This document shows, in pieces, positions 1 to 64,000 of a stretch of DNA of 64,000 nucleotides. The notes below the pieces were generated by a model. The model saw only the letters and a program-made list of their open reading frames with translations. It ran no database searches and had not been told where the DNA came from. The stretch's first letter is position 1, and each line of letters starts with the position of its first letter. The DNA is taken from contig NZ_JACVMX010000006.1 of NCBI RefSeq assembly GCF_014530035.1, positions 62,001 through 126,000 on the forward strand. Reading direction: 5' to 3'. The position numbers and the translations under genes are program-made. The DNA is from Leucobacter sp. cx-328. Its GTDB lineage: Bacteria > Actinomycetota > Actinomycetes > Actinomycetales > Microbacteriaceae.

Positions 1-1
1 C

Positions 2-1909
2 TTTCGTAAGAGCTTCCTAGATCAGTCAGAAGTTCGGTTCCCTGAAGGCATGATCTACGAGGACGTGGCTGTCATGCCTCGACTCTTCCTCGCGGCAGAA
101 CGGTTTGACGTATATAGCGATCCCGTTGTTTTCTGGCGTATCACTGATGGCAGCATCACCCAGACGCTTCGACCAGCCAAGGCGCTTGATCGGCTACAAG
201 TGCTTGCGGAACTGCGTGAATTTTTCCTCTCAAATGATGCTGACGAAGCGCTCATTGATGAATTCGACTTTGCGGTTCTCGACTACAATCTTCGTTGGCT
301 GTACCAAGAGTTCTGCCGATATGACGACGCGACGCAGCTCGAGATCTTGAGCCAGTCGGGTGAACTCGTCAAGCCGATTCGTGAAACGGTGGTGCAACGC
401 GTTCCGGAGCCGCTTCGTACCTGGGTACACCTTTCCCGAGAGGGGCATAATCGGGAGCTCACTAAGATCCTAGAAAACGCGCCGAAGCTTGTGAATTTGC
501 GTGTCGACGCCACTCCCGATGATGTTCGGAACGGTGAGGCCGATGAGCGGCGGAAAGCCCTAATGGTTCGCCGTGCAGAGATACGTCACAAGTGGCTTCG
601 CCGCGTACGAAATGTCTGTATTTATCTGGTGTTTCGACCTATCGTTCTGCTCATTCCGATTGACCAACGTCGCGTATTCGTAGCGAACTACTGGGGAAAC
701 AAATTCTCTTTATCTGACGGGCCAGCAGCCCTTGCGGTTCGTATCGCGCAAGAACGCCCAGATATGAAAATCACAGTGCTCAGCACGAAGCATAATAAGC
801 GTCAAATCCATAGTTCAGTGCAAGCACTGATGGGATCCGCCGCCCGAGTGAGTGTAGTCAAGAACCACTCATTCCGATACTTCTACCACCTGTGGCGTGC
901 AAAATACTTGTTCAACGATGTGAACTTTTCGATTGGCTTCAACGTAGACCGATTCGTTGAAAAGCGCCCTGGGCAGATCGAGATTCAGACAACTCACGGC
1001 ACTCCACTCAAGAAGATGGGTGTTGACTCTGAAGCTGCGATCAGTGTTGAAGAGATGCCAAAGTTCCTCGCGAAGAGCAAGAGGTATGACTACCTTGTAG
1101 CGCCCAGTCCGATGGTAGGAAAGATCTTCGCTGATTCGCATGCCGTATCACCGAAGCTGTTGCAAACTGGACTACCCCAGAACGATCGTTTGTTCGAGCC
1201 GATTACCAGTGATGAGGTCGCGGCGATTAAAGCGAAGTATGACATCGATCCGACTCGGAAACTGCTGGTCTACGCTCCGACGTACCGTTATCGGGGAGGT
1301 ACGGCCTTTCCCTATGCAATTGACTTTGCACGTCTCAAGGCTGAATTCGGCGATGAATACCAGATCGTCATCAAGACGCATCCTTTTACGCATACTCGAC
1401 TCGATGGGCTCTACTTCAGGGAGCTCACCGATCATGCCCTAACAATTAGCGGCAAGCCATTTATCAAACTCTTTGGCGAACTACGCGAAGAAAAGCCGCG
1501 CGTACCTGTGTACTTCAATTCAGACAAGCTCGACATCACGATGCTGAAGCACGAAACTCCAGCTGATATCAACGAACTCATGCGTGCAGCGGATGTGCTG
1601 GTCACCGACTACTCGTCAATTCTCTTCAATTTCCCGCATCTCGATAAGCCACTCATCGCATTTGCCCCAGACGCGGAACTGTACGAGTCAAGCCGTGGCA
1701 TGTATTTCAGCCTCAAAGACATCGTTCCTGGAGCGTTCACTCAAACCACAGAAGAACTGATTGCTGCTGTGCAGAAGGCGGGATCCCCAGACGAATGGGA
1801 TGCTGCCTATGGTGAGCGTGTGAGTGAGTTCACCAGACAATTCCACCACTGGGAAACTGGTGATGCGTCGGGAAAGATCCTGCGTGAGCTCGGAATTCTG
1901 TCTCGCTAA
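2..1909 (+). CDS. TagF-like CDP-glycerol glycerophosphotransferase family protein (5' end outside window)
   Basis: C-terminal part of a polymerase of the CDP-glycerol:poly(glycerophosphate) glycerophosphotransferase family, which works at the inner face of the membrane and adds polyol-phosphate units to a teichoic-acid-like or capsular chain. The frame is open to the left edge with no stop, so the ATG at 50 is internal. The first residues (FPEGMIYEDV, FWRITDGS) read like the tail of a family-2 glycosyltransferase, so the whole gene is probably a GT2-TagF fusion. Counting from base 50, the family segments THGTPLKKMG (about residue 315), LLVYAPTYR, IKTHPF and TDYSSILFNF (about 519) are visible. 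It ends at a strong hairpin facing a convergent ABC exporter operon, which suggests its product or a related polymer is the export cargo. The exact polyol unit cannot be told from sequence. Confidence 0.9.
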   Translation, partial: FRKSFLDQSEVRFPEGMIYEDVAVMPRLFLAAERFDVYSDPVVFWRITDGSITQTLRPAKALDRLQVLAELREFFLSNDADEALIDEFDFAVLDYNLRWLYQEFCRYDDATQLEILSQSGELVKPIRETVVQRVPEPLRTWVHLSREGHNRELTKILENAPKLVNLRVDATPDDVRNGEADERRKALMVRRAEIRHKWLRRVRNVCIYLVFRPIVLLIPIDQRRVFVANYWGNKFSLSDGPAALAVRIAQERPDMKITVLSTKHNKRQIHSSVQALMGSAARVSVVKNHSFRYFYHLWRAKYLFNDVNFSIGFNVDRFVEKRPGQIEIQTTHGTPLKKMGVDSEAAISVEEMPKFLAKSKRYDYLVAPSPMVGKIFADSHAVSPKLLQTGLPQNDRLFEPITSDEVAAIKAKYDIDPTRKLLVYAPTYRYRGGTAFPYAIDFARLKAEFGDEYQIVIKTHPFTHTRLDGLYFRELTDHALTISGKPFIKLFGELREEKPRVPVYFNSDKLDITMLKHETPADINELMRAADVLVTDYSSILFNFPHLDKPLIAFAPDAELYESSRGMYFSLKDIVPGAFTQTTEELIAAVQKAGSPDEWDAAYGERVSEFTRQFHHWETGDASGKILRELGILSR

Positions 1910-1915
1910 CTGGTG

Positions 1916-1978
1916 ATACAACTTAGGGCAGGGTCTCGGCCGTTATGAATGGCGCCGAGGCCCTGCCCTAAGTTGTAT
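1916..1978. terminator. Bidirectional hairpin terminator between convergent genes
   Basis: Two 25-base arms (1916-1940 and 1954-1978) are complementary except for one G-T pair and enclose a 13-nt loop. It lies 7 bases after the TagF-like stop and 29 bases before the stop of the opposing ABC ATPase gene, so it can end transcription from both sides. Confidence 0.85.
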
Positions 1979-2007
1979 ACGTCTGAGACGAATATGAGGA
2001 GCTAAGA

Positions 2008-3126
2008 CTAGTTTGACGGAATGAATGCAATACCGCTTTTCACGGTGAACTCAACTTCACCGTGCTGGAACGGCATGCGGCGTACACCCTCATCCTGGAA
2101 CGACCCCCGTGGTCCACTCACAATGAAACCCCAAGGGCCAGACGGTCCACCAGCCTGCCGGTAACCTTCGGAGAACAAACCAGTTCCGATGCCAGCGGTA
2201 CCGACGGTATCGGAACTGGTGATTAGACCACGCTCGAAGTGCTGTACCCAACCGCCGCCATTCTTGGTGACCCGTTCCGCGGGCCCGCGCGGAATGCCCC
2301 ACTGACCAGGGTTTTCCATATAGTAATCGTAGATGGCACCCTCAATAGGGTAGGGGCTCTTTAAATCATCGAGTGATTCCGCTCGTACATACTCAACGGC
2401 CTCGTCGATAGGGCCGTCAAACATCATCTGCCCATGATTTAATACAATGCCACGTTCGCAGAGTTCTTTAACCTGGCTAGCATTGTGGCTCACAACAAAC
2501 ATGGTCTTCCCATTTGCCTGAAACTCTTTCATTTTCGCGGTGCACTTCTTACGGAACTGTGCATCGCCGACAGAGAGAATCTCGTCGACCAACAGAACGT
2601 CCAGTTCTGTGTGTACGGCGACGGAGAAGCCGAGACGAGAATACATGCCAGAGGAATAGCGTTTCACTTCAGCATCAATGAACTCCCCGATCTCGGAAAA
2701 CTCAAGAATTGACTCAAACCTTGCATCAGTTTCTTCCTTGGACATGCCAAGAATTGCTGCGTTCAGATAGACGTTTTCTCGCCCGGTGAGGTCAGGATGG
2801 AAACCGGCCCCGACCTCCAGCAAGCCAGCTACACGGCCACGTGTACGGATCCATCCCGAGTCAGGACGCATGACACCTGAGAGTAGTTTCAAGGTCGTGG
2901 ATTTACCTGATCCGTTGCGCCCAAGAAGCGCAACCGACTGGCCCTCTGGCACCTCGAATGAGACATCGTCTACGGCGTTAAACGACGTCTTCAAATTCTT
3001 CCGCTGCATTGCAGCAATCACAGTCTCTTTGAACGAACTTGTGTGATTGATTTGGAAGGTCTTCATAACCTTGTTGAAAATGATCGCAGGCTTGGCCTGC
3101 GTTTGGTCGTTAGAGAGTTTGGGCAA
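2008..3126 (-). CDS. Polysaccharide/teichoic-acid ABC exporter ATPase with C-terminal LGFP-like module
   Basis: Cytoplasmic ATPase of a TagH/Wzt-type exporter; it pairs with the permease encoded just upstream. Walker A (GRNGSGKST), the signature YSSGM, Walker B (VLLVDE) and the H-loop histidine (VVSHN) are all present. After the nucleotide-binding domain, the last ~105 residues (QWGIPRGPAER, NGGGWVQHFERG, GYRQAGGPSGPWG, MPFQHGEVEF) match the LGFP repeats of the secreted protein at 9069-11111 in the same order. No membrane segment separates the domains, so this module should sit in the cytosol, where Wzt proteins keep their glycan-recognition domain. The frame extends to a TTG at 3165 without a ribosome site; I prefer the TTG at 3126, with GGAGGG 5 bases upstream, giving 372 residues and a 17-base overlap with the permease end. 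Confidence 0.9.
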   Translation of the reverse strand: MPKLSNDQTQAKPAIIFNKVMKTFQINHTSSFKETVIAAMQRKNLKTSFNAVDDVSFEVPEGQSVALLGRNGSGKSTTLKLLSGVMRPDSGWIRTRGRVAGLLEVGAGFHPDLTGRENVYLNAAILGMSKEETDARFESILEFSEIGEFIDAEVKRYSSGMYSRLGFSVAVHTELDVLLVDEILSVGDAQFRKKCTAKMKEFQANGKTMFVVSHNASQVKELCERGIVLNHGQMMFDGPIDEAVEYVRAESLDDLKSPYPIEGAIYDYYMENPGQWGIPRGPAERVTKNGGGWVQHFERGLITSSDTVGTAGIGTGLFSEGYRQAGGPSGPWGFIVSGPRGSFQDEGVRRMPFQHGEVEFTVKSGIAFIPSN

Positions 3127-3976
3127 ACTTGCCCTCCAATCGGCGGAAGACCAGCTGCCCGACAAGCAGCGTGATTACAGAGAGAGCAAGCCCGATACCA
3201 ATGTTGAGCAACATGTGGTCCGGCCGCGGGGTATTGCCAGCCATTGGCAGCCAGAACGCATCGTGGAAGAGCTCGACTGCGGTAGTCATCGGGTTTGCCA
3301 TGTAGATGTTGTAGAGCCACTCTGGAGCGCGGTCGTGAACCATCGTCCAGGAGTAAAGTACGGGCGAGGTCCAGGTGGCAAACATCAAAATGAGATCCAC
3401 GAAGTTGCGGGAGTCACGGTAGGCAACGTTCAGCGCGCCGAAGAAGAGGCCGAGTCCGAGGGCGAAGAGCAAGATGATGAAGACACCTAGTAGGAATGCT
3501 CCGATTGCAGCAAAACTAATAGCCCATCCCAGGAAAAGGGCTACAACGAGAAGCACGACAGCTTGCGGAAGGAAATGTACGAGCGCGACTCCGACCGCAG
3601 CAACCGGGAAAAGCTCGCGCGGCATGAAGATTTTCTTCACGAGTGCCTTGTTGTCGACAATCGCACTGGTGGTGTTGCGCAATGCTTCACTGAACAGGTT
3701 TACAGCGACGATTCCAGCGACAAGATACACGGGGAAAAGAGGCACACCCTTGTTTGCGTCTAGCACTACACCAAACACTAGGTAATACATCAAAAACTGC
3801 GCGAGCGGGCGAATGTATGACCAAATCCAGCCGAGCGCCGAACCGTAATAGCGAGTTGAAATACCCTTTTTCAGGAGCAGCTGCAAGAGATACCGGTGCT
3901 TAAACACATCGACAAGCCCTCGGCTAGCGCCAGGGGTAGAGAAATCTGGGTCGCTGATCGCCGCATTCTCAGTCAT
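3110..3976 (-). CDS. Polysaccharide ABC exporter permease (TagG/Wzm type)
   Basis: ABC-2 family membrane subunit of 288 residues that forms the channel for an undecaprenyl-linked glycan or teichoic acid. The N-terminus is cytosolic and is followed by an amphipathic segment (KKGISTRYYGSALGWIWSYIRP) and about six membrane spans, the usual layout and length for Wzm/TagG. The segment KIFMPRELFPVAAVGVALVHF is typical of the family's connecting helix. ATG start with AGGAT upstream. Its 3' end overlaps the ATPase gene, which indicates translational coupling. The pair is the only ABC exporter in the locus and coexists with two Wzx flippases. Confidence 0.93.
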   Translation of the reverse strand: MTENAAISDPDFSTPGASRGLVDVFKHRYLLQLLLKKGISTRYYGSALGWIWSYIRPLAQFLMYYLVFGVVLDANKGVPLFPVYLVAGIVAVNLFSEALRNTTSAIVDNKALVKKIFMPRELFPVAAVGVALVHFLPQAVVLLVVALFLGWAISFAAIGAFLLGVFIILLFALGLGLFFGALNVAYRDSRNFVDLILMFATWTSPVLYSWTMVHDRAPEWLYNIYMANPMTTAVELFHDAFWLPMAGNTPRPDHMLLNIGIGLALSVITLLVGQLVFRRLEGKFAQTL

Positions 3977-4032
3977 ATGGATGATCCTATCGTGGGAAGT
4001 GCAGGTGAAAAGGGGGCGAGTCAGCCCTGAGA

Positions 4033-4758
4033 TTAACGAGGCGTGACGGGCAGGGCATTCTCAATCGAACGCCAACTGAGAACCGCTGCTGTAAGTGAGT
4101 CGAGGCAATCAGGTAGGGCCCGTTCAGAAAGCAACAAGTCACCTTCGGCATAGCGTCGGGTGAGTTCAGCAATCGAACTTGCGCTATGGCCTGCGCGCTC
4201 GGCGCCAACAGCATTCACTCCCATAAGCCGAGGAGGCGTGCCATACACCTTGCCATAAGGAGGTATGTCACGAGTGACGGGAGTTCCCATACCGATCATC
4301 GCGCCTTCAGCGATAACGCGTCGCTGGTGCACAACAGCGTTCATGCCGATGTTTACACGATCGCCTATCTCGCAGTGGCCGCCAATTGAAACGCCCGCGG
4401 AGACAGTAACTCGCTCGCCTACAATTACATCGTGAGCAAGATACGCGCGATTCAGAATCCAGCTATCCGCTCCTACGGTGGTTTCACGGTAGCTACCTTG
4501 GTGGATTACGGCCTGCTCGCGAATGACCGCACCACGGCCGATGCGAACACCCGCATGCTGGAGGTCACCCGTCCAAGCTGGGTTCTGTGCCAGGTTTGAC
4601 ATTTCGGGAGGCGCACCAATTTGTGCACCTGGTCCGATCCACACCTCGTCTTCAATGACACATGGGCCGAGTATCACAGCACCCGGTCCGACGCATACGC
4701 CGGACCCGATCGTGACTCCTTCGCCGATGAAAGCTGCGGGGCTAATCAGAGTATTCAT
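4033..4758 (-). CDS. LpxA-like hexapeptide-repeat acyl/acetyltransferase
   Basis: Left-handed beta-helix transferase of 241 residues. Repeated hexapeptides (IGEGVTIGSGVCVGPGA and onward) fill the first ~180 residues. The middle resembles UDP-GlcNAc O-acyltransferase LpxA: a catalytic-type histidine in AYLAHDVIVG, then GMNAVVHQ, VTRDIPPYGKVYG and a C-terminal helical tail beginning GVNAVGAERAGHS. True lipid A is not expected in an actinobacterium, so I infer N- or O-acylation of a nucleotide-activated (amino) sugar for the surface glycan. Its ATG overlaps the stop of the sugar dehydrogenase gene (ATGA), so the two are translated together. The same dehydrogenase plus acyltransferase pairing is known for GnnA/LpxA and WbpB/WbpD. 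Acyl donor and substrate are unknown. Confidence 0.82.
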   Translation of the reverse strand: MNTLISPAAFIGEGVTIGSGVCVGPGAVILGPCVIEDEVWIGPGAQIGAPPEMSNLAQNPAWTGDLQHAGVRIGRGAVIREQAVIHQGSYRETTVGADSWILNRAYLAHDVIVGERVTVSAGVSIGGHCEIGDRVNIGMNAVVHQRRVIAEGAMIGMGTPVTRDIPPYGKVYGTPPRLMGVNAVGAERAGHSASSIAELTRRYAEGDLLLSERALPDCLDSLTAAVLSWRSIENALPVTPR

Positions 4759-5756
4759 GCAATGCCGTACCCAGAAAGTCGCTCTGTTTGACCAGTTTTG
4801 CCTGACCTTATTGAAGCCTCGATGACGCGCAACGTTTCAAGACCCTCGCGCAACGTGACTGCGTCGTGTCGCACGCCAAGGATGGCATCACGGAACGCTT
4901 CGTGTTCGCTCTTGAGCGGCTCGCGCTTCTCGAGCGCAAAACGGGTGACGGTGCCTTCACTTACGCCCCGGAATGCGGAAACTGCATCCCATGACGTGCC
5001 AATGGTGCCGTTCTCGTAGTAGGTGAGGTCAGCAGTGAGAGTGTCTGCAACCATCGCACCACGCTCTCCCGTAACGATGGTGAGACGTTCTTTGAAAGGT
5101 GTGAGCCAGTTCACGACATGATTCACAATGATGCCGTTGGCGAGCATTCCTGAGACGAGAATCATGTCCTCGTGCTCGCGCCCACTCTGGTATGCGGTTT
5201 CTGCGGATACGCGCTCATACGATGATTGCGCTAGCCATGCTGTGAGGTCAACGTCATGACTGCCAAGGTCCTTCGCGACACCAACGTCAGCGATACGTGC
5301 TGGGAACGGCCCCTGCCGACGAGTCTGAATCTGGTAAACCTGTCCGAGGTCGCCGTTGGCGATACGCTCTCGCAGACTCAAGAGCGCCGGGTTAAATCGC
5401 TCAACATGGCCCACTGCAGCAATTAGGTCTTTTGCTTCGAAAGCTGTAACTAGGCGGTTTGCTGCAGCCAGGTCGTGCGCTACCGGCTTTTCAACGAGGG
5501 TGTGTACGCCTGCCGCTGCTAGCTTCAGGCCGACTTCTTCGTGAAACTTTGTTGGAACCGCAACGATGGCTGCATCGATTCCAGCACTGATGAGCCCCTC
5601 GACTGAGTCAAACATTGGGGTATCGCCCGCGACTCCGTGAGGGTCACCCATCGCATCAGCGACGGCGACCAGCTCGATGCCGTCGGTTTCGCGGATTACT
5701 CTTGCGTGATGACGCCCCATCATGCCGAGTCCGATGAGGCCGTAGCGAATACTCAA
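4755..5756 (-). CDS. Gfo/Idh/MocA family sugar dehydrogenase
   Basis: NAD(P)-dependent oxidoreductase of 333 residues. The Rossmann start YGLIGLGMMGRHHARV, the catalytic EKPVAHD lysine motif and the GSHDVD segment with its histidine mark the family. Members in glycan clusters oxidise C3 of UDP-GlcNAc or UDP-GlcNAcA so that a DegT aminotransferase can then add nitrogen; a DegT enzyme is encoded at 11195. The frame runs upstream to 5828, but TTG 5756 has AAGGAG 7 bases before it and places the start directly at the Rossmann strand. The stop overlaps the next gene's ATG. The exact sugar substrate is an inference from neighbours. Confidence 0.88.
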   Translation of the reverse strand: MSIRYGLIGLGMMGRHHARVIRETDGIELVAVADAMGDPHGVAGDTPMFDSVEGLISAGIDAAIVAVPTKFHEEVGLKLAAAGVHTLVEKPVAHDLAAANRLVTAFEAKDLIAAVGHVERFNPALLSLRERIANGDLGQVYQIQTRRQGPFPARIADVGVAKDLGSHDVDLTAWLAQSSYERVSAETAYQSGREHEDMILVSGMLANGIIVNHVVNWLTPFKERLTIVTGERGAMVADTLTADLTYYENGTIGTSWDAVSAFRGVSEGTVTRFALEKREPLKSEHEAFRDAILGVRHDAVTLREGLETLRVIEASIRSGKTGQTERLSGYGIA

Positions 5757-5837
5757 GGTGTTGCTCCTTACCAAATTGGTGTGTTTCCAGCGGCCCTGAG
5801 GTCGAGGTATGTGGGAAATTTTACCCAAAAACGCGTG

Positions 5838-7841
5838 TTACTGGCTGATATCGCAACCAGTAACCTCATAGACAACTGCGTCACCCTCACGGTCGATCTC
5901 CGTGAACATGTCTGATTCTCCTACATCTGTGATTCCAAGGAAGGGCTCTGCGCGCTTAGTGCCAGGGAAAACATACTTGGTTCCGAAATCAAGAATGTAG
6001 CGGGCACCTAGTTGCTCTACCAGCTCGCATGATCGCGGAGTGCCATATTTTAGTTCTGAGGTGAGCTCAGCAATTCTAGGATCGTAGTTTCCCCCGGTGT
6101 GGGGCGTAAGCACTGGAATGCCACTAATCGCATATGCTAGTGCGCCACCGTTCCAGGGATTGTCTATGATGACTGCATTCTCTGGCAGTGTTTCGGAAAG
6201 ACGCTCAAGCACTGCACGCTCATCGACGTCAAGTAGGACAGCATTTGGCCCGGACTTCTCGTACTTCGAACTCACATATTGAATTCCGGCATGTGCGCCA
6301 GCGCCCTGAGTGGCAGCAAGCAAGAAAAGTACTGCGAGCGCGGACCCGCCAATACGAGCAAACTTTGGACGCTGTACGAGACGTGCCCATCGGACAAGCC
6401 CTCCGCGCAGTGCGCTCCAACCGAGGCTGGCGCCCAGGACGATGAATGGGAAGACCCCCATCCATACGAGGGCTGACAATCGCCAGGGGGTGTTGTACCA
6501 CGGAGTGAGGAAGAAAGTTCGCCACTCCGAGGGTGGGAAGCCGTCAGAGATAATGTACAACGCTAGGAACAGCACACCTGGGACGAAGAGCCAACGCATC
6601 CGTGTCAGACGAATCACAACAACGAATCCAACAAGCATGAGCAGGCTGACCGGCCATACATGTCCCTCGAGATGGGGGCTCATGCCAATGGCGTCAAGAA
6701 GTGCGCCCTTGGGCCCCTTATCGCCTCCCCAAGGAGCATCGGATGTACGACCAACGTACCAAGCGACGATGATGAGAGCGAAAAGTCCTAAACAACCGAG
6801 TGCGGCCAGACTGATACGCGGACCTTTGGAGAGCAGTGCTGCTCCAAGCTCGCCGGTGCGCTGCGGCACATTTGCGCCGCGAATTGCTCGAATAAGCAGA
6901 TACAAGCTCGGGCCGATAAGCCAGACGAGGATTGCATGCATGCCGTTGGGGTGTGCAAGCACCACAGCGCCAAAGCTGCCAAACAGCAGCAAGAGCGCTG
7001 AGCCCATGGAATTCATGTCACTTCTACGAGCCTTGGCAATACCGAAGAGCTGCATGAACGCGATGAGGAAATACGGAATCAACGCAAAGGCGAGCAGATT
7101 CGGATACAAAATACCGTAGCCGGTGAGGGAGAGGGGGAAGCTAGGAATGGCAACTGAGAGCACGCCAGAAATGAAGCTGACTCGAGCACTCGGACCAGCA
7201 ATTGCGCGCCCGAAACCGACCATTCCGACAGTCCAAATGATGGCGATTGTGGCGAAGAGTGCCGCATTTGTTGCAAGCGGAATTGAAACGCTACTGAGCT
7301 GAACGATCAGGGCTACCAGACCGTGCCAGAGCGTCGGGTAGAAGACCTTCGCGCCCGGCGCTGAAAGGTCCATATCGTATGGGGCGGCACTGCCTTCGTC
7401 GAGAATCTTCTGCACCGCGTTGAGGTGGAAGTTCACATCGTAGGTCTGTGAAATTGCGTCGGGAGATTTGATTGCCAACACAACAGATGCTGTGATTGTG
7501 AGACCGCCGATTGCTGCGGCAACGGTTGGAATCCAGAAGCGCTTTGCACCCGAACTGTGTGCACTTGATCCCTTGCGTTGAATCGCCATGAACGGACGGA
7601 GGGCGAACAATACGACCGTCAATACCACAGTCAGCCCAATGGCCGGCAATACTGTCCAAAAGATACCTAAGAACGGTGCGATGAAGGAGCTTAACGCTAG
7701 AACCGCGAAGGCCGCAGGGATTGAGATGAGTAGGACAGAAAACCCACGTGCGCGCAATGCAAACGCGATAGGTAACCCGAGGACCGCGATGAGACCAAGC
7801 ATGGTGACCACCGGGAGCACCAGCGCAAGCCATTGGAGCAT
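5838..7841 (-). CDS. Large multi-pass membrane protein, DUF6541-like
   Basis: A 667-residue integral membrane protein with about a dozen hydrophobic segments and a C-terminal extracytoplasmic region of ~130 residues (from about YVSSKYEKSGPN onward). The layout resembles GT-C-type glycosyltransferases that use polyprenyl-phosphate sugars, and I recognise the DUF6541 style of actinobacterial glycan loci, though the enzymatic role is unproven. Its ATG shares one base with the stop of the DUF2304 gene upstream (TAATG). The operon order GT2 - DUF2304 - this protein suggests the GT2 makes a polyprenyl-phosphate sugar and this protein transfers it, or modifies the polymer, outside the membrane. Confidence 0.75.
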   Translation of the reverse strand: MLQWLALVLPVVTMLGLIAVLGLPIAFALRARGFSVLLISIPAAFAVLALSSFIAPFLGIFWTVLPAIGLTVVLTVVLFALRPFMAIQRKGSSAHSSGAKRFWIPTVAAAIGGLTITASVVLAIKSPDAISQTYDVNFHLNAVQKILDEGSAAPYDMDLSAPGAKVFYPTLWHGLVALIVQLSSVSIPLATNAALFATIAIIWTVGMVGFGRAIAGPSARVSFISGVLSVAIPSFPLSLTGYGILYPNLLAFALIPYFLIAFMQLFGIAKARRSDMNSMGSALLLLFGSFGAVVLAHPNGMHAILVWLIGPSLYLLIRAIRGANVPQRTGELGAALLSKGPRISLAALGCLGLFALIIVAWYVGRTSDAPWGGDKGPKGALLDAIGMSPHLEGHVWPVSLLMLVGFVVVIRLTRMRWLFVPGVLFLALYIISDGFPPSEWRTFFLTPWYNTPWRLSALVWMGVFPFIVLGASLGWSALRGGLVRWARLVQRPKFARIGGSALAVLFLLAATQGAGAHAGIQYVSSKYEKSGPNAVLLDVDERAVLERLSETLPENAVIIDNPWNGGALAYAISGIPVLTPHTGGNYDPRIAELTSELKYGTPRSCELVEQLGARYILDFGTKYVFPGTKRAEPFLGITDVGESDMFTEIDREGDAVVYEVTGCDISQ

Positions 7842-8230
7842 TACTTATTGTCCCCGTCTGCCTGCGTTGCTGATTTTTGATCGCATGTGGTCAATTGCTC
7901 AGTGAGGCGTGCCTCCATGAGAGCGACCGCACGCGCAAGATCGGTGACGCGTGCATCTGAACGGGCTTTTGCCCTCACGGTCGCGACAGCAAACACCAGA
8001 ACCATGACGATGAAGACATAGAGGAGTAAATCGGTGCCGCGTCCGATACCGAAGAAGTGAGCTACAGAGGTGAGCATCCCCGGGAAGATAATTGCAAATA
8101 CTGCCGCGAGCACAAAGAGGAGCGCGAAGATTCGCTTCAGCGCAAGTGAACGTTCTCCTGGCAGTACTTTCACGGCATATGCGGCCGCTCCAATGATGCC
8201 TGCGATGAGCAGGAACTGAAAAATAGACAT
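7841..8230 (-). CDS. DUF2304 family small membrane protein
   Basis: A 129-residue protein with three or four hydrophobic helices, the family segment GIGRGTDLLLY, then a charged C-terminal helix (RAVALMEARLTEQL) that could form a coiled coil in the cytosol. DUF2304 proteins usually sit beside DPM1-like GT2 enzymes and are thought to help anchor the enzyme or move its lipid product; no reaction has been assigned. It lies 9 bases after the GT2 gene and overlaps the DUF6541-like gene by one base, so the three are one transcriptional and translational unit. Confidence 0.88.
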   Translation of the reverse strand: MSIFQFLLIAGIIGAAAYAVKVLPGERSLALKRIFALLFVLAAVFAIIFPGMLTSVAHFFGIGRGTDLLLYVFIVMVLVFAVATVRAKARSDARVTDLARAVALMEARLTEQLTTCDQKSATQADGDNK

Positions 8231-8239
8231 GTCGCCCTG

Positions 8240-8938
8240 CTATCGGATGATGAGGTCAATAAGAATGTTGACTGAATTGAGAAGCGATTGCCCCTTCGCT
8301 CGAGAGTAATCGGTGTAGATCACTTCGACTGGCTGCTCGGCATAGGGCAATCCGGTCTTACCTAGCTGCACGACAATCTCAGTGCCGTGGGCCATGCGAT
8401 CCTGGCGGAGTTTAATCTGTCGAAGCGCATCCGCGCGAATCACACGAAGACCATTGTGCGCATCGGTCAAGCGTGTTCTGGTCGACCAATTTGTAACCGC
8501 GACAGCAGTTTTGAGTACGATCTTTTTCAGAATGCCGGGTTTTGTTCGGTCATCGAGGAATCGTGAACCGAAGACAATCGCTAAGTCTTCATCCCGCGCT
8601 CGATTAAGCATTGCCTGCGCGTCGACAACGCGATGCTGACCGTCCGCATCAAATGTGACGACAAACTGTGCGCCCTGCTCGAGCGCGTATTCAAAGCCTG
8701 TTTGCAGAGCAGCGCCCTGGCCAAGATTTATGGGATGAGTGACGACGTGCGCGCCAGCGATGTGGGCAATCTCTGCGCAACCATCTCGAGAGCCGTCGTC
8801 GATGCACACCACATTAGAAAAGGCGGGCATGAGTTCTCGAACGACGTCGCCGATCACCTGAGCTTCGTTGTACAGGGGAATAACAACCCAAGTATCCGCT
8901 TCACGGTGTGCGCGAGCGTGCGTCTCTCCAATGGCCAT
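8240..8938 (-). CDS. GT2 polyprenyl-phosphate glycosyltransferase (DPM1-like)
   Basis: Family-2 transferase of 232 residues that probably makes a polyprenyl-phosphate hexose from a nucleotide sugar at the inner membrane face. It shows the GT-A start WVVIPLYNEA, the CIDDGSRDG loop, the metal-binding TFDADGQH motif and an acceptor region (LTDAHNGLRVIRADAL). It lacks the C-terminal membrane helices some members have; the neighbouring DUF2304 protein may supply the anchor. An ATG three codons upstream (8947) is possible, but a -10-like CAGAAT at 8946-8951 lies 7 bases before ATG 8938, which favours a leaderless start there. It is divergent from the LGFP protein gene. Confidence 0.88.
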   Translation of the reverse strand: MAIGETHARAHREADTWVVIPLYNEAQVIGDVVRELMPAFSNVVCIDDGSRDGCAEIAHIAGAHVVTHPINLGQGAALQTGFEYALEQGAQFVVTFDADGQHRVVDAQAMLNRARDEDLAIVFGSRFLDDRTKPGILKKIVLKTAVAVTNWSTRTRLTDAHNGLRVIRADALRQIKLRQDRMAHGTEIVVQLGKTGLPYAEQPVEVIYTDYSRAKGQSLLNSVNILIDLIIR

Positions 8939-9068
8939 AAATACCATTCTGACAGATCAGACCCCAGAAACTGGTCAACGACGAAATAGCCTCGCGCTTG
9001 TTGAGCGGTCAGGCAGTAGCTATCGTGGCTTAGTAAGAGTCTCAACTACAGGTAGAAGGTTGGCTGGA

Positions 9069-11111
9069 ATGCTTCAAAGCAGAAACTCTCGCGAGGCGAT
9101 GTCTGTGCGAAAACCTTGGCATGTATGGCTCCTGGTGATTGCGCTGTTGGTCGCAGGAATTACACCTGCGCTTCAGGCCGCTCCTGCGGAAGCTGCGAGT
9201 ATCAGCGATGGCTTCCAGCCAGGACGCATTATCAGTGATGAGCTGTTCTACCAAGGTTCTGCGATGACGACCGCTGAGGTTCAAGCGTTCCTAAACAAGC
9301 AGGTTTCCAACTGTAGAATTGGTGACCCCGGGTATAAACCTGGGGATTTGTCTCCAAGCGGGTCGGGCAATCGTATTGCCAGCGCGTGTTTGAAGAACTT
9401 TAAGATGACGACGCAGAGTCGGCCTGCGGATGCGTACTGCAAAGCCTATGCCGGGGCTGCTAATGAATCGGCTGCGCAGATCATCACAAAGGTCGGGCAA
9501 GCGTGTGGAATCAGCCAGCGCGTCATCCTGATCATGCTCGAGAAAGAGCAGAGCCTCGTGACCGATAGCTGGCCCGTGACTCGTCAGTACAGTTACGCCA
9601 TGGGCATGGACTGCCCAGATAGTGGACCAGGTAATTCGGCAAACTGCGATGAATCGGGTGCGGGTTTCTTTCAGCAGGTGATCCGGGGCACTCGTCAGCT
9701 CCAGGTGTACCGCCTAAACCCATCTTCGTTCCGGTACAAGCCATTCCAGACAAATACGATTCAGTGGCATCCGAACACAGGCTGCGGCACGTCCCAGGTG
9801 TATATCGAGAATCGTGCGACGGCATCGCTCTACATCTATACCCCTTATCGCCCGAATCAGGCAGCTCTGAACGCTGGTTGGGGCACTGGCGACGGCTGTT
9901 CAACTTACGGTAATCGAAACTTTTACAACTTCTATAAGAGCTGGTTTGGCTCGCCGAGCGGTATTCCGGTGACTGGAAAGATTCAGACATTCTGGGAAAA
10001 GTATGGTGCGAGTGGTGGGGTCTACGGCACGCCAAAGGCTGCTGCCCAGAGCATCTCAGCGAATGGTGGCGGACTGGTCCAGGAGTTCACAGGTGGCGTG
10101 ATCTTCATGGAGAACAAGACTGGCACTGTCACCGGCATGCAGAACGGTGTCTTCTTGACGAACTACCGAGGTGCGGGATTCGTTCAGGGTAGCTGGGGTT
10201 GGCCAGTTGAAATAGCAAAGTGTGGGCTTGCGAGTGGTGGCTGCACGATGAAGATGCAGAACGGTACGGTCGCGTATTCGAATACCTATGGCTCGCAGCT
10301 CATTGCCAAGCAACTCGAAGCCGAATGGGCTCGCGCTGGAGGTGCTGGGGGTGCATATGGATATCCTCGCTCGGCTGCAGAGTTCGCGCCGAAGAAATAC
10401 AGTCTCGTGCAGCACTTTGCAAATGGGCATCTGGCTTGGAGCGAGCAGGGTGGGGCTCGTGTCTTCCATGCCCAGTTTGTCGAGCCTTGGAAAGCAATCG
10501 GTGGCATCAATGGTGCGCTAGGCGTTCCCGCTGCACCTGTGGATTCTGTCGTAGAGAACGGTGGCGGCAAGATTCAAGAATTCACGAACGGCACGATGTT
10601 CGGTTCTTCTCGCGGTTCGTTTGCGATGGAGAATGGTGCGTTCCGGTCGGGGTATTTGAATGCTGGTGGTCCTGCGGGTTCGTGGGGTTGGCCTGCTGGT
10701 AAGGCGTCGTGTGGGTTGCCTGGTGGTGGCTGTCAGATGCCGTTCCAGAACGGTATTGGGATGTGGTCTTCGGGTACCGGCATGGTGCTGGTGTCGCAGG
10801 ATTCGTTCGATATGTGGAACATGGTGAAGGGTTCTATCGGGTATCCGTCGAAGGTGCCGTCGAAGCTCACTGTGAATGGCGGTGGTGAGGTGCAGGAGTT
10901 CACGAATGGGACTGTGTGGACGTCGCCGCTTGGTTCGTTTGCGATGGAGAATGGTGCGTTCCGGTCGGGGTATTTGAATGCTGGTGGTCCTGCGGGTTCG
11001 TGGGGTTGGCCTGCTGGTAAGGCGTCGTGTGGGTTGCCTGGTGGTGGCTGTCAGATGCCGTTCCAGAACGGCGAGGTGCGCTACGAGAACGGTGTCTTTA
11101 GCCTTCGGTAA
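9069..11111 (+). CDS. Secreted LGFP-repeat cell-wall protein with lysozyme-like N-terminal domain
   Basis: Exported protein of 680 residues. A signal peptide (WHVWLLVIALLVAG, cleavage near APAEAA) is followed by a ~240-residue globular domain with several cysteines and the segment LIMLEKEQSLVT. This domain recurs in actinobacterial hemagglutinin-like proteins; its conserved Glu-rich helix looks like a muramidase/transglycosylase acid, but activity is inferred. From about residue 290 to the end are tandem LGFP-type repeats (GGVYGTPKAA, NGGGLVQEFTGG, GSWGWP) that bind the cell envelope in corynebacteria. ATG 9069 has GAAGG 9 bases upstream; ATG 9099 is the alternative. The last repeats are freshly duplicated at DNA level. 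The same module ends the ABC ATPase at 2008-3126. Confidence 0.88.
   Translation: MLQSRNSREAMSVRKPWHVWLLVIALLVAGITPALQAAPAEAASISDGFQPGRIISDELFYQGSAMTTAEVQAFLNKQVSNCRIGDPGYKPGDLSPSGSGNRIASACLKNFKMTTQSRPADAYCKAYAGAANESAAQIITKVGQACGISQRVILIMLEKEQSLVTDSWPVTRQYSYAMGMDCPDSGPGNSANCDESGAGFFQQVIRGTRQLQVYRLNPSSFRYKPFQTNTIQWHPNTGCGTSQVYIENRATASLYIYTPYRPNQAALNAGWGTGDGCSTYGNRNFYNFYKSWFGSPSGIPVTGKIQTFWEKYGASGGVYGTPKAAAQSISANGGGLVQEFTGGVIFMENKTGTVTGMQNGVFLTNYRGAGFVQGSWGWPVEIAKCGLASGGCTMKMQNGTVAYSNTYGSQLIAKQLEAEWARAGGAGGAYGYPRSAAEFAPKKYSLVQHFANGHLAWSEQGGARVFHAQFVEPWKAIGGINGALGVPAAPVDSVVENGGGKIQEFTNGTMFGSSRGSFAMENGAFRSGYLNAGGPAGSWGWPAGKASCGLPGGGCQMPFQNGIGMWSSGTGMVLVSQDSFDMWNMVKGSIGYPSKVPSKLTVNGGGEVQEFTNGTVWTSPLGSFAMENGAFRSGYLNAGGPAGSWGWPAGKASCGLPGGGCQMPFQNGEVRYENGVFSLR
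10614..11071 (+). repeat. 140-bp perfect direct repeat inside the LGFP region
   Basis: Bases 10614-10753 and 10932-11071 are identical by eye over 140 bp, encoding the same ~46 residues (GSFAMENGAFRSG through MPFQNG). The repeat uses T-ending codons (GGT, TCG, TTG) more than its neighbours. This is a recent in-gene duplication or a homogenised repeat, and a spot where repeat number can change. Confidence 0.9.
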
Positions 11112-11130
11112 GATAATCAGCGTGAAACGT

Positions 11131-11146
11131 CTCACCCCGGGGTGAG
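11131..11146. promoter_or_regulatory. 16-bp perfect palindrome upstream of the aminotransferase gene
   Basis: CTCACCCCGGGGTGAG is perfectly self-complementary and lies 20 bases after the LGFP gene and 49 bases before the DegT start. No T-run follows, so an operator is as likely as a terminator. Confidence 0.4.
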
Positions 11147-11194
11147 GTGTGCAATCAAAACCCGTGGATCGAATACACGGTGAAGGGTATCCAA

Positions 11195-12313
11195 ATGTCA
11201 TCTCTCGAAGCATTCATTCCTCCGGCAAAGCCGATCGTTGGCGATCTGGAACGTGAATATGTGGACCGTGTGCTCCGATCAGGAATGATTGCGCAGGGGC
11301 CCGAGGTTAAGACCTTCGAGGAAGAGTTCGCCGCGCACTTCGTGCAGGGCCGTGAGACCGTTGCCGTGAACTCAGGCACGTCCGGTCAGCATCTAGGGCT
11401 GCTCGCTGCGGGTGTTGGCCCCGGTGATGAGGTCATCGTTCCGTCGTTCACCTTCGCAGCGACAGGCAACTCGGTTGCTCTTACCGGCGCAACGCCCGTG
11501 TTTGCCGATATCGAGCTCGATACCTTCTCACTTGATCCCGAGTCTGTGCGAGCTGCAATCACCCCGCGCACGAAGGCAATCATGCCAGTGCACCTCTACG
11601 GTCACCCGTTCATGGTCGATGAGATCGAGGCAATTGCCAAGGAGCACGGCCTTGAGATTTATGAGGACGCAGCTCAGGCACACGGTGCTTCCTGGAACGG
11701 CCGTCCGGTTGGCACCATCGGCAAGTTCGCGATGTTCAGCCTGTACCCGACGAAGAACATGACCGCTGGCGAGGGTGGCATGGTCACTTGCGCTGACGCG
11801 GATACCGCGCGAAACGTTCGGTTGCTCCGCAACCAGGGCATGGAGACGCAGTACGCGAACGAGGTCGTCGGCTTCAACGCCCGCATGACTGACGTGCACG
11901 CTGCCATCGGCCGTGCTCAGCTGACGAAGGTTGATGGCTGGACCACACAGCGTCAGCAGAACGCTGCGTTCCTTGACGCCGGACTTGCTGCGATCGACGG
12001 CGTAACGACCCCGGTCGTTCGTGACGGTGCTGTCCACGTCTACCACCAGTACACCATCCGCGTGGATGCGGGTGAGCGTGACCGCATTCGGGAGGCTTTG
12101 CAGACCGAACACAACATCGGCACGGGTGTCTACTACCCGATCCCGAACCACCGCCTGCCCTCGCTCACGAAGTTCGCAGAAGGACTCGACCTGCCAGTAA
12201 CTGAGACGGCTGCCCGTGAGGTGCTGTCACTTCCGGTGCACCCGTCACTGACCGCTGGTGATCTCGAGCGCATTGTCTCTGGCGTAACCGCGGTTGTTTC
12301 AGCGGGCGCGTAA
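11195..12313 (+). CDS. DegT/DnrJ/EryC1/StrS sugar aminotransferase
   Basis: PLP-dependent aminotransferase of 372 residues acting on keto-sugars linked to UDP or dTDP. Visible are the phosphate-binding NSGTSGQHLGLL, VPSFTFAATGNSV, EDAAQAHGA and the PLP lysine in YPTKNMTAGEGG (K187). It resembles WbpE/GnnB-type 3-aminotransferases, which follow a Gfo/Idh dehydrogenase such as the one at 4755. The open frame starts at GTG 11147, inside a palindrome; ATG 11195 with AAGGG 7 bases upstream is better and puts the start at the conserved IPPAKPIVG. It is the first gene of a short unit with the GT4 at 12351. Confidence 0.92.
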   Translation: MSSLEAFIPPAKPIVGDLEREYVDRVLRSGMIAQGPEVKTFEEEFAAHFVQGRETVAVNSGTSGQHLGLLAAGVGPGDEVIVPSFTFAATGNSVALTGATPVFADIELDTFSLDPESVRAAITPRTKAIMPVHLYGHPFMVDEIEAIAKEHGLEIYEDAAQAHGASWNGRPVGTIGKFAMFSLYPTKNMTAGEGGMVTCADADTARNVRLLRNQGMETQYANEVVGFNARMTDVHAAIGRAQLTKVDGWTTQRQQNAAFLDAGLAAIDGVTTPVVRDGAVHVYHQYTIRVDAGERDRIREALQTEHNIGTGVYYPIPNHRLPSLTKFAEGLDLPVTETAAREVLSLPVHPSLTAGDLERIVSGVTAVVSAGA

Positions 12314-12350
12314 GCCTTTCACCGGCACTGACTGAGGAGCATACGAACGA

Positions 12351-13529
12351 GTGCACATCGCAATCGCAAGCAGAATTTTCGAGCCCGAGCCGAGCGCCGC
12401 GTCATTCAGGCTCGATGCTCTCGCAACCGGTTTTACTGAGCAGGGTGATCGGGTTCGTGTACTCACGGTTCGCCCTGCACCAGCGAATGTGCGCTCCGGT
12501 GATGATCCATACAGGGACGCGGATCGGGCCTACACCGTCACCCGTTTCCCCGTGTTCCGTGATAACAGTGGCTACGTGCGCGGGTACTTCCAGTACTTGA
12601 GCTTTGATATTCCACTCTTTTTCCGGATCCTGTTTGGGGCAAAGCAGGACGCAATCGTTGTCGAGCCACCGCCCACGACTGTGTTTTTTGCCTCGATAGC
12701 GGCGAAGATCCGCCGTATTCCTGTTTTTGCATATGCGGCTGACGTGTGGTCTGACGCGAGCGAGAGCACGGGTGCGCCAGGCGCTGTCGTCAAGGTCGTT
12801 CGGTGGTTGGAGAAGTTCGCCTGGAATAACGCTCGCGGCGTATTCTCGGTGAACGATGGCGTGACCGATCGGGTGCGTGAGATTGCGCCAAAGGCAGCCG
12901 TGCGCACTGTCGGCAACGGCATTAATACCGAGGTGTTTATCGCTTCAGGGGAGATCCCGGCAGCAGCTCAAGAGCTCCGATCTGCGGCTCCGTATGTGAT
13001 TTATACCGGGACGGCATCTGAGTGGCAGGGAGCAGAGGTTTTCGTTCAGGCGATCGCTGAACTGCACAAGCGCGGCGTAGATTTGCGCCTCGTGTTCCTG
13101 GGCCAGGGCACCGCCCTTCCTGAGCTGAAGAACACCGCGGCTGAACTGCAGGTTCCTGTCGAGTTTTATGACCCGGTACCGCCAGAGCAAGCTGCGGCAT
13201 GGCTGCGCGGATCCGCCCTGAGCATTGCGAGCATTCGTCCCGGTGCAGGCTACGATTTCGCGTACCCCACCAAGATCTTTGCAGCGTGGGCCTGTGGCAC
13301 GCCCGTCGTGTATGCCGGCCCGGGGCCCGCGCGCGAGGTGCTTTCTGAGAACCCTGTGCTGGGTCGCGGCGTTGATCACGAGGTCACCGCAGTCGCGGAT
13401 GCGCTCCAAGCGATCATTAGCGAGAAGGCCGAGAGTGCGAGCGCTATCGAAGCCTGGGCTCAAGAGAACGTGTCGCTGAGCGGCGTTGCTCGTCGCGCAG
13501 TAGAGTTCGCCCACACGCGACTTTCGTAG
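12351..13529 (+). CDS. GT4 glycosyltransferase (WbuB-like)
   Basis: Retaining GT-B transferase of 392 residues. The N-terminal half starts HIAIASRIFEPEPSAASFR, the usual WbuB-like opening that binds the lipid-linked acceptor. The C-terminal half has YTGTASEWQGAEVFVQA and a nucleotide-sugar site around YPTKIFAAWACGTPVVYAG. WbuB-type enzymes commonly transfer L-FucNAc or a related amino sugar onto an undecaprenyl-PP-linked residue; the donor here is not known. GTG start; the GAGG upstream is rather far (about 13 bases). It follows the aminotransferase by 37 bases and ends at a 22-bp hairpin. Confidence 0.9.
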   Translation: MHIAIASRIFEPEPSAASFRLDALATGFTEQGDRVRVLTVRPAPANVRSGDDPYRDADRAYTVTRFPVFRDNSGYVRGYFQYLSFDIPLFFRILFGAKQDAIVVEPPPTTVFFASIAAKIRRIPVFAYAADVWSDASESTGAPGAVVKVVRWLEKFAWNNARGVFSVNDGVTDRVREIAPKAAVRTVGNGINTEVFIASGEIPAAAQELRSAAPYVIYTGTASEWQGAEVFVQAIAELHKRGVDLRLVFLGQGTALPELKNTAAELQVPVEFYDPVPPEQAAAWLRGSALSIASIRPGAGYDFAYPTKIFAAWACGTPVVYAGPGPAREVLSENPVLGRGVDHEVTAVADALQAIISEKAESASAIEAWAQENVSLSGVARRAVEFAHTRLS

Positions 13530-13532
13530 AGC

Positions 13533-13583
13533 AAACGAGTGTGGGCCTGTTCTCTCCTTTGGAGAACAGGCCCACACTCGTTT
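13533..13583. terminator. Bidirectional hairpin terminator
   Basis: Arms 13533-13554 and 13562-13583 are a perfect 22-bp inverted repeat with a 7-nt loop, A-rich at the left edge and T-rich at the right. It separates the GT4 gene from the convergent asparagine-synthase-like gene. Confidence 0.92.
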
Positions 13584-13596
13584 CTAGGGTTCTGCG

Positions 13597-15219
13597 CTAC
13601 TTCGTGAACAGGTTGGTGTGTGGGTTCCAGGTGTCTGCCAAGAGCTGCTCGGCATACATGCCCAAGGGTTGACCGCCCCTCATGATGTAGCGGTTGAGGT
13701 CTTTTGCCGATGCCGCGCCGAGGAACTCGTTTAGCGCCATCGGGTGGTGAGCGACTGCCTGCGCGCGAATCTTGCGTTCCACGAACTCAAGCGCGCCGAC
13801 GGCGCGGAGTGCACCTTTGATCTTGTCTCGCTTCGACTGCGCGATATTTGCGGCTGCGAACCCCTCGAAGGTGTTGATCTCGGTGCGCGTGGTCGCGGCG
13901 TAGCGGCGGTTCACGTAGCGGCGGTACCAGTCGCGATCCTGTGTGTACTCGGCGCTCAGCGCGAACCATGCGGCGAGCAGCTCTTTGTCATACATGGGAA
14001 GCGCCCAGTCATACCCAAAGTGCTCGTAGGCGCGCATCGAATTGTTAATGTACTTGGTCTGACGCTCGATGGCGTTCCAGTATTCGAGTGCGAACAGCCG
14101 GTCGCCTGGGGTCCCGTCGTACCCAATTCGGGTGTAGAACGAGTCGAGCTTTGCCATGAACCGGTGGTTCTTGCGCAGCGCCTGGCCGTTCGGACGAATC
14201 GTGCCGTGGTGGTGCAAAATAAGCTCGGTCAGCTGCTCTGAGGAGACGTGGCCAGGAATATCCATGACCTCCTCATCGTGCATTGCGCCCACGACTGTGT
14301 GCCCGGGAAGGAAAATCGCATCATCGTCGACGAGGTTGAGGCGCTTCATCTCGCGAAGCGCGTACCAATCCTGAACGTGGGGGAGCGCGGATCCCTCGTA
14401 GGCATCTCGAATGAACGCACCGGCTTCGGGCGTTGCCCATGCCTCGCGGATCTCGGCCGGGGTGAACTGAATGAACTCCCAGCGGTAGCCAACGGCCTTA
14501 GCGACCTCGCGGCTGATGCGTACCTCGGCGGTCTCGGCCACGCCGTAAGTGAAAGCAACGACGTTTTCGTACCCGCGGTCTTTGAGTGCCACCGCGAGCA
14601 GGCGCGAGTCGAGCCCACCGCTGAGCGGAAGTACAATCTGCCGCTCGCCCAGGGCCGCGAACATGCGGTCAAGCACGATCTCGAAATCCTGTGAGAAGCG
14701 TGCGTCAGCTGCCTCGTCGGTGTTGATGCCGGGAACATCGTGCCGCACGAGCGGAATCATGTCGCCGCGCTGTTCACCGGTCTCGGAGAGCCAGCGCCAC
14801 TCAAACGCTTGCAGTTGGGTAATTCCCTCAAAGAGCGTGTCTGCGCCGGTGACGTACCCCAGATGCAGGAATTCGTCTACAGAATCGGAGGAGAGGCCGC
14901 CGGGTGTTGCAGCGCGAGCGGTTTCAATGCTCTCGGTCACGACGAGCCGATCCTTACCAGTGTCAGCGATGAAGATGGGCCAGCTGCGCAGCACATCCTG
15001 CGCGATTGCGATGCCTGTTGAAGTCTCGAGAATTGCGCTCCAGTGCCCCGTGACATCGCGGAACGCAGGATCTTCGCCTCCCTCAGCGACGGTGACGAGT
15101 GCTGCAACGAGTGCATCTACTGAGGTGGGAAACCCGCGGTAGAACAGCCGTCCGTGAGGGGTGTCCTGCTGCTGCCAGTGTTCTGAATTCACCTGAACGT
15201 CGATTTGCATACTGACCAT
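13597..15219 (-). CDS. Asparagine-synthase-like amidotransferase of the glycan locus
   Basis: A 540-residue protein with the two-part layout of asparagine synthetase B. The C-terminal ATP-pyrophosphatase domain is intact (LPLSGGLDSRLLAVAL, then AFTYGV). The N-terminal glutaminase-like domain lacks the nucleophile cysteine that must be residue 2 in true AsnB (it begins MVSMQIDV), so it probably uses free ammonia or another nucleophile, or acts as a ligase like beta-lactam synthetase. In polysaccharide loci such proteins are thought to amidate uronic acids or attach amino acids; a UDP-HexNAc dehydrogenase encoded at 22929 could supply a uronate. ATG 15219 or ATG 15210 may be the start. Substrate unknown. 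Confidence 0.82.
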   Translation of the reverse strand: MVSMQIDVQVNSEHWQQQDTPHGRLFYRGFPTSVDALVAALVTVAEGGEDPAFRDVTGHWSAILETSTGIAIAQDVLRSWPIFIADTGKDRLVVTESIETARAATPGGLSSDSVDEFLHLGYVTGADTLFEGITQLQAFEWRWLSETGEQRGDMIPLVRHDVPGINTDEAADARFSQDFEIVLDRMFAALGERQIVLPLSGGLDSRLLAVALKDRGYENVVAFTYGVAETAEVRISREVAKAVGYRWEFIQFTPAEIREAWATPEAGAFIRDAYEGSALPHVQDWYALREMKRLNLVDDDAIFLPGHTVVGAMHDEEVMDIPGHVSSEQLTELILHHHGTIRPNGQALRKNHRFMAKLDSFYTRIGYDGTPGDRLFALEYWNAIERQTKYINNSMRAYEHFGYDWALPMYDKELLAAWFALSAEYTQDRDWYRRYVNRRYAATTRTEINTFEGFAAANIAQSKRDKIKGALRAVGALEFVERKIRAQAVAHHPMALNEFLGAASAKDLNRYIMRGGQPLGMYAEQLLADTWNPHTNLFTK

Positions 15220-15294
15220 TCTGCCTGACCTAAGGAGATTAAACTTGATTGAGTGTGCCCGTGAATCGCTGCGTAAGCACCGTTAAGGAGTGAA

Positions 15295-16581
15295 ATGCTA
15301 AGGCCGAAAGGGCGCCTGCTGACCTATCTGCAGGGCAACGAGTTCTTGAAGAATATCTTGGCGCTCATGTCAGGTACGGCGCTCGCGCAGGTCGTGGTGC
15401 TTGCAATGATGCCGTTTATTGCGCGGCTGTATACGCCTGAGCAATTCGGCATTCTTGCCTCGTTTGCTTCGGTCGTTGCGATCATTGCAGCGATCGCAAC
15501 GCTCAAATATGACATGGCGATTATGCTGCCTGCTCAGGACGATTCCGCGGTTATTCTGGCGCGCACCGCCCGGTGGGTATCGTTTGGGATGTGCCTGGTC
15601 TCGACCGTGATTATTGTGATCATTTCTCCCTGGCTTGCAGACCTGATCAACTCACCCGAGGTTGCGCCGTGGCTTGCACTTACCGGCATCGCCGCATTTA
15701 CGCTCACTGAGATCGCGATCCTTGGGTTCTGGCTCAACAGGAAGAGTCGGTACAAAGCGATCGCTGCGAACCGTGTGCTACAGAGCGGTACAACAGCCGG
15801 CGCGCAGCTGCTGCTTGGCTTTGTGAAGCCGCTCGGAGCGGGCGGCCTCATCATTGGCACGCTTGTGGGACAGGTCGTGTCTATCTTTGCGCTCCGACGT
15901 AAGACTCCCGAGCTGCGGGAGGGACCGAAGCCCACGTTGCAGCAGCGGAAGCGATTGCTGCGCCGCTACCGCAGCATGGCGATTTTTAACGCGCCAACAG
16001 CCCTCATAGATGCAGTGCGGATGAACGGTATTAACCTGCTTATCGCAGCGGTTTCGGTGAGCGCGCTCGGCCAGTTCTCGATGGCGTGGCGCATGGTTGA
16101 GGTTCCAGCGGCGCTGATCAGCGCGGCGCTCGCGCAGGTATTTTTCCAGCGTTTTTCCGTGGTGCAACGCGGCGACATGCTGTCTTCGGTGCTGTCGAGC
16201 ATTAAGAAATCTGCGCTCTTCGGGATCGTGCCGTTTGCCCTTGTCTGGGTTCTCTCACCGTGGTTGTTCCCGTTTGTGTTCGGGCCGGAATGGGCTGATT
16301 CTGGGCGATACGCACAGGCGCTTGTCCCGTGGCTGTTTATGAATCTGATTACCTCACCGATTTCTACGATCTTTGTGGTGACCGAGCGACAGCACATCTC
16401 GTTGATTTTCTCGATCGTGTTTACTGCGGTTCCCTTCGCGGTAATCCTGCTGTTGAAGGACACGATCATGATGGCAATTTTCAGCATGGGCATCGCGATG
16501 GCGGTGATGCTCGCACTTTACGTTTTCTTAGCGATAGCAGTTGCGAAGCGTTTCGATCATGATGGACCAGGTCAATCGTAA
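15295..16581 (+). CDS. Wzx-type oligosaccharide flippase, copy 1
   Basis: MATE/MOP-superfamily membrane protein of 428 residues with about 12-14 spans, expected to flip undecaprenyl-PP-linked repeat units across the membrane. The opening LMSGTALAQVVVLAMMPFIARLYTP and the conserved internal NAPTALIDAVRMNG and FVVTERQ segments are typical. ATG with AAGGAG 4 bases upstream. It is strikingly similar along its whole length to the protein encoded at 19079-20368 (I estimate about 80% identity by eye), with two glycosyltransferase genes between them. The upstream 75 bases separate it from the divergent asparagine-synthase-like gene. Confidence 0.93.
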   Translation: MLRPKGRLLTYLQGNEFLKNILALMSGTALAQVVVLAMMPFIARLYTPEQFGILASFASVVAIIAAIATLKYDMAIMLPAQDDSAVILARTARWVSFGMCLVSTVIIVIISPWLADLINSPEVAPWLALTGIAAFTLTEIAILGFWLNRKSRYKAIAANRVLQSGTTAGAQLLLGFVKPLGAGGLIIGTLVGQVVSIFALRRKTPELREGPKPTLQQRKRLLRRYRSMAIFNAPTALIDAVRMNGINLLIAAVSVSALGQFSMAWRMVEVPAALISAALAQVFFQRFSVVQRGDMLSSVLSSIKKSALFGIVPFALVWVLSPWLFPFVFGPEWADSGRYAQALVPWLFMNLITSPISTIFVVTERQHISLIFSIVFTAVPFAVILLLKDTIMMAIFSMGIAMAVMLALYVFLAIAVAKRFDHDGPGQS

Positions 16582-16719
16582 GTGTTGGAGTAGCCAGATT
16601 TTTTAGACAAACTTCCGCTGTTTTGGGTTGTGCCGTCCTACGCCTTTAACGCTGATCTGGAACAGGAACCGGGTACACTGGTAAGGCTTACTGAATATAC
16701 GTATTAGGGGTTGAAAGCC

Positions 16720-17871
16720 GTGCACGTTCTTATGATTCCTTCGTGGTATCCGGAGAAAGCGGATGGTTTTTCTGGGAGCTTCTTCCGAGAGCAGGCTGAA
16801 GCTTTTATTTCCGAGGGCCATGCCGTTGGTGTGCTGGTAGTACGTGGGATCCCGATTTATCAGTACGGGGACTATAAACAACGTGCTCAACGCGGTACTT
16901 ACCAATCCGAGGGTGACGTTAATGTGTTTCGGGCGGATGCGCTGATGCCAGTCCCCAAACTGCACCCTATCAACCTCGCCTCTCTCGAGAAGCGATGGCT
17001 GCAGCTCTTCAAAACTTATGTTTCACGCTTTGGGCGTCCAGATGTGCTGAACGCCCATGCGATGTTTCCGGCGGGAATTGTTGCCTCGCGTATCTCGCGC
17101 AAAACTGGCATTCCTTTTGTGATTACGGAGCATCGACCAAGTTCGATTGACCTTCTGCGTTCTCCAGGTTATCGCGGCCCTGCATTGCGGGCGGCGAAAG
17201 AAGCCAAGGGGCTTGTTGCTGTGGCCAAAGGCTTCGCTCCTGAGCTGAATGAGGCTTACCGTACGGATAAGTGGGAATACCTTCCGGGGCTTCTATCACC
17301 TCAGTTTGAGGACCTGCCGGTACGCACGCCGCCAACAGGTCCGTTTGTCTTCGGGCATGTCTCACACCTTGATCCAGGTAAACGAGTTGACTTGCTCATT
17401 GATGCTTTTGGCGATGCGTTTGGCTCAGACAATACGGTGCGTCTTCGTATCGCAGGGGACTCTGCACATCGGGTTGGTCTTGAAAAACTCGTAAAAGAAC
17501 GGGGGCTTTCAAATGTGGATTTTGTGGGAGCAGTCTCTCGTGAACATATTGCAAAAGAATTCTCTCGCTACCACTCTTTTGTGTTGACAAGTGAAAAGGA
17601 AGCATTTGGCACGGTGCTTTGGGAAGCTATGGCCTGCGGTTTACCCATCGTGTCGACAGACACTTGGGCGGGAAAAAATGCGGTGAGCCGGATCACTGGT
17701 CTGATGACGCCGATCGATGACCGGAAGGCTTTGGCCGCCACGCTGCAAGAGATGCAAACAAAATTCAGTGAATTTGATCCGTTGGCGATTCGTTATTTCT
17801 GCGTTGATCATTGCGGAAGAAAGTCCTTTGTTAACCATTACATGGGTCTCTACAACCGAGGAACAATCTAA
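16720..17871 (+). CDS. GT4 glycosyltransferase
   Basis: GT-B transferase of 383 residues. The acceptor domain opens VHVLMIPSWYPEKADGFSG, the donor domain has GHVSHLDPGKRVDLLIDAF and the family glutamates in TSEKEAFGTVLWEAMACGLP. It probably extends the lipid-linked repeat unit; donor unknown. GTG 16720 has AGGGG 9 bases upstream, better than the in-frame TTG 16711. The DNA is visibly AT-richer than the flippase genes on both sides, and the 138-base gap before it is also AT-rich, so this gene and the next look like an inserted cassette. Its stop overlaps the next start (TAATG). Confidence 0.9.
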   Translation: MHVLMIPSWYPEKADGFSGSFFREQAEAFISEGHAVGVLVVRGIPIYQYGDYKQRAQRGTYQSEGDVNVFRADALMPVPKLHPINLASLEKRWLQLFKTYVSRFGRPDVLNAHAMFPAGIVASRISRKTGIPFVITEHRPSSIDLLRSPGYRGPALRAAKEAKGLVAVAKGFAPELNEAYRTDKWEYLPGLLSPQFEDLPVRTPPTGPFVFGHVSHLDPGKRVDLLIDAFGDAFGSDNTVRLRIAGDSAHRVGLEKLVKERGLSNVDFVGAVSREHIAKEFSRYHSFVLTSEKEAFGTVLWEAMACGLPIVSTDTWAGKNAVSRITGLMTPIDDRKALAATLQEMQTKFSEFDPLAIRYFCVDHCGRKSFVNHYMGLYNRGTI

Positions 17872-18992
17872 TGATGAAAGAGGGCGGCAAGACAGTGCCA
17901 GCTAGTAAGCAGTCCATGATCTTTCACGTGCCCTATAAGTTGAATCCAGGCGCCACATCGGGTAGCGCCATTAGGCCGGTGCGTATGCGACAGGCATTCG
18001 AAGACGCCGGATATGTGGTCGAAGAAATAGCCGGCGATGCGCTCACTCGCAAGCGGAAGATCCGTGCATTGAAAGCTAGGATCCGCAGAGGCGAGCGTTT
18101 CGAGTTTGTGTATTCTGAGGCATCGACGATGCCAACTGCACTCACTGAGGACCACCATTTGCCTCTGCGCCCGTTCTTTGACATCTCATTTCTTAAATTC
18201 TGTACGACTCATGGAATACCGGCAGGTGTCTTTTATAGGGACATATATTGGCAATATCCGGAGTACCTTAACAGCGTAAATCGAATCGTCGCTATGGGCA
18301 CGAGAGCGCTCTATCGATGGGATTTGATTCGATATCAAAGTGCGGTTAGTAAGATTTTTGTTCCGTCAATGTTGATGGCAGAAAAGATGCCGCATACAAA
18401 CATTTTGCAGTGTACGGCGCTGCCTCCTGGTGCGAGCTATGACGGGGACGTATCTGCGGTTGCAGATACGTCCGCACTACTGTTCGTCGGTGGAACTGGC
18501 CCTTACTATCGTATGGAAGAGTGTGTGCGGGCTGTAGAAGAGACTCCGGGGGCATCGCTTGTATTGTGTACTCCTGAGAACCTTTGGGTACAGGAGCGAG
18601 CGCGGTACAGCGATCTGATCGGTACGAGTACTGAGGTGATTCATGCTAGCGGAAACGGGCTTGACCAGTACTTTGCCCGAACAGCGATTGGAAGCCTATT
18701 TCTAGAGCCCATTGAATACCGAGCGTTTGCTGCTCCGCTCAAACTCTACGAGTACTTGAGCCGTGGAAAACCCGTAGTAGCAGTGCAAGGTTCACTTGCT
18801 GCCGAGTTTGTTGAAAAACACGGTGTTGGTTGGGCTATTCCGTATTCAGCAGCGGATCTCGCTGCTTTGCTGGAGCGTCTCAAAGCAGATCCTGCCGAAT
18901 ACGCGGCGGTTCATGCTCAGGTGCTTCGGGTTCGTGAGCAACATACATGGAAAGCTCGTGCTGAGCAGGCTGCGCACGCGTTGATTGGTTGA
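17871..18992 (+). CDS. Glycosyltransferase, GT-B type
   Basis: A 373-residue protein whose C-terminal half is a GT1/GT4-like donor domain (ALLFVGGTGPYYRMEECVRA, LKLYEYLSRGKPVVAVQG). The N-terminal half (FHVPYKLNPGATSGSAIRPVRM) resembles acceptor domains of capsule glycosyltransferases. Two adjacent ATG codons (17871, 17874) can serve as start; the first overlaps the previous stop. It shares the AT-rich composition of the preceding gene. Donor and acceptor sugars cannot be inferred. A 14-bp hairpin starts 2 bases after the stop. Confidence 0.82.
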   Translation: MMKEGGKTVPASKQSMIFHVPYKLNPGATSGSAIRPVRMRQAFEDAGYVVEEIAGDALTRKRKIRALKARIRRGERFEFVYSEASTMPTALTEDHHLPLRPFFDISFLKFCTTHGIPAGVFYRDIYWQYPEYLNSVNRIVAMGTRALYRWDLIRYQSAVSKIFVPSMLMAEKMPHTNILQCTALPPGASYDGDVSAVADTSALLFVGGTGPYYRMEECVRAVEETPGASLVLCTPENLWVQERARYSDLIGTSTEVIHASGNGLDQYFARTAIGSLFLEPIEYRAFAAPLKLYEYLSRGKPVVAVQGSLAAEFVEKHGVGWAIPYSAADLAALLERLKADPAEYAAVHAQVLRVREQHTWKARAEQAAHALIG

Positions 18993-18993
18993 G

Positions 18994-19024
18994 TAGGCGT
19001 ATCGGCCAAGGGCCGATACGCCTA
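18994..19024. terminator. Hairpin after the glycosyltransferase pair, overlapping the flippase-2 promoter
   Basis: A perfect 14-bp stem (18994-19007 with 19011-19024) with a 3-nt loop. No clear T-run follows, so it may be a weak terminator or a protein site. A TAGACT -10 box (19023-19028) begins at its 3' edge. A second small hairpin (GCGCGGAA/TTCCGCGC, 19040-19059) sits in the leader of the next gene. Confidence 0.6.
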
Positions 19025-19078
19025 GACTGGCCGAAACGTGCGCGGAATGTGTTCCGCGCTTCCCGGGGGAGGCCCAAC

Positions 19079-20368
19079 ATGTCACGAGAGAAAGGACGCT
19101 TGCGGGCCTATCTGCGGGGCAACGCGTTCTTACGAAACGTCCTGACGCTCATGTCAGGCACCGCGCTCGCACAATTACTCGTTCTAGCCGTGACGCCCGT
19201 CCTCACCCGCTTTTACACGAAGACAGAGTGGGGACTACTGGGCACTTTTGCTTCCGTGGTAGCAATCATCGTCGCGATTGCGACGTTGAAGTACGACATG
19301 GCAGTAATGCTGCCTGAGAGCGATGATGCCGCCAAGTCGTTGACCAGGGTTGCACGCTGGGTGTCTTTCACGCTTTGCGTGGTTGCCACGGTTGTGATCA
19401 TCTTGATTGCGCCTTGGGTTGCGGATCTGATCAATGCGCCAGCGATTGCTCCGTGGCTGGCCTTGGCTGGAATCTCAGCCTTCACGCTGACAGAGATTGC
19501 CATCCTGGGTTATTGGCTCAACCGGAAGAGCAAGTACAAAGTGATCGCCACGAACCGAGTGCTTCAGAGCGGTACTACCGCGGCCTCGCAGCTCGCGCTC
19601 GGTTTCGTGAAGCCGCTCGGTGTTGGCGGCCTCATCGTCGGAACAATTCTGGGCCAGGTGGTCTCAGTATTTGCGCTGCGCAAAAAGACCCCCGAACTGC
19701 GCGAGGGGCCTAAACCGCCGCTCAGCGATCACATGCGACTGATGCGCCGATACCGGAACATGCCGCTATTCAACGCTCCTACTGCGCTCATTGACGCTGT
19801 GCGGATGAACGGTATCAACCTTTTGATCGCAGCGGTTTCCGTGTCCACATTTGGTCAGTTCTCGGTTGCCTGGAGGCTCGTAGAGGTCCCGGCTGCGCTG
19901 ATCAGTGCAGCACTGGCGCAGGTGTTCTTCCAACACTTCTCTGTTGTGGAACGCGGGCACATGTTGAAATCGGTGGTCTCAAGCATTAAGAAGTCGGCGC
20001 TGGTCGGTGTCGTTCCGTTCGCGCTCGTCTGGGTGCTGTCCCCGTGGCTATTCCCTATTGTGCTTGGCCCTGGTTGGGACGACGCCGGGTACTTCGCGCA
20101 GGCACTCGTGCCGTGGCTCTTCATGAATCTCATCACTTCGCCGATTTCGACAATCTTTGTCGTTACTGAGCGCCAGCAAATCTCACTGATCTTCTCGATT
20201 CTCTACACGGCAGTGCCGTTCGCAATCATCCTGCTGCTGCGTGATTCGATTATGACCGCGGTGTTTGTCATGGGCGGTGCAATGGCCCTCATGCTGTGTG
20301 TTTACATTGTGGTCGCTATTGTTGTTGCTCGCCGTTTTGATCGGCAGCCCACCCCAGACGGAGCCTAG
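19079..20368 (+). CDS. Wzx-type oligosaccharide flippase, copy 2
   Basis: A 429-residue paralogue of the flippase at 15295-16581, with the same start (KGRLRAYLRGNAFLRN versus KGRLLTYLQGNEFLKN), spans and loop motifs. The frame extends back to 18989 through the hairpin; ATG 19079 with GGGGAGG 6 bases upstream is the clear start. A TAGACT box at 19023-19028 suggests its own promoter. Two flippases in one locus could flip different repeat units, or copy 2 may be the remnant of a duplicated cassette. It ends at a strong bidirectional hairpin opposite wecB. Confidence 0.93.
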   Translation: MSREKGRLRAYLRGNAFLRNVLTLMSGTALAQLLVLAVTPVLTRFYTKTEWGLLGTFASVVAIIVAIATLKYDMAVMLPESDDAAKSLTRVARWVSFTLCVVATVVIILIAPWVADLINAPAIAPWLALAGISAFTLTEIAILGYWLNRKSKYKVIATNRVLQSGTTAASQLALGFVKPLGVGGLIVGTILGQVVSVFALRKKTPELREGPKPPLSDHMRLMRRYRNMPLFNAPTALIDAVRMNGINLLIAAVSVSTFGQFSVAWRLVEVPAALISAALAQVFFQHFSVVERGHMLKSVVSSIKKSALVGVVPFALVWVLSPWLFPIVLGPGWDDAGYFAQALVPWLFMNLITSPISTIFVVTERQQISLIFSILYTAVPFAIILLLRDSIMTAVFVMGGAMALMLCVYIVVAIVVARRFDRQPTPDGA

Positions 20369-20414
20369 GGCATGGATTTTCACCCGCACGTGTTGATCGG
20401 TTGACGGGTGTACG

Positions 20415-20465
20415 CGGAACGGGTGGCCCTGCGGATCGCAATAATCCGCAGGGCCACCCGTTCCG
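20415..20465. terminator. Bidirectional hairpin terminator
   Basis: A perfect 22-bp inverted repeat (20415-20436 with 20444-20465) with a 7-nt loop, between the convergent flippase-2 and wecB genes. Confidence 0.92.
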
Positions 20466-20476
20466 TGTTGAGAGCC

Positions 20477-21553
20477 TTAGGCGCGCGCGCCGATCCGCTC
20501 GACGATCGCGGCTACGGCTGCGGTCGCAGCGTGACCATTACCGTAGGGAGCCGCGTCGGTTGCGGCAGGAGTCGGGCGGGTGACTGCCGCGGCGATCTCT
20601 TCTGGAGTGTTTGCGAGCACGTTCCAACCGAGTGCAACAGTTTCCACCCACTCCGTTTCGTGACGCACCGTGGTGCAGGGAACGCGCAGCAGGAACGCTT
20701 CCTTCTGGAGTCCGCCCGAGTCAGTGATGACGCCAGCGCTTGAGAGCACTGCGGCGATCAGCTCGGGGTATGCGAGGGGGTCGCGGGTCGTGAGAGAACC
20801 GCTTTCCAGGGAAATGCCGTGCTCTTCAGCCTTGGCGCGCACGCGCGGGTGAGCGAGCAGCACGACGGGCTTGTCTGCCTGCGAGAGCGCGCTGACGACC
20901 TCGCGCAGACGCTCGGGCTCGTTCGTGTTTTCTGCGCGGTGGATCGTCGCCACGTAGAACTCGCCCTTCGCGAATTCATCGGTGACAGCGTTTGGCTTCT
21001 GCTCTGCGAGTACCGCATCGCGCACCTGGTAAAGCACATCGGTCATGACGTCGCCAACCAGCACTGCGCGGTCAGTGACGCCCTCGTTCGCGAGGTGCTG
21101 CATCGCAACCTCGGTCGGGGCGAGGCACAGATCTGCTGCGTGGTCGGTGAGCACGCGGTTGTGCTCTTCTGGCATTGCGCGGTTGAACGAGCGGAGGCCG
21201 GCCTCGAGGTGAGCGACCGGGAAGTGGAGTTTCACGGCGCTGACCGCGGCGGCGAGGGTCGAATTGGTGTCGCCGTACACGAGCACGCAGTCGGGCTGGA
21301 AGCGCTCAAGCACCTCGTCCATCTGCGCGAGCATGCTGCCGGTCTGCACGCCGTGCGAGCCGGAGCCGACGCCCAGGTGCGCATCGGGCTCGGGGATGCC
21401 GAGATCACGGAAGAACACATCCGAGAGCATCGGGTCATAGTGCTGCCCGGTGTGCACGATGACATGCTCGTGACCCGCCGCCGTGATCGCGTGTGCGATG
21501 GGGGCGAGCTTGACAAACTGGGGCCTTGCGCCCACTACGCTCATGATTTTCAC
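20477..21553 (-). CDS. wecB: UDP-N-acetylglucosamine 2-epimerase (non-hydrolysing)
   Basis: Converts UDP-GlcNAc to UDP-ManNAc (or a 3-acetamido-uronic analogue, as WbpI does) in the cytosol. The 358 residues fit the family: VVGARPQFVKLAPI at the start, HTGQHYDPMLSD, YGDTNSTLAAA, LEAGLRSF, MPEEHNR, and TDSGGLQKEAFLL near the UDP site. GTG start with AGGA 7 bases upstream; ATG 21544 is possible. Together with the UDP-HexNAc dehydrogenase at 22929 it would give UDP-ManNAcA. If the 3-amino branch enzymes at 4033-5756 and 11195 act first, the product would instead be a diacetamido-uronic acid. Confidence 0.93.
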   Translation of the reverse strand: MKIMSVVGARPQFVKLAPIAHAITAAGHEHVIVHTGQHYDPMLSDVFFRDLGIPEPDAHLGVGSGSHGVQTGSMLAQMDEVLERFQPDCVLVYGDTNSTLAAAVSAVKLHFPVAHLEAGLRSFNRAMPEEHNRVLTDHAADLCLAPTEVAMQHLANEGVTDRAVLVGDVMTDVLYQVRDAVLAEQKPNAVTDEFAKGEFYVATIHRAENTNEPERLREVVSALSQADKPVVLLAHPRVRAKAEEHGISLESGSLTTRDPLAYPELIAAVLSSAGVITDSGGLQKEAFLLRVPCTTVRHETEWVETVALGWNVLANTPEEIAAAVTRPTPAATDAAPYGNGHAATAAVAAIVERIGARA

Positions 21554-21665
21554 GGTTCCATCCTAATTCCCTAAGCTTGCAGGAGTGAGGCTTCGCTCCC
21601 AAGATTGGGAAACCGGATGTCTGAAAGATTGACTGCGAGCCTGCAGCATGAGGTAGGAGTAGACC

Positions 21666-22904
21666 ATGGCTGGATTCATTGGCAAGCTGATTCAACGTAA
21701 GGACCGCATGCCAGCATTCTTGCGTAATACCATCTCTTACTTGGTCAGCAACCAGGATGGTGTTCTGTTTCGAACAGTGTTGCGACTGACCGGGCAGAAC
21801 CGCAGGCCGATTCCTGTTCCAACGGAAGTTCCAGAGGCTAAGACACGGGTGCTGATCGGCCCAGCAAATTATGCGGGGCAAGGGCGTCAGTGGGCACGTT
21901 CCTTGGAGCTCTTTCATGGGGTTGGTGCGAAAAACCTTATGGTTTCTGTGCCCGGTGGGATCTTGTTTTCGGCGGATACGGTGGTTCCTTTTGGCGTGTA
22001 TCACTTGTCGAAAGAATGGCAGCGCGCTGAACTGCAGTCGGTGGCTCAATTTACTCATGTGCTGGTTGAGGCGGAGAAGCCGCTCTTGGGTGGACTTTTC
22101 AAGAATGATTTATCGCGTGAATCAGAAGCGCTTCGGCAACGGGGTGTGCGGCTCGCCTATATTACACACGGTTCAGACACCCGGAACCCCGCGCAACATA
22201 GCAAGCTGACGCCGTGGTCGCCATTTATTGATCGCACTCCTGAAGTTGAAGCATTGCAACGCCTCTCAGATAAAAATCGCGCTCTCTTGCGCACCCTACC
22301 TGGGCCAAAGTTCGTACCAACCCCTGAGCTGCTCTCAGACCTCCCGGGTGCTGAGTGGTGCCCGATCGTAGTTGAGCAAGAACGGTGGCAGCGCGCGAGT
22401 AAGCCGTTGTTTAGACATGAGCTTCCACGGGTTGTGCATATCCCCAGTAAGGGGTGGATTAAGGGTACTGATCTTGTTGAACCGATCATGGATGAGCTTC
22501 ATGACAAGGGTCTTGTTGAATATTCTCAGGTGACGGGGATCCCTCACTCGCAAATGCCGAATGAGATTGGGAACGCAGATATTGTTCTCGAACAATTCCG
22601 ATTGGGCATCTATGCGACTACGGCAATCGAAGCAATGGCCGCCGGCCGTGTGGTGATCGGACATGTAATGTCCTCCGTGCGGGAACATGTCCGCAAGGTC
22701 TCAGGCATGGAACTCCCCATCGTGGAGGCGACGCCTGACACGCTGCGGGGCGTCATTATCGAGTTGATTGCGGATCCGCAAAAATGCCGCGAGATTGGCG
22801 AAGCCGGGGCGAGGTTTGCCGAGCTCGTGCACGACGGAAGGCTGAGCGCCGAGGTGCTCACAAAGCATTGGATTAATCTGCCAGATTCAGCCGACCGCGC
22901 GTGA
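21666..22904 (+). CDS. Putative glycosyltransferase (GT-B-like)
   Basis: A 412-residue cytosolic protein. The C-terminal part (RVVHIPSKGWIKGTDLVEP, then YATTAIEAMAAGRVVIGHV) has the donor-site pattern of GT-B enzymes, and the centre holds YITHGSDTRNP. The N-terminal ~60 residues are basic and may bind the membrane. I cannot assign a CAZy family with certainty. ATG start with GGTAGGAG 6 bases upstream. Codon use is AT-richer than in wecB and the dehydrogenase on either side, a sign of separate origin. It is divergent from wecB and 24 bases before the dehydrogenase gene. Confidence 0.75.
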   Translation: MAGFIGKLIQRKDRMPAFLRNTISYLVSNQDGVLFRTVLRLTGQNRRPIPVPTEVPEAKTRVLIGPANYAGQGRQWARSLELFHGVGAKNLMVSVPGGILFSADTVVPFGVYHLSKEWQRAELQSVAQFTHVLVEAEKPLLGGLFKNDLSRESEALRQRGVRLAYITHGSDTRNPAQHSKLTPWSPFIDRTPEVEALQRLSDKNRALLRTLPGPKFVPTPELLSDLPGAEWCPIVVEQERWQRASKPLFRHELPRVVHIPSKGWIKGTDLVEPIMDELHDKGLVEYSQVTGIPHSQMPNEIGNADIVLEQFRLGIYATTAIEAMAAGRVVIGHVMSSVREHVRKVSGMELPIVEATPDTLRGVIIELIADPQKCREIGEAGARFAELVHDGRLSAEVLTKHWINLPDSADRA

Positions 22905-22916
22905 AGCCTGGGGGGA

Positions 22917-22922
22917 TAGACT
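22917..22922 (+). promoter_or_regulatory. -10 box (TAGACT) of the nucleotide-sugar dehydrogenase gene
   Basis: TAGACT ends 6 bases before the GTG start, which predicts a leaderless mRNA. The same hexamer precedes glf, the LacI-type gene, flippase 2, glyA and icd in this window. Confidence 0.6.
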
Positions 22923-22928
22923 AGGCCT

Positions 22929-24224
22929 GTGAAGATCGCTGTAATCGCCACCGGAAAGATCGGCCTCCCCCTTGCTACGCAGTTCGCGAGCATGGACCAC
23001 GAGGTCGTTGGAATCGACGTCAACAAGGCACTTGTTGACTGCATCAACCGTGCTGAGGAGCCATTCCCCGGCGAGTTCGGTCTTGCAGAAAAGCTCGCTG
23101 AGCAGGTGCCAGCAGGCAAGCTGCGCGCGACGACGGACTACGCAGACGGTATTCCCGGCGCCGACGCAGTTGTGATCGTGGTGCCGCTCCTCGTTGACGA
23201 GGAAACCTGGCAGCCCGACTTCAAATGGATGGACGCGGCAACGCGTTCACTCGCTGAACACCTCACCCCGGGCACCCTGATCTCGTATGAGACCACGCTG
23301 CCCGTAGGCACGACGCGTAACCGCTGGAAGCCGCTCATCGAAGAGGTCTCTGGCCTCACCGAGGGCGAGGATTTCCACCTGGTGTTCTCACCTGAGCGTG
23401 TGCTCACCGGCCGCGTCTACGAAGACCTCAAGAAGTACCCGAAGCTCGTCGGTGGTCTCAACGAGGCAGGCACCAAGAAGGCGATCGAGTTCTACGAGCA
23501 GGTGCTCACGTTTAACGAGCGTGACGACCTGCCCCGCCCGAACGGCGTCTGGGACATGGGCACCGCTGAGGCTGCCGAGATGGCAAAGCTCGCAGAAACC
23601 ACCTACCGTGATGTGAACATCGGTCTCGCGAACCAGTTCGCGCGCTACGCAGACACCATTGGCGTTGACGTGTACAAGGTCATTGAAGCGTGCAACTCGC
23701 AGCCCTTTAGCCACATCCACCGTCCCGGTATTGCTGTCGGCGGCCACTGCATCCCGGTGTACCCCCGTCTGTACCTTTCGACGGACCCCGCGGCAGACAT
23801 CGTCCGCACCGCACGCAACTACAACGCGACCATGCCGACTTACGTCGTTGATCGCGTTGAGCAGACCATTGGCGACCTTTCGGGTCAGCGCGTCGTCGTG
23901 CTCGGCGCTTCGTACCGTGGTGGCGTGAAGGAGACCGCGGTCTCTGGCGTTTTCCCGACCGTTGAAGAACTCACCGCTCGTGGCGCAATCGTCACGGTGC
24001 ACGACCCCGTCTTCTCAGACGAAGAGCTCGCAGGTTTCGGTTTCGTCGCGCACAAGATTGGTGACGCTGTCGACGTCGCGATCTTGCAGGCGGATCACGC
24101 GGAGTACCGCGAGATGGGCCCAGCTGAGTTCCCCGGCATCAAGCTTTTTGCTGATGGTCGTAACTACACCGACCCTGCGGCTTGGAAGGGCGTTCCCCGC
24201 ATCGTTATCGGCGCTGGGAACTAA
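22929..24224 (+). CDS. UDP-N-acetylhexosamine (ManNAc/GlcNAc-type) 6-dehydrogenase
   Basis: NAD-dependent four-electron dehydrogenase of 431 residues that makes a UDP-HexNAc uronic acid. It has an N-terminal Rossmann domain (KIAVIATGKIGLPLA; the first glycine of the usual GxGxxG is alanine), FSPERVLTGR, a central helix with MAKLAETTYRDVNIG, the catalytic cysteine in GGHCIPVYP, and a C-terminal UDP-binding domain with GASYRGGVKETA. The motif set points to the WecC/WbpA branch rather than UDP-glucose dehydrogenase. With wecB it would supply ManNAcA. A leaderless GTG start is supported by the TAGACT box. A strong terminator follows. Confidence 0.9.
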   Translation: MKIAVIATGKIGLPLATQFASMDHEVVGIDVNKALVDCINRAEEPFPGEFGLAEKLAEQVPAGKLRATTDYADGIPGADAVVIVVPLLVDEETWQPDFKWMDAATRSLAEHLTPGTLISYETTLPVGTTRNRWKPLIEEVSGLTEGEDFHLVFSPERVLTGRVYEDLKKYPKLVGGLNEAGTKKAIEFYEQVLTFNERDDLPRPNGVWDMGTAEAAEMAKLAETTYRDVNIGLANQFARYADTIGVDVYKVIEACNSQPFSHIHRPGIAVGGHCIPVYPRLYLSTDPAADIVRTARNYNATMPTYVVDRVEQTIGDLSGQRVVVLGASYRGGVKETAVSGVFPTVEELTARGAIVTVHDPVFSDEELAGFGFVAHKIGDAVDVAILQADHAEYREMGPAEFPGIKLFADGRNYTDPAAWKGVPRIVIGAGN

Positions 24225-24273
24225 GCCCTGCGGGATGCTTCGGCATCTCGCGCGCGTGCTCCCTGAGCATACG

Positions 24274-24328
24274 AAAGCGGCCTGTAGCAAGGAATCAGAA
24301 GTGATTCAGCCTGCTACAGGCCGCTTTT
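24274..24328. terminator. Hairpin terminator with inner stem
   Basis: A perfect 16-bp stem (24274-24289 with 24312-24327) ends in TTTT and contains an inner hairpin (GAATCA/TGATTC, 24292-24307). It lies between the convergent dehydrogenase and LicD-fusion genes. Confidence 0.92.
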
Positions 24329-24367
24329 GTGCGTGAGGCAAAGACTCCACTCGCCGCCTATCGGAGC

Positions 24368-26149
24368 CTACGCAGAGGGGCCGTTGTGTGAGTCGTTGTC
24401 AGAGGCTGGTCGATCCGCCCGGAAGCTCTGCTCAGCCAGATCCATGAGCTCGGCAACACGAAGGCTATTGCGGCGATACTCATCGAGCTCATCCTCTAGC
24501 TCCGTGATGCGGTTGGTGAGCGCGTCGAGCTGCGCGCGAGTTCCCGCGGGACGGGTGCGCATGAATAGACGCTTCAGACGCTGTCGCATGGAGACCTCCT
24601 GGGTCGGGAAAGGATGATCGGAAAGTACGAATCGCACGCCGTATGGACGACGATCCATCGTCGGGATCTGTGTTGCCGGAGTGAAATACTCAAACGACAG
24701 GCCAAATTTGTGGGCCGCATTGGCAAGCTCGAACTGGTTGAGGTGCCAGGTTGTTGGATCTGCAAACGTCACGTCCTCCGCTGGGGACGCATAAAGCGTT
24801 GCGCAGGCTGATCCGCCCGACCGCAGTGCCATACGAATCAGCCGGAGCAGATTCTCGCGCGCGAGGTGTCCGAGCTGTTCGAACACATGGTTTGCGACGA
24901 CGTCGAATCGTCCGGTGATTCCCTGTTGCTTCGGCGCCGCAAGGGACAGTGTGCGGTACAGATTCACATGCGCGGTTTCGAACGGCGTTGCTGCGGCGGC
25001 GGATCGCTCCTGTGCAAGCTGCAGCGCAGCGTAAGAGTAATCGGTGGCGATCACCCGGCGGCCAGTATCAACTAGGGCGAGACGCTCGCTCAGCGCGCCG
25101 TTGCCTGCGCCAAACTCGAGGAGCACGGGGGACGTGAGCTCAGCTGACTGTTCGAGGATCCAGTCTGCTCCGTCTGCCCAGATGAGGTCGGCCTCGGCAC
25201 CACGGTTGAGGAACCACGCGTTCCAGAAGTCGCGCCCGAAATGGAAGGAACCAAACCATGCATTGAATCGGCGCGAAGTCGACTCAGGAGTCTGGAGCCG
25301 ATACCCGGGAATGGGGGTGCGCCAGTTCTCGTCATAGTTGATGACAAGCCAGGCCTCAGGATCCGCCGGCGCGGGAAACTCACGGCCAGCGATCGTGACG
25401 GTACCGAACGGCAGGATCTGGTCTTCGCGCAGATCGCCGCGCACGTGGAACGGCTGGTTCATCTTGCCATCGTCCGTGAAAAAGGCAGTGAAGACGTCAA
25501 CATAGTGGTCGACAAGACCAGAGTCGGTGCGGAAGTACAACTGCATGTGTGTTGCACTGTGCCGCACCAGCTCGTACCCCAGATCAATGAGCGCGTGACC
25601 GACTTGGAAGCCTTCGCGAGCGACATCTGCGGGATTGGTGAACTCCGAAAGATAGGCAACGTCAGCGTCGTCGTCGTGGGGGAGGAGCTCGCCCTCGCGC
25701 ACGCCACCGAGCAGGGTGCCGCCGACGACGAAAGGCCGGAGGCCCATGTCGCGCAGGTGACCGATGATCTCTGCGCTGCGGTCAAGGATGCGCTCCTGCA
25801 CACCAGGATTGCCAGCCTCAAGCGTCTTCCCGAGCATGCCCCACTTGTTCACCGCGAGGGGGATATTGTCGGCATCACGCACCTGGGCGCGGATCGCGTC
25901 AGCAGTGAATTCCACCTCGCCCGCGGCGAGGGCTTCCCCCGTTGCGCTGTGCAAAACGGTGAGGTGCGTGCTGCCGCGGAGATATGGGCGGAGGGAAATT
26001 GGCCACGGGAACGAGTGCTCATCAGAACGCTCGTTTTCGACAAGGTCAATTGACCACACACGATCGCCATCGAAACAGACATCGACAGAACGCACTGCAT
26101 CGGAGATCGGAGGCAGCGTGAGATCAAAAGAGTTTACAGAAAGTGCCAT
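24368..26149 (-). CDS. LicD-like phosphotransferase fused to a SAM methyltransferase
   Basis: A 593-residue three-part protein. Residues 1-85 form a beta-rich lead domain. About 120-280 is a LicD/fukutin-type nucleotidyltransferase fold: GGTLLGGVREGELLPHDDDA with metal-binding aspartates near D159-D163, and VDHYVDVFTAFF. LicD proteins move phosphocholine or polyol-phosphate from a CDP donor to a glycan. About 341-460 is a class I methyltransferase with motif I LLEFGAGNG and the acidic end of strand 2, IATD. Residues 536-572 form a coiled coil (LDALTNRITELEDELDEY). I infer that one protein both attaches a phospho-substituent and methylates it or the glycan end. Substrates are unknown. Confidence 0.85.
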   Translation of the reverse strand: MALSVNSFDLTLPPISDAVRSVDVCFDGDRVWSIDLVENERSDEHSFPWPISLRPYLRGSTHLTVLHSATGEALAAGEVEFTADAIRAQVRDADNIPLAVNKWGMLGKTLEAGNPGVQERILDRSAEIIGHLRDMGLRPFVVGGTLLGGVREGELLPHDDDADVAYLSEFTNPADVAREGFQVGHALIDLGYELVRHSATHMQLYFRTDSGLVDHYVDVFTAFFTDDGKMNQPFHVRGDLREDQILPFGTVTIAGREFPAPADPEAWLVINYDENWRTPIPGYRLQTPESTSRRFNAWFGSFHFGRDFWNAWFLNRGAEADLIWADGADWILEQSAELTSPVLLEFGAGNGALSERLALVDTGRRVIATDYSYAALQLAQERSAAAATPFETAHVNLYRTLSLAAPKQQGITGRFDVVANHVFEQLGHLARENLLRLIRMALRSGGSACATLYASPAEDVTFADPTTWHLNQFELANAAHKFGLSFEYFTPATQIPTMDRRPYGVRFVLSDHPFPTQEVSMRQRLKRLFMRTRPAGTRAQLDALTNRITELEDELDEYRRNSLRVAELMDLAEQSFRADRPASDNDSHNGPSA

Positions 26150-26225
26150 AAAGTATGCAGTTCTGGGCCAATTTGGCTTCCAGAACTACCTACCTACCTT
26201 AGCCGCTTTCGCCTGTGTGCAAACT

Positions 26226-26264
26226 TCAACGGGCGCCTCGGCAAGATGCCGAGGCGCCCGTTGA
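26226..26264. terminator. Hairpin terminator after the galactofuranosyltransferase gene
   Basis: A perfect 18-bp stem (26226-26243 with 26247-26264) and a 3-nt loop, 12 bases past the stop of the minus-strand GlfT2-like gene and upstream of the LicD-fusion gene. Confidence 0.88.
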
Positions 26265-26276
26265 GCGTGTTGCTGG

Positions 26277-28181
26277 TTAGCGGCCTTCGAAGGTCGTCTG
26301 CCACTCTTCAGGAGTGGTCAGGCGCGGCATTGCGGTGCGGTACTCGGCCGCGAGGCGGTCCCAGTCCTTCACAATCTTGCGGTTGAGCTGGGTCGCTTCG
26401 CGCAGTAGGCGGCGGAACTTGGCCTGGTCATGGCGGTACCACATCTTGCCTGCGCCATCAGCGGAACCGACGATGACGCTTTCGTGCTGCGGGATGGTCC
26501 ACCAGAACGCATCGCGTTTGGCGTACTCGAGCTCGGGCTCGCGTGCATCGGTCTCTGCCGACTTACGCAGCCATGCTTTGGGGAGGTTCTTTGCGGTGAA
26601 CACGGCGAGCTTTGCGCCGCCGAAAGCCTCAGGACGTTCACTGACGTGGGGAAGTGCGCGGCCGTTGCGGGACGCAGGTGCATCTGCATCGCTCGTGCGA
26701 TAGACGCGAGTCTCGGGGTAGTCTTTCGCCGCTGCTCGAGCTGCAGGCATGTCTTGCGCCATCGTGGCGTGGAGCTGATCAGGGCCTGCGAGGACGGAGC
26801 GCATGCCGTCAACAGCGAGCTGCACCGCGTAGTACTGCATGTTCAGCAGCTGCTTTACGTTGATGCGGTTCAGGTTCTTCAGCATGCCGCGACCGCACTG
26901 CGGGGTCGCGTGCAGCAGGCCTGCAACGATGCGGTTGCGGGTGTGGAAGAACGACTGCCAGTCTTGCGTGTCGTCCTTATCAAGCCAAGAGACATGCCAA
27001 AGCGCGACGCCCGGAAGAGAAACCGTGCGGTAGCCCGCAGCTTTTGCGCGCAGCCCGTATTCTGCGTCGTCCCACTTAATGAAAACAGGAATTGAGAGAC
27101 CGATGTCTGCGATGACCTTCTTCGGAATCATGCACATCCACCAACCGTTGTAGTCGGCGTCAAGTCGCGAGTGCATCCAAGGAGTTTGGCGCAGGTTCTG
27201 CTTGCGGAAGTCATGGCGATGCTGCTCAGGGAACGACGGACCCCAGACGAAAGCGTCATCGCGCACAACCTCTGCCCACGCGTGCATGACGGGCTTGTCG
27301 AGGAGATCGAACATGTGACCGCCAACGATGACCGGATTACGGCTAAAACGGCCGAACTGAAGCGCGCGCAGCGCGCTCTCGGTCTCGAACTCGATGTCGT
27401 CATCGAGCAAGAGGAGGAAGTCGGTGTCTTCTCGCTTCAGCGTCTCAGCCATCGAGCGCGAGAAGCCACCTGAGCCGCCGATGTTCGGCTGCACGATGAG
27501 CTGCAGCTTGTCGCCGAGCTCAGCTGCAATTTCATCGAACCCAGGTTCGTCTGCGACCTGCTTCGAACCCTGATCGACAAGGAAGATACGGTCGAGGTTC
27601 TCGAGCAGCGTCGGGTTTGCTGCAATGTTGCGCAGCGTCACGACGCAGTAGTCGGCCTTGTTAAAGGTCGTCATACCGAGGCTGAGCTTCCCCTCGGTCG
27701 TGGGAGTCGCCTCCGTGGTCCAGCTGCCCTTCACGAGCTTGATGTCTGCATCGCCTGCGACAAGATCGAACCAGAGCCAACCACCGTCACCGAACATGGT
27801 GAGGGGAAGCATGAATTCGGTCTCGGCTTTGCCAGTCACCAGCGCGGAGTTGACTCGCTGCTGTGCACCGCTCGCGTTCGAACGGTACACAATGATCGTG
27901 CCGGTGCCCTCGGTCTGCAGGCGCAGGGTGACCTCAGTCACGGTTGTCCAGCGCTGCCAGTAGGAAGCGGGGAACGCGTTGAAGTACGAAGCGTATGAAA
28001 CGCGCTCGCCAGAGCGGACGCGGGTGCTTTCACGTGACAGCACACTGTCAATGCTCGCAACCTCGCTCAGACGAACGGGGGTTTCGTCAACCTCGGTCCA
28101 AGTCTCAGGGTCTGCATACAGCGGCAGCACGTCTGGGTCTTTGGCCTGCGGGAACACAACATGCTGGAGCGTAGTGGTCAT
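26277..28181 (-). CDS. Galactofuranosyltransferase, GlfT2-like GT2
   Basis: Processive-type galactofuranosyltransferase of 634 residues that uses UDP-Galf, made by the adjacent mutase, to build a galactan-like chain on a lipid carrier. The order fits mycobacterial GlfT2: an N-terminal beta-sandwich (~1-160), a GT-A core with QPNIGGSGGFSR and the metal site LLLLDDDIEFE (D260-D262), the acceptor/catalytic WDDAEYGLRAKAAGY, then LWHVSW, and a helical C-terminal tail. A TAGAAT box (28190-28195) ends 8 bases before the ATG, so transcription is probably leaderless. It is divergent from glf with 155 bases between the starts. Confidence 0.93.
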   Translation of the reverse strand: MTTTLQHVVFPQAKDPDVLPLYADPETWTEVDETPVRLSEVASIDSVLSRESTRVRSGERVSYASYFNAFPASYWQRWTTVTEVTLRLQTEGTGTIIVYRSNASGAQQRVNSALVTGKAETEFMLPLTMFGDGGWLWFDLVAGDADIKLVKGSWTTEATPTTEGKLSLGMTTFNKADYCVVTLRNIAANPTLLENLDRIFLVDQGSKQVADEPGFDEIAAELGDKLQLIVQPNIGGSGGFSRSMAETLKREDTDFLLLLDDDIEFETESALRALQFGRFSRNPVIVGGHMFDLLDKPVMHAWAEVVRDDAFVWGPSFPEQHRHDFRKQNLRQTPWMHSRLDADYNGWWMCMIPKKVIADIGLSIPVFIKWDDAEYGLRAKAAGYRTVSLPGVALWHVSWLDKDDTQDWQSFFHTRNRIVAGLLHATPQCGRGMLKNLNRINVKQLLNMQYYAVQLAVDGMRSVLAGPDQLHATMAQDMPAARAAAKDYPETRVYRTSDADAPASRNGRALPHVSERPEAFGGAKLAVFTAKNLPKAWLRKSAETDAREPELEYAKRDAFWWTIPQHESVIVGSADGAGKMWYRHDQAKFRRLLREATQLNRKIVKDWDRLAAEYRTAMPRLTTPEEWQTTFEGR

Positions 28182-28285
28182 AACAGATGATTCTACCGAG
28201 GGGTGCTGGTGGAGCGCAGTGAATGTGCGGAACTTGCGGTCGATTTACCTAAAGTTCAACAAGATATTTCGGAAACCTGCTGTGA

Positions 28286-29579
<1,294 letters not shown>

Positions 29580-29620
29580 TAACTCCGCAACACACATCTC
29601 CCGCAGGCGAAAGGCCCAGT

Positions 29621-30040
29621 ATGAACAAGCGAATTCTTAGCACTGTTTCCGCATTGGCTCTCGCAAGCATTCTGGGCCTTTCCGGCTGCTCGATGGTCAA
29701 TGACGTGAAGGCAAGCGGCTGCAACGCGCTGTACGACCAGATCGACGGCGCGCTTGGGCAGCTCGATACCGGCGGCGTGCAGGTCTCGAGCGCAGACGTG
29801 CAGCAGTTCTTCACCGACCTCGAAGCGCAGGCACCTGACGCATACGCTGCGCTTCGCGACGGCACATTCAGTGACTACGTCTCGAGCCAGAACGTTGACC
29901 TGCAGGCGCTCACCGGTGCTGCATCGGATGTCAACGTTGGTGACTTCATTTCACCGGACAACCTTGCGCAGCTTGACCAGGTCATGCCCGCGGTTATCGG
30001 CACGATGGAGCGACTCGGCTCGGTCTGCGATCCGAAGTAG
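29621..30040 (+). CDS. Small secreted lipoprotein, unknown function
   Basis: A 139-residue lipoprotein. The signal peptide ends in the lipobox LSGC with the lipidated cysteine at position 23. The mature part is ~115 residues, mostly helical and acidic, with two further cysteines (SGCNALYDQ and GSVCDPK) that could form a disulfide. ATG with AAAGG 6 bases upstream. I do not recognise a named family. Its position after glf and next to the polymerase-like gene hints at an envelope role. Its stop is followed within 3 bases by one of the 96-98 bp palindromic elements. Confidence 0.85.
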   Translation: MNKRILSTVSALALASILGLSGCSMVNDVKASGCNALYDQIDGALGQLDTGGVQVSSADVQQFFTDLEAQAPDAYAALRDGTFSDYVSSQNVDLQALTGAASDVNVGDFISPDNLAQLDQVMPAVIGTMERLGSVCDPK

Positions 30041-30042
30041 CG

Positions 30043-30140
30043 GCTAACCCGTCGAGAAAGGCCCGTTCTTCCGAGAGCGGGCCTTTCTTGCGTATGAAAG
30101 GCCCAATCTCGAGAGAAACGCCCTGTTTCGAGGGGTTGGC
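30043..30140. repeat. 98-bp composite palindromic element, copy 1 of 6
   Basis: The outer arms (GCTAACCC... and ...GGGGTTGGC) pair across the whole element, with the inner block TTTCTTGCGTA. Inside, 30055-30065 can pair with 30078-30088 as a normal terminator, or the same GGGCCTTTC block can pair downstream with GAAAGGCCC, so two folds exclude each other. It occupies the gap between the convergent lipoprotein and 131-residue protein genes. Confidence 0.8.
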
Positions 30141-30185
30141 GCAGAGCGAAGGGGTGGCGCAGAGCGAGGGGTTGGCGCAGAGCGC
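30132..30185 (+). repeat. Three tandem 18-bp repeats
   Basis: GGGGTTGGCGCAGAGCGA at 30132 is followed directly by two further copies (30150 and 30168) with one or two changes. The array starts on the right end of the 98-bp palindromic element; its GGTTGGCGCAG also flanks copy 6 near 58962. Confidence 0.85.
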
Positions 30186-30204
30186 GTGCGCTGAGCGGCG
30201 AAGC

Positions 30205-30600
30205 CTAAGAGACCGCAGTCTCAGAATCGGGGCCGTTGTATCGAATACCGACGCGATCTGCGACTCGCCAAACAGCGAGGATCAGCTCGGGGATCTCGTC
30301 TGCGATCTGCTGCAGAAGTTCGAACTCTACGCGATCCGCGTTGGCCTTGTGCTCGGCAGCCTCAGCGCCGTCACCGCGCCCTGCGACGCGAGCGAGGGCG
30401 AACTCGGCGAGCTGGCCGCGATCTTCAAGCATCTCGGTGACCAACTCGCGAACGACGAGGTCGTCCTCATCTGGCACGTCAATGACCGCCTCGGCTGGGT
30501 CCCAGCCCTCACGCATGCGGTTTTCGAGCATGGTCATTCGCTCAATGCGCGCGAACGTGCGCAACCGCTGCAGGCGGTCGGTGGTCATTCCAATGGTCAC
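30205..30600 (-). CDS. Small acidic protein coupled to the O-antigen-ligase-like gene, unknown function
   Basis: A 131-residue cytosolic protein (opening TIGMTTDRLQRLRTFARIERM) rich in Glu, Asp and Arg and predicted mostly helical, with no membrane segment or signal peptide. The longer open frame is spurious upstream; GTG 30600 overlaps the stop of the polymerase-like gene (GTGA), and ATG 30588 is the alternative. Codons end strongly in G/C, as expected for a real gene of this genome. I recognise no family. The coupling suggests a partner or regulator of the ligase/polymerase. Confidence 0.72.
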   Translation of the reverse strand: MTIGMTTDRLQRLRTFARIERMTMLENRMREGWDPAEAVIDVPDEDDLVVRELVTEMLEDRGQLAEFALARVAGRGDGAEAAEHKANADRVEFELLQQIADEIPELILAVWRVADRVGIRYNGPDSETAVS

Positions 30601-32051
30601 GACTGTACCTGCGAATCTGGGTCGACGACCGGGGGAGTGGCAGCTTTCGCTGCTGCAGCCTGGGCGGCCGAGATCGTGGGAATCGTGCCGGTCGCGGCAT
30701 CGCGGGTGATCGGGACGTGGCGCCACGGCACCTTCACCGGCTCAGAATCGGGCGATGGCAGCTGGAAATCGAAGCGCGACTTCACCGCGAGTAGCACGAG
30801 CAGCACCCAGCCGCCCTCGATGATGAGGCGGCTCTCGGTGAGCGACTGTACGAGCAGGGCAGCGAGGATGAGCAGCGGCCACAGCGCACTCGTCGCATAT
30901 GGCAGCGGGGCGCCATAGCCGCGGCGAGGCTGATCCACGGCACGGAACCAGACTCGCCACAGCGTAAGTGCGACGAGCGGGATGAACGCAAGCAAACCAA
31001 TGATGCCGACCTGGAACCACACATCGAGCCATGCATTGTGTGCGTGGGGGACGGGAAGGCCGACTTTGGTATCGAGGCTCTTGAATGGCTCAACCCAGGT
31101 CGGCCAATAGCTGACCCAGCCCCAACCGAGCCACGGGCGCTGCTCTGCGAGCTCGATCACGCGCTCCCAGATCTCGGTACGACCGGTGAGCGTTGCCGAC
31201 TTGCCGAGCAAGCCGAAGACCTGTTCGCGCCAGAAGAGGGAGACGGCGATCGAGCCAAATAGCAACAAGCTGCCGATCGCGTAGAGCGGAGTGCGCTTGC
31301 CGGGCTGCACGCGGCGTGCCCAGAGGGCAAATGCGAGCGTGATGGCGATAACGATGACGGCGACCATAACCGTTGCTGCCCGTGTCATGGCGATGGTGAG
31401 GACCGACATGGCGATCCAGAACCAGCCATTGAAGCGCCCGATGAGACCGGCACGCAACTGCACGCTGAAAATCACGAGACCGAGCACACCGAGGAAGCAG
31501 AACAGCGCTGAGTTGCCGAGGAGGCCCTGGATCGGACCACCCTCGAAGAGTAGGTTGCGGCTCCACCAGAGCAGCTTCGAGGGAGTTTCGCCCGCGGGAA
31601 CCTCGACCCACCAGGCCACGATGTAGTGGCCGACAAAGAGGGACACCCAGAGCTCGAACAGGAACGAGAGCCCGATGAGGTAGCGCAGTGAGGTCGCGAG
31701 CGTCCGCAGTACCTCATGCCAGGTGAGTGTGTAGGCGAGCACGATGGCGACGATGGTCGTTGCGAACTGGGCGACGACGCCAAGCACCGACTCAAATCGG
31801 TACTGCGACCAGATGATCGATAGCAGCGCAATCGTCATAAACCAATACAGCGGCGCGGGCAATCGGTACCAGCGGAAGCGCGCGGGCTTCACCTTGATGA
31901 ACAGCACAATGCCGATCACGGTGATGATGCCTGCGAGCGCAAAATAGATGGGCACACCGGTGATCCACCGCACCGCGTTGCCGCCGAGCGTGAAAATGAA
32001 CACGCTGATTGCATACGCGCTTACGCCGAGTCTCGTTTTGCCGGAAGCCAT
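30597..32051 (-). CDS. O-antigen ligase/polymerase-like membrane protein (Wzy_C family)
   Basis: A 484-residue membrane protein with about 12 spans. The family region is near WLGWGWVSYWPTWVEPF followed by PHAHNAWLDVWFQVGIIGLL, a periplasm-facing loop with the catalytic-type arginines and histidines of WaaL/Wzy proteins. It should polymerise or ligate flipped repeat units outside the membrane, which fits the two Wzx flippases in the locus. The frame extends to 32333 opposite manA; ATG 32051 is chosen because a TACAAT -10 box (32059-32064) ends 7 bases before it. Whether it is a polymerase or a ligase cannot be told. Confidence 0.87.
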   Translation of the reverse strand: MASGKTRLGVSAYAISVFIFTLGGNAVRWITGVPIYFALAGIITVIGIVLFIKVKPARFRWYRLPAPLYWFMTIALLSIIWSQYRFESVLGVVAQFATTIVAIVLAYTLTWHEVLRTLATSLRYLIGLSFLFELWVSLFVGHYIVAWWVEVPAGETPSKLLWWSRNLLFEGGPIQGLLGNSALFCFLGVLGLVIFSVQLRAGLIGRFNGWFWIAMSVLTIAMTRAATVMVAVIVIAITLAFALWARRVQPGKRTPLYAIGSLLLFGSIAVSLFWREQVFGLLGKSATLTGRTEIWERVIELAEQRPWLGWGWVSYWPTWVEPFKSLDTKVGLPVPHAHNAWLDVWFQVGIIGLLAFIPLVALTLWRVWFRAVDQPRRGYGAPLPYATSALWPLLILAALLVQSLTESRLIIEGGWVLLVLLAVKSRFDFQLPSPDSEPVKVPWRHVPITRDAATGTIPTISAAQAAAAKAATPPVVDPDSQVQS

Positions 32052-32148
32052 AGTAGGTATTGTAGAGCGTGGTCCCTCGCAGAGCCTTATGCGAGGTGCG
32101 TTGGGTGCGGCAGAATGCCCGCCTCGACCAGGAAGCCCAAGGAGCCGT

Positions 32149-33507
32149 GTGCTGATCTTCATCGAGAACACTCCGCGCGCATATGCGTGGGGTTCCTCTG
32201 AAGCGCTCGCTGAAATGCTGGGGCGCGCGCCGAGCGGTGCGCCAGAGGCCGAGCTGTGGCTTGGCGACCATCCGGGCAGCCCGGCAAACGTTGCGAAAGC
32301 AGCTGGCACGTCACTGACCCTCATTGATCTCATTGCGAGCGACCCCGAACGCTACGGCGTACGCGGTGGCCCGCTGCCGTTTCTCACGAAGTTGCTTGCG
32401 ATCGGGGCTCCGCTCTCACTGCAGGTACATCCGAACCGCGAGCAGGCTGAGGCCGGATTCGCCGCCGAGGAAGCCGCTGGCATTCCGCGCGATGCGGCCA
32501 ACCGCAATTACCGCGACCCGAATCACAAGCCAGAACTTCTCGTGGCTCTGACAGAGGTGCGCGCGCTCAGTGGCTTCCGCCCGCTCACCGCAGTGGGCGC
32601 GGATCTTTCCACGCTCATCACCATTGCTACAGATCACGCCGCGCAACTGACCGCATCAGCCGCTTCCAGTACTTCGGCCGCCTCGGCAACGGAAACCGAA
32701 TTGCGGGAGGGGATCGCGCTGCTCGAAGTGTTCCATGAGCACCTCACGCGCACAACTCGCTCAGACGCAGACTTCCGGGCAAAGCTGCTTGAAGATATGC
32801 AGCATGATCCGCGCGTCACGCTCGCGATTGCCGCGGTACGAGCGGCAACCGAGGCAGACGATGGAAACGCGCTCGAAGGAGCGCTCGAACCTGGCCGCGC
32901 ACAGGTGCTCAGAGAACTGCTGCAGGCCTACCCGACTGATCCGGGCGTGCTCGTGTCGCTACTCTTGCATCTGCTCGTGCTTGAGCCTGGCCAGGCGATC
33001 TTCTTGCGCGCTGGTCAGCTCCACGCGTATCTGAGCGGTGTCGGCGTTGAAGTGATGGCGGCCTCGGACAACGTCTTGCGTGCGGGGCTCACTGCAAAGC
33101 ACGTCGACATTGCGGAGCTGTGTCGGATTGTCGATACTGACGACCTCGCGGATCCGCACCTCCCCGGCATCGCCCTTGCTCCTGGCGTGACCGTGTGGCG
33201 GCCGGAAGTGGATGACTTCCAGCTGTTCCGCGCACGATTGTGCCCAGTCCCCGAAGCCTGGGATGACCCGCCGGCTGAGCCTGCGCCGCACGCAATTGAA
33301 TGCCCGGCATCGGAGATTGAGATTTCGGCAGAGTATCCACTGGTGCTCGTCGTGACTGATGGTCGCGTACGTGTGGATCGGCCAGACGGTGAAATCTCTG
33401 AGGTTGCCAATGTGCGCCGGGGGCAGTCGCTGTATGTATCTGCAGGGGAACCTATACGGTTGACCGGTTCTGGCGAGGCGTTCCTCGCGACCGTGGGTGG
33501 GGCCTAG
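32149..33507 (+). CDS. manA: Mannose-6-phosphate isomerase, class I
   Basis: Zinc enzyme of 452 residues that links fructose-6-P and mannose-6-P and feeds GDP-mannose for glycans. Metal ligands are visible in SLQVHPNREQAEAGF (Gln and His) and NHKPELLVAL (Glu), and a further His lies in LRAGQLHAYLSG. The opening FIENTPRAYAWGS is the family N-terminus, so GTG 32149 (AAGGAG 4 bases upstream) is the start rather than the long frame from 31948. A longer central insert with an AASSTSAASAT linker makes it a little larger than E. coli ManA (391). It is divergent from the polymerase-like gene and ends at a palindromic element. Confidence 0.93.
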   Translation: MLIFIENTPRAYAWGSSEALAEMLGRAPSGAPEAELWLGDHPGSPANVAKAAGTSLTLIDLIASDPERYGVRGGPLPFLTKLLAIGAPLSLQVHPNREQAEAGFAAEEAAGIPRDAANRNYRDPNHKPELLVALTEVRALSGFRPLTAVGADLSTLITIATDHAAQLTASAASSTSAASATETELREGIALLEVFHEHLTRTTRSDADFRAKLLEDMQHDPRVTLAIAAVRAATEADDGNALEGALEPGRAQVLRELLQAYPTDPGVLVSLLLHLLVLEPGQAIFLRAGQLHAYLSGVGVEVMAASDNVLRAGLTAKHVDIAELCRIVDTDDLADPHLPGIALAPGVTVWRPEVDDFQLFRARLCPVPEAWDDPPAEPAPHAIECPASEIEISAEYPLVLVVTDGRVRVDRPDGEISEVANVRRGQSLYVSAGEPIRLTGSGEAFLATVGGA

Positions 33508-33540
33508 CAAGACTTCTGCGCGGTCGCGTCACCGCGCCGC

Positions 33541-33638
33541 GCCACAACGCCGAAACGGGGCCGTTCTCCCGAAACAAGCCCTTTCTTGCGTAAGAAAGTG
33601 GTCATCTCGGGGGAACAGCCCCGTTTCGCGGGGGTGGC
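33541..33638. repeat. 98-bp composite palindromic element, copy 2 of 6
   Basis: The outer arms GCCACAACGCCGAAACGGGG and its near-complement ending at 33638 (CCCCGTTTCGCGGGGGTGGC) pair over ~34 bp; the tip is CTTTCTT-GCGT-AAGAAAG. The inner block matches copy 1 closely. It lies between the convergent manA and permease genes and should stop transcription from both sides. Confidence 0.85.
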
Positions 33639-33646
33639 CCAACTAC

Positions 33647-35080
33647 TTATCGGCGGTTACCCTCAAGTGGGTATTCCTCGCCGAGTACGTCGATCTGCTC
33701 GGTTGTGGGGTCGCCCTCCGAGAAGTCCATCATTGGGACGGGCTTCTTGAAACCGCGAGTGACGAGCGCGATGATAACAACGCCGACTATGATCCAGATA
33801 CCGCCGACGAGCCAGGTGAGTGCCTCGAGCGAGGTCCACAGCCAGATCGTGAGTGCGAAGCCGATGAGCGGGCAGACGATCTTCGTGATGATCGTGCCGA
33901 AGCTGAGCGGTTCGCGGCGGCCGTTCTTGGGGAAGATGTAGGTGCGGATCACCGACAGGTTCACCATCGCGAACGCTGCGAGTGCGCCGAACGAGATCAT
34001 GAACGCCACGGTGTCGAGCGACAGGAAGAGTGCCGAGAGCGCGAAGACCGAAACGACGCACGCCGCGATGATCGGGGTGCCGAAGCGGTTGTGCAGCTTC
34101 GCGAGCGGCTTGGGAAGCATGCCATCGCGACCCATTGCGTAGAGGATGCGCGACACGGAAACTTGGCCAGTCATGCCCGAGCCGAACGCGCCGACGACGT
34201 AGATTGCGACGAAGAAGGCCGTGAACGCTTCACCACCGATGTTGTTCATGACGGTCACGCCAGCTGCATCGACCTCAGCAGCCGAGAGTGAAGCCCAGTC
34301 AGGCTGGTACGCAAGCGCACCTGCCCACGACACGAGGATGAAGAAAAGGCCGCCGAGCAGCGTCGAGAAGATGATTGCGCGGGGGATATCGCGGCGCGGG
34401 TTCTTTGCTTCCTCAGACAGGGTCGAAACGGCGTCGAAGCCGAGGAATGACAGTGCAAGGATTGCTGCGCCCGAGGCGATCGGGCCGATGCCGCCCTCAC
34501 CGAAAGTGAACGGCTCAATGAGGCTGACCGACATGTCGCCGCCGAATGCGCTCTTGAACGCGAGCACCATGAAGATCACAACGAGCACAACCGAGAGGGC
34601 AATGATGACAAAGTTGACCTTGTTTACCAGGTTGATCCCGAGGATATTGAAGAGCAGCACGAGCAATAGCGCGACAAGAGTGAAGACCCAGACGGGAACT
34701 GCGGGGAATTGCGTGTTCAAGTAGATGCCGATGAGCATGAAGTTGATCATCGGGATGAACAGGTAGTCGAGCAGCATGACCCAGCCAGTCAAGAAGCCGG
34801 CGGCGCCGCCGAATGACTGCTGAGTGTAGGTGTACGCCGAACCCGCAACGGGGTAGCGCTTCACCATCGCTGCATAGCTGCCTGCGGTGAAGAGCATTGC
34901 GACCACAGCAATGACATACGAAGCGGGCAAGTGGCCATCGGTCACCTGGTTCACGATGCCGTAGGTGGTGAAGACCGTGATGACGGTCATGTAGGTCACG
35001 CCGAAGAGGGTGAGTCCAACTACGCCGAGTGAGCGGTGCAGTTTCGGGGCAGCCTGTGAGCCGGTGGATGTAGTAGCCAC
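33647..35080 (-). CDS. APC-family amino acid/polyamine permease, copy 1
   Basis: A 477-residue transporter with 12 predicted spans, of the PuuP/YhdG-like branch of the amino acid-polyamine-organocation family. Span 1 holds VVGLTLFGVTYMTV; the unwound span 6 region is FLGFDAVSTLSEEAKNPRRDIPRAI, the usual family hallmark. The cytosolic tail ends EGDPTTEQIDVLGEEYPL. GTG start with AAAGGAG 6 bases upstream. It lies downstream of a TetR gene on the same strand and is close to identical with the permease at 38375-39805. The substrate (amino acid or amine) is not determined. Confidence 0.92.
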   Translation of the reverse strand: MATTSTGSQAAPKLHRSLGVVGLTLFGVTYMTVITVFTTYGIVNQVTDGHLPASYVIAVVAMLFTAGSYAAMVKRYPVAGSAYTYTQQSFGGAAGFLTGWVMLLDYLFIPMINFMLIGIYLNTQFPAVPVWVFTLVALLLVLLFNILGINLVNKVNFVIIALSVVLVVIFMVLAFKSAFGGDMSVSLIEPFTFGEGGIGPIASGAAILALSFLGFDAVSTLSEEAKNPRRDIPRAIIFSTLLGGLFFILVSWAGALAYQPDWASLSAAEVDAAGVTVMNNIGGEAFTAFFVAIYVVGAFGSGMTGQVSVSRILYAMGRDGMLPKPLAKLHNRFGTPIIAACVVSVFALSALFLSLDTVAFMISFGALAAFAMVNLSVIRTYIFPKNGRREPLSFGTIITKIVCPLIGFALTIWLWTSLEALTWLVGGIWIIVGVVIIALVTRGFKKPVPMMDFSEGDPTTEQIDVLGEEYPLEGNRR

Positions 35081-35147
35081 GAGTTCTCCTTTGAACGGTA
35101 GGTCGTCCCATACATTAGTGGAATTTTTCAGTGAAATTTGACACTTG

Positions 35148-35196
35148 TTTTGAAACTAAGTGAACACCGTACGTTTTCCACAGAATCGTTTCAAAA
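35148..35196. promoter_or_regulatory. Inverted-repeat pair upstream of permease copy 1
   Basis: TTTTGAAAC (35148-35156) and its exact complement GTTTCAAAA (35188-35196) face each other 31 bases apart in the AT-rich 217-base gap between the TetR gene and the permease. They are possible half-sites for the adjacent TetR regulator; function inferred from position only. Confidence 0.35.
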
Positions 35197-35297
35197 TTTT
35201 GTGGGTCTGCGCAGTTTAGGGTCCCTGAAACGGTGGAAATGCCCCCTGGACGCCCGCAGAATTTTTGTGGACAGACCGTGTCGTATTCGGTGGGTCG

Positions 35298-35933
35298 CTA
35301 CTCGAAATTGCCGGGCTGGGTGACCTCAGCCGCGAGCATTCCGACCGCTGCATCGGTGAGGAAGTGGCCAAACGAATGCCAAGTCCCTTCGGAGGTGCCC
35401 GCTGCAAGGCGGGCCTCGTGTTCAGCGGCGAGCCCAAGAATGAGCTGGGCGAGGATCCGCGAACGGGCCTCGATGATCGGCCGCGGAATGGCTGCCAGCT
35501 CAGGGATGTCGTTCCGGAGTAATCCGACAAAGTCATGGGCATCAAGGACGTAGTCGCGAATGATCTCGCCGAGCACCGGTGACGTTGACGCCTGCGCGAG
35601 AAAGCGTGCGCGCCAGCTCGGCACCGGCAGGCTGTCGAGATAGTCCACCCACGGCAGAATGCCGATGGTAATGATGGCCCGCAGATTGGGCTCCGGGCCG
35701 AGCTCGGCTTGGAGTGCCGCTCGCCGCTCGCTCACGTTTTCGCGCCCACGCGCGGTGATCGCGCGGAGGAGTTCCTCGCGGCCACCGAAGTGATACTTCA
35801 CTGCCGAGTGATTTGCGTTGCCAGCGTGTTCCGCGATGCGTCTGTTCGACACGGCGTCGATGCCCTCCGAAGCAAAAAGTTCTTCGGCGGCGTCGAGCAG
35901 GTGCTCCCGCGCGCGTTCGCTGTGTTGGCCCAT
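35298..35933 (-). CDS. TetR-family transcriptional regulator
   Basis: A 211-residue repressor-type protein. The N-terminal helix-turn-helix reads ARE HLLDAAEELFASEGIDAV, then SNRRIAEHAGNANHSAVKYHFG, with the conserved YHFG end of the recognition region. The C-terminal ligand domain (~60-211) is helical and unassigned. ATG 35933 with AGGAGG 4 bases upstream is better than GTG 35936. It is directly upstream of, and co-directional with, permease copy 1, its likely target, and divergent from the Pip-like gene at 36111. Confidence 0.92.
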   Translation of the reverse strand: MGQHSERAREHLLDAAEELFASEGIDAVSNRRIAEHAGNANHSAVKYHFGGREELLRAITARGRENVSERRAALQAELGPEPNLRAIITIGILPWVDYLDSLPVPSWRARFLAQASTSPVLGEIIRDYVLDAHDFVGLLRNDIPELAAIPRPIIEARSRILAQLILGLAAEHEARLAAGTSEGTWHSFGHFLTDAAVGMLAAEVTQPGNFE

Positions 35934-36110
35934 CACTCCTCCTGCGGATACATCCTGTTGCCGGCCGAGTGCCGGCCCTCTGCGAACAACGGTAGCTGGT
36001 GCTCTGCGAGAGAATCCTCAATTCGGTCAGTAAATTTTAAGACAAGCGGCGTAATTTAATCCAGTCGACTCAAATTCGAGACTCGGCAGTACCACAGGAG
36101 CAATACACAA

Positions 36111-38198
36111 GTGACAGAAACCACTGCAGAGAAGGCGGAGGTCACTCCCGCCGAGCTCGAGGCGCAACGCCACAAGAAAGAGATAATCGGGCGATACGTC
36201 GCCATGTTCCTGATGCCTATCCTCATGATCGGCATCATGATCACCGGTTACCTTTTCGCGATGCACAACCCAACGTCTCGAGACATGCCAATTGCTGTCA
36301 CCGGTAGTTCCTCCCAGGAATTCATCTCGGGTCTCGAGCAGATCGACGCAGACGAAAACGGAAAGAAGCGCGCCGTCGATCTCATCAAGGTTGACAGTGC
36401 CACCGAGGCGCGAGAGCTCGTCATGAACCGTGAGGTCTCTGGCGCACTCGTGATCGAGGGCACTGATGCGACGCTCTACACAGCGACCGCAGCAGGCGCT
36501 TCGCAGGTGGCTGTTGTGCAGCAGCTCGTTGCGCCGCAGATTGCTGCGCAGAACTTGCATCTTGAAAACACAGATCTGCGCCCACTTCCCGAATCTGACC
36601 CGGCAGGCCTTGGCGCAATGTTCCTCGCCACCGCCCTCGTAATGGCGGGCTACTTGCCGCTGAGTATCACCCTGTCGAACGCACCGCAGCTTATGCGCTT
36701 CCGCCGCTTCGTTCCCCTCCTCGCAGGCTGGTCAGTCTTCTCGGCCCTGCTGGCTTGGGTCGTGACCGGTCCGATCCTCGGTATTGTCGACGGGAGTGAC
36801 GCGTGGGCGGTGATGGGCGTCGCAGCGCTCGGCGTCTTTGCGATCGGGTCGGTGCAGCTATTCCTTACCCGCATCCTCGGCCCGATGGCCGTGCTCGCGG
36901 CAATGCTCCTCCTCATGGCGCTTGGTGTCCCCGCGTCAAACATGAGCATCTCGATCTATACAGCCCCGAAGTTCTACCTGTTCTTACACGACATCTTGCC
37001 GACCTCTGCGATCGGTGAGGCGCTGCGCTCAGTGCTGTACTTCGATGGTCGCGGCGCCTGGCCGTACCTGCTCGTGCTGATCATCGGTGCGGCTGCAGGT
37101 CTTGTCCTGACCCTCATCCTTGACTCCGTGAAGCGCGCAAAGGGCAAGATCCCTGAGCAGGTCATGGTGAACCTGCCCTCACTGCACGGTGGCCCCCGAC
37201 CCAAGAGCAAGTTCTGGCAGTACTTCCAGCTCGCAGTGTTCCCCATCGCGATGGTCGGCCTCATGCTCACCGCAATGCTCGGCGCAATGCACTCACCGAC
37301 GCCAAAGGACATGCCCGTCGTAGTCGTTGCTTCGAGTGAGGAGCAAGGCCGGCAGATGGCAGACGCGCTCGACGAGCAAATGGATGGCATGTTCGACTTC
37401 ACGGTGATGACTTCAGCAGACCGTGCGCGCAGCCAGGTCGAGCATCGCGACGTCGTTGGTGCGTTCGTGCTGCCGAGCGCGGAACTCCCCGAAGCGACGG
37501 TCATTGTGAATCAGTCAGCCGGTAGCGCAGGAGCGCAGCTCGTCGAACGCGTCTTCACGGGCGTCGCTCAGGCGCAGCAGTTGCCCGTCGCGACTGATGA
37601 TGTAGCCCCGCTACCCGAACGCGACAGTATGGGCACCGTCACCATGTACGTCGCGATGGGCTGGATGATGGCCGGTTTTATGATCATCGTCGTGGGCGCC
37701 AATGCAGCTCCCACAAGCCGACCACTGAACAAGCTGCTGCCGATCGTTGCAATGTACTCTGTCGCGATGTCAGCGTTCGTCTATCTCATCGCTGGTCCCA
37801 TTACGGGCGCGGTCGAGGGCCATTTCTGGCAGCTCTTTGGTGCGGGTGCCGTGGCGATCATGGCCGTCGCGATGTTCGCCACGGTGTTCGAGCGACTCAT
37901 GGGTCTGCTCGCGATCATTCCGATTGTTGGCGTGCTGATGTTCCTCGGCGTTCCCGCGTCGGGTGGCGCAATGTCGATCTTCATGGAGCCGGAGTTCTTC
38001 CGCGGACTCCACGAATGGCTGCCGATGTCTGCCGCGGTCGAGGGCGTGCGCTCGATTCTGTACTTCGGTTCTGACGTGCTCGGGGTCAATCTGCTCAAGC
38101 TCATCGGCTGGGGTGCGGGGTCATTGATTCTCGTGAGCATCATCGACAAGTTCAAACCGGTACGAACCAAGGGTGAGCAGATCATGGTGGACATGTAG
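36111..38198 (+). CDS. Duplicated YhgE/Pip-like (ABC-2-type) membrane protein
   Basis: A 695-residue membrane protein made of two homologous halves. Each half starts with one span (RYVAMFLMPILMIGIMITG; FQLAVFPIAMVGLMLTAMLG), then AMH(N/S)PTxxDMP at the base of a ~110-residue extracytoplasmic domain, then about five spans with VPASxxxMSI and LPTSAIGEALRSVLYFDG / LPMSAAVEGVRSILYFGS. This matches the single-unit YhgE/Pip or DUF3533 layout, here in tandem. The normal dimer may thus be fused in one chain. GTG start with AGGAG 10 bases upstream. It is divergent from the TetR gene, so both may respond to the same ligand; export of a toxic compound is a guess. Confidence 0.78.
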   Translation: MTETTAEKAEVTPAELEAQRHKKEIIGRYVAMFLMPILMIGIMITGYLFAMHNPTSRDMPIAVTGSSSQEFISGLEQIDADENGKKRAVDLIKVDSATEARELVMNREVSGALVIEGTDATLYTATAAGASQVAVVQQLVAPQIAAQNLHLENTDLRPLPESDPAGLGAMFLATALVMAGYLPLSITLSNAPQLMRFRRFVPLLAGWSVFSALLAWVVTGPILGIVDGSDAWAVMGVAALGVFAIGSVQLFLTRILGPMAVLAAMLLLMALGVPASNMSISIYTAPKFYLFLHDILPTSAIGEALRSVLYFDGRGAWPYLLVLIIGAAAGLVLTLILDSVKRAKGKIPEQVMVNLPSLHGGPRPKSKFWQYFQLAVFPIAMVGLMLTAMLGAMHSPTPKDMPVVVVASSEEQGRQMADALDEQMDGMFDFTVMTSADRARSQVEHRDVVGAFVLPSAELPEATVIVNQSAGSAGAQLVERVFTGVAQAQQLPVATDDVAPLPERDSMGTVTMYVAMGWMMAGFMIIVVGANAAPTSRPLNKLLPIVAMYSVAMSAFVYLIAGPITGAVEGHFWQLFGAGAVAIMAVAMFATVFERLMGLLAIIPIVGVLMFLGVPASGGAMSIFMEPEFFRGLHEWLPMSAAVEGVRSILYFGSDVLGVNLLKLIGWGAGSLILVSIIDKFKPVRTKGEQIMVDM

Positions 38199-38240
38199 GG
38201 TTCCCGCGGGGTCAACCCCGTGAGAGCGAGTTCTCGCGTG

Positions 38241-38336
38241 TCAACCCCGCGAGAATGACCTTTCTCAACGAAAAGGCCCGTTCCATGCCTATGAAACGGG
38301 CCTTTTCGAGAGAAACGCCTTGTTTCGAAGGGTCGA
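38241..38336. repeat. 96-bp composite palindromic element, copy 3 of 6
   Basis: It begins TCAACCCCGCGAGAA and ends GTTTCGAAGGGTCGA. The centre is a strong terminator hairpin (AAAAGGCCCGTT paired with AAACGGGCCTTTT). It lies between the convergent Pip-like and permease genes, and is preceded by a smaller GGGGTCAACCCC palindrome near 38209-38220. Confidence 0.85.
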
Positions 38337-38374
38337 AGACTCGACCGGTAGAGGTAGTTGCTACGCCCCGCTGC

Positions 38375-39805
38375 CTACGAGCGAGCGCCCTCGAGGGGGT
38401 ATTCGTCGCCGAGCGCGTCGATCTGCTCGGTGGTGGGGTCACCCTCTGAGAAGTCCATCATTGGGACGGGCTTCTTGAAGCCCTTGGTGACGAACGCAAT
38501 GATGATGACGCCGATGACGAACCAGACGCCACCAACAAGCCAGGTGAGCGGCTGAAGCGAGGTCCACAGCCAGATGGTGAGGGCAAAGCCGATGGTCGGC
38601 ACGACAAGCTTGGTAATGACGAGACCAGCAGTGAGCGGCTCGCGGCGACCGCCCTTGGGGAAGATGTAGGTGCGGATCACCGACAGGTTCACCATCGAGA
38701 ACGCTGCAAGCGCACCGAACGAGATCATGAACGCTACGGTGTCGAGTGACAGGAAGAGCGATGCAAGCGCAAAGACCGAGACGACGCACGCTGCAACGAT
38801 CGGGGTGCCGAAGCGGTTGTGCAGTGTTGCGAGCGGCTTGGGAAGCATGCCGTCGCGTCCCATTGCGTAGAGAATTCGCGAGACCGAGACCTGGCTGGTC
38901 ATACCCGAACCGAAACAACCGATCACATAGATTGCGACGAAGAATGCGGTGAGGGCTGATCCGCCGATTGATTCCATCACGGTCACGCCTGCGGCATCGA
39001 GTTCGCCAGTCGACATGGCATTCCAGTCAGGCTGGTACGCAAGGGAGCCAGCCCACGCCACGAGGATGAAGAAGAGTCCGCCGAGCAGCGTCGAGAAAAT
39101 GATCGCACGGGGGATGTCGCGGCGCGGGTTCTTTGCTTCCTCAGAGAGTGTCGAGACCGCGTCAAAACCGAGGAACGAAAGCGCGAGAATTGCTGCGCCA
39201 GCGGCCACGGGGCCGAGGCCACCGTCGCCGAAGGTGAAGGGCTCAAGCAGGCCGACGCTCATGTCGCCGCCAAGGGCGTGCTTGAACGAGAGCGCAACAA
39301 AGATGATGACGAGCACCGTCGAGAGAGCAACAATGACAAAGTTGACCTTGTTCACCAGGTTGATGCCGATGATGTTGAACGCGAGCACCAGCAGGAGCGC
39401 TGCGAGGGTGAACGCCCAGATCGGAATCGCGGGGAACTGGGTGTTCATGTAGATGCCGATGAGCATGAAGTTGATCATCGGGAGGAACAGGTAGTCGAGC
39501 AGCATGAGCCAGCCCGTCAAGAAGCCAGCCGCGCCGCCGAAGGACTGCTGCGTGTAGGTGTATGCCGAACCCGCGACCGGGTATCGCTTCACCATCGCGC
39601 CGTAGCTCGCGGCGGTGAAGAGCATCGTGATGACGGCGATCACGTACGACGCCGGCAGGTGACCGTCAGTGAGCTTGTTGACGATGCCGTAGGTCGTGAA
39701 GACGGTCACGACCGTCATGTAAGTCACTCCGAAGAGTGTGAGTCCAACAACGCCGAGCGAGCGACGCATATGCGGGCCCTCTGCGGTCTGTGCGCGGTTT
39801 GACAA
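38375..39805 (-). CDS. APC-family amino acid/polyamine permease, copy 2
   Basis: A 476-residue paralogue of the permease at 33647-35080, matching it in almost every span and in the tail (DPTTEQIDALGDEYPLEG). Differences cluster in the loop after span 7 and the extreme N-terminus. The frame runs on to 40150, but TTG 39805 has TAGGAG 7 bases upstream and gives the paralogue's length. It follows the amidohydrolase gene on the same strand after a double hairpin, so the permease may import the amidohydrolase's substrate or export its product. Confidence 0.92.
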   Translation of the reverse strand: MSNRAQTAEGPHMRRSLGVVGLTLFGVTYMTVVTVFTTYGIVNKLTDGHLPASYVIAVITMLFTAASYGAMVKRYPVAGSAYTYTQQSFGGAAGFLTGWLMLLDYLFLPMINFMLIGIYMNTQFPAIPIWAFTLAALLLVLAFNIIGINLVNKVNFVIVALSTVLVIIFVALSFKHALGGDMSVGLLEPFTFGDGGLGPVAAGAAILALSFLGFDAVSTLSEEAKNPRRDIPRAIIFSTLLGGLFFILVAWAGSLAYQPDWNAMSTGELDAAGVTVMESIGGSALTAFFVAIYVIGCFGSGMTSQVSVSRILYAMGRDGMLPKPLATLHNRFGTPIVAACVVSVFALASLFLSLDTVAFMISFGALAAFSMVNLSVIRTYIFPKGGRREPLTAGLVITKLVVPTIGFALTIWLWTSLQPLTWLVGGVWFVIGVIIIAFVTKGFKKPVPMMDFSEGDPTTEQIDALGDEYPLEGARS

Positions 39806-39861
39806 GGCAGTTCTCCTATGAACGGGATGCGGATCGGGCAGAGCCAGACCAGCGGTTGATG

Positions 39862-39921
39862 GTGTGGGCGTGCGAACATTGCACGCCCACACCGGGTAGA
39901 GCGGGCCGGCCGTAAGGCCGG
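39862..39921. terminator. Two hairpins between the amidohydrolase and permease genes
   Basis: A perfect 12-bp stem (39862-39873 with 39881-39892) and a 6-bp GC stem (CCGGCC/GGCCGG, 39906-39921) lie after the minus-strand amidohydrolase stop. They probably end or reduce transcription into permease copy 2. Confidence 0.75.
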
Positions 39922-39933
39922 GGAAACACGGGG

Positions 39934-41556
39934 TTAGAAGGTGCGGTCGCCTGCGAGCCAGGTGCCCTGCACGCTGATCTCGGGGATCGCTTCGGGCTCG
40001 ACTGCGAGCGGATCCGCGCTCAGCCATGCCGCATCCGCGACCTGGCCGACCGCGAGCGTGCCGCGGTCGGCAGCGAGTGCCTGTCGCGCGATGCCCGAGG
40101 TGTAGGCAGCGAGTGCCTCGGCAGCCGAGACGCGCTCCTCGGGGATCCACGAGTCACCCTGCAGGTCAGCCTTGCGGGTGACCGCGGTGGCGAACGCCGG
40201 GCGCCAGTCAACCGTGGTCACGGGCCAGTCGCTGCCGAAGGTGACGGTCGCGCCACTGCGCTGCAGCGAGCCGATGCTGTACTGCCAGCCTGCGCGGTCG
40301 TGGCCGATGTGGGGGATCGTGAGGTCGCGCATGATCGCGTCACACTGTGCCCAGTAAGGCTCGAAGTTGGCGACGACGCCCGCTGCTGCGAAGCGCGGGG
40401 TGTCTTCGGGGTTGAGGAGTGAGACGTGCGCGATGACGTGTGCGCGCTCGCGCTCAGGGTTCGTCGCGTTCACGTTCTCAAGGGCGGTGAGGGCGAGTCG
40501 GTTCGACTCGTCACCGATCGCGTGAATGTGCAGCTGGAAGTTCGCAGCGTCGAAGGCAACGGTCGCTGCTTCGAGCTCTGCGTAGGTCCAGTTGGGGAGT
40601 CCACGATCGTCGGGACGATCTGCGTACGGTTCCGAGAGCGCAGCGGTGTGGCTCTCAATGACGCCATCCATGAAGAACTTGATGGTGTTTGCCGACAGGC
40701 GATCCGCCCCCTCGTTCTGCACGCGCTCACGCAGCGCGATCACGATATCGAGCTGCTCACGCCAGTTGCTCGGCTCTGCGCGGAACGCGATGTTCACGCG
40801 GGTGTGGAGGCGGCCGGCGCGTACCGCAGCGAGGTAGATCTCAACGTCAGGGCAACCTGCAGCGCTTGCTTCGACCCAGGCATCCTGGATCCAGGTCATG
40901 CCCTGCTCCGCATAGTTGCGGGTAGCCGATTCGATCGCGCCAAGCTTCTGCTCGGTGGTGAATGCGGGAACGACGTCAGCGAGGAAGTTGTTTGCTGCGG
41001 CTTCCTGCAGAGTGCCGAGCGGGGCGCCGTCCTCGCGGCGCACGATGCGACCGAGATGCGGATCGGCAGACTCGGCAGTGATGCCGCCAGCGCGCAGTGC
41101 AGCGCTGTTTACCCACGCTGTGTGGTAGTCGAAGGAGCGAAGAATGGTGGGGGTGTCGCCGGTGACTTCGTCGAGGCGCTTGGCGTCGAAGAGTCCGCCG
41201 GGCTCAAGGGTGGCGTCGTAGCTGCCACCGACGATCCACTCAGCCTCGGGGTGTGCAGCCTTCCACTCGCCAACCGACGCGAGGATGCCGTCAACGCTGT
41301 CGTGATTGCGGATCTCGGGTCCAAGCTCCTCCAGGCCACCGAGCAGCGGGTGGCAGTGGCCATCGCCAAGCGCAGGAACGACGGTGCCGCCAGCGAGATC
41401 AATGACCTCGGTGCCTGCCTGGTCGATGAGCGCGATTGCCTCGTCACCGTGGGCAACAACGGTGCCGTCCGAGAATGCGATTGCAGAGGTTGTGGTTTCG
41501 TTCTCTGCCGAAATGATCACGGTGCCACCGTGGAACACGGTCGTGGGTGAAGTCAT
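39934..41556 (-). CDS. Amidohydrolase family protein (YtcJ/NfdA-like)
   Basis: Metal-dependent hydrolase of 540 residues. The TIM-barrel metal motif HxH is in GDGHCHPLLGG; the carboxylated-lysine strand is NTIKFFMDGVIES; further ligands lie in LHIHAIGDE, VIAHVSLL and the terminal aspartate FGSDWPV. Family members hydrolyse N-acyl or N-formyl amides, carbamates or similar C-N bonds; the substrate here is not predictable. ATG with AAGGAG 6 bases upstream. A second 540-residue member with the same motifs is encoded at 54818-56440. It is divergent from a TetR gene with a palindromic operator between them. Confidence 0.92.
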   Translation of the reverse strand: MTSPTTVFHGGTVIISAENETTTSAIAFSDGTVVAHGDEAIALIDQAGTEVIDLAGGTVVPALGDGHCHPLLGGLEELGPEIRNHDSVDGILASVGEWKAAHPEAEWIVGGSYDATLEPGGLFDAKRLDEVTGDTPTILRSFDYHTAWVNSAALRAGGITAESADPHLGRIVRREDGAPLGTLQEAAANNFLADVVPAFTTEQKLGAIESATRNYAEQGMTWIQDAWVEASAAGCPDVEIYLAAVRAGRLHTRVNIAFRAEPSNWREQLDIVIALRERVQNEGADRLSANTIKFFMDGVIESHTAALSEPYADRPDDRGLPNWTYAELEAATVAFDAANFQLHIHAIGDESNRLALTALENVNATNPERERAHVIAHVSLLNPEDTPRFAAAGVVANFEPYWAQCDAIMRDLTIPHIGHDRAGWQYSIGSLQRSGATVTFGSDWPVTTVDWRPAFATAVTRKADLQGDSWIPEERVSAAEALAAYTSGIARQALAADRGTLAVGQVADAAWLSADPLAVEPEAIPEISVQGTWLAGDRTF

Positions 41557-41622
41557 TGTGAGCTCCTTTGCTCGAATCGCGGTTGATTTTGGGAGTTCCT
41601 CGGAAGGACTCGCAGTGAAATT

Positions 41623-41641
41623 AAATGAACGTTGTTCGTTT
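41623..41641. promoter_or_regulatory. Putative TetR operator
   Basis: AAATGAACGTTGTTCGTTT is an inverted repeat with one mismatch around a GTT centre. It sits between the divergent amidohydrolase and TetR genes and just upstream of a GATACT -10-like box (41645-41650). Confidence 0.65.
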
Positions 41642-41687
41642 AGGGATACTAGCCTAAGAGTTGTTCGATGACGAAACGGGGAACACT

Positions 41688-42359
41688 ATGGCGGCTGCAA
41701 GGTCAACATCGCGACGTGTGGGGCGCCCGAAAACACCTGTTTTGTCGCGCGAGCTCATCTGTGAAACCGCACTGCACCTCCTTGATGCCCTGGGTGAAAA
41801 CGGCGCCAGTATGCGAGATATCGCCACTGAACTCGGCGTGCGACCCTCGGCGCTCTATAACCACGTGCGCGGACGAGACGACATCTTTGACGGCGTCCGC
41901 GAGCTCGTGGTCGCGCGCATAGACGTTTCTTGCTTTGCTGATAGGCCATGGGAAGAAGCCCTGGTGATTTGGGCAGATTCGTACCGTGGTGCCTTTGTGG
42001 CGCATCCGCCAACCGTCACGCTATTTGCAACCAGGCCAATTGCGCCTGACGCTCAGACGAGTCACATGTATGAGGTCGTCGTGGGGGCGCTTGTTGACGC
42101 TGGATGGCCGCGTGAGCGCGTCCTATCGATCATCGTCGCGATTGAAAACTTCCTGATCGGATCGACACTCGACGCGCTGGCCGCGCCAGACATGATGGAT
42201 CCGGGCGAGCGCGAAGACGTTCCGAAATTTAGTGCAGCGTATTCTGCGCGAGATGTGATGCTCGATGACATGCCGGGCGTGTCGCCCGCGGATGATGCCT
42301 ACCGCCTTGGGCTCGATGCGCTCATCGCTGGGCTGCGACTCGAGTTCGACCGGATGTAG
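41688..42359 (+). CDS. TetR-family regulator with TetR_C-like ligand domain
   Basis: A 223-residue protein. The helix-turn-helix region is ICETALHLLDALGENGASMRDIATELGVRPSALYNHV; the GRPKTP lead is typical. The C-terminal domain (from about FADRPWEEALVIWADSYRGAF) is of the tetracycline-repressor C type. ATG 41688 with GGGG 6 bases upstream is preferred over TTG 41661. It probably represses the divergent amidohydrolase (and perhaps permease copy 2) through the palindrome at 41623. Confidence 0.92.
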   Translation: MAAARSTSRRVGRPKTPVLSRELICETALHLLDALGENGASMRDIATELGVRPSALYNHVRGRDDIFDGVRELVVARIDVSCFADRPWEEALVIWADSYRGAFVAHPPTVTLFATRPIAPDAQTSHMYEVVVGALVDAGWPRERVLSIIVAIENFLIGSTLDALAAPDMMDPGEREDVPKFSAAYSARDVMLDDMPGVSPADDAYRLGLDALIAGLRLEFDRM

Positions 42360-42397
42360 GGCCGCGCCCGCGACAGCCACGCCCGCGAAGCGAACGA

Positions 42398-42436
42398 CAG
42401 AGGCGCGGAGGCGCGATCCGCACCCCCGCGCCTCTG
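42398..42436. terminator. Hairpin terminator between convergent TetR and purU genes
   Basis: An 11-bp stem (CAGAGGCGCGG, 42398-42408, with CCGCGCCTCTG, 42426-42436) in the 97-base gap. Confidence 0.8.
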
Positions 42437-42456
42437 CGCGTACAGCTTGCTCGAAT

Positions 42457-43341
42457 TTACTCGAAGATGATCGTGCGATCTCCGTCGAGCAGAATGCGGT
42501 TCTCGGCGTACCAGTTCACGGCACGGCGCAGCACGCGGGACTCGACGTCCTGCCCCTGCTGCATGAGCTCCTGCGGGTTGAACGAGTGGTTCGCGCGCAG
42601 GACGTCCTGCTCAATGATCGGACCCTCATCGAGATCGGTCGTGACGAAGTGCGCCGTCGCGCCGATGAGCTTCACGCCACGCGAGTGCGCCTGCTTGTAA
42701 GGGTTCGCACCCTTGAAGCCGGGCAAGAACGAGTGGTGGATGTTGATCGCACGACCCTCGAGCGCAGCGCAGAGCTCGGGGGAGAGGATCTGCATGTAAC
42801 GCGCCAGTACGACGAGCTCGATGTTCTTTTCTTCTACAACCTCGAGTACGCGCGCCTCAAAGGCTGCCTTCTCTTCGGGGCTCTTTACGGGCTTGTACTC
42901 GAAGGGCACGCTGTTGAACTCGGCAATGTCGCGCACGGTCTCGTGATTCGACAGTACGAGCGGTACGTCGATTGCGAGCTGGCCAGCGCGCTTGCGGTAG
43001 AGGAGGTCATTTACGCAGTGCGTTGCGGTCGACGCGAGGATGAGGGTGCGCACCGGGCGGCCGGCGCGATCGAGGCGCCAGGTCATGTGGTAGCGCTCGG
43101 TGACGGGCGCGAGAGCGTTCTCGAAGCGCGAGTCAAAGGTTTCGGGCTGGGCAACAGCCTCAACCTGCAGGCGCATGAAGAAGCGACCGGTATCGGTGCT
43201 CGCGAACTGCTGGCTTTCGAGGATGTTTCCTCCGGCTGCCACGATCGCTCCAGAAATCGAATGCACGATGCCGGGGCCGTCGATGCAGGAAAGAGTTAGC
43301 ACCCACTGGGTGTCTTCAGGAGTCGTAGCAATGGTATTCAC
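42457..43341 (-). CDS. purU: Formyltetrahydrofolate deformylase
   Basis: Hydrolyses 10-formyl-THF to THF and formate, balancing one-carbon pools. The N-terminal ACT domain (WVLTLSCIDGPGIVHSISG) senses small effectors (methionine and glycine in E. coli). The C-terminal formyltransferase fold carries VVLARYMQILSPELC, NIHHSFLPGFKGANPY and GATAHFVTTDLDEGPII, with the Asn-His-Asp catalytic set. Length (294) matches the family. It is divergent from glyA, whose ZTP-controlled product makes the folate adducts this enzyme drains. Confidence 0.97.
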   Translation of the reverse strand: MNTIATTPEDTQWVLTLSCIDGPGIVHSISGAIVAAGGNILESQQFASTDTGRFFMRLQVEAVAQPETFDSRFENALAPVTERYHMTWRLDRAGRPVRTLILASTATHCVNDLLYRKRAGQLAIDVPLVLSNHETVRDIAEFNSVPFEYKPVKSPEEKAAFEARVLEVVEEKNIELVVLARYMQILSPELCAALEGRAINIHHSFLPGFKGANPYKQAHSRGVKLIGATAHFVTTDLDEGPIIEQDVLRANHSFNPQELMQQGQDVESRVLRRAVNWYAENRILLDGDRTIIFE

Positions 43342-43425
43342 ATGCCTCAGGGTAGTAGATCACGCGCGCGAACGCACTTGCTGAAGAACAGGTGTAACAA
43401 GTGGGCGGATCGACTCCGCAGTTGG

Positions 43426-43431
43426 TAGACT
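43426..43431 (+). promoter_or_regulatory. -10 box for the riboswitch-glyA transcript
   Basis: TAGACT ends about 6 bases before the first conserved bases of the riboswitch, so the aptamer begins almost exactly at the expected RNA 5' end (near 43438). Confidence 0.6.
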
Positions 43432-43437
43432 CAATTC

Positions 43438-43510
43438 GTCGTAACTGGCGTAGGTGGATTAACCATCGGGAAGCGACACATTAACCTCACAAGGCCGCTC
43501 GCCTGGGCTG
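43438..43510 (+). ncRNA. ZTP (pfl motif) riboswitch upstream of glyA
   Basis: The conserved blocks of the pfl aptamer are present in order: GTAACTGGCGTAGGTGGATT, AACCATCGGGAAGCG, then GGCCGCTCGCCTGGGC at 43495-43510, the invariant 3' pseudoknot/loop strand. This class binds ZMP/ZTP, which build up when 10-formyl-THF is short, and turns on one-carbon genes such as glyA, folD and purH. Position and target match the class. Confidence 0.93.
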
Positions 43511-43559
43511 CACGAGACACGGGTTCTCCCGCATCTCGTGAAACGACGCTGAGGCGTCG
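43511..43559 (+). promoter_or_regulatory. Riboswitch expression platform hairpins
   Basis: CACGAGA/TCTCGTG (43511-43517 with 43534-43540) and CGACGC/GCGTCG (43544-43559) lie between aptamer and ribosome site. No strong T-run follows, so control may be at translation or by Rho-dependent termination. Confidence 0.6.
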
Positions 43560-43589
43560 AATTCCATTTCGATTGATATTGGAGAGCAC

Positions 43590-44873
43590 ATGTCAACCCA
43601 GTCAGAATTCTTCAACGAGCCGCTCGCGGTAGTTGACCCTGAGATCGCAAAGGTTCTCGAGCAGGAGCTCGGTCGCCAGCGTTCAACCCTCGAGATGATC
43701 GCGAGTGAGAACTTTGTTCCTCGCGCAGTGCTCGAGTCGCAGGGCTCGGTTCTCACTAACAAGTACGCAGAGGGTTACCCCGGTCGCCGTTACTACGGTG
43801 GCTGCGAGTACGTCGACGTTGCAGAAGAGCTCGCACGCGAGCGCGCAAAGTCGCTCTTCGGCGCACAGTACGCGAACGTTCAGCCGCACTCGGGTGCTTC
43901 GGCAAACGCAGCAGTGCTCTCGGCTATCGCTGAGCCCGGCGACACCATCCTCGGCCTCGAGCTCTCGCATGGTGGTCACCTCACCCACGGCATGAAGCTC
44001 AACTTCTCGGGCAAGCTCTACAACGTTGTTCACTACGGTGTTGATCCCGAGACCATGCTTATCGACATGGACGTCGTCCGCGCGAAGGCACTCGAGCACA
44101 AGCCCAAGGTCATCATCGCTGGCTGGTCGGCGTACCCCCGTACCCTTGACTTCGCAGCATTCCGCGCGATCGCTGACGAGGTTGGCGCAACCCTCTGGGT
44201 TGACATGGCGCACTTCGCTGGTCTCGTGGCAGCTGGCCTGTACCCCAGCCCGGTTCCTCACGCGCACGTCGTTTCGTCGACCGTGCACAAGACCATCGGT
44301 GGCCCCCGCTCGGGCTTCATCCTCACGAACGATCTCGATCTCTTCAAGAAGATCAACTCGAACGTGTTCCCCGGTCACCAGGGCGGCCCGCTCATGCACG
44401 TGATCGCTGCAAAGGCGACCGCGTTCAAGCTCGCAGCAACCGACGAGTTCAAGGACCGCCAGGTTCGTACGCTCTCGGGTGCAAAGCTTCTCGCTGAGGC
44501 GCTCACCACCGACGCATCGAAGGCTGCAGGCGTTGACGTGCTCACCGGCGGCACCGACGTGCACCTCGTGCTCGCAGACCTCCGCAACTCGCCGCTCGAT
44601 GGCCAGCAGGCAGAGGACGCACTGCACAACGTGGGCATCACCGTGAACCGTAACTCGGTTCCGTTTGACCCCCGCCCGCCGATGGTCACCTCGGGCCTGC
44701 GTATCGGTACCCCCGCGCTCGCAACCCGTGGCTTCGGCGACGCAGAGTTCGCAGAGGTTTCGGACATCATCGCCCTCACTCTCCAGCAGGCGGGCGACCT
44801 CGAGGCGCTCAAGGCACGCGTGACCGCGCTTGCTGAGGCGTTCCCGCTGTACCCCGGCCTCGAGCAGTGGTAA
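43590..44873 (+). CDS. glyA: Serine hydroxymethyltransferase
   Basis: PLP enzyme of 427 residues converting serine and THF to glycine and 5,10-methylene-THF. Family segments are complete: [49 protein letters not shown] and the PLP lysine in [12 protein letters not shown] (K234). ATG with GGAG 5 bases upstream. Codon use is extremely G/C-ending and biased, a sign of high expression. It is preceded by a ZTP riboswitch, so the gene rises when folate one-carbon units run low. Confidence 0.98.
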
Positions 44874-44907
44874 TCAGTCCTCTTCGTAGGTAGTACGTCA
44901 ATGTGAG

Positions 44908-44949
44908 ACGAGTCGCAGCGCCGCACCCCGTGTGTGGCCTGCGGCTCGT
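44908..44949. terminator. Hairpin after glyA
   Basis: An 11-bp stem with one mismatch (ACGAGTCGCAG, 44908-44918, with CTGCGGCTCGT, 44939-44949). Likely glyA terminator, though without a strong T-run. Confidence 0.6.
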
Positions 44950-44995
44950 TCGCGTTTCGCACTCGCGCCCTTACTTCGCCTCGGTCAGAAATCGA

Positions 44996-45052
44996 GCTTC
45001 GGTAAGACTGATTCGGGCTAAATCGCCTTACGGAAGCCACTTTTTCTTACCG
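44996..45052 (+). promoter_or_regulatory. Terminator-like hairpin with competing pairing in the glyA-folD gap
   Basis: GCTTCGGTAAG (44996-45006) pairs with CTTACGGAAGC (45027-45037), followed by a TTTTT run at 45041-45045. CGGTAAGA (45000-45007) can instead pair with TCTTACCG (45045-45052). The two pairings exclude each other, as in an attenuator. Nothing recognisable as a gene lies in this 421-base gap. Confidence 0.5.
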
Positions 45053-45121
45053 AGGGTGAAGAACGCGGCGGCCGACGCCGCGGCGAGGGTGTGGGCTTGG
45101 AACGATCCGCGCCCTTGCCAT

Positions 45122-45211
45122 CAATATGCGATCGGCCGTAAATATGTAATTTGCGGGCGAAAATGGCATATTGAAGGCCGATTACATATCTCTGGCAAAT
45201 TGGCGGATCGC
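45122..45211. promoter_or_regulatory. AT-rich block of interlocking inverted repeats upstream of folD
   Basis: Within 90 bases are several complementary pairs: CAATATGC (45122) with GCATATTG (45166); ATCGGCC (45131) with GGCCGAT (45176); ATATGTAAT (45142) with ATTACATAT (45181); AATTTGC (45148) with GCAAATT (45195); GCGATC (45128) with GATCGC (45206). Some pairs cross, as in a pseudoknot, and AT-rich words recur about every 20 bases. It is far more AT-rich than its surroundings. I match it to no known riboswitch. Confidence 0.55.
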
Positions 45212-45294
45212 AACAGCACCGAACAGGCGCACCCCGAGCCCAGAAACACCGCGCAGGCACAGCCAGCGCAACACAGACTTTTGGAGAACACACC

Positions 45295-46176
45295 ATGACC
45301 GCACAGAAGCTGGACGGCACCGCAGCAGCGGCAGCCATCAAGGCAGAACTCACCGAACGCGTAGCGAAGCTCGCAGAGCGTGGCATCGTGCCCGGTCTCG
45401 CGACCGTCCTCGTTGGCGCCGACCCCGGATCGCAGTGGTACGTCGCAGGCAAGCACCGCGACTGTGCAGAGGTCGGCATCTCGTCGATCAAGCGCGAGCT
45501 GCCAGAGACCGTCACCCAGGAAGAGCTCGAAGCCGTCCTCGACGAGCTCAACGCGAACGATGATTGCACCGGCTACATCGTGCAGCTCCCGCTGCCGAAG
45601 CACATCGACACCGATCGCATCCTCGAGAAGATCGACCCCTCGAAGGACGCAGACGGTCTGCACCCGACCAACCTCGGCAAGCTCGTCCTCAACGCAAACA
45701 CCGAGATCACCTCGCCGCTGCCCTGCACCCCGCGCGGTGTCATCGAGCTCGTTGAGCGCAATGGCCAGTCCTGGGCTGGCAAGAATGTCGTCGTCATTGG
45801 TCGTGGCGTCACGGTCGGTCGCCCGATCGGCCCGCTGCTCACCCGCCGCGAGTACAACGCGACCGTCACCCTCACTCACACCGGCACGGCTGACCTGTCA
45901 GCTGAGCTGCGCCGCGCAGACGTCATCGTTGCTGCTGCAGGCGTCGAGGGCATCGTAAAGGCTGAGGATGTCAAGCCCGGCGCGATCGTTCTCGACGTAG
46001 GCGTTTCACGTAAAACCGATCCCGAGACCGGCAAGAGCCGCGTCGTGGGTGACGTTGATCCCGCAGTTGCTGAGGTTGCAGCGTGGATGTCGCCGAACCC
46101 CGGCGGCGTTGGCCCGATGACCCGCGCCCTGCTCCTGAAGAACGTCGTCGAGATGGCGGAGCGCGCACACGCGTAA
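45295..46176 (+). CDS. folD: Methylenetetrahydrofolate dehydrogenase/cyclohydrolase
   Basis: Bifunctional enzyme of 293 residues that turns 5,10-methylene-THF (the glyA product) into 10-formyl-THF. Typical segments: [23 protein letters not shown], the catalytic-lysine region; [24 protein letters not shown]; and the NADP site [21 protein letters not shown] with GGAG 8 bases upstream. It follows glyA after a structured AT-rich gap, so it may be co-regulated yet separately controlled. Confidence 0.97.
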
Positions 46177-46228
46177 CCTCCGATCGCGCGAGCGTTCAGT
46201 TGGGCGCGGATCACCTCCGCCCACCCAC

Positions 46229-46265
46229 CGAAAGCCCCGTTGTGCACTGCACCGCGGGGCTTTCG
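46229..46265. terminator. Hairpin terminator after folD
   Basis: An 11-bp stem, CGAAAGCCCCG (46229-46239) with CGGGGCTTTCG (46255-46265), in the 170-base gap before the DedA gene. Confidence 0.85.
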
Positions 46266-46346
46266 CGTCGGAAGGCCTCGCCGCATGCTGGCTGCGAGTT
46301 TCCCGCAGCGCAGGTTCTCGCCAGCCGCCGCTGATATTCTCAATCC

Positions 46347-47060
46347 GTGATGATCACTGAAGCAATGACCGCGCTGACCCAGGTCCCCGCGCTGCTTGGT
46401 ATTAGCTGGCTTGATCCGGAGACCCTGCTTGAGGCAGGCGGCTGGATCGCTCTCGTGCTCGCGTGCGCGTTTGTATTCCTTGAGACAGGCGTGCTCGTCC
46501 TAGCGTTCCTGCCAGGAGATTCTCTGCTCTTCACGGTGGGCCTCTTCAGTGCCACCGGCATCATCGATGTTCCGATTTGGGTGACGTGCACCCTGCTCTT
46601 CGTCTTTGCCTTTGCAGGCGACCAGATGGGCTTCATGATCGGACGCAAACTCGGTCCCGCGGTCTTCAAGAAGGAGAAGAGCAAGCTCTTCAACCCCGAG
46701 AACGTCGAGCGAACGCACGAGTTCTTTGAAAAGCACGGCCCGAAGGCGATCATCATCGCGCGCTTCCTGCCGATCATTCGCGCGTTCGTGCCTGCTGCTG
46801 CGGGTGTTGGCAACATGCGTTACCGCCAGTTCATCATCTACAACGCGGTTGGCGCGCTGCTGTGGGGCGTTGGCGTCACGCTCATCGGCTACTTCCTTGG
46901 CCAGATTCCGTTTGTGCAGGAGTACAGCGAGATCTTCATCATCGTGCTGGTGCTGATCCCTGGCATTCCCATTCTCATTGAGGCGATCAAGGCTTTCTCG
47001 CAGTGGCGCAAGAACCGTCGCGCACGTCTCGACACTGCGACGCAGCTGGACGCTGAGTAA
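46347..47060 (+). CDS. DedA-family membrane protein
   Basis: A 237-residue DedA/SNARE-associated membrane protein; relatives flip polyprenyl or other phospholipids (UptA, PopT). It shows the family pattern: FLETGVLVLAFLPGDSLLFTVG with an acidic membrane residue, GYxxGRKLG-like GFMIGRKLGP, and FLPIIRAFVPAAAGVGNMRYRQF with the essential arginine. Re-entrant helices plus about three spans are expected. A TATTCT box (46335-46340) 6 bases before GTG 46347 suggests leaderless transcription from that GTG. Recycling of the lipid carrier for the surface-glycan locus is an appealing but unproven role. Confidence 0.92.
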   Translation: MMITEAMTALTQVPALLGISWLDPETLLEAGGWIALVLACAFVFLETGVLVLAFLPGDSLLFTVGLFSATGIIDVPIWVTCTLLFVFAFAGDQMGFMIGRKLGPAVFKKEKSKLFNPENVERTHEFFEKHGPKAIIIARFLPIIRAFVPAAAGVGNMRYRQFIIYNAVGALLWGVGVTLIGYFLGQIPFVQEYSEIFIIVLVLIPGIPILIEAIKAFSQWRKNRRARLDTATQLDAE

Positions 47061-47114
47061 CAGTCTGCGAACGCACACTGGTCTTCTGGCGGCGAAAGTG
47101 CTTACGATCACACC

Positions 47115-47528
47115 ATGAACGGTAAGAGCACTACGCGAGTTGTTGCGGCTGCGGCCCTTGTTTTCACGGCAATGTTGGGCGCGACGGGCTGTTCGACGTC
47201 CCCGAGCGATCCCGACTCGAACACGGGAACGGAGATCACTGACCCCGTGATTTCGCCTGAGATCATTGCGATCCACGATCTCGAGGGACAGAACGTGCAA
47301 CTGACTGTGGGGCAGACGCTCGTGGGGCTCCTCCCAGAGGACGACCTCGGCGGCTACCTCGCAGAGATGACCGACCCGTCCATTGTCGATTTCCAGGCTG
47401 ACACGAAGTCGGGATCCGCCTCATTTAACCCGGGATTCACGGCGCTGCAGCCCGGTGTGACCGATGTGAAGCTCATCGCCGCGAATGACTTCGTGATCTC
47501 TTTCAAGATCACCGTCAAAGCGAAGTAG
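47115..47528 (+). CDS. Small lipoprotein, unknown function
   Basis: A 137-residue lipoprotein: basic n-region, hydrophobic stretch, lipobox GATGC with the lipidated cysteine at 26, then a Ser/Asp-rich linker. The last ~85 residues (VQLTVGQTLVGLLP to FKITVKAK) look like a single beta-sandwich, loosely reminiscent of bacterial Ig-like domains; that is a guess. A TACGAT box 6 bases before the ATG suggests leaderless expression. It stands alone between dedA and ccsB. Confidence 0.8.
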   Translation: MNGKSTTRVVAAAALVFTAMLGATGCSTSPSDPDSNTGTEITDPVISPEIIAIHDLEGQNVQLTVGQTLVGLLPEDDLGGYLAEMTDPSIVDFQADTKSGSASFNPGFTALQPGVTDVKLIAANDFVISFKITVKAK

Positions 47529-47630
47529 GTGCGGCGCGCGACCATAGTTCCAGTATTGGCTGTGAGCGCAAGTCTTGGTACCGCAAACTTTCAGGAATGC
47601 ATTGAGCTGGACAGGGTAATGTGAACCACT

Positions 47631-48521
47631 GTGCTGAGCGATCTTGAGACTTATTCGACCCTCGCCTTGTATTCATCGATGATGGTGTACGCAATTGCGT
47701 TCGTCTTCTACGTCGTTGACCTGGCAAACCGGAGTGGTGACGCTTCTGTCGTTGGCACCAAGCGCTCGCGCTCGGTGCGAATTGGTTTCTCGCTTACCGT
47801 GCTCGGTTTTGTGTTGCACGCGGCCGCAACGGTCATGCGTGGCATTGGGGCGGGTCGAGTCCCATGGGCAAACATGTATGAGTTCGCCTTGACGGCGACC
47901 CTCGCGATTGTCGCGATCTACCTCATCACGCAATTCTTCGTTGACCTGCGCTTCCTCGGTGTACTCATTACGGGTATGTCCGTGCTCTTCCTGGGCATCT
48001 CCAAGGTGAACTACTACGTAGCGATTGTGCCGCTGCCGCCGGCACTTGATTCGTACTGGCTCGTGATCCACATTCTGGTTGCGGTGCTTTCGGTCGGCTT
48101 CTTCACGATGGCCTTTGGCCTTGCGATTATGCAGCTGCTGCAGACCCGTCGTGAGAACCAGATCAAGAACGATGTTGAGCCCAGCATGAAGTTCCTTGCG
48201 AGCTTCCCGACTGCTGTGCGCCTTGAGGACGTCGCGTACCGCCTCGCGATCATCGGTTTCGCATTCTGGACGTTCACGCTCATCGCTGGCTCAATTTGGG
48301 CTGAGGCCGCATGGAGTCGTTACTGGGGCTGGGACGTCAAGGAAGTCTGGACCTTCGTTATCTGGGTGCTTTACGCTGGCTTCATTCACGCCCGTGCGAC
48401 GCGCGGTTGGCGCGGTACTCGTTCGGCTTGGCTGAACATCATCGCGTATGCTGCGGTCATCTTTAACTTCACGATCGTGAATGTTTTCTTCAAGGGCCTG
48501 CACGCTTATTCGGGTCTGTAA
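47631..48521 (+). CDS. ccsB: Cytochrome c biogenesis protein CcsB/ResC
   Basis: Heme-handling protein of the System II cytochrome c maturation machinery, 296 residues with about eight spans. The tryptophan-rich WWD-type heme motif is WGWDVKEVWTFVIW; GRVPWANMYEF and an extracytoplasmic His region (DSYWLVIHILVA; GFIHARATRGWRGTR) are present. GTG start. The usual partners (CcsA/ResB, ResA, CcdA) are not in this window; the next genes are a DUF308 protein and glycerate kinase. Confidence 0.93.
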   Translation: MLSDLETYSTLALYSSMMVYAIAFVFYVVDLANRSGDASVVGTKRSRSVRIGFSLTVLGFVLHAAATVMRGIGAGRVPWANMYEFALTATLAIVAIYLITQFFVDLRFLGVLITGMSVLFLGISKVNYYVAIVPLPPALDSYWLVIHILVAVLSVGFFTMAFGLAIMQLLQTRRENQIKNDVEPSMKFLASFPTAVRLEDVAYRLAIIGFAFWTFTLIAGSIWAEAAWSRYWGWDVKEVWTFVIWVLYAGFIHARATRGWRGTRSAWLNIIAYAAVIFNFTIVNVFFKGLHAYSGL

Positions 48522-48539
48522 TCCGAAAGGTCCCGCGCG

Positions 48540-49106
48540 ATGACATGGGAAGTAGTTCCTGGCTCTGGTGAGTCTGCAAGTGCGAAGAGTCGCGGTCCCT
48601 GGTGGGGCCTGCTCATCGTTGGCGGCATCGCGGTCGTTGCTGGCCTTGGCCTGATGACCTGGCCTTGGGTCACTGCGAAGTGGCTGTTGTCGATCTTGCT
48701 CGGCGCAGCGTTGATCGCAAACGGTCTCGCGATGGTCCTGCGCCGCGGCACGCGTTCGTCTGGCGCGACCAACGCGATTGGCGTTCTATTGATGATCGCC
48801 GGCGTGGTTATGATCGTGTTTGCTGAAACGGCCGTTGCGCTCCTGGTCTCGTTCATGGGCGTGGCTTTCACTATGCTGGGCGTGCTGTGGCTGGCGATTG
48901 TGTGGGGATCTGCGATGCGCGAACGAGTTGCACTGTGGATTCCACCGATTCTCATCATCCTTGCTGGTCTCGCTGCCTGGATCTGGCCGCAGACTGCAAC
49001 AAGTTTCCTCGCGGTGCTCATCGGGTTCTTCACGGTCGTACTCGGTGGCATTTTGGTCTGGTCAGCGTTCGCGCTGAAGAAGTTCGTAGCGTCAACGGGC
49101 GTCTAA
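48540..49106 (+). CDS. DUF308/HdeD-like membrane protein
   Basis: A 188-residue protein with six short spans in three pairs (WWGLLIVGGIAVVAGLGLM; WLLSILLGAALIANGLAMVL; and so on), matching DUF308/HdeD proteins linked in other bacteria to acid resistance. ATG with AAAGG 9 bases upstream. It lies 18 bases after ccsB and one base before the glycerate kinase gene, so the three form one operon. Molecular function unknown. Confidence 0.85.
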   Translation: MTWEVVPGSGESASAKSRGPWWGLLIVGGIAVVAGLGLMTWPWVTAKWLLSILLGAALIANGLAMVLRRGTRSSGATNAIGVLLMIAGVVMIVFAETAVALLVSFMGVAFTMLGVLWLAIVWGSAMRERVALWIPPILIILAGLAAWIWPQTATSFLAVLIGFFTVVLGGILVWSAFALKKFVASTGV

Positions 49107-49107
49107 C

Positions 49108-50250
49108 ATGCCGTTCGTCGAGCGGGCACGGGTGGTGATCGCCCCCGATTCCTTCAAGGGTTCATTGGGCGCGGATCGCGTTGCCACCGCAATCGCCCGC
49201 GGCTGGGCCGCTGTCAGACCCGAAGATGACCTCGTGCTCCGCCCGATGGCTGACGGCGGTGAGGGCACCCTCGCGGTTGTGCAGTCTGGGATTCCAGACG
49301 CAGAGTTGGTGCCGTTTACCGCGACCGGCCCGGTGCATGCCTCCGTGGCTGCGCACTGGCTGCGACTCCCAGACGGCTCGGCAGCGGTCGAGCTCGCTGA
49401 GACGAGCGGCATGCTGAGGCTTCCACGCGACGCGGCTGGTCAGCTCATCCTGCATCCCCTCGACGCCCACACACGTGGCGTCGGGGAGGCGATCCGCGCT
49501 GCCCTCGATGCTGGCGCGACGCACGTGCATGTCGCCCTCGGTGGCAGTTGTTCGACCGATGCTGGCGCCGGAATTCTTGTCGGACTCGGCGCTCGGCTGC
49601 TCGACAGCGCCGGTCACGAAGTGCCGCTCGGGAACCGTGGGCTCGCGCGCATCGCCACGATCGACACGAGCGTGATGCGCACGGTTCCGGCAGGCACGCT
49701 CACAGTGTGGAGCGATGTTGCTGCGCCCCTGCTCGGCCCCCGCGGAGCGGCCGCTCAGTTCGGCCAGCAGAAGGGCATCACCGAGGCGCTCCGGCCGGCT
49801 GCAGAAGCTGGCCTCGCGCACGTTGCTGAGTTCCTTGGCCTCGACCCCATGACGCCCGGATTCGGCGCAGCAGGCGGGACCACGTGCGTGCTCGCTTGGC
49901 TCGGCGCTGAGATCGTGCAGGGAGCGAGCGCGGTCGCTAACCTCATTGGACTTTCCGCTGCCATTGCCGCCGCTGATCTTGTGGTGACTGGCGAGGGCGC
50001 CTTCGACGCTCAGAGCGCCGAAGGCAAGGCCCCCGCGCGTGTGACAGAGCTCGCAGTTCGCTCCGGTGTACCCGTCGCCCTCATTGCGGGGCGGATCGAG
50101 CAAGACGCCACCGTGGCGCAGTTCGTGAAGGCGCAATCGCTTGTTGAGCTTGCTACCACAACTGAGCAGCACCTCGACTCCATGTTGGATGCCGAGGTGC
50201 TGCTCGAACGCGCGGGTGCGTTGCTTGCTGTCGCTAGTCGCGAGGAATGA
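49108..50250 (+). CDS. Glycerate kinase (GlxK/GarK type)
   Basis: Phosphorylates D-glycerate to 2-phosphoglycerate, linking glyoxylate/glycine-serine carbon to glycolysis. The 380 residues fit family 1: IAPDSFKGSLGADRVATAIARGW, PMADGGEGTLAV, ALGGSCSTDAGAGILVGLG and VTGEGAFDAQSAEGKAP. ATG lies one base after the DUF308 stop, so translation is probably coupled. The last 17 bases overlap the convergent PPK2 gene. Confidence 0.93.
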   Translation: MPFVERARVVIAPDSFKGSLGADRVATAIARGWAAVRPEDDLVLRPMADGGEGTLAVVQSGIPDAELVPFTATGPVHASVAAHWLRLPDGSAAVELAETSGMLRLPRDAAGQLILHPLDAHTRGVGEAIRAALDAGATHVHVALGGSCSTDAGAGILVGLGARLLDSAGHEVPLGNRGLARIATIDTSVMRTVPAGTLTVWSDVAAPLLGPRGAAAQFGQQKGITEALRPAAEAGLAHVAEFLGLDPMTPGFGAAGGTTCVLAWLGAEIVQGASAVANLIGLSAAIAAADLVVTGEGAFDAQSAEGKAPARVTELAVRSGVPVALIAGRIEQDATVAQFVKAQSLVELATTTEQHLDSMLDAEVLLERAGALLAVASREE

Positions 50251-51157
50251 CCGGCATCGTGCCGGTCGGCGTCTCGCCGTCGTCGTAGACATCTGCGGGA
50301 GAGCCGATGATCTTCGAATCGGGAACGCCAACGACCTCGAAGTCTTTCGAGGGGTAATCGAACTGTGCGAGTACCCAGCGCATCGCCTCAAGGCGGGCGC
50401 GCTTCTTGTCGTTCGACTTCACGACCGTCCATGGTGCGTGCGGAGTATCGGTGTAGAAGAACATCGCGTCTTTCGCCGCAGTGTAGTCGTCCCATTTGTC
50501 GAGGCTCGCAAGGTCAGTTGGCGAGAGTTTCCACTGCTTCACGAGATCTTGTGAGCGTGACTGGAAACGGGCGCGCTGCTCTGCCTTGCCGACAGAGAAC
50601 CAGAACTTGACGAGATGGATGCCAGATTGGGAGAGCAAACGCTCGAAGTCGGGCGCCGAGCGAGTGAACTCGAGGTACTGCTGCGGTGTGCAGTAGCCCA
50701 TGACGCGTTCTACGCCTGCACGGTTGTACCAGGAGCGGTCGTATATGACGATCTCGCCAGCCGCTGGCAAATGTGAAATGTAGCGTTGGAAATACCAGGA
50801 GGTACGCTCACGCTCAGTGGGAACCTCGAGCGCGACAACGCGAGCGCCACGCGGGTTCAGATGCTCGGTAAACCGCTTGATCGCGCCACCCTTGCCTGCC
50901 GCATCGCGACCCTCAAAGATGATGACGATCTTTTCGCCGGACTCTTTCACCCACGCCTGAAGCTTCAGTAACTCAATCTGCAGCTTTCGCTTCTCTTTTT
51001 CGTACGCTTTGCGAGTGATTTTCTCGCTGTACGGATAGCCCTGGCGCCAGGGCGCATCGGGCCCGTCATCTACCGAAGATTCGCTTGCCAGGAGCTCGGC
51101 AAGTTCGTCAATCTCGGGTGAGAGGTCGATCTGGGGGTTCTTCGAGTCCGTGTTCAT
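50234..51157 (-). CDS. ppk2: Polyphosphate kinase 2
   Basis: PPK2-family kinase of 307 residues that moves phosphate between polyphosphate and nucleotides. The P-loop is FEGRDAAGKGG (83-91), the Walker B region VIYDRSWYNRAGVERVMG, and the lid FQSRSQDLVKQWKLSPTD. Length and a single kinase domain fit class I or III members. It overlaps the 3' end of the convergent glycerate kinase gene by 17 bases, so the transcripts are antisense there and no terminator fits in between. Confidence 0.95.
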   Translation of the reverse strand: MNTDSKNPQIDLSPEIDELAELLASESSVDDGPDAPWRQGYPYSEKITRKAYEKEKRKLQIELLKLQAWVKESGEKIVIIFEGRDAAGKGGAIKRFTEHLNPRGARVVALEVPTERERTSWYFQRYISHLPAAGEIVIYDRSWYNRAGVERVMGYCTPQQYLEFTRSAPDFERLLSQSGIHLVKFWFSVGKAEQRARFQSRSQDLVKQWKLSPTDLASLDKWDDYTAAKDAMFFYTDTPHAPWTVVKSNDKKRARLEAMRWVLAQFDYPSKDFEVVGVPDSKIIGSPADVYDDGETPTGTMPVIPRD

Positions 51158-51199
51158 ACGTGGTCCTTTTCCACTCTGGACGGGCTCTTATTATCTCAG

Positions 51200-51487
51200 T
51201 TAACCGACGAATCGTGCGATGGCTTGTGAGGCTTCGCGCAGCTTTTCGGCCGCAACCTCGCCACCTTCTGTAGCTGCTGTTGCAACGCAGTGGCTGAGGT
51301 GGTCTTCGAGGAGCGCGAGCGCGACCTTTTCGAGTGCCTTCGTCGCTGCAGAAACCTGAGTGAGGACGTCGATGCAATAGACGTCTTCCTCGATCATGCG
51401 ATGGACACCGCGCACCTGGCCCTCGGCGCGACGGAGACGCTTGAGCAGATCACTCTTGTGATCGGAGTAGCCGTGATGTTCTTCCAT
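51200..51487 (-). CDS. CsoR/RcnR-type metal-sensing repressor
   Basis: A 95-residue all-helical regulator (DUF156). The Cu(I) ligand set C-H-C of CsoR is present: C38 in DVYCIDVL, H63 and C67 in LLEDHLSHC. The start is rich in histidine (MEEHHGYSDH). KRLRRAEGQVRGVHRMI is the DNA-binding helix. No copper ATPase or chaperone gene is adjacent, so its targets lie elsewhere. It sits between ppk2 and a RarD-like transporter on the same strand. Confidence 0.94.
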   Translation of the reverse strand: MEEHHGYSDHKSDLLKRLRRAEGQVRGVHRMIEEDVYCIDVLTQVSAATKALEKVALALLEDHLSHCVATAATEGGEVAAEKLREASQAIARFVG

Positions 51488-51502
51488 GCCTGAATAGTAG
51501 CG

Positions 51503-52429
51503 TCAGAGCTTGATTGTTGGGGCGGATCCGCCATTCCGTCTGTGGCGAACAGCGAGCGCGAGTCCGCCGCCGATCAGCACAAACACGGCCACCCAAATCG
51601 CGATGTAGAGGGGGAACTCTGCGGCTGCGATCCGCTCACCAATCAGGATCGACGCCACCACGAGCAGTGCGGGCTCCAGGTAACTCAGCAGGCCGAAGAG
51701 GCTGATGGTGAGGAGGCGAGACGCGAGGATGTAACACATGAGCGCGATGCCGGTCCATACCGAGAAGAGCGGGGCTGCCCACAGGAGCGCCGGGTTCGCG
51801 TCAATCGCGCTGCCGTCAGCAACCGCGAGCGCAACAAAGGTCAGGGCGAACGGCGACATGGCGACGAACTCCCAGAACATGCCCCCGAGATCGTCAAGGC
51901 CGAGCGCGCGCCGGAGCACGAAGTAACAGGGGTAGCCAAGGCAGACGAGCAAGGTCTCCCACGAGATCGAGCCAACGCGCACAATCTCGAATATGACGCC
52001 AACCGCTGCAATGGCAGCTGCAAGCCACTGCCACCAGAGGAGCTTGTCTTTGTACAGGAACTTGCCAACGAGCACGAGCACGAGTGGCAACAGGAAGTAG
52101 CCAAGGGCGACCTGTAGCCCGCGGCCGTGCAACGGGGCCCAGGTGAAGATCCAGAGCTGCATCGCGACGAGCATGCCGCACACGATGATGCCGAGAATGA
52201 GGAGCGGCTTCTTGAGAATGCGCTGCCAGATTTCGGCAATTCGGTGACGCTGGCCGATGACCAGGAGACCGAGCGCAATGATCGGAATCGTGACGAGGTT
52301 ACGGATGCCCCACAGCGACTCTGCAGACGCGGGGGACAACATGGGGGTGACGAAGTAGACGCCACCGAAGCAGACTGATGAGGCGACCGAGGCGATAATG
52401 CCGCGCTTCGCCTCGAGGTTAGAGCTCAA
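51503..52429 (-). CDS. EamA/RarD-type drug-metabolite transporter
   Basis: A 308-residue protein with ten spans in two EamA repeats (GIIASVASSVCFGGVYFVTPML; then WQWLAAAIAAVGVIFEIVR). LGYFLLPLVLVLVGKF is the RarD signature region. Exported substrate unknown. TTG start with GGAG close upstream; it overlaps the GNAT gene's stop by 11 bases, so the two are coupled. Confidence 0.9.
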   Translation of the reverse strand: MSSNLEAKRGIIASVASSVCFGGVYFVTPMLSPASAESLWGIRNLVTIPIIALGLLVIGQRHRIAEIWQRILKKPLLILGIIVCGMLVAMQLWIFTWAPLHGRGLQVALGYFLLPLVLVLVGKFLYKDKLLWWQWLAAAIAAVGVIFEIVRVGSISWETLLVCLGYPCYFVLRRALGLDDLGGMFWEFVAMSPFALTFVALAVADGSAIDANPALLWAAPLFSVWTGIALMCYILASRLLTISLFGLLSYLEPALLVVASILIGERIAAAEFPLYIAIWVAVFVLIGGGLALAVRHRRNGGSAPTIKL

Positions 52430-52871
52430 TTGCTCCGATGACCTCGTCGTATGGAGTCTCGCCGACGGGCTTGAAGCCCATGTGGAGGAAGAACTCTTCT
52501 GGGCCGTCTTCGCCGCGCTCCCAGAGCACGGTCAGGCGGCCGACGCCGCGGCGTCGAGCCTCTTCGATGAGTGCCTGCACCGCGAAGGTGCCGACACCAG
52601 CTCCCTGCGCGTCAGCGTCAACATTGATGCGCCAGAGTGCAGCACGGAATTCTTCATGCGTGGAATTGGGGTCAAAGTTGCCGTGAATGAACGCAACAAC
52701 GCGACCATCTTGCAAAATGACGCGCTGCCAGGCGCTGTCGGGTGGCGTGACCGCGGCAGCTGCGGCATAGGACACAGGTGTGATGAACTGCTCCTGGCCA
52801 GGCTTCAGACCGAGCCGGTTGACGGCGACGATCGTGGCTGCAGAGAGCTCTTCGATAGTGAGGTTGCTCAT
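52419..52871 (-). CDS. GNAT-family N-acetyltransferase
   Basis: A 150-residue acetyltransferase. The acetyl-CoA loop is VDADAQGAGVGTFAVQALIEEARRRGV (a QGxGxG/A variant), followed by LTVLWERGEDGPEEFFLHMGFKPVGE, the usual end of the fold. The frame extends to 53093 but the upstream part has no domain; ATG 52871 (opening SNLTIEELSAATIVAVN) is taken, with a GATACC box about 8 bases before it. Substrate unknown; coupled to the RarD-like transporter. Confidence 0.88.
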   Translation of the reverse strand: MSNLTIEELSAATIVAVNRLGLKPGQEQFITPVSYAAAAAVTPPDSAWQRVILQDGRVVAFIHGNFDPNSTHEEFRAALWRINVDADAQGAGVGTFAVQALIEEARRRGVGRLTVLWERGEDGPEEFFLHMGFKPVGETPYDEVIGAIEL

Positions 52872-53112
52872 ACTCACAGGGTATCGCTGTCTGAGGTGTT
52901 CGGGGTAGTAGACGAATGTCCATTTCGATAACGGTCTCGGAAAGTCCGTGGATTCTGCGGCGCATGCCTGGAATCTGTGAACCACCCCTGGAATCTTCGG
53001 CGCACTCACCCGAAATTTCTCTCGATGTCGAGATAACTCTCTGACTCCGATAGACTCAGGGTTATGGGCCACAAGCCCCGTTTTATTGCACAATCAACAG
53101 GCTGGAGCACCG

Positions 53113-54327
53113 TTGGAAAAGATCAAGGTTGCAGGTAAGGTCGTCGAGCTCGACGGCGACGAGATGACGCGAATCATCTGGCAGTTCATCAAGGACCGTC
53201 TGATTCACCCGTACATCGACGTTGACCTCGAGTACTACGACCTCGGCATCCAGCACCGCGATGAGACCAACGACCAGGTCACCATCGACGCAGCGCACGC
53301 TATCCAGAAGCACGGCGTTGGCGTGAAGTGTGCAACGATCACCCCTGACGAGGCACGCGTAGAAGAGTTCGGCCTCAAGAAGATGTGGAAGTCGCCGAAC
53401 GGCACGATCCGCAACATTCTCGGTGGCGTGATCTTCCGTGAGCCGATCATCATCTCGAACATCCCCCGTCTGGTTCCTGGCTGGAACAAGCCGATCATCA
53501 TCGGCCGTCACGCATTCGGTGACCAGTACCGCGCAACCGACTTCCGCTTCGAAGGCGAAGGCACTCTGACCGTCGAGTTCACCCCCAAGGACGGCGGTGA
53601 ACCCCAGAAGTTCGAGGTTTACCAGTCGCCGAGCGACGGTGTTGCACAGGTGCAGTACAACCTCGACGCATCGATCCGCGACTTCGCTCGTGCATCGCTG
53701 AACTACGGCCTCTCGCGTAACTTCCCTGTCTACCTCTCGACGAAGAACACCATCCTCAAGGCGTACGACGGCCGCTTCAAGGATCTCTTCCAGGAGATCT
53801 ACGACACCGAGTTCAAGGAGCGCTTCGAGACCGCAGGCCTTACCTACGAGCACCGCCTCATCGACGACATGGTCGCTTCGGCCATGAAGTGGGAGGGCGG
53901 CTACGTCTGGGCTTGCAAGAACTACGACGGTGACGTTCAGTCGGACACCGTTGCACAGGGCTTCGGCTCGCTCGGTCTCATGACCTCGGTGCTCTCGACT
54001 CCGGACGGAAAGGTTGTCGAGGCAGAGGCTGCACACGGCACCGTGACTCGTCACTACCGCCAGCACCAGCAGGGCAAGCCGACCTCGACCAACCCGATTG
54101 CGTCGATCTTCGCTTGGACCCGTGGCCTGCAGCACCGCGGCAAGCTCGACGGCAACCAGCCCCTCATCGACTTCGCAAAGGCACTTGAGGACGTCGTCAT
54201 CAAGACCGTTGAGTCGGGCAAGATGACCAAGGACCTCGCAATGCTGGTCGGCCCCGAGCAGGGCTACCTCACTACCGAGGAGTTCCTCGCAGCGATCGAC
54301 GAGAACCTGCAGGCACGCCTGGCGTAA
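53113..54327 (+). CDS. icd: NADP-dependent isocitrate dehydrogenase (homodimeric type)
   Basis: TCA-cycle enzyme of 404 residues making 2-oxoglutarate and NADPH. It is of the eukaryote-like dimeric subfamily: [59 protein letters not shown] and [18 protein letters not shown] 53113 with GGAG 5 bases upstream is chosen over TTG 53086 because EKIKVAG is the usual N-terminus. A TAGACT box at 53051-53056 gives a ~50-base leader. Codons are strongly biased, as in highly expressed genes. Confidence 0.97.
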
Positions 54328-54347
54328 TTTGGGCTCTGCCTTTCGGC

Positions 54348-54443
54348 TCAACCCCGCGAAACTGGCAGTTTCTGCCGAGATCGATGGTTTCACCGCGTAG
54401 AAACCTTGTGTCTCGGCAGAAACGGTCAATCTCGCGGGGTTGA
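54348..54443. repeat. 96-bp composite palindromic element, copy 4 of 6
   Basis: Arms 54348-54380 and 54411-54443 pair with about five mismatches (TCAACCCCGCGAAACT... to ...ATCTCGCGGGGTTGA). The tip is GGTTTC/GAAACC. It lies 21 bases after the icd stop, the first of two copies in one 490-base gap. Confidence 0.9.
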
Positions 54444-54456
54444 CTCGTGTCTGGGC

Positions 54457-54501
54457 AAGGAAAACGGCCTGTCACCCCGTGGGTGGCAGGCCGTTTTCCT
54501 T
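54457..54501. terminator. Hairpin terminator after icd
   Basis: A 19-bp stem with one G-T pair (54457-54475 with 54483-54501) followed by TTTT. Between it and the next palindromic element is about 185 bases of GC-rich DNA with a small GGCCGCGAGGCC hairpin and no gene I can support. Confidence 0.92.
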
Positions 54502-54690
54502 TTGCCGTGGGGCAGTCGAGGGGAGCCTTGCTGGATGCAGGTGTCACCCATAGGGTCTCGTTGTCATTCGCCCTGGTGTGCGGGAAAAGGTCGCCCGGCC
54601 GCGAGGCCGGCCCGTTCTTGCCCCGGCGGCACGCGGTGGTGGTGGTGTGGGGTGGCGGCCGTTTCACGTCACACACTGCCCGGGCATGAC

Positions 54691-54786
54691 TCAACCCCGC
54701 GAGAACGGCAGTTTCTGTCGAGAAGGGGAGTTTCTGCGGCCAGAAACTATCGATCTCGGCAGAAACGGCCAGTTTCGCGGGGTTGA
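54691..54786. repeat. 96-bp composite palindromic element, copy 5 of 6
   Basis: Same length and ends as copy 4 (TCAACCCCGCGAGAACGGCA... to ...TTTCGCGGGGTTGA). The tip is a clean AGTTTCTG-CGGC-CAGAAACT stem. It lies 31 bases past the stop of the minus-strand amidohydrolase gene. Confidence 0.92.
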
Positions 54787-54817
54787 GCATGCGGGGCGCG
54801 CGCGCCCGGGACCCGCC

Positions 54818-56440
54818 CTACCGAGCGACCGTCACAGGCTCACCGTCGACGTACGTTGCAATAACGGGAACCGCCGCAAACTCAGCGGCGCTGAGCGTAA
54901 ACGGATCCACGCCGAACACCGTCAGCACCGCTCGTGCGCCCGGCTGCAGGTGTCCCTCGTCGAGTGAGCGGATCGCGCGAGCCGCGTGTGAGGTGTAACC
55001 CTCGAGCGCCTCGCGCATGGTGAGACCCTGCTCGGGCTGAACGGGGGCGCGGTGCGGATGAGTGAGCGGTACGCGCGTGATCGACTCGGTCATCATGACG
55101 CGCGGATCGTACGGGGTCACAGGCCAGTCGCTGCCAAGCGCGAGCGTTGCACCGGTCTCGCGAATGTCTTTGCAACGCCAACCGTGGCTCGCGCGCTCTT
55201 CGCCGAGGCGTACTGACCAGTTGTCGCTGCGATCCGCCAGTGTGTGACGCGTGCCGTGGATCGGCTGCATGCTTGCCGCGACGCCGAGAGCTGCGAAGCG
55301 CGGGACGGTCTCGTCGGGAATGGACTCGATGTGCTCGATGCGGTGCGCAGCATTCGCGCGCAGGTCGCCGAGCGATTCGAGTGCATCAAGGACGAAGTCG
55401 ACTCCGCGCTCACCGATCGCGTGGGTTGCGGTCGCGACGCCGCGCTCAGCGAAGAAACGAAGCGCGCGGCGGTATGCCTCGGGGTCAGTCCAAATGGACT
55501 TCAAGCCCTCGCCATAGCAGTCGGGGGTCGCGAGCCAAGCGGAGCCATTGTCGACGGTGCCGTCGATCATGAACTTCACGCCTTCGACGCGCCAGCGGCG
55601 GCCGTGCAGGCCCTGCAGTTCGGCGATCTCTGCGAGTGCAGCTTCGTCAGATCCTGGCGGAACCATCGGCGAGAACCGCAGGCGAACGGGTAGTTCTCCG
55701 CGACTCTCCAGGAGCTCGAGTACCTCGCGGCTGCCGGGATGGAAATCCATGACGTGCGTGCCGGTGATACCGGTCGCAGCCATGCCATCGAGTACCTCGG
55801 TGAGTCGATCCGCGCGCACCTCAACGGTTTCCTGCGGGATGCGCTCGAGTGCAAGATCCATTGCGGCAAGCTCGAGGAGGTAGCCGGTCGGGTTGCCATC
55901 GGCGTCCACGCCAACCGCTGACTCATCGGCAAAGGTCTCCGTGCCGGTGATGCCGACGCGCTCGATGCCCACGCTGTTGATGACAGCTGAGTGCGCATCA
56001 CGCATACGCAGGAACACCGGGTGGCCAGCTGCAGCCTCATCAAAGATGCGGCCATCGAAACCGGTCTCGGTGTAGATGTTCGGGTCTACGCCCCAACCGA
56101 AGAGCCACTCGCCATCGGCTGTCGTGGCTGCGGCGTCAGCGATCCGCCCCTTCGCCTCTGCGAGCGTGAGGTCGGTGAGCTGCACGCCGCGGGTGAGCTC
56201 GAGGCCGAACACGATGTGAGTGTGGCCGTCGGTGAGGCCAGGCGTGATTGTGGCGCCGGGGTACTCATCGATCTCGGTTGCGTCGGTGATGTATGCGCTG
56301 ATGTCCTTGCGCGAACCAACGGCGATGACGCGGCCGGATGCGATTGCGAGGGCGGATCCGAGCACGATCTCAGGTGCGGTGAAGTCAACGACCTGCGCGG
56401 CGAATACGACCCGGTCTGCGGGCGTCGCAATGGTGTTCAC
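54818..56440 (-). CDS. Amidohydrolase family protein (YtcJ/NfdA-like), second paralogue
   Basis: A 540-residue metal-dependent hydrolase with the motifs of the one at 39934: TDGHTHIVFGLE (HxH), VEGVKFMIDGTVDNG (carboxylated lysine), ATHAIGERG, HRIEHIE and LGSDWPVTPYD. Overall similarity to that paralogue is moderate, so substrates probably differ. GTG start with AGGAG 7 bases upstream. It lies 38 bases after an MFS transporter gene on the same strand. The pair is likely one operon under the divergent LacI regulator: the transporter imports a compound and this enzyme hydrolyses it. Confidence 0.92.
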   Translation of the reverse strand: MNTIATPADRVVFAAQVVDFTAPEIVLGSALAIASGRVIAVGSRKDISAYITDATEIDEYPGATITPGLTDGHTHIVFGLELTRGVQLTDLTLAEAKGRIADAAATTADGEWLFGWGVDPNIYTETGFDGRIFDEAAAGHPVFLRMRDAHSAVINSVGIERVGITGTETFADESAVGVDADGNPTGYLLELAAMDLALERIPQETVEVRADRLTEVLDGMAATGITGTHVMDFHPGSREVLELLESRGELPVRLRFSPMVPPGSDEAALAEIAELQGLHGRRWRVEGVKFMIDGTVDNGSAWLATPDCYGEGLKSIWTDPEAYRRALRFFAERGVATATHAIGERGVDFVLDALESLGDLRANAAHRIEHIESIPDETVPRFAALGVAASMQPIHGTRHTLADRSDNWSVRLGEERASHGWRCKDIRETGATLALGSDWPVTPYDPRVMMTESITRVPLTHPHRAPVQPEQGLTMREALEGYTSHAARAIRSLDEGHLQPGARAVLTVFGVDPFTLSAAEFAAVPVIATYVDGEPVTVAR

Positions 56441-56478
56441 GATGTGGCTCCTGTTCTCTGGGAGTGAGTGGGCTGTGG

Positions 56479-57747
56479 TTAGGCGCGGTCGGCGGTTGCC
56501 GAGTCCGAGAGCTCTGCCTCAGCTGCGACGATGCCAACCGCACTCGTGTTGCCGTCTTCGAGCTTGCGACCCTTGCGGCTGATGACGAAGAGGGCGGATC
56601 CGAAGAGGATGCTCGGAGCAGATACGAGCAGCGCGTACTGGATCGGCGAGAGGACGCCAACGAGCTGGCCGCCGATGAGCGGGCCGAAGGCAACGCCAGC
56701 GAGGTAGAAGCCTGAGACGAGCACGCCAACGCGGCCGGTGACATCCATGACGGCAGCGAGACCGGTGACGAGAACGAGGATTGCGCCGTACATTGCGCCC
56801 CAGATGAGGATCGAGACACTGTATGCCATCGCCGAGGTGGTGGTGATCATGATGAACTTCGTGATCGTGCTCATCGCGATGATGAGAACGAGCGACCAGC
56901 TGCGGCCGAGCCAGCGGAGTGCGAGGGGAGCGAGGAGGGCGCCGATGAGGCCGCCGAAGACCTTGCCAGCGAGCAGCGCACTCGATGCGTCAGCAGAGAT
57001 GCCGGCCTGCGCCGAGAGCACGCTGGTCATCGAGTAGACCATGTCTTCGGTGAGCGACCACAGGCACATTGAGATCGCGAGTGCGAACGCGGCCAGGGTG
57101 TAGACCTTGCTTGCGGGTGCGTTCGAGGAAGCGTTGCGGTGTGCGCGAGCTGCTTCGCGAGCCTCGGGGGAGAGGTTCGGCAGGCCGCCGGCCATGATGA
57201 GGCCGAGCACGCCGAGGGCTGCGATGACGAGCAGCACCGAACGCAGGTCATTGTGGAACAGGGGTGCGATCGCGAGGAGCGCGGTGGCGCCGATGCGGTT
57301 GATGACCATGATCGTGGTGACCGAGCGGTCGGGGTTCACTGTGGTCGACGCAGCTGCGGTGCCGGTCGCGATCATGATGCCTGCGCCGATGCCGCCGACC
57401 ATCAGGCCGATCATGACAGCGGGAATCGTGAGGATGAAACCTGCGGCAGCGTAGCCAAGCACCATCAAGACGAGGCCAATGCGGCCGAGGCGGGGGCGAT
57501 CCGCCGTCGCGATGAAGCGGTTGGTGACGAACATCGCAAGCGCCGAGCCAGCGGTCATGCCGGTCGCGAGCGCGCCAGCGGTGGCGATGTCAACGCCGAG
57601 ATCCTGCACCATGCCCGCGATGAGAACGGGAACGAGGTTCGCAGCCATGAGCGCGATGACCCAGGTGCCGACGAAACCGAGGACCACCTTGGTGGTGAGT
57701 GTCGCGAGACCGCTCTGTGGCGCGGCCGTAGTGGGTGCGGAAGACAT
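56479..57747 (-). CDS. MFS transporter
   Basis: A 422-residue major facilitator with 12 spans. Loop 2-3 carries the family-A-like segment TNRFIATADRPRLGRIGLVLM, and the central loop ends PEAREAARAHRNAS. ATG 57747 with AAAGGAG 5 bases upstream is clear; the longer open frame crosses the operator. It heads the operon with the amidohydrolase and faces a LacI-type gene across an 18-bp operator. Substrate unknown, presumably the amidohydrolase's amide or ester compound. Confidence 0.92.
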   Translation of the reverse strand: MSSAPTTAAPQSGLATLTTKVVLGFVGTWVIALMAANLVPVLIAGMVQDLGVDIATAGALATGMTAGSALAMFVTNRFIATADRPRLGRIGLVLMVLGYAAAGFILTIPAVMIGLMVGGIGAGIMIATGTAAASTTVNPDRSVTTIMVINRIGATALLAIAPLFHNDLRSVLLVIAALGVLGLIMAGGLPNLSPEAREAARAHRNASSNAPASKVYTLAAFALAISMCLWSLTEDMVYSMTSVLSAQAGISADASSALLAGKVFGGLIGALLAPLALRWLGRSWSLVLIIAMSTITKFIMITTTSAMAYSVSILIWGAMYGAILVLVTGLAAVMDVTGRVGVLVSGFYLAGVAFGPLIGGQLVGVLSPIQYALLVSAPSILFGSALFVISRKGRKLEDGNTSAVGIVAAEAELSDSATADRA

Positions 57748-57783
57748 GGTGACTCCTTTGTCGAGTTCAGATGATGTGAACGT

Positions 57784-57801
57784 TGCGGGAACGTTCCAGC
57801 A
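57784..57801. promoter_or_regulatory. LacI-type operator
   Basis: TGCGGGAACGTTCCAGCA is an 18-bp palindrome with one mismatched pair around the central CG typical of LacI-family sites. It lies between the divergent MFS and LacI genes, 37 bases upstream of the MFS start. A partial second half-site (GAACGTT) lies just to the left. Confidence 0.85.
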
Positions 57802-57887
57802 AGAGTAGAAACTACGTGGCAATTTCGAAAAACGCAAACTCGGAACGCGGATCGCCCCCGGCCCGCCAGGAGCCATAGACTGTGGAT

Positions 57888-58850
57888 ATGCCGAAGTCTG
57901 GGGTCACAATCGTTGATATTGCTCACGAGTTGGGCATTTCAAAAACCGCAGTTTCTTCTGCGTTGCACGGCAGTGGTCGAGTGTCGGAGACCCTACGGGA
58001 ACGCGTTCTCTCGAAGGCAGAAGAGATGGGCTACGAGCGAAATCGCGCCGCACAGCGGTTGCGTGGTGGCCGTCACGGCGCGATCGGCATGCAGATTCCC
58101 GAAGACGTGCAGGAACTCGCGTTCTACATGGAGTTCGCGTTTGGCGTCGCGGCCCGCGCAGCAACGCTCGGACAAGATCTTGTACTCCTTGCAAACGGCG
58201 ATGCGAAGCGTTCGTCGAGCCCGGCCATCGATGGTGTGCTGGCGCTCGACGCGACGGCTGAGACCTTTGCGGCAGCGCTTGCCGCGGCGGGGTCATCCCC
58301 GGTCGTATCAGTCGGCGAGTATCTCGGTCCAGGGCACGAACGCCAGGCTGCCTGGATCGCGGCGGATCACCGCAAGCTCATTGAAGACCTCCTCGAGGTG
58401 CTTGCGAGCGCTGGTTACACGGCACCGGCGCTGGTCGGATTCTTGCCCGACCGCGAGCCGCTCTGGGGTGCGCAGCTGCGCGCCGGATACGAAGAGTGGT
58501 GTGCGCACACTGGCCGCGATCCTCACCTGTACACCGCCCAAATTGCGCTCGCAGACGCCGATATGCTCAGCATTATGCAGCACGCGGCCGAGGACGGCGC
58601 AGATGCGGTGATCTGGGCTGCCCAGGGTCACGCACGCAGGGCAGAAGCGATGCGGGCGGCGCAGGGATCCGCGCCAATGCTCATGGCCTCAATGGCACTC
58701 GGGCCGAGCGACGACGGCATGGCCGGTGTCGATCTGCGCGCACGTGACTACGGTCAGGCCGCAACCGACCTGCTGTTCGCAGCCATTAGCGGCACGGTCG
58801 AGCAGGGTGCATCGGTGCTGCACGAGGCGCGGATCGTGGCGCCCCGGTAG
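57888..58850 (+). CDS. LacI-family transcriptional regulator
   Basis: A 320-residue repressor. The helix-turn-helix is VTIVDIAHELGISKTAVSSALHGSGRVS with the hinge helix RNRAAQRLRGG; the rest is a periplasmic-binding-protein-like effector domain that is shorter and more divergent than in sugar repressors. A TAGACT box (57876-57881) ends 6 bases before ATG 57888, so it is probably leaderless; GTG 57882 is too close. It likely controls itself and the divergent MFS-amidohydrolase operon through the palindrome at 57784. Effector unknown. Confidence 0.93.
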   Translation: MPKSGVTIVDIAHELGISKTAVSSALHGSGRVSETLRERVLSKAEEMGYERNRAAQRLRGGRHGAIGMQIPEDVQELAFYMEFAFGVAARAATLGQDLVLLANGDAKRSSSPAIDGVLALDATAETFAAALAAAGSSPVVSVGEYLGPGHERQAAWIAADHRKLIEDLLEVLASAGYTAPALVGFLPDREPLWGAQLRAGYEEWCAHTGRDPHLYTAQIALADADMLSIMQHAAEDGADAVIWAAQGHARRAEAMRAAQGSAPMLMASMALGPSDDGMAGVDLRARDYGQAATDLLFAAISGTVEQGASVLHEARIVAPR

Positions 58851-58871
58851 TTCGACTGCTTGCGGAGCCGG

Positions 58872-58967
58872 TCAACCGCGCGAAAAGGCCCTGTTCTGTC
58901 GAGAAGGGGTGTTTCTGCACGGTGAAACTATTGATCTCGGCAGAAACGGACTGTTTCGCGGGGTTGG
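58872..58967. repeat. 96-bp composite palindromic element, copy 6 of 6
   Basis: Aligns without gaps to copies 4 and 5 (shared GTCGAGAAGGGG, GATCTCGGCAGAAACGG and TTTCGCGGGGTTG blocks). The tip GTTTCTGCACGGTGAAAC forms a small stem. It lies 21 bases after the LacI stop and 17 bases before the opposing LLM gene's stop. Confidence 0.9.
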
Positions 58968-58984
58968 CGCAGGGGAGCGGAACG

Positions 58985-60061
58985 CTACTGCGCTGACAGG
59001 ATCTCGCGCACGCGGGGGACGACCTGGGTGCCGAAGAGTTCGATGCTCTCCATGAGCTTGCCGTGAGACATGGTGCCGTTGGCGTACTTGAGGTCGAAGC
59101 GATCGGCGCCGAGGGAGGTGACGGTCTTGGCGATCTTCTCTGCGACTGTGTCGGGGGACCCGACGTGCAGTGCGCCGTTGTCGGCTTCTGCTTCGAACTC
59201 CTCACGCGTGGTCTCAGGCCAGCCGCGCTCACGGCCAATGCGATTGCGGTTCGCGGCGAAGTGCTCCCAGAGCTCGTCGCGGGCCTGGGCATCAGAAGCG
59301 CCAACGTGGCCGGGCGAATGTACGCCGAGCGGCATACGAGCTGGCCCGCCTGCCTGTCCGTAGCCTGCCTCGTCCTGGGCCTGGCGATAGAGATTGGCGA
59401 ACGGAGCAAAGCGCACGGGGTCGCCGCCGATGATCGCGAGCATCATGGGGATGCCCATGCGCACGGTGCGAAGGACCGAGTGGGGGCTGCCGCCAACGCC
59501 GATCCAAGCTGGCAGCCCGTTCTCGTGTTCAGTCTTCGGGAAGACTTCTTGGCCAGTGAGCGAGCTGCGATGGCGGCCGGCCCAGTGGATCGGCCCCTCG
59601 CTCCGGAGCTGCGAGAACAGTTCGAGCTTTTCGGTGAAGAGCGAGTCGTAGTCGTTCATGTCGAAGCCGAAGAGCGGGAAAGATTCGGTGAAGGATCCGC
59701 GCCCGAGAATGATCTCAGCCCGCCCGTTACTCACTGCATCGAGCGTGGCGAATCGCTCGTAGACGCGCACGGGGTCGTCGCTCGAGAGTACGGTGACACC
59801 GGTGCCGAGAAGGATACGTTCTGTGCGCGAGGCGATGGCCGCGAGCACCATCTCCGGTGACGAGATCGCAAAGTCATCGCGGTGATGTTCGCCCACGGTA
59901 ATGGCGTCGACGCCGACACGATCAGCAAGGGCAGCCTGCTCGACAACGTCACGTATGACCTGAGCGGCATGTAGCGGATTGCCTGCGTTGTCGTTGGTGA
60001 TGTCGCCGAAGGTGTCGAGGCCGAGCACTACATCGGCGAGGTTCTTCTGGTGATCGCTCAT
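58985..60061 (-). CDS. LLM-class flavin-dependent oxidoreductase
   Basis: A 358-residue luciferase-like TIM-barrel protein that would use FMNH2 or F420. Family segments: AALADRVGVDAITVGEHH, LAAIASRTERILLGTGVTVLSSDDPVRVYERFATLD and RAEIILGRGSF, close to the group often annotated as alkane-1-monooxygenase-like. ATG 60061 starts SDHQKNLADVVLG; the longer frame has no support. The 5' region holds a terminator and hairpins, so expression may be controlled by attenuation. Substrate unknown. Confidence 0.92.
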   Translation of the reverse strand: MSDHQKNLADVVLGLDTFGDITNDNAGNPLHAAQVIRDVVEQAALADRVGVDAITVGEHHRDDFAISSPEMVLAAIASRTERILLGTGVTVLSSDDPVRVYERFATLDAVSNGRAEIILGRGSFTESFPLFGFDMNDYDSLFTEKLELFSQLRSEGPIHWAGRHRSSLTGQEVFPKTEHENGLPAWIGVGGSPHSVLRTVRMGIPMMLAIIGGDPVRFAPFANLYRQAQDEAGYGQAGGPARMPLGVHSPGHVGASDAQARDELWEHFAANRNRIGRERGWPETTREEFEAEADNGALHVGSPDTVAEKIAKTVTSLGADRFDLKYANGTMSHGKLMESIELFGTQVVPRVREILSAQ

Positions 60062-60126
60062 GTCCAGTGCAACCACGACGAGTCTGCGGTTATTCCTGTG
60101 TGGCGCACTGGCGATCTGGAGTGGAA

Positions 60127-60357
60127 AAAGGGGAGAGGCCCGACCAGCGATGGCCGGGCCTCTCAGCGCGCTTGGACTCAAATAGGGGTGGGGTCCGATA
60201 AGCCGCGCCCCGGGAGATACTCACCGGAAAACATCACGCCGCAAAATTGGGGAACGGCGCGATGTTACTGCCGCGGGATATCCTTCGCGGCAGGCATATG
60301 AAGTTGTGGGGAGAGCAGCAAACGCCCGTTACACACCCGGTTCGTTTCAGTTGCAAT
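60127..60357 (-). ncRNA. Candidate ~230-nt structured RNA (small RNA or attenuator leader of the LLM gene)
   Basis: On the minus strand, TTGCCG (60387-60392) and TATGCT (60364-60369) are spaced by exactly 17 bases, a good housekeeping-type promoter. Downstream come two hairpins, CTGCCGCG/CGCGGCAG (60268-60293) and AACATC-CGCCG/CGGCG-GATGTT (60230-60266), then a GC stem (60133-60164) followed on that strand by a CCCCTTTTT run, a classic terminator. No convincing gene lies inside; reading frames are under 51 codons. The LLM start is ~70 bases beyond the terminator. The 545-base gap at 60062-60606 otherwise holds nothing I can call. Confidence 0.55.
60133..60164 (-). terminator. Intrinsic terminator of the minus-strand leader/small RNA
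   Basis: GAGAGGCCCG (60133-60142) pairs with CGGGCCTCTC (60155-60164). Read on the minus strand it is followed by a C4-T5 run at 60131-60126. Confidence 0.82.
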
Positions 60358-60606
60358 GTTTGCAGCATACACACGGTACAACGGTCCGGCAATAGTTCTT
60401 CGCGATGTTTCGTTCATGTGTCATATTTGCGCCACTTTGGTAACGGCTATGCGCCTAGTTGCGGGTGCCTCTCAGTGCGATCAGCAACGTGACGCATGTG
60501 GTGCCAGGCGGCCCTGGTCTATACCCGTTCCCTGCTCGCGCTCAGCCGAGCCGGGGAGGCCGCATCAACGCGCACGGCACAACTGCGATGAATTTGGAAG
60601 CAGCCG

Positions 60607-60750
60607 GTGATCGTCGGGATGGGAAGCGAAGGGTTGCATCTCGTACCCGGTGCACTCTTCCTGGTGGCAGGTGCGTGCGTTTTCTACGCCGGACTTCTCT
60701 ACAACGGCTTCGAACGGCACGCGCAGGAATTGCCTTCAGAACTCAAATAA
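60607..60750 (+). CDS. Possible 47-residue small membrane protein
   Basis: A short frame with one hydrophobic span (PGALFLVAGACVFYAGLLY) flanked by a short N-terminus and a charged tail (ERHAQELPSELK). GTG 60607 has GGAAG 6 bases upstream. Its stop lies directly before a bidirectional hairpin. Composition and layout suit a genuine small membrane protein, but there is no family to confirm it. Confidence 0.45.
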   Translation: MIVGMGSEGLHLVPGALFLVAGACVFYAGLLYNGFERHAQELPSELK

Positions 60751-60752
60751 AA

Positions 60753-60780
60753 GGTCCGATGCGCCAAAGCGCACCGGACC
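60753..60780. terminator. Hairpin terminator for the DUF2568 gene
   Basis: GGTCCGATGCGC (60753-60764) pairs with GCGCACCGGACC (60769-60780) with one mismatch. On the minus strand a TTTTATTT run follows, so it ends the DUF2568 transcript. Confidence 0.85.
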
Positions 60781-60801
60781 AAAAGCTAGAAGCGGCGAAA
60801 T

Positions 60802-61209
60802 CTACCGCACGCGCATTGAGCCGATGTAGCCAATCACGGCGGCGATAACGCCGAAGGCGACGGGCAGCGCCCAGTGCACGCCGAGTCCGAGCATCGCGCC
60901 CACTGCGCCAGCGATGAGCACGAGCTCAACCAGTGCCTGCGCAAAGTGATCTGTGCGCAGCACGGGCTTGGGCGACAGGAACAGCGCCCACACCACGACG
61001 GAGACAACGAGGGCGATGAGGCCGCTCAGAATGCCAACGGGCATCGGCCATGCGAGGAAGCCCCACACGGTGATGGTGAGCACAGAGATCACCTGGAACA
61101 GGCCTCGAATGAGCTGCAGCACGGCAGTGGTGCGCGCGCGCTTCACGATCGTGGTTGCCTCAGCGGGGGTCATCGAGGGGGTCGTCTCGTTGCTCGTTGC
61201 GTCGTTCAT
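60802..61209 (-). CDS. DUF2568 (YrdB-like) membrane protein
   Basis: A 135-residue protein with four spans; the C-terminal half (ALVELVLIAGAVGAMLGLG, then ALPVAFGVIAAVIGYIG) carries the DUF2568 pattern. A ~25-residue charged N-terminus precedes span 1. ATG 61209 with GGGGTG next to it; the longer frame to 61269 is unlikely. Function unknown. It is divergent from the peptide-binding protein gene, with 87 bases between starts. Confidence 0.82.
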   Translation of the reverse strand: MNDATSNETTPSMTPAEATTIVKRARTTAVLQLIRGLFQVISVLTITVWGFLAWPMPVGILSGLIALVVSVVVWALFLSPKPVLRTDHFAQALVELVLIAGAVGAMLGLGVHWALPVAFGVIAAVIGYIGSMRVR

Positions 61210-61265
61210 CACCCCGTAATTGTAGCCAATCGCTTGATGGTCTACCCGTGAGGCGCCACATTGGT

Positions 61266-61280
61266 CCACTGAATCAGTGG
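61266..61280. promoter_or_regulatory. Putative operator in the substrate-binding protein promoter
   Basis: CCACTGAATCAGTGG is a perfect 7-bp inverted repeat around one A. A TAGCTT -10 box at 61285-61290 lies 6 bases before the ATG at 61297, so the palindrome would fill the -35/-10 spacer, a classic repressor position. Confidence 0.55.
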
Positions 61281-61296
61281 GGCGTAGCTTGGAGCC

Positions 61297-62862
61297 ATGT
61301 ACCGTTCAAGCTTTACCCGCCGCACTGCGCGCCGTCTCGGCCTGGCCCTGCCCGCCGCAGCACTCGCCGCGGCGCTCACCCTGACCGGGTGTGCTGGATC
61401 CGCCGAGCCTGCCCCCACCGCCGGTGGCACACTTACCTATGGACGTCTCGCACCCGTGGACAATCTCGATCTCCACACGCAGATCACCGCAAACAATGCC
61501 TTCGCGATTGACAAGATCTTCGAACCGCTCGTGTCGTTCACCGAGACCGGCGAGATCGTCGATTGGCTCGCCGAGAGCCACGAGATCTCGGAAGACGGTA
61601 AGACCTACACGTTCACTCTGCGCGATGGCGTGCAGTTCTCGGATGGCACTGATGTCACTCCGGCTGATGTGGTCTTCTCGCTCAAGCGCCACATCGAGGT
61701 TCCTGGTCCGCTCGCGTTCACGGCCCCGGTCGCTGATGTCGTAGCCAAGGGTGACAACCAGGTCGCCATCACGCTCGATACGCCGTACACTCCGTTCCTT
61801 TCGGAGCTCGCAAACTTCGCGGCAGGCATCGCTCCCGCTGACTTCGGCGGCAAGACCGAGGAAGAGTTCTTCAAAGCTCCCGTCGGCACCGGACCGTTCG
61901 TTGTGAGTGAGTGGGATCCCGCTGGCGACCTTACTTTCGTGAAGAACGAGCACTACTGGCAGGACGGCAAGCCCGCCATTGACTCACTCGTCTACAAGTT
62001 CGTGGCAGACGACAACCAGCAGCTGCAGCAGCTGACCGCTGGCCAGCTTGACGCGATCGAGCAGATTCCAGCGGCCAACGCGGAGTCAGTGAAATCGAAC
62101 GCGTCGACCGCGCTCTCGCAGAGCGACTCGTGGGCGATCGAGCAGATCTTCTTCAATACCAAGAAGTCTGAGTTTGCTGACCGCAATGTTCGCCGCGCAA
62201 TCGCGCAGACCCTTGACCTCGAAGGCATCGCGAAGGCAACCACCTTCGGCACCTCGCACGCAGCGACCTCGCTGATCCCGCCGACCATTGAATATTCGGC
62301 CGCGGATCCCGGCGTCGCACTCGCGTATGACGTCGATGCGGCGAAGGCGGATCTCGCAGCCTCGGCATACCCTGACGGCTTCACTGCGAAGCTCCTCATC
62401 CCGAGCGGCAACGCGCAGCGCAGCCAGATCGCGCAGATTGTCCAGGAGTCGGCTGCCAAGATCGGCATCACGATCGAAATCGATCAGGTAGATATTGCGA
62501 CCTTCCGTGAGCGTTTCAAGGCGTTCGACTACGACCTCATGATCAACTCGGGTCAGTCGGATGCACCCGACCCCAACGGTCTCGTGACCTTCCAGGCCGA
62601 CCCCGAGGGCTTCAGCCAGTCGTTCTGGACGAGCTACACGAACGATGACGTGACGAAGCTCATGCATGAGGGTCGTACGACCGCTGACGGCCCCGAGCGC
62701 CAGAAGATCTATGAGGAGATTCAGCAGATCCTCGCAGATGATGCACCGTACATTCCGTTGTACTTCGCGTCGAACCTCAAGGGGACCACGAGTAAGGTCA
62801 ATGACTTTGTCGTTCTGCCGAACGGCAGCGTCCGCTTCCAGGATGCGTGGCTCTCAGAGTAA
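61297..62862 (+). CDS. ABC transporter substrate-binding lipoprotein, family 5 (peptide/nickel type)
   Basis: Extracytoplasmic receptor of 521 residues for oligopeptides or similar solutes. A twin-Arg-rich signal (SSFTRRTARRLGLALPAA) ends in the lipobox LTGC, C32. SBP_bac_5 segments: FEPLVSFTETGEIVDWLAESHEISEDG, FTLRDGVQFSDGTDVTPADVVFSLKR, PVGTGPFVVSEW and NVRRAIAQTLDLEGIA. It heads an operon with the DppB-like permease 175 bases downstream. A probable leaderless start and an operator just upstream suggest substrate-dependent repression. The LacI/amidohydrolase block nearby makes amide-type compounds possible cargo, which is speculative. Confidence 0.94.
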   Translation: MYRSSFTRRTARRLGLALPAAALAAALTLTGCAGSAEPAPTAGGTLTYGRLAPVDNLDLHTQITANNAFAIDKIFEPLVSFTETGEIVDWLAESHEISEDGKTYTFTLRDGVQFSDGTDVTPADVVFSLKRHIEVPGPLAFTAPVADVVAKGDNQVAITLDTPYTPFLSELANFAAGIAPADFGGKTEEEFFKAPVGTGPFVVSEWDPAGDLTFVKNEHYWQDGKPAIDSLVYKFVADDNQQLQQLTAGQLDAIEQIPAANAESVKSNASTALSQSDSWAIEQIFFNTKKSEFADRNVRRAIAQTLDLEGIAKATTFGTSHAATSLIPPTIEYSAADPGVALAYDVDAAKADLAASAYPDGFTAKLLIPSGNAQRSQIAQIVQESAAKIGITIEIDQVDIATFRERFKAFDYDLMINSGQSDAPDPNGLVTFQADPEGFSQSFWTSYTNDDVTKLMHEGRTTADGPERQKIYEEIQQILADDAPYIPLYFASNLKGTTSKVNDFVVLPNGSVRFQDAWLSE

Positions 62863-62906
62863 TCGCGCGCGGAGTGTGAGATGCGGCGGTGTTGCCGCGT
62901 GAAACC

Positions 62907-62928
62907 GAGCCCGTTCGTGTGCGGGCTC
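62907..62928 (+). terminator. Small hairpin between binding-protein and permease genes
   Basis: GAGCCCG (62907-62913) pairs with CGGGCTC (62922-62928) with an 8-nt loop and no T-run. It may protect the binding-protein mRNA 3' end, as is common in ABC operons, where the receptor is needed in excess. Confidence 0.55.
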
Positions 62929-63037
62929 CCAGATCTGGGGTGGGTTGCGAGTGATCGCGATCCGCCCCTTTTCGCTGTTCTCCACAGGGCCCGGCCGCCC
63001 CGCTCACTTAGGTACGAAACAAAATAGGATTGAGGGC

Positions 63038-63997
63038 ATGCAACAGGGACTTCGTTCAGTGGGTCGCACACTCGCGATCCTTGTCCCAGTCATGTTCGGA
63101 GTCGTGACGGCCGTCTTCTTGTTATTGCGGATCGTGCCAGGCGATCCCGCAGTGATGATCCTGGGGGAGCGCGCGACAGATGAACAACTTGCCGCACTCC
63201 GCACCGAGCTCGGCCTAAACCTGCCACTTTGGCAGCAGTACCTGTCATTCATTGGCCACCTGTTTACCCAGGGCGACACCGGCGCCTCGCTCGTAACTGG
63301 GGTGTCAACTCGTGAACTCGTGCTGAGCCGCGCTCCAGTGAGCTTTGGCATCGTTGGCCTTGCGGTGCTCTTTGCGCTGTTGATAGCGGTGCCCCTCGCG
63401 CTTGCCGCAGCAAAACGGCAAGGCAAGATGGTCGATCACGTGGTGCGTGTGCTTCCGACGATCACGATGGGCATGCCCCTCTTCTGGATCGGCCTCATTC
63501 TCATCCTGGTCTTCGCGGTGAACCTTGGCTGGTTCCCTGTCGGCGGCGTCGGTAACGGCCCCGGCGACCCGCTGCGGAGCCTCGTGCTCCCCGCGCTCGC
63601 CGTGGCGCTAGGGATGGCGCCGCCGCTGATCCGCTCCCTGCGCGCACAGTTACTCGAAGCCATGTCAATGGAGTTCGTCACGATGCTTCGTGTGGCTCGC
63701 GTTCCCGAACGCACCATCACCTGGAAGCACGTGCTGCGGAACGCCGCGGTCCCGACCCTGAACCTGCTGAGCGTGAACACCGCAGCGCTGGTCGGTGGGA
63801 CCCTCGTAGTAGAGAAGGTCTTCGGCATCAATGGTCTCGGCACGCTGCTGTTCCAATCGATTAGTTCGCGCGACTTCCCGGTCGTGCAAGGCATCGCGCT
63901 GTACTGCGCCGTGTTTGTCGTATTCATCGGTCTCATCGCCGGCGTGCTGTCTGCACTCATTGATCCGCGCCTGCGGGGCTCTCAAGGAGGCCGGTGA
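63038..63997 (+). CDS. ABC transporter permease, DppB/OppB type
   Basis: Inner-membrane subunit of 319 residues with six spans. The N-terminus VPVMFGVVTAVFLLLRIVPGDPAVMILGERAT is characteristic of DppB-type permeases. The coupling-helix EAA loop is MEFVTMLRVARVPERTITWKHVLRNAAVPTL. VEKVFGINGLGTLLFQSI precedes the last span. ATG 63038 (GAGGG nearby) is the start; the frame from 62945 lacks support. It ends TGATG with AAGGAGG upstream, so the next gene starts at ATG 63997 and is translationally coupled. Confidence 0.95.
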   Translation: MQQGLRSVGRTLAILVPVMFGVVTAVFLLLRIVPGDPAVMILGERATDEQLAALRTELGLNLPLWQQYLSFIGHLFTQGDTGASLVTGVSTRELVLSRAPVSFGIVGLAVLFALLIAVPLALAAAKRQGKMVDHVVRVLPTITMGMPLFWIGLILILVFAVNLGWFPVGGVGNGPGDPLRSLVLPALAVALGMAPPLIRSLRAQLLEAMSMEFVTMLRVARVPERTITWKHVLRNAAVPTLNLLSVNTAALVGGTLVVEKVFGINGLGTLLFQSISSRDFPVVQGIALYCAVFVVFIGLIAGVLSALIDPRLRGSQGGR

Positions 63998-64000
63998 TGA
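63997..64000 (+). CDS. First codon of the next gene (expected DppC-type permease)
   Basis: ATG 63997 overlaps the previous stop (TGATG) and has AAGGAGG 6 bases upstream. Only four bases are in the window; the product is inferred from operon convention alone. Confidence 0.45.

Follow-up and report, generated by a model that had tools for sequence, protein, structure and literature searches.

According to PMC9445017, the C-terminal domain of Wzt attaches to the O antigen once this is complete, at its cap, and brings it to the transporter; the domain also functions when provided in trans. LGFP modules are described from the outer side of the cell: those of MytA interact with peptidoglycan-arabinogalactan (PMC11299179). 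The locus considered here combines an exporter ATPase and an LGFP module in one gene. It was found in a window of 64,000 nucleotides, that is, the whole stretch of DNA analysed, from Leucobacter sp. cx-328. Judging by sequence, structural models and analogy, we consider it likely that the window ATPase belongs to a type V Wzm/Wzt exporter whose cargo is a lipid-linked cell-wall glycan, and that its two-unit LGFP module stands where Wzt has the carbohydrate-binding domain.

The exporter ATPase and its LGFP tail

The ATPase gene has a TTG start that overlaps the stop of the permease gene (Table 1). At the start site, 18 of the 19 aligned homologues have Leu-Pro or Leu-Leu (residue-level comparison). 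The ABC_tran match covers residues 53-183 (72.6 bits, Pfam). The best solved matches of the ATPase domain are 6amx, annotated as 'ABC transporter' (E 8.6e-58), which we take to be A. aeolicus Wzt, and TagH 7dd0 (E 8.7e-53). The solved matches also include 8dku, the WzmWzt of PMC9445017. The window ATPase is thus of the Wzt type with an adjacent Wzm permease, and it yields no match to Wzt_C (PF14524) at E up to 1 (Pfam).

What it has at the C-terminus is LGFP. The PF08310 match covers residues 284-330 (2137-2277) in one stretch, with 24.1 bits (E 4.6e-5, Pfam) at a curated cut-off of 22 bits. The tail consists of two successive LGFP units, of which only unit 1 scores above the Pfam cut-off. A structural model of residues 250-372, predicted from an alignment of 50 modules (mean pLDDT 92.9), shows the LGFP fold, that is, a helix and a sheet of three to four strands as in MytA. 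Foldseek with the tail model yields three PDB entries below E 0.001, all of them C. glutamicum MytA (E 4.1e-7 to 7.2e-7, TM 0.72-0.75), and in a PDB search a profile of 17 tails, constructed without secreted modules, matches the MytA (protein PS1) LGFP domain with E 1.8e-17. Profile and fold both align the two units of the tail with MytA. In the 50 aligned LGFP modules, three columns do not vary at all, and eight more are conserved at 90% or above. By the measure of these profiles and models, the resemblance of the tail to LGFP is homology, not chance. This confirms the LGFP module that the initial annotation had placed at the C-terminus of the ABC ATPase; the sequence blocks that it had named, such as NGGG-VQ-F, are present in both the ATPase and the secreted protein of the locus, and belong to the two LGFP units.

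Table 1. Features of the exporter locus in the window
Feature	Coordinates	Strand	Remarks
CDP-glycerol:poly(glycerophosphate) transferase family protein	50..1909	+	Glyphos_transf 247.6 bits
ABC exporter ATPase	2008..3126	-	372 aa; fusion of nucleotide-binding domain and LGFP tail
LGFP unit 2	2017..2178	-	residues 317-370; helix and strands in model; no Pfam stretch of its own
LGFP unit 1	2185..2340	-	residues 263-314; helix and strands in model; Pfam LGFP match 2137-2277
Nucleotide-binding domain, Wzt/TagH-like	2386..3126	-	residues 1-247; ABC_tran match
Permease, Wzm-like	3110..3976	-	ABC2_membrane 74.5 bits
Hexapeptide-repeat acyltransferase	4033..4758	-	
GFO/IDH/MocA oxidoreductase	4755..5828	-	
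DUF6541 membrane protein	5838..7841	-	460 bits
DUF2304 small protein	7841..8230	-	77.6 bits
Family 2 glycosyltransferase (GT2)	8240..8947	-	
Secreted LGFP protein	9069..11111	+	LGFP 104.6 bits, 6 stretches (Pfam)
Two-repeat LGFP module closest to the tail	9963..10307	+	E 3.5e-22 with tail profile; first behind the N-terminal domain
DegT/DnrJ/EryC1 aminotransferase	11147..12313	+	
Methyltransferase with LicD-like part	24368..26149	-	LicD 20.6 bits, below cut-off 22.6
GlfT2-like galactofuranosyltransferase	26277-28181		
UDP-galactopyranose mutase	28331-29494		

A candidate cargo and a possible capping enzyme

No second ATPase of this type was found in the genome of the window at E 1e-50. Given this and the nearby genes for a GlfT2-like protein and UDP-galactopyranose mutase, a galactofuran-containing polymer is a candidate cargo of the exporter.

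The methyltransferase/LicD-like gene is situated 21 kb from the exporter. Its homologues adjoin the permease in four other loci (L084 and L125-L127), and the one in L125 has both a methyltransferase match and LicD at its cut-off (Pfam). The protein is a candidate capping enzyme. By analogy, it recalls WbdD, described in PMC3482155 as a kinase and methyltransferase that sets the O9a chain length. This possible cap maker is found near only some of the tailed loci, which counts against the reading proposed here.

Other modules in the same slot

In the tree of 76 ATPase cores, 36 have an LGFP tail, twelve Wzt_C, three SLH, one a leucine-rich and one a low-complexity C-terminus, and 23 have no module, the last label being set by length and the lack of an LGFP match. 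The Wzt_C label is above the Pfam cut-off in eleven of the twelve cases; in L149, where Pfam gave no Wzt_C match, it was assigned by eye. The SLH tails (L249, L254, L256) score 37.0-42.3 bits at a cut-off of 20.8, and the LRR_5 tail in L142 scores 87.1 bits at a cut-off of 27.7. LGFP tails are found on two ATPase subfamilies, and the LGFP label must have changed three times or more to fit the starred branches of the tree. Under the midpoint root, the LGFP-tailed ATPases of G309 and G320 group with the Wzt_C-bearing ones (97, starred). Within the main subfamily, every exporter has a Wzm-like permease in the examined stretch (33 of 33 tailed ones and 18 of 18 of the rest).

The glycan gene cluster accompanies 28/34 exporters with the tail and 5/18 without it (p 1.9e-4), although the tree offers only two or three independent pairs, too few to test. 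These five exporters have the same cluster but no LGFP tail, so not every polymer of this kind requires the tail; this, too, counts against the reading proposed here.

Exporters of other architectures were also seen. A further Leucobacter exporter ATPase, in L142 (8509-9780), ends in a BspA-type leucine-rich repeat region; no LRR match, and hence no candidate LRR surface protein, was seen in the three scanned neighbours of this exporter. In L146 (3510-5159, G313), the permease and ATPase matches fall in one ORF, a fused Wzm-Wzt without a tail. The exporter ATPase in L134 (8037-9356) has a long low-complexity C-terminal tail rich in Gln, Lys and Pro.

One genome, G317, which consists of a single contig, has two exporter gene pairs, their starts being about 5.3 kb apart. 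The permeases (288/288 residues) and the ATPase cores (245/245) are identical. At the DNA level, the identity is 99.876% over a stretch of 1617 bp that begins slightly ahead of the permease start and closes with the core (L073 5815-7431 and 11131-12747). Only 47 of 128 residues (37%) are identical in the tails, both of which are above the LGFP cut-off (29.6 and 36.9 bits). Slow drift cannot explain such unlike tails, given cores so alike. Either duplication was followed by replacement of a tail, or the engine passed as a copy from one exporter to another while each kept its own tail. Being unlike in the tail alone, the pair offers a natural experiment on whether cargo choice in an ABC glycan exporter depends on the tail alone. 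A LicD-family gene and a GT2 gene are situated between the two copies in L073.

Distribution of the fusion

The LGFP-tailed ATPase is present in 35 of 54 Leucobacter genomes, with two in G317, and is missing in 19. Beyond the genus, the tail sequence was searched against 299 genomes of the family, including 7 from Leucobacter, and the tail profile against 396 phylum genomes and 396 order genomes, all in overlapping samples. Among the LGFP ORFs checked, which come from part of the loci matched in the phylum and order searches, no LGFP-ABC fusion was found outside Leucobacter, and the only ABC match in the checked loci was that of the window itself (BLAST; 57 ORFs, 2 of the genus, and 52 ORFs, 5 of the genus). 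A DNA pattern for the tail motif matched 21 stretches in named genomes, 20 of which contain an LGFP ORF by profile; the remaining one, in Actinoallomurus, has no LGFP ORF. Thirteen of the 20 are fusions, each in Leucobacter, and seven have no ABC match (three in Leucobacter, and one each in Plantibacter, Microbacterium, Rhodococcus and a MAG). Six pattern matches in a viral collection yielded no relative.

No fusion of LGFP with an ABC exporter ATPase was found in the literature of open-licence PubMed Central. The nearest precedents are the C-terminal domain of Wzt and the extracellular SH3b-like domain of TagGH.

The secreted LGFP protein

The secreted protein has a signal-like N-terminus, as judged by eye and by hydropathy (2.61 near the N-terminus). 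In the alignment of 12 homologues, a conserved N-terminal domain (about 9192-9950) is followed by the LGFP repeats (about 9963-11108). The N-terminal domain has no Pfam match of its own, and its model (pLDDT 74) has no PDB match below E 0.001. The list of weak matches contains autolysin and lysozyme entries, a hint at most that the domain is possibly a wall hydrolase. The motifs MLEKEQ and YIYTPYRPN are conserved in the 12 homologues. The domain is present without LGFP in G070 (L270) and in G014 (L067), where the neighbour of the exporter keeps it and has no repeats.

The last 123 residues of the ATPase produce three main matches with the secreted protein (32-36% identity, E 2e-13 to 5e-13, BLASTP, single comparison), and the tail search of the whole genome finds the secreted protein at E 7.5e-12. 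PF08310 has six matches in the 2.64-Mb genome at E up to 0.001, and none is outside these two genes, which are situated about 8 kb apart: one match is in the ATPase gene and five are in the secreted one. The tails and the secreted modules have a common core of G277, F297, G300, Y322, W332, G333, F353 and G356.

The 54 Leucobacter genomes comprise 24 with both the tail and a secreted LGFP protein, 11 with the tail only, 13 with the secreted protein only and six with neither. In the secreted-only group, the search of the LGFP ORFs for an ABC domain covered 12 of the 13 genomes, all but G329. There is no association between the tail and the secreted protein over these genomes (Fisher p 1.0, odds ratio 1.0), and strict co-occurrence is not found. 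Of the 24 genomes with both, 23 have them on the same contig at a distance of no more than about 18 kb; in the 24th (G315), they are on separate small contigs. The 11 tail-only genomes have no other LGFP match. At the level of loci, the secreted gene is present at 22/34 tailed exporters and at 5/18 others (p 0.019), with two or three independent pairs offered by the tree. Within the loci with the cluster, it is present at 21/28 tailed ones and at 4/5 without an LGFP tail. The association at the locus level seems to go through the gene cluster.

SLH tails

A parallel to the LGFP case is seen in G233, which represents another genus of the Microbacteriaceae. There an SLH-tailed ATPase of the subfamily adjoins four SLH genes with signal-like N-termini (L269 3803-10775), and this block of about 5.5 kb contains every one of the 12 SLH matches that the genome has at E up to 0.001. 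Two genomes of the same genus, G133 and G186, have ATPase frames too short for a tail (311 and 279 residues) and no SLH match. Of the other SLH-tailed genomes, G070 has SLH matches only in the ATPase tail, and G040 has two other SLH ORFs, both on other contigs. The arrangement of G233 is therefore not repeated in two of the three SLH-tailed genomes, which speaks against its generality. A query combining the ATPase end and the SLH tail, run against 238 genomes of the order, gave no further such fusion among the matches listed.

The ligand usually named for SLH is pyruvylated. The pyruvyl transferase family PF04230 is absent from G233 and is not found beside the exporter in G070 and G040, hence a pyruvylated SLH ligand is not supported there. 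An EmbC-type arabinosyltransferase gene is situated near an SLH-tailed exporter in L271 (18065-19999).

Possible role of the tail

The slot, the topology and the type of the module suggest that the LGFP tail does the work of the Wzt domain on a wall polymer. On the cytosolic side, the tail would bind a feature of the finished glycan; the binding would present the right cargo to the Wzm channel, and a changed tail would retarget the same transport engine. Here we infer the glycan as the ligand of the tail, its binding as the licence for export, and the identity of the polymer. LGFP reportedly binds the wall after its assembly, so inside the cell the tail could have a ligand of another kind. The initial annotation had proposed a Wzt-like reader built from an LGFP module, and this part of it is well supported by the slot, the absence of a membrane segment, the permease partner and the tails of G317.

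The tail is probably cytosolic, because no membrane segment is predicted between the ATPase domain and the C-terminus. Membrane helices have a hydropathy of about 1.6; in the 36 tailed ATPases, the 19-residue mean stays at or below 1.12 in the whole part behind the ATPase domain, and in the three SLH-tailed ones the maximum is 0.64. Cysteine is present in only four of 36 tails, while CxnC pairs are found in the LGFP part of 15 of 27 secreted LGFP proteins. A TagH-like topology, with a membrane helix between the ATPase and the C-terminal domain, was rejected on the hydropathy. Hence the tail can hardly be outside the cell, even though there is a precedent: in the ATPase subunit of B. subtilis TagGH, an SH3b-like domain, which is of a wall-binding type, follows a membrane helix of its own (PMC11466899). 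It is also very improbable that the fusion arose by accident, or is in decay, and serves no function. The tail does evolve faster than the core (mean identity 41.1% and 80.5%, respectively, r 0.61 over 561 pairs of 34 main-subfamily ATPases), and it is missing in 19 of the 54 genomes; however, the frame of the tail is open in the other 35, three columns of the 50 modules are invariant with eight more at 90% or above, and an LGFP tail is also found on the second ATPase subfamily. The tail might instead be a docking module for a protein partner, such as a glycosyltransferase, a polymerase or a capping enzyme, and read no glycan. Q295, T303, F318, R349 and F368 show stronger conservation in 35 tails than in 15 secreted modules, which could point to a protein surface, and the two unlike tails on one engine in G317 could equally recruit two synthases. 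Nevertheless, we consider docking unlikely, as Wzt_C and SLH, found in the same slot, are known glycan or wall binders, and the glycine and aromatic core is common to the tails and the secreted modules.

If the tail reads a glycan, its ligand may or may not be that of the secreted protein. The initial annotation suggested that the two proteins recognise the same glycan, one before and one after export. By analogy this is plausible: the tail and the secreted gene share one locus in the 23 genomes mentioned above, and G233 repeats the arrangement with SLH. On the other hand, presence of the tail is not associated with that of the secreted protein over the 54 genomes, the secreted gene also occurs in four of the five cluster loci without an LGFP tail, the repeats are missing from the neighbour in G014, and several positions conserved in the tails are not conserved in the secreted modules; in particular, R349 is present in 91% of the 35 tails and is not kept in the 15 modules. 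Further, on a quick tree with many open forks, constructed for 36 tails and the best-scoring module of each of 20 secreted proteins (seven partial ones left out), the tails and the secreted modules form largely separate groups, with four changes compared to 16.6 in shuffles. It is thus quite possible that the tail reads a glycan unlike the ligand of the secreted protein, the two having only a common source of parts; this would be a refinement of the glycan-reading role rather than its replacement.

Returning to the tail as a glycan reader, we tentatively suggest, with more doubt than conviction, a more general rule: wall-polymer exporters may take an envelope-binding module of the cell's own surface proteins, LGFP in Leucobacter and SLH in G233, as the polymer reader inside the cell. 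Little is known, as far as we are aware, of what LGFP modules bind. If the rule is true, the ligand of the surface module can be read from the tail, and an exchange of tails, as in G317, gives the engine a new cargo. A cytosolic LGFP copy on an exporter would tie the module to one exported polymer and make the ligand testable with a small soluble protein.

Comparison with known systems

The galactan exporter Wzm/Wzt (RfbD/RfbE; NF050109, NF050108) is also an exporter of a wall glycan, with a related ATPase and permease. However, the model of its ATPase spans 244 positions and thus has no tail, unlike the window ATPase, which scores 153.2 bits with NF050108 (cut-off 400); the window permease scores 49 bits with the curated galactan-permease model NF050109 (cut-off 380).

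MytA (PS1), a mycoloyltransferase of C. glutamicum, has the same LGFP fold in its stalk, and it is the only solved match of the tail below E 0.001. Unlike the window ATPase, it is a secreted wall enzyme with five LGFP units. TagGH/TarGH of B. subtilis resembles the window exporter in that the ATPase subunit of a wall-polymer exporter carries a wall-binding type of domain, but that domain is SH3b-like and outside, behind the membrane helix (PMC11466899), whereas no helix is seen here.

Wzt of E. coli O9a and A. aeolicus is likewise a type V glycan exporter ATPase, with a cytosolic C-terminal domain in the same place and the permease encoded beside it. The C-terminal domain differs: in Wzt the reader is a jelly-roll dimer (Wzt_C), whereas here, in a Gram-positive actinobacterium, the putative reader is formed by two LGFP units.
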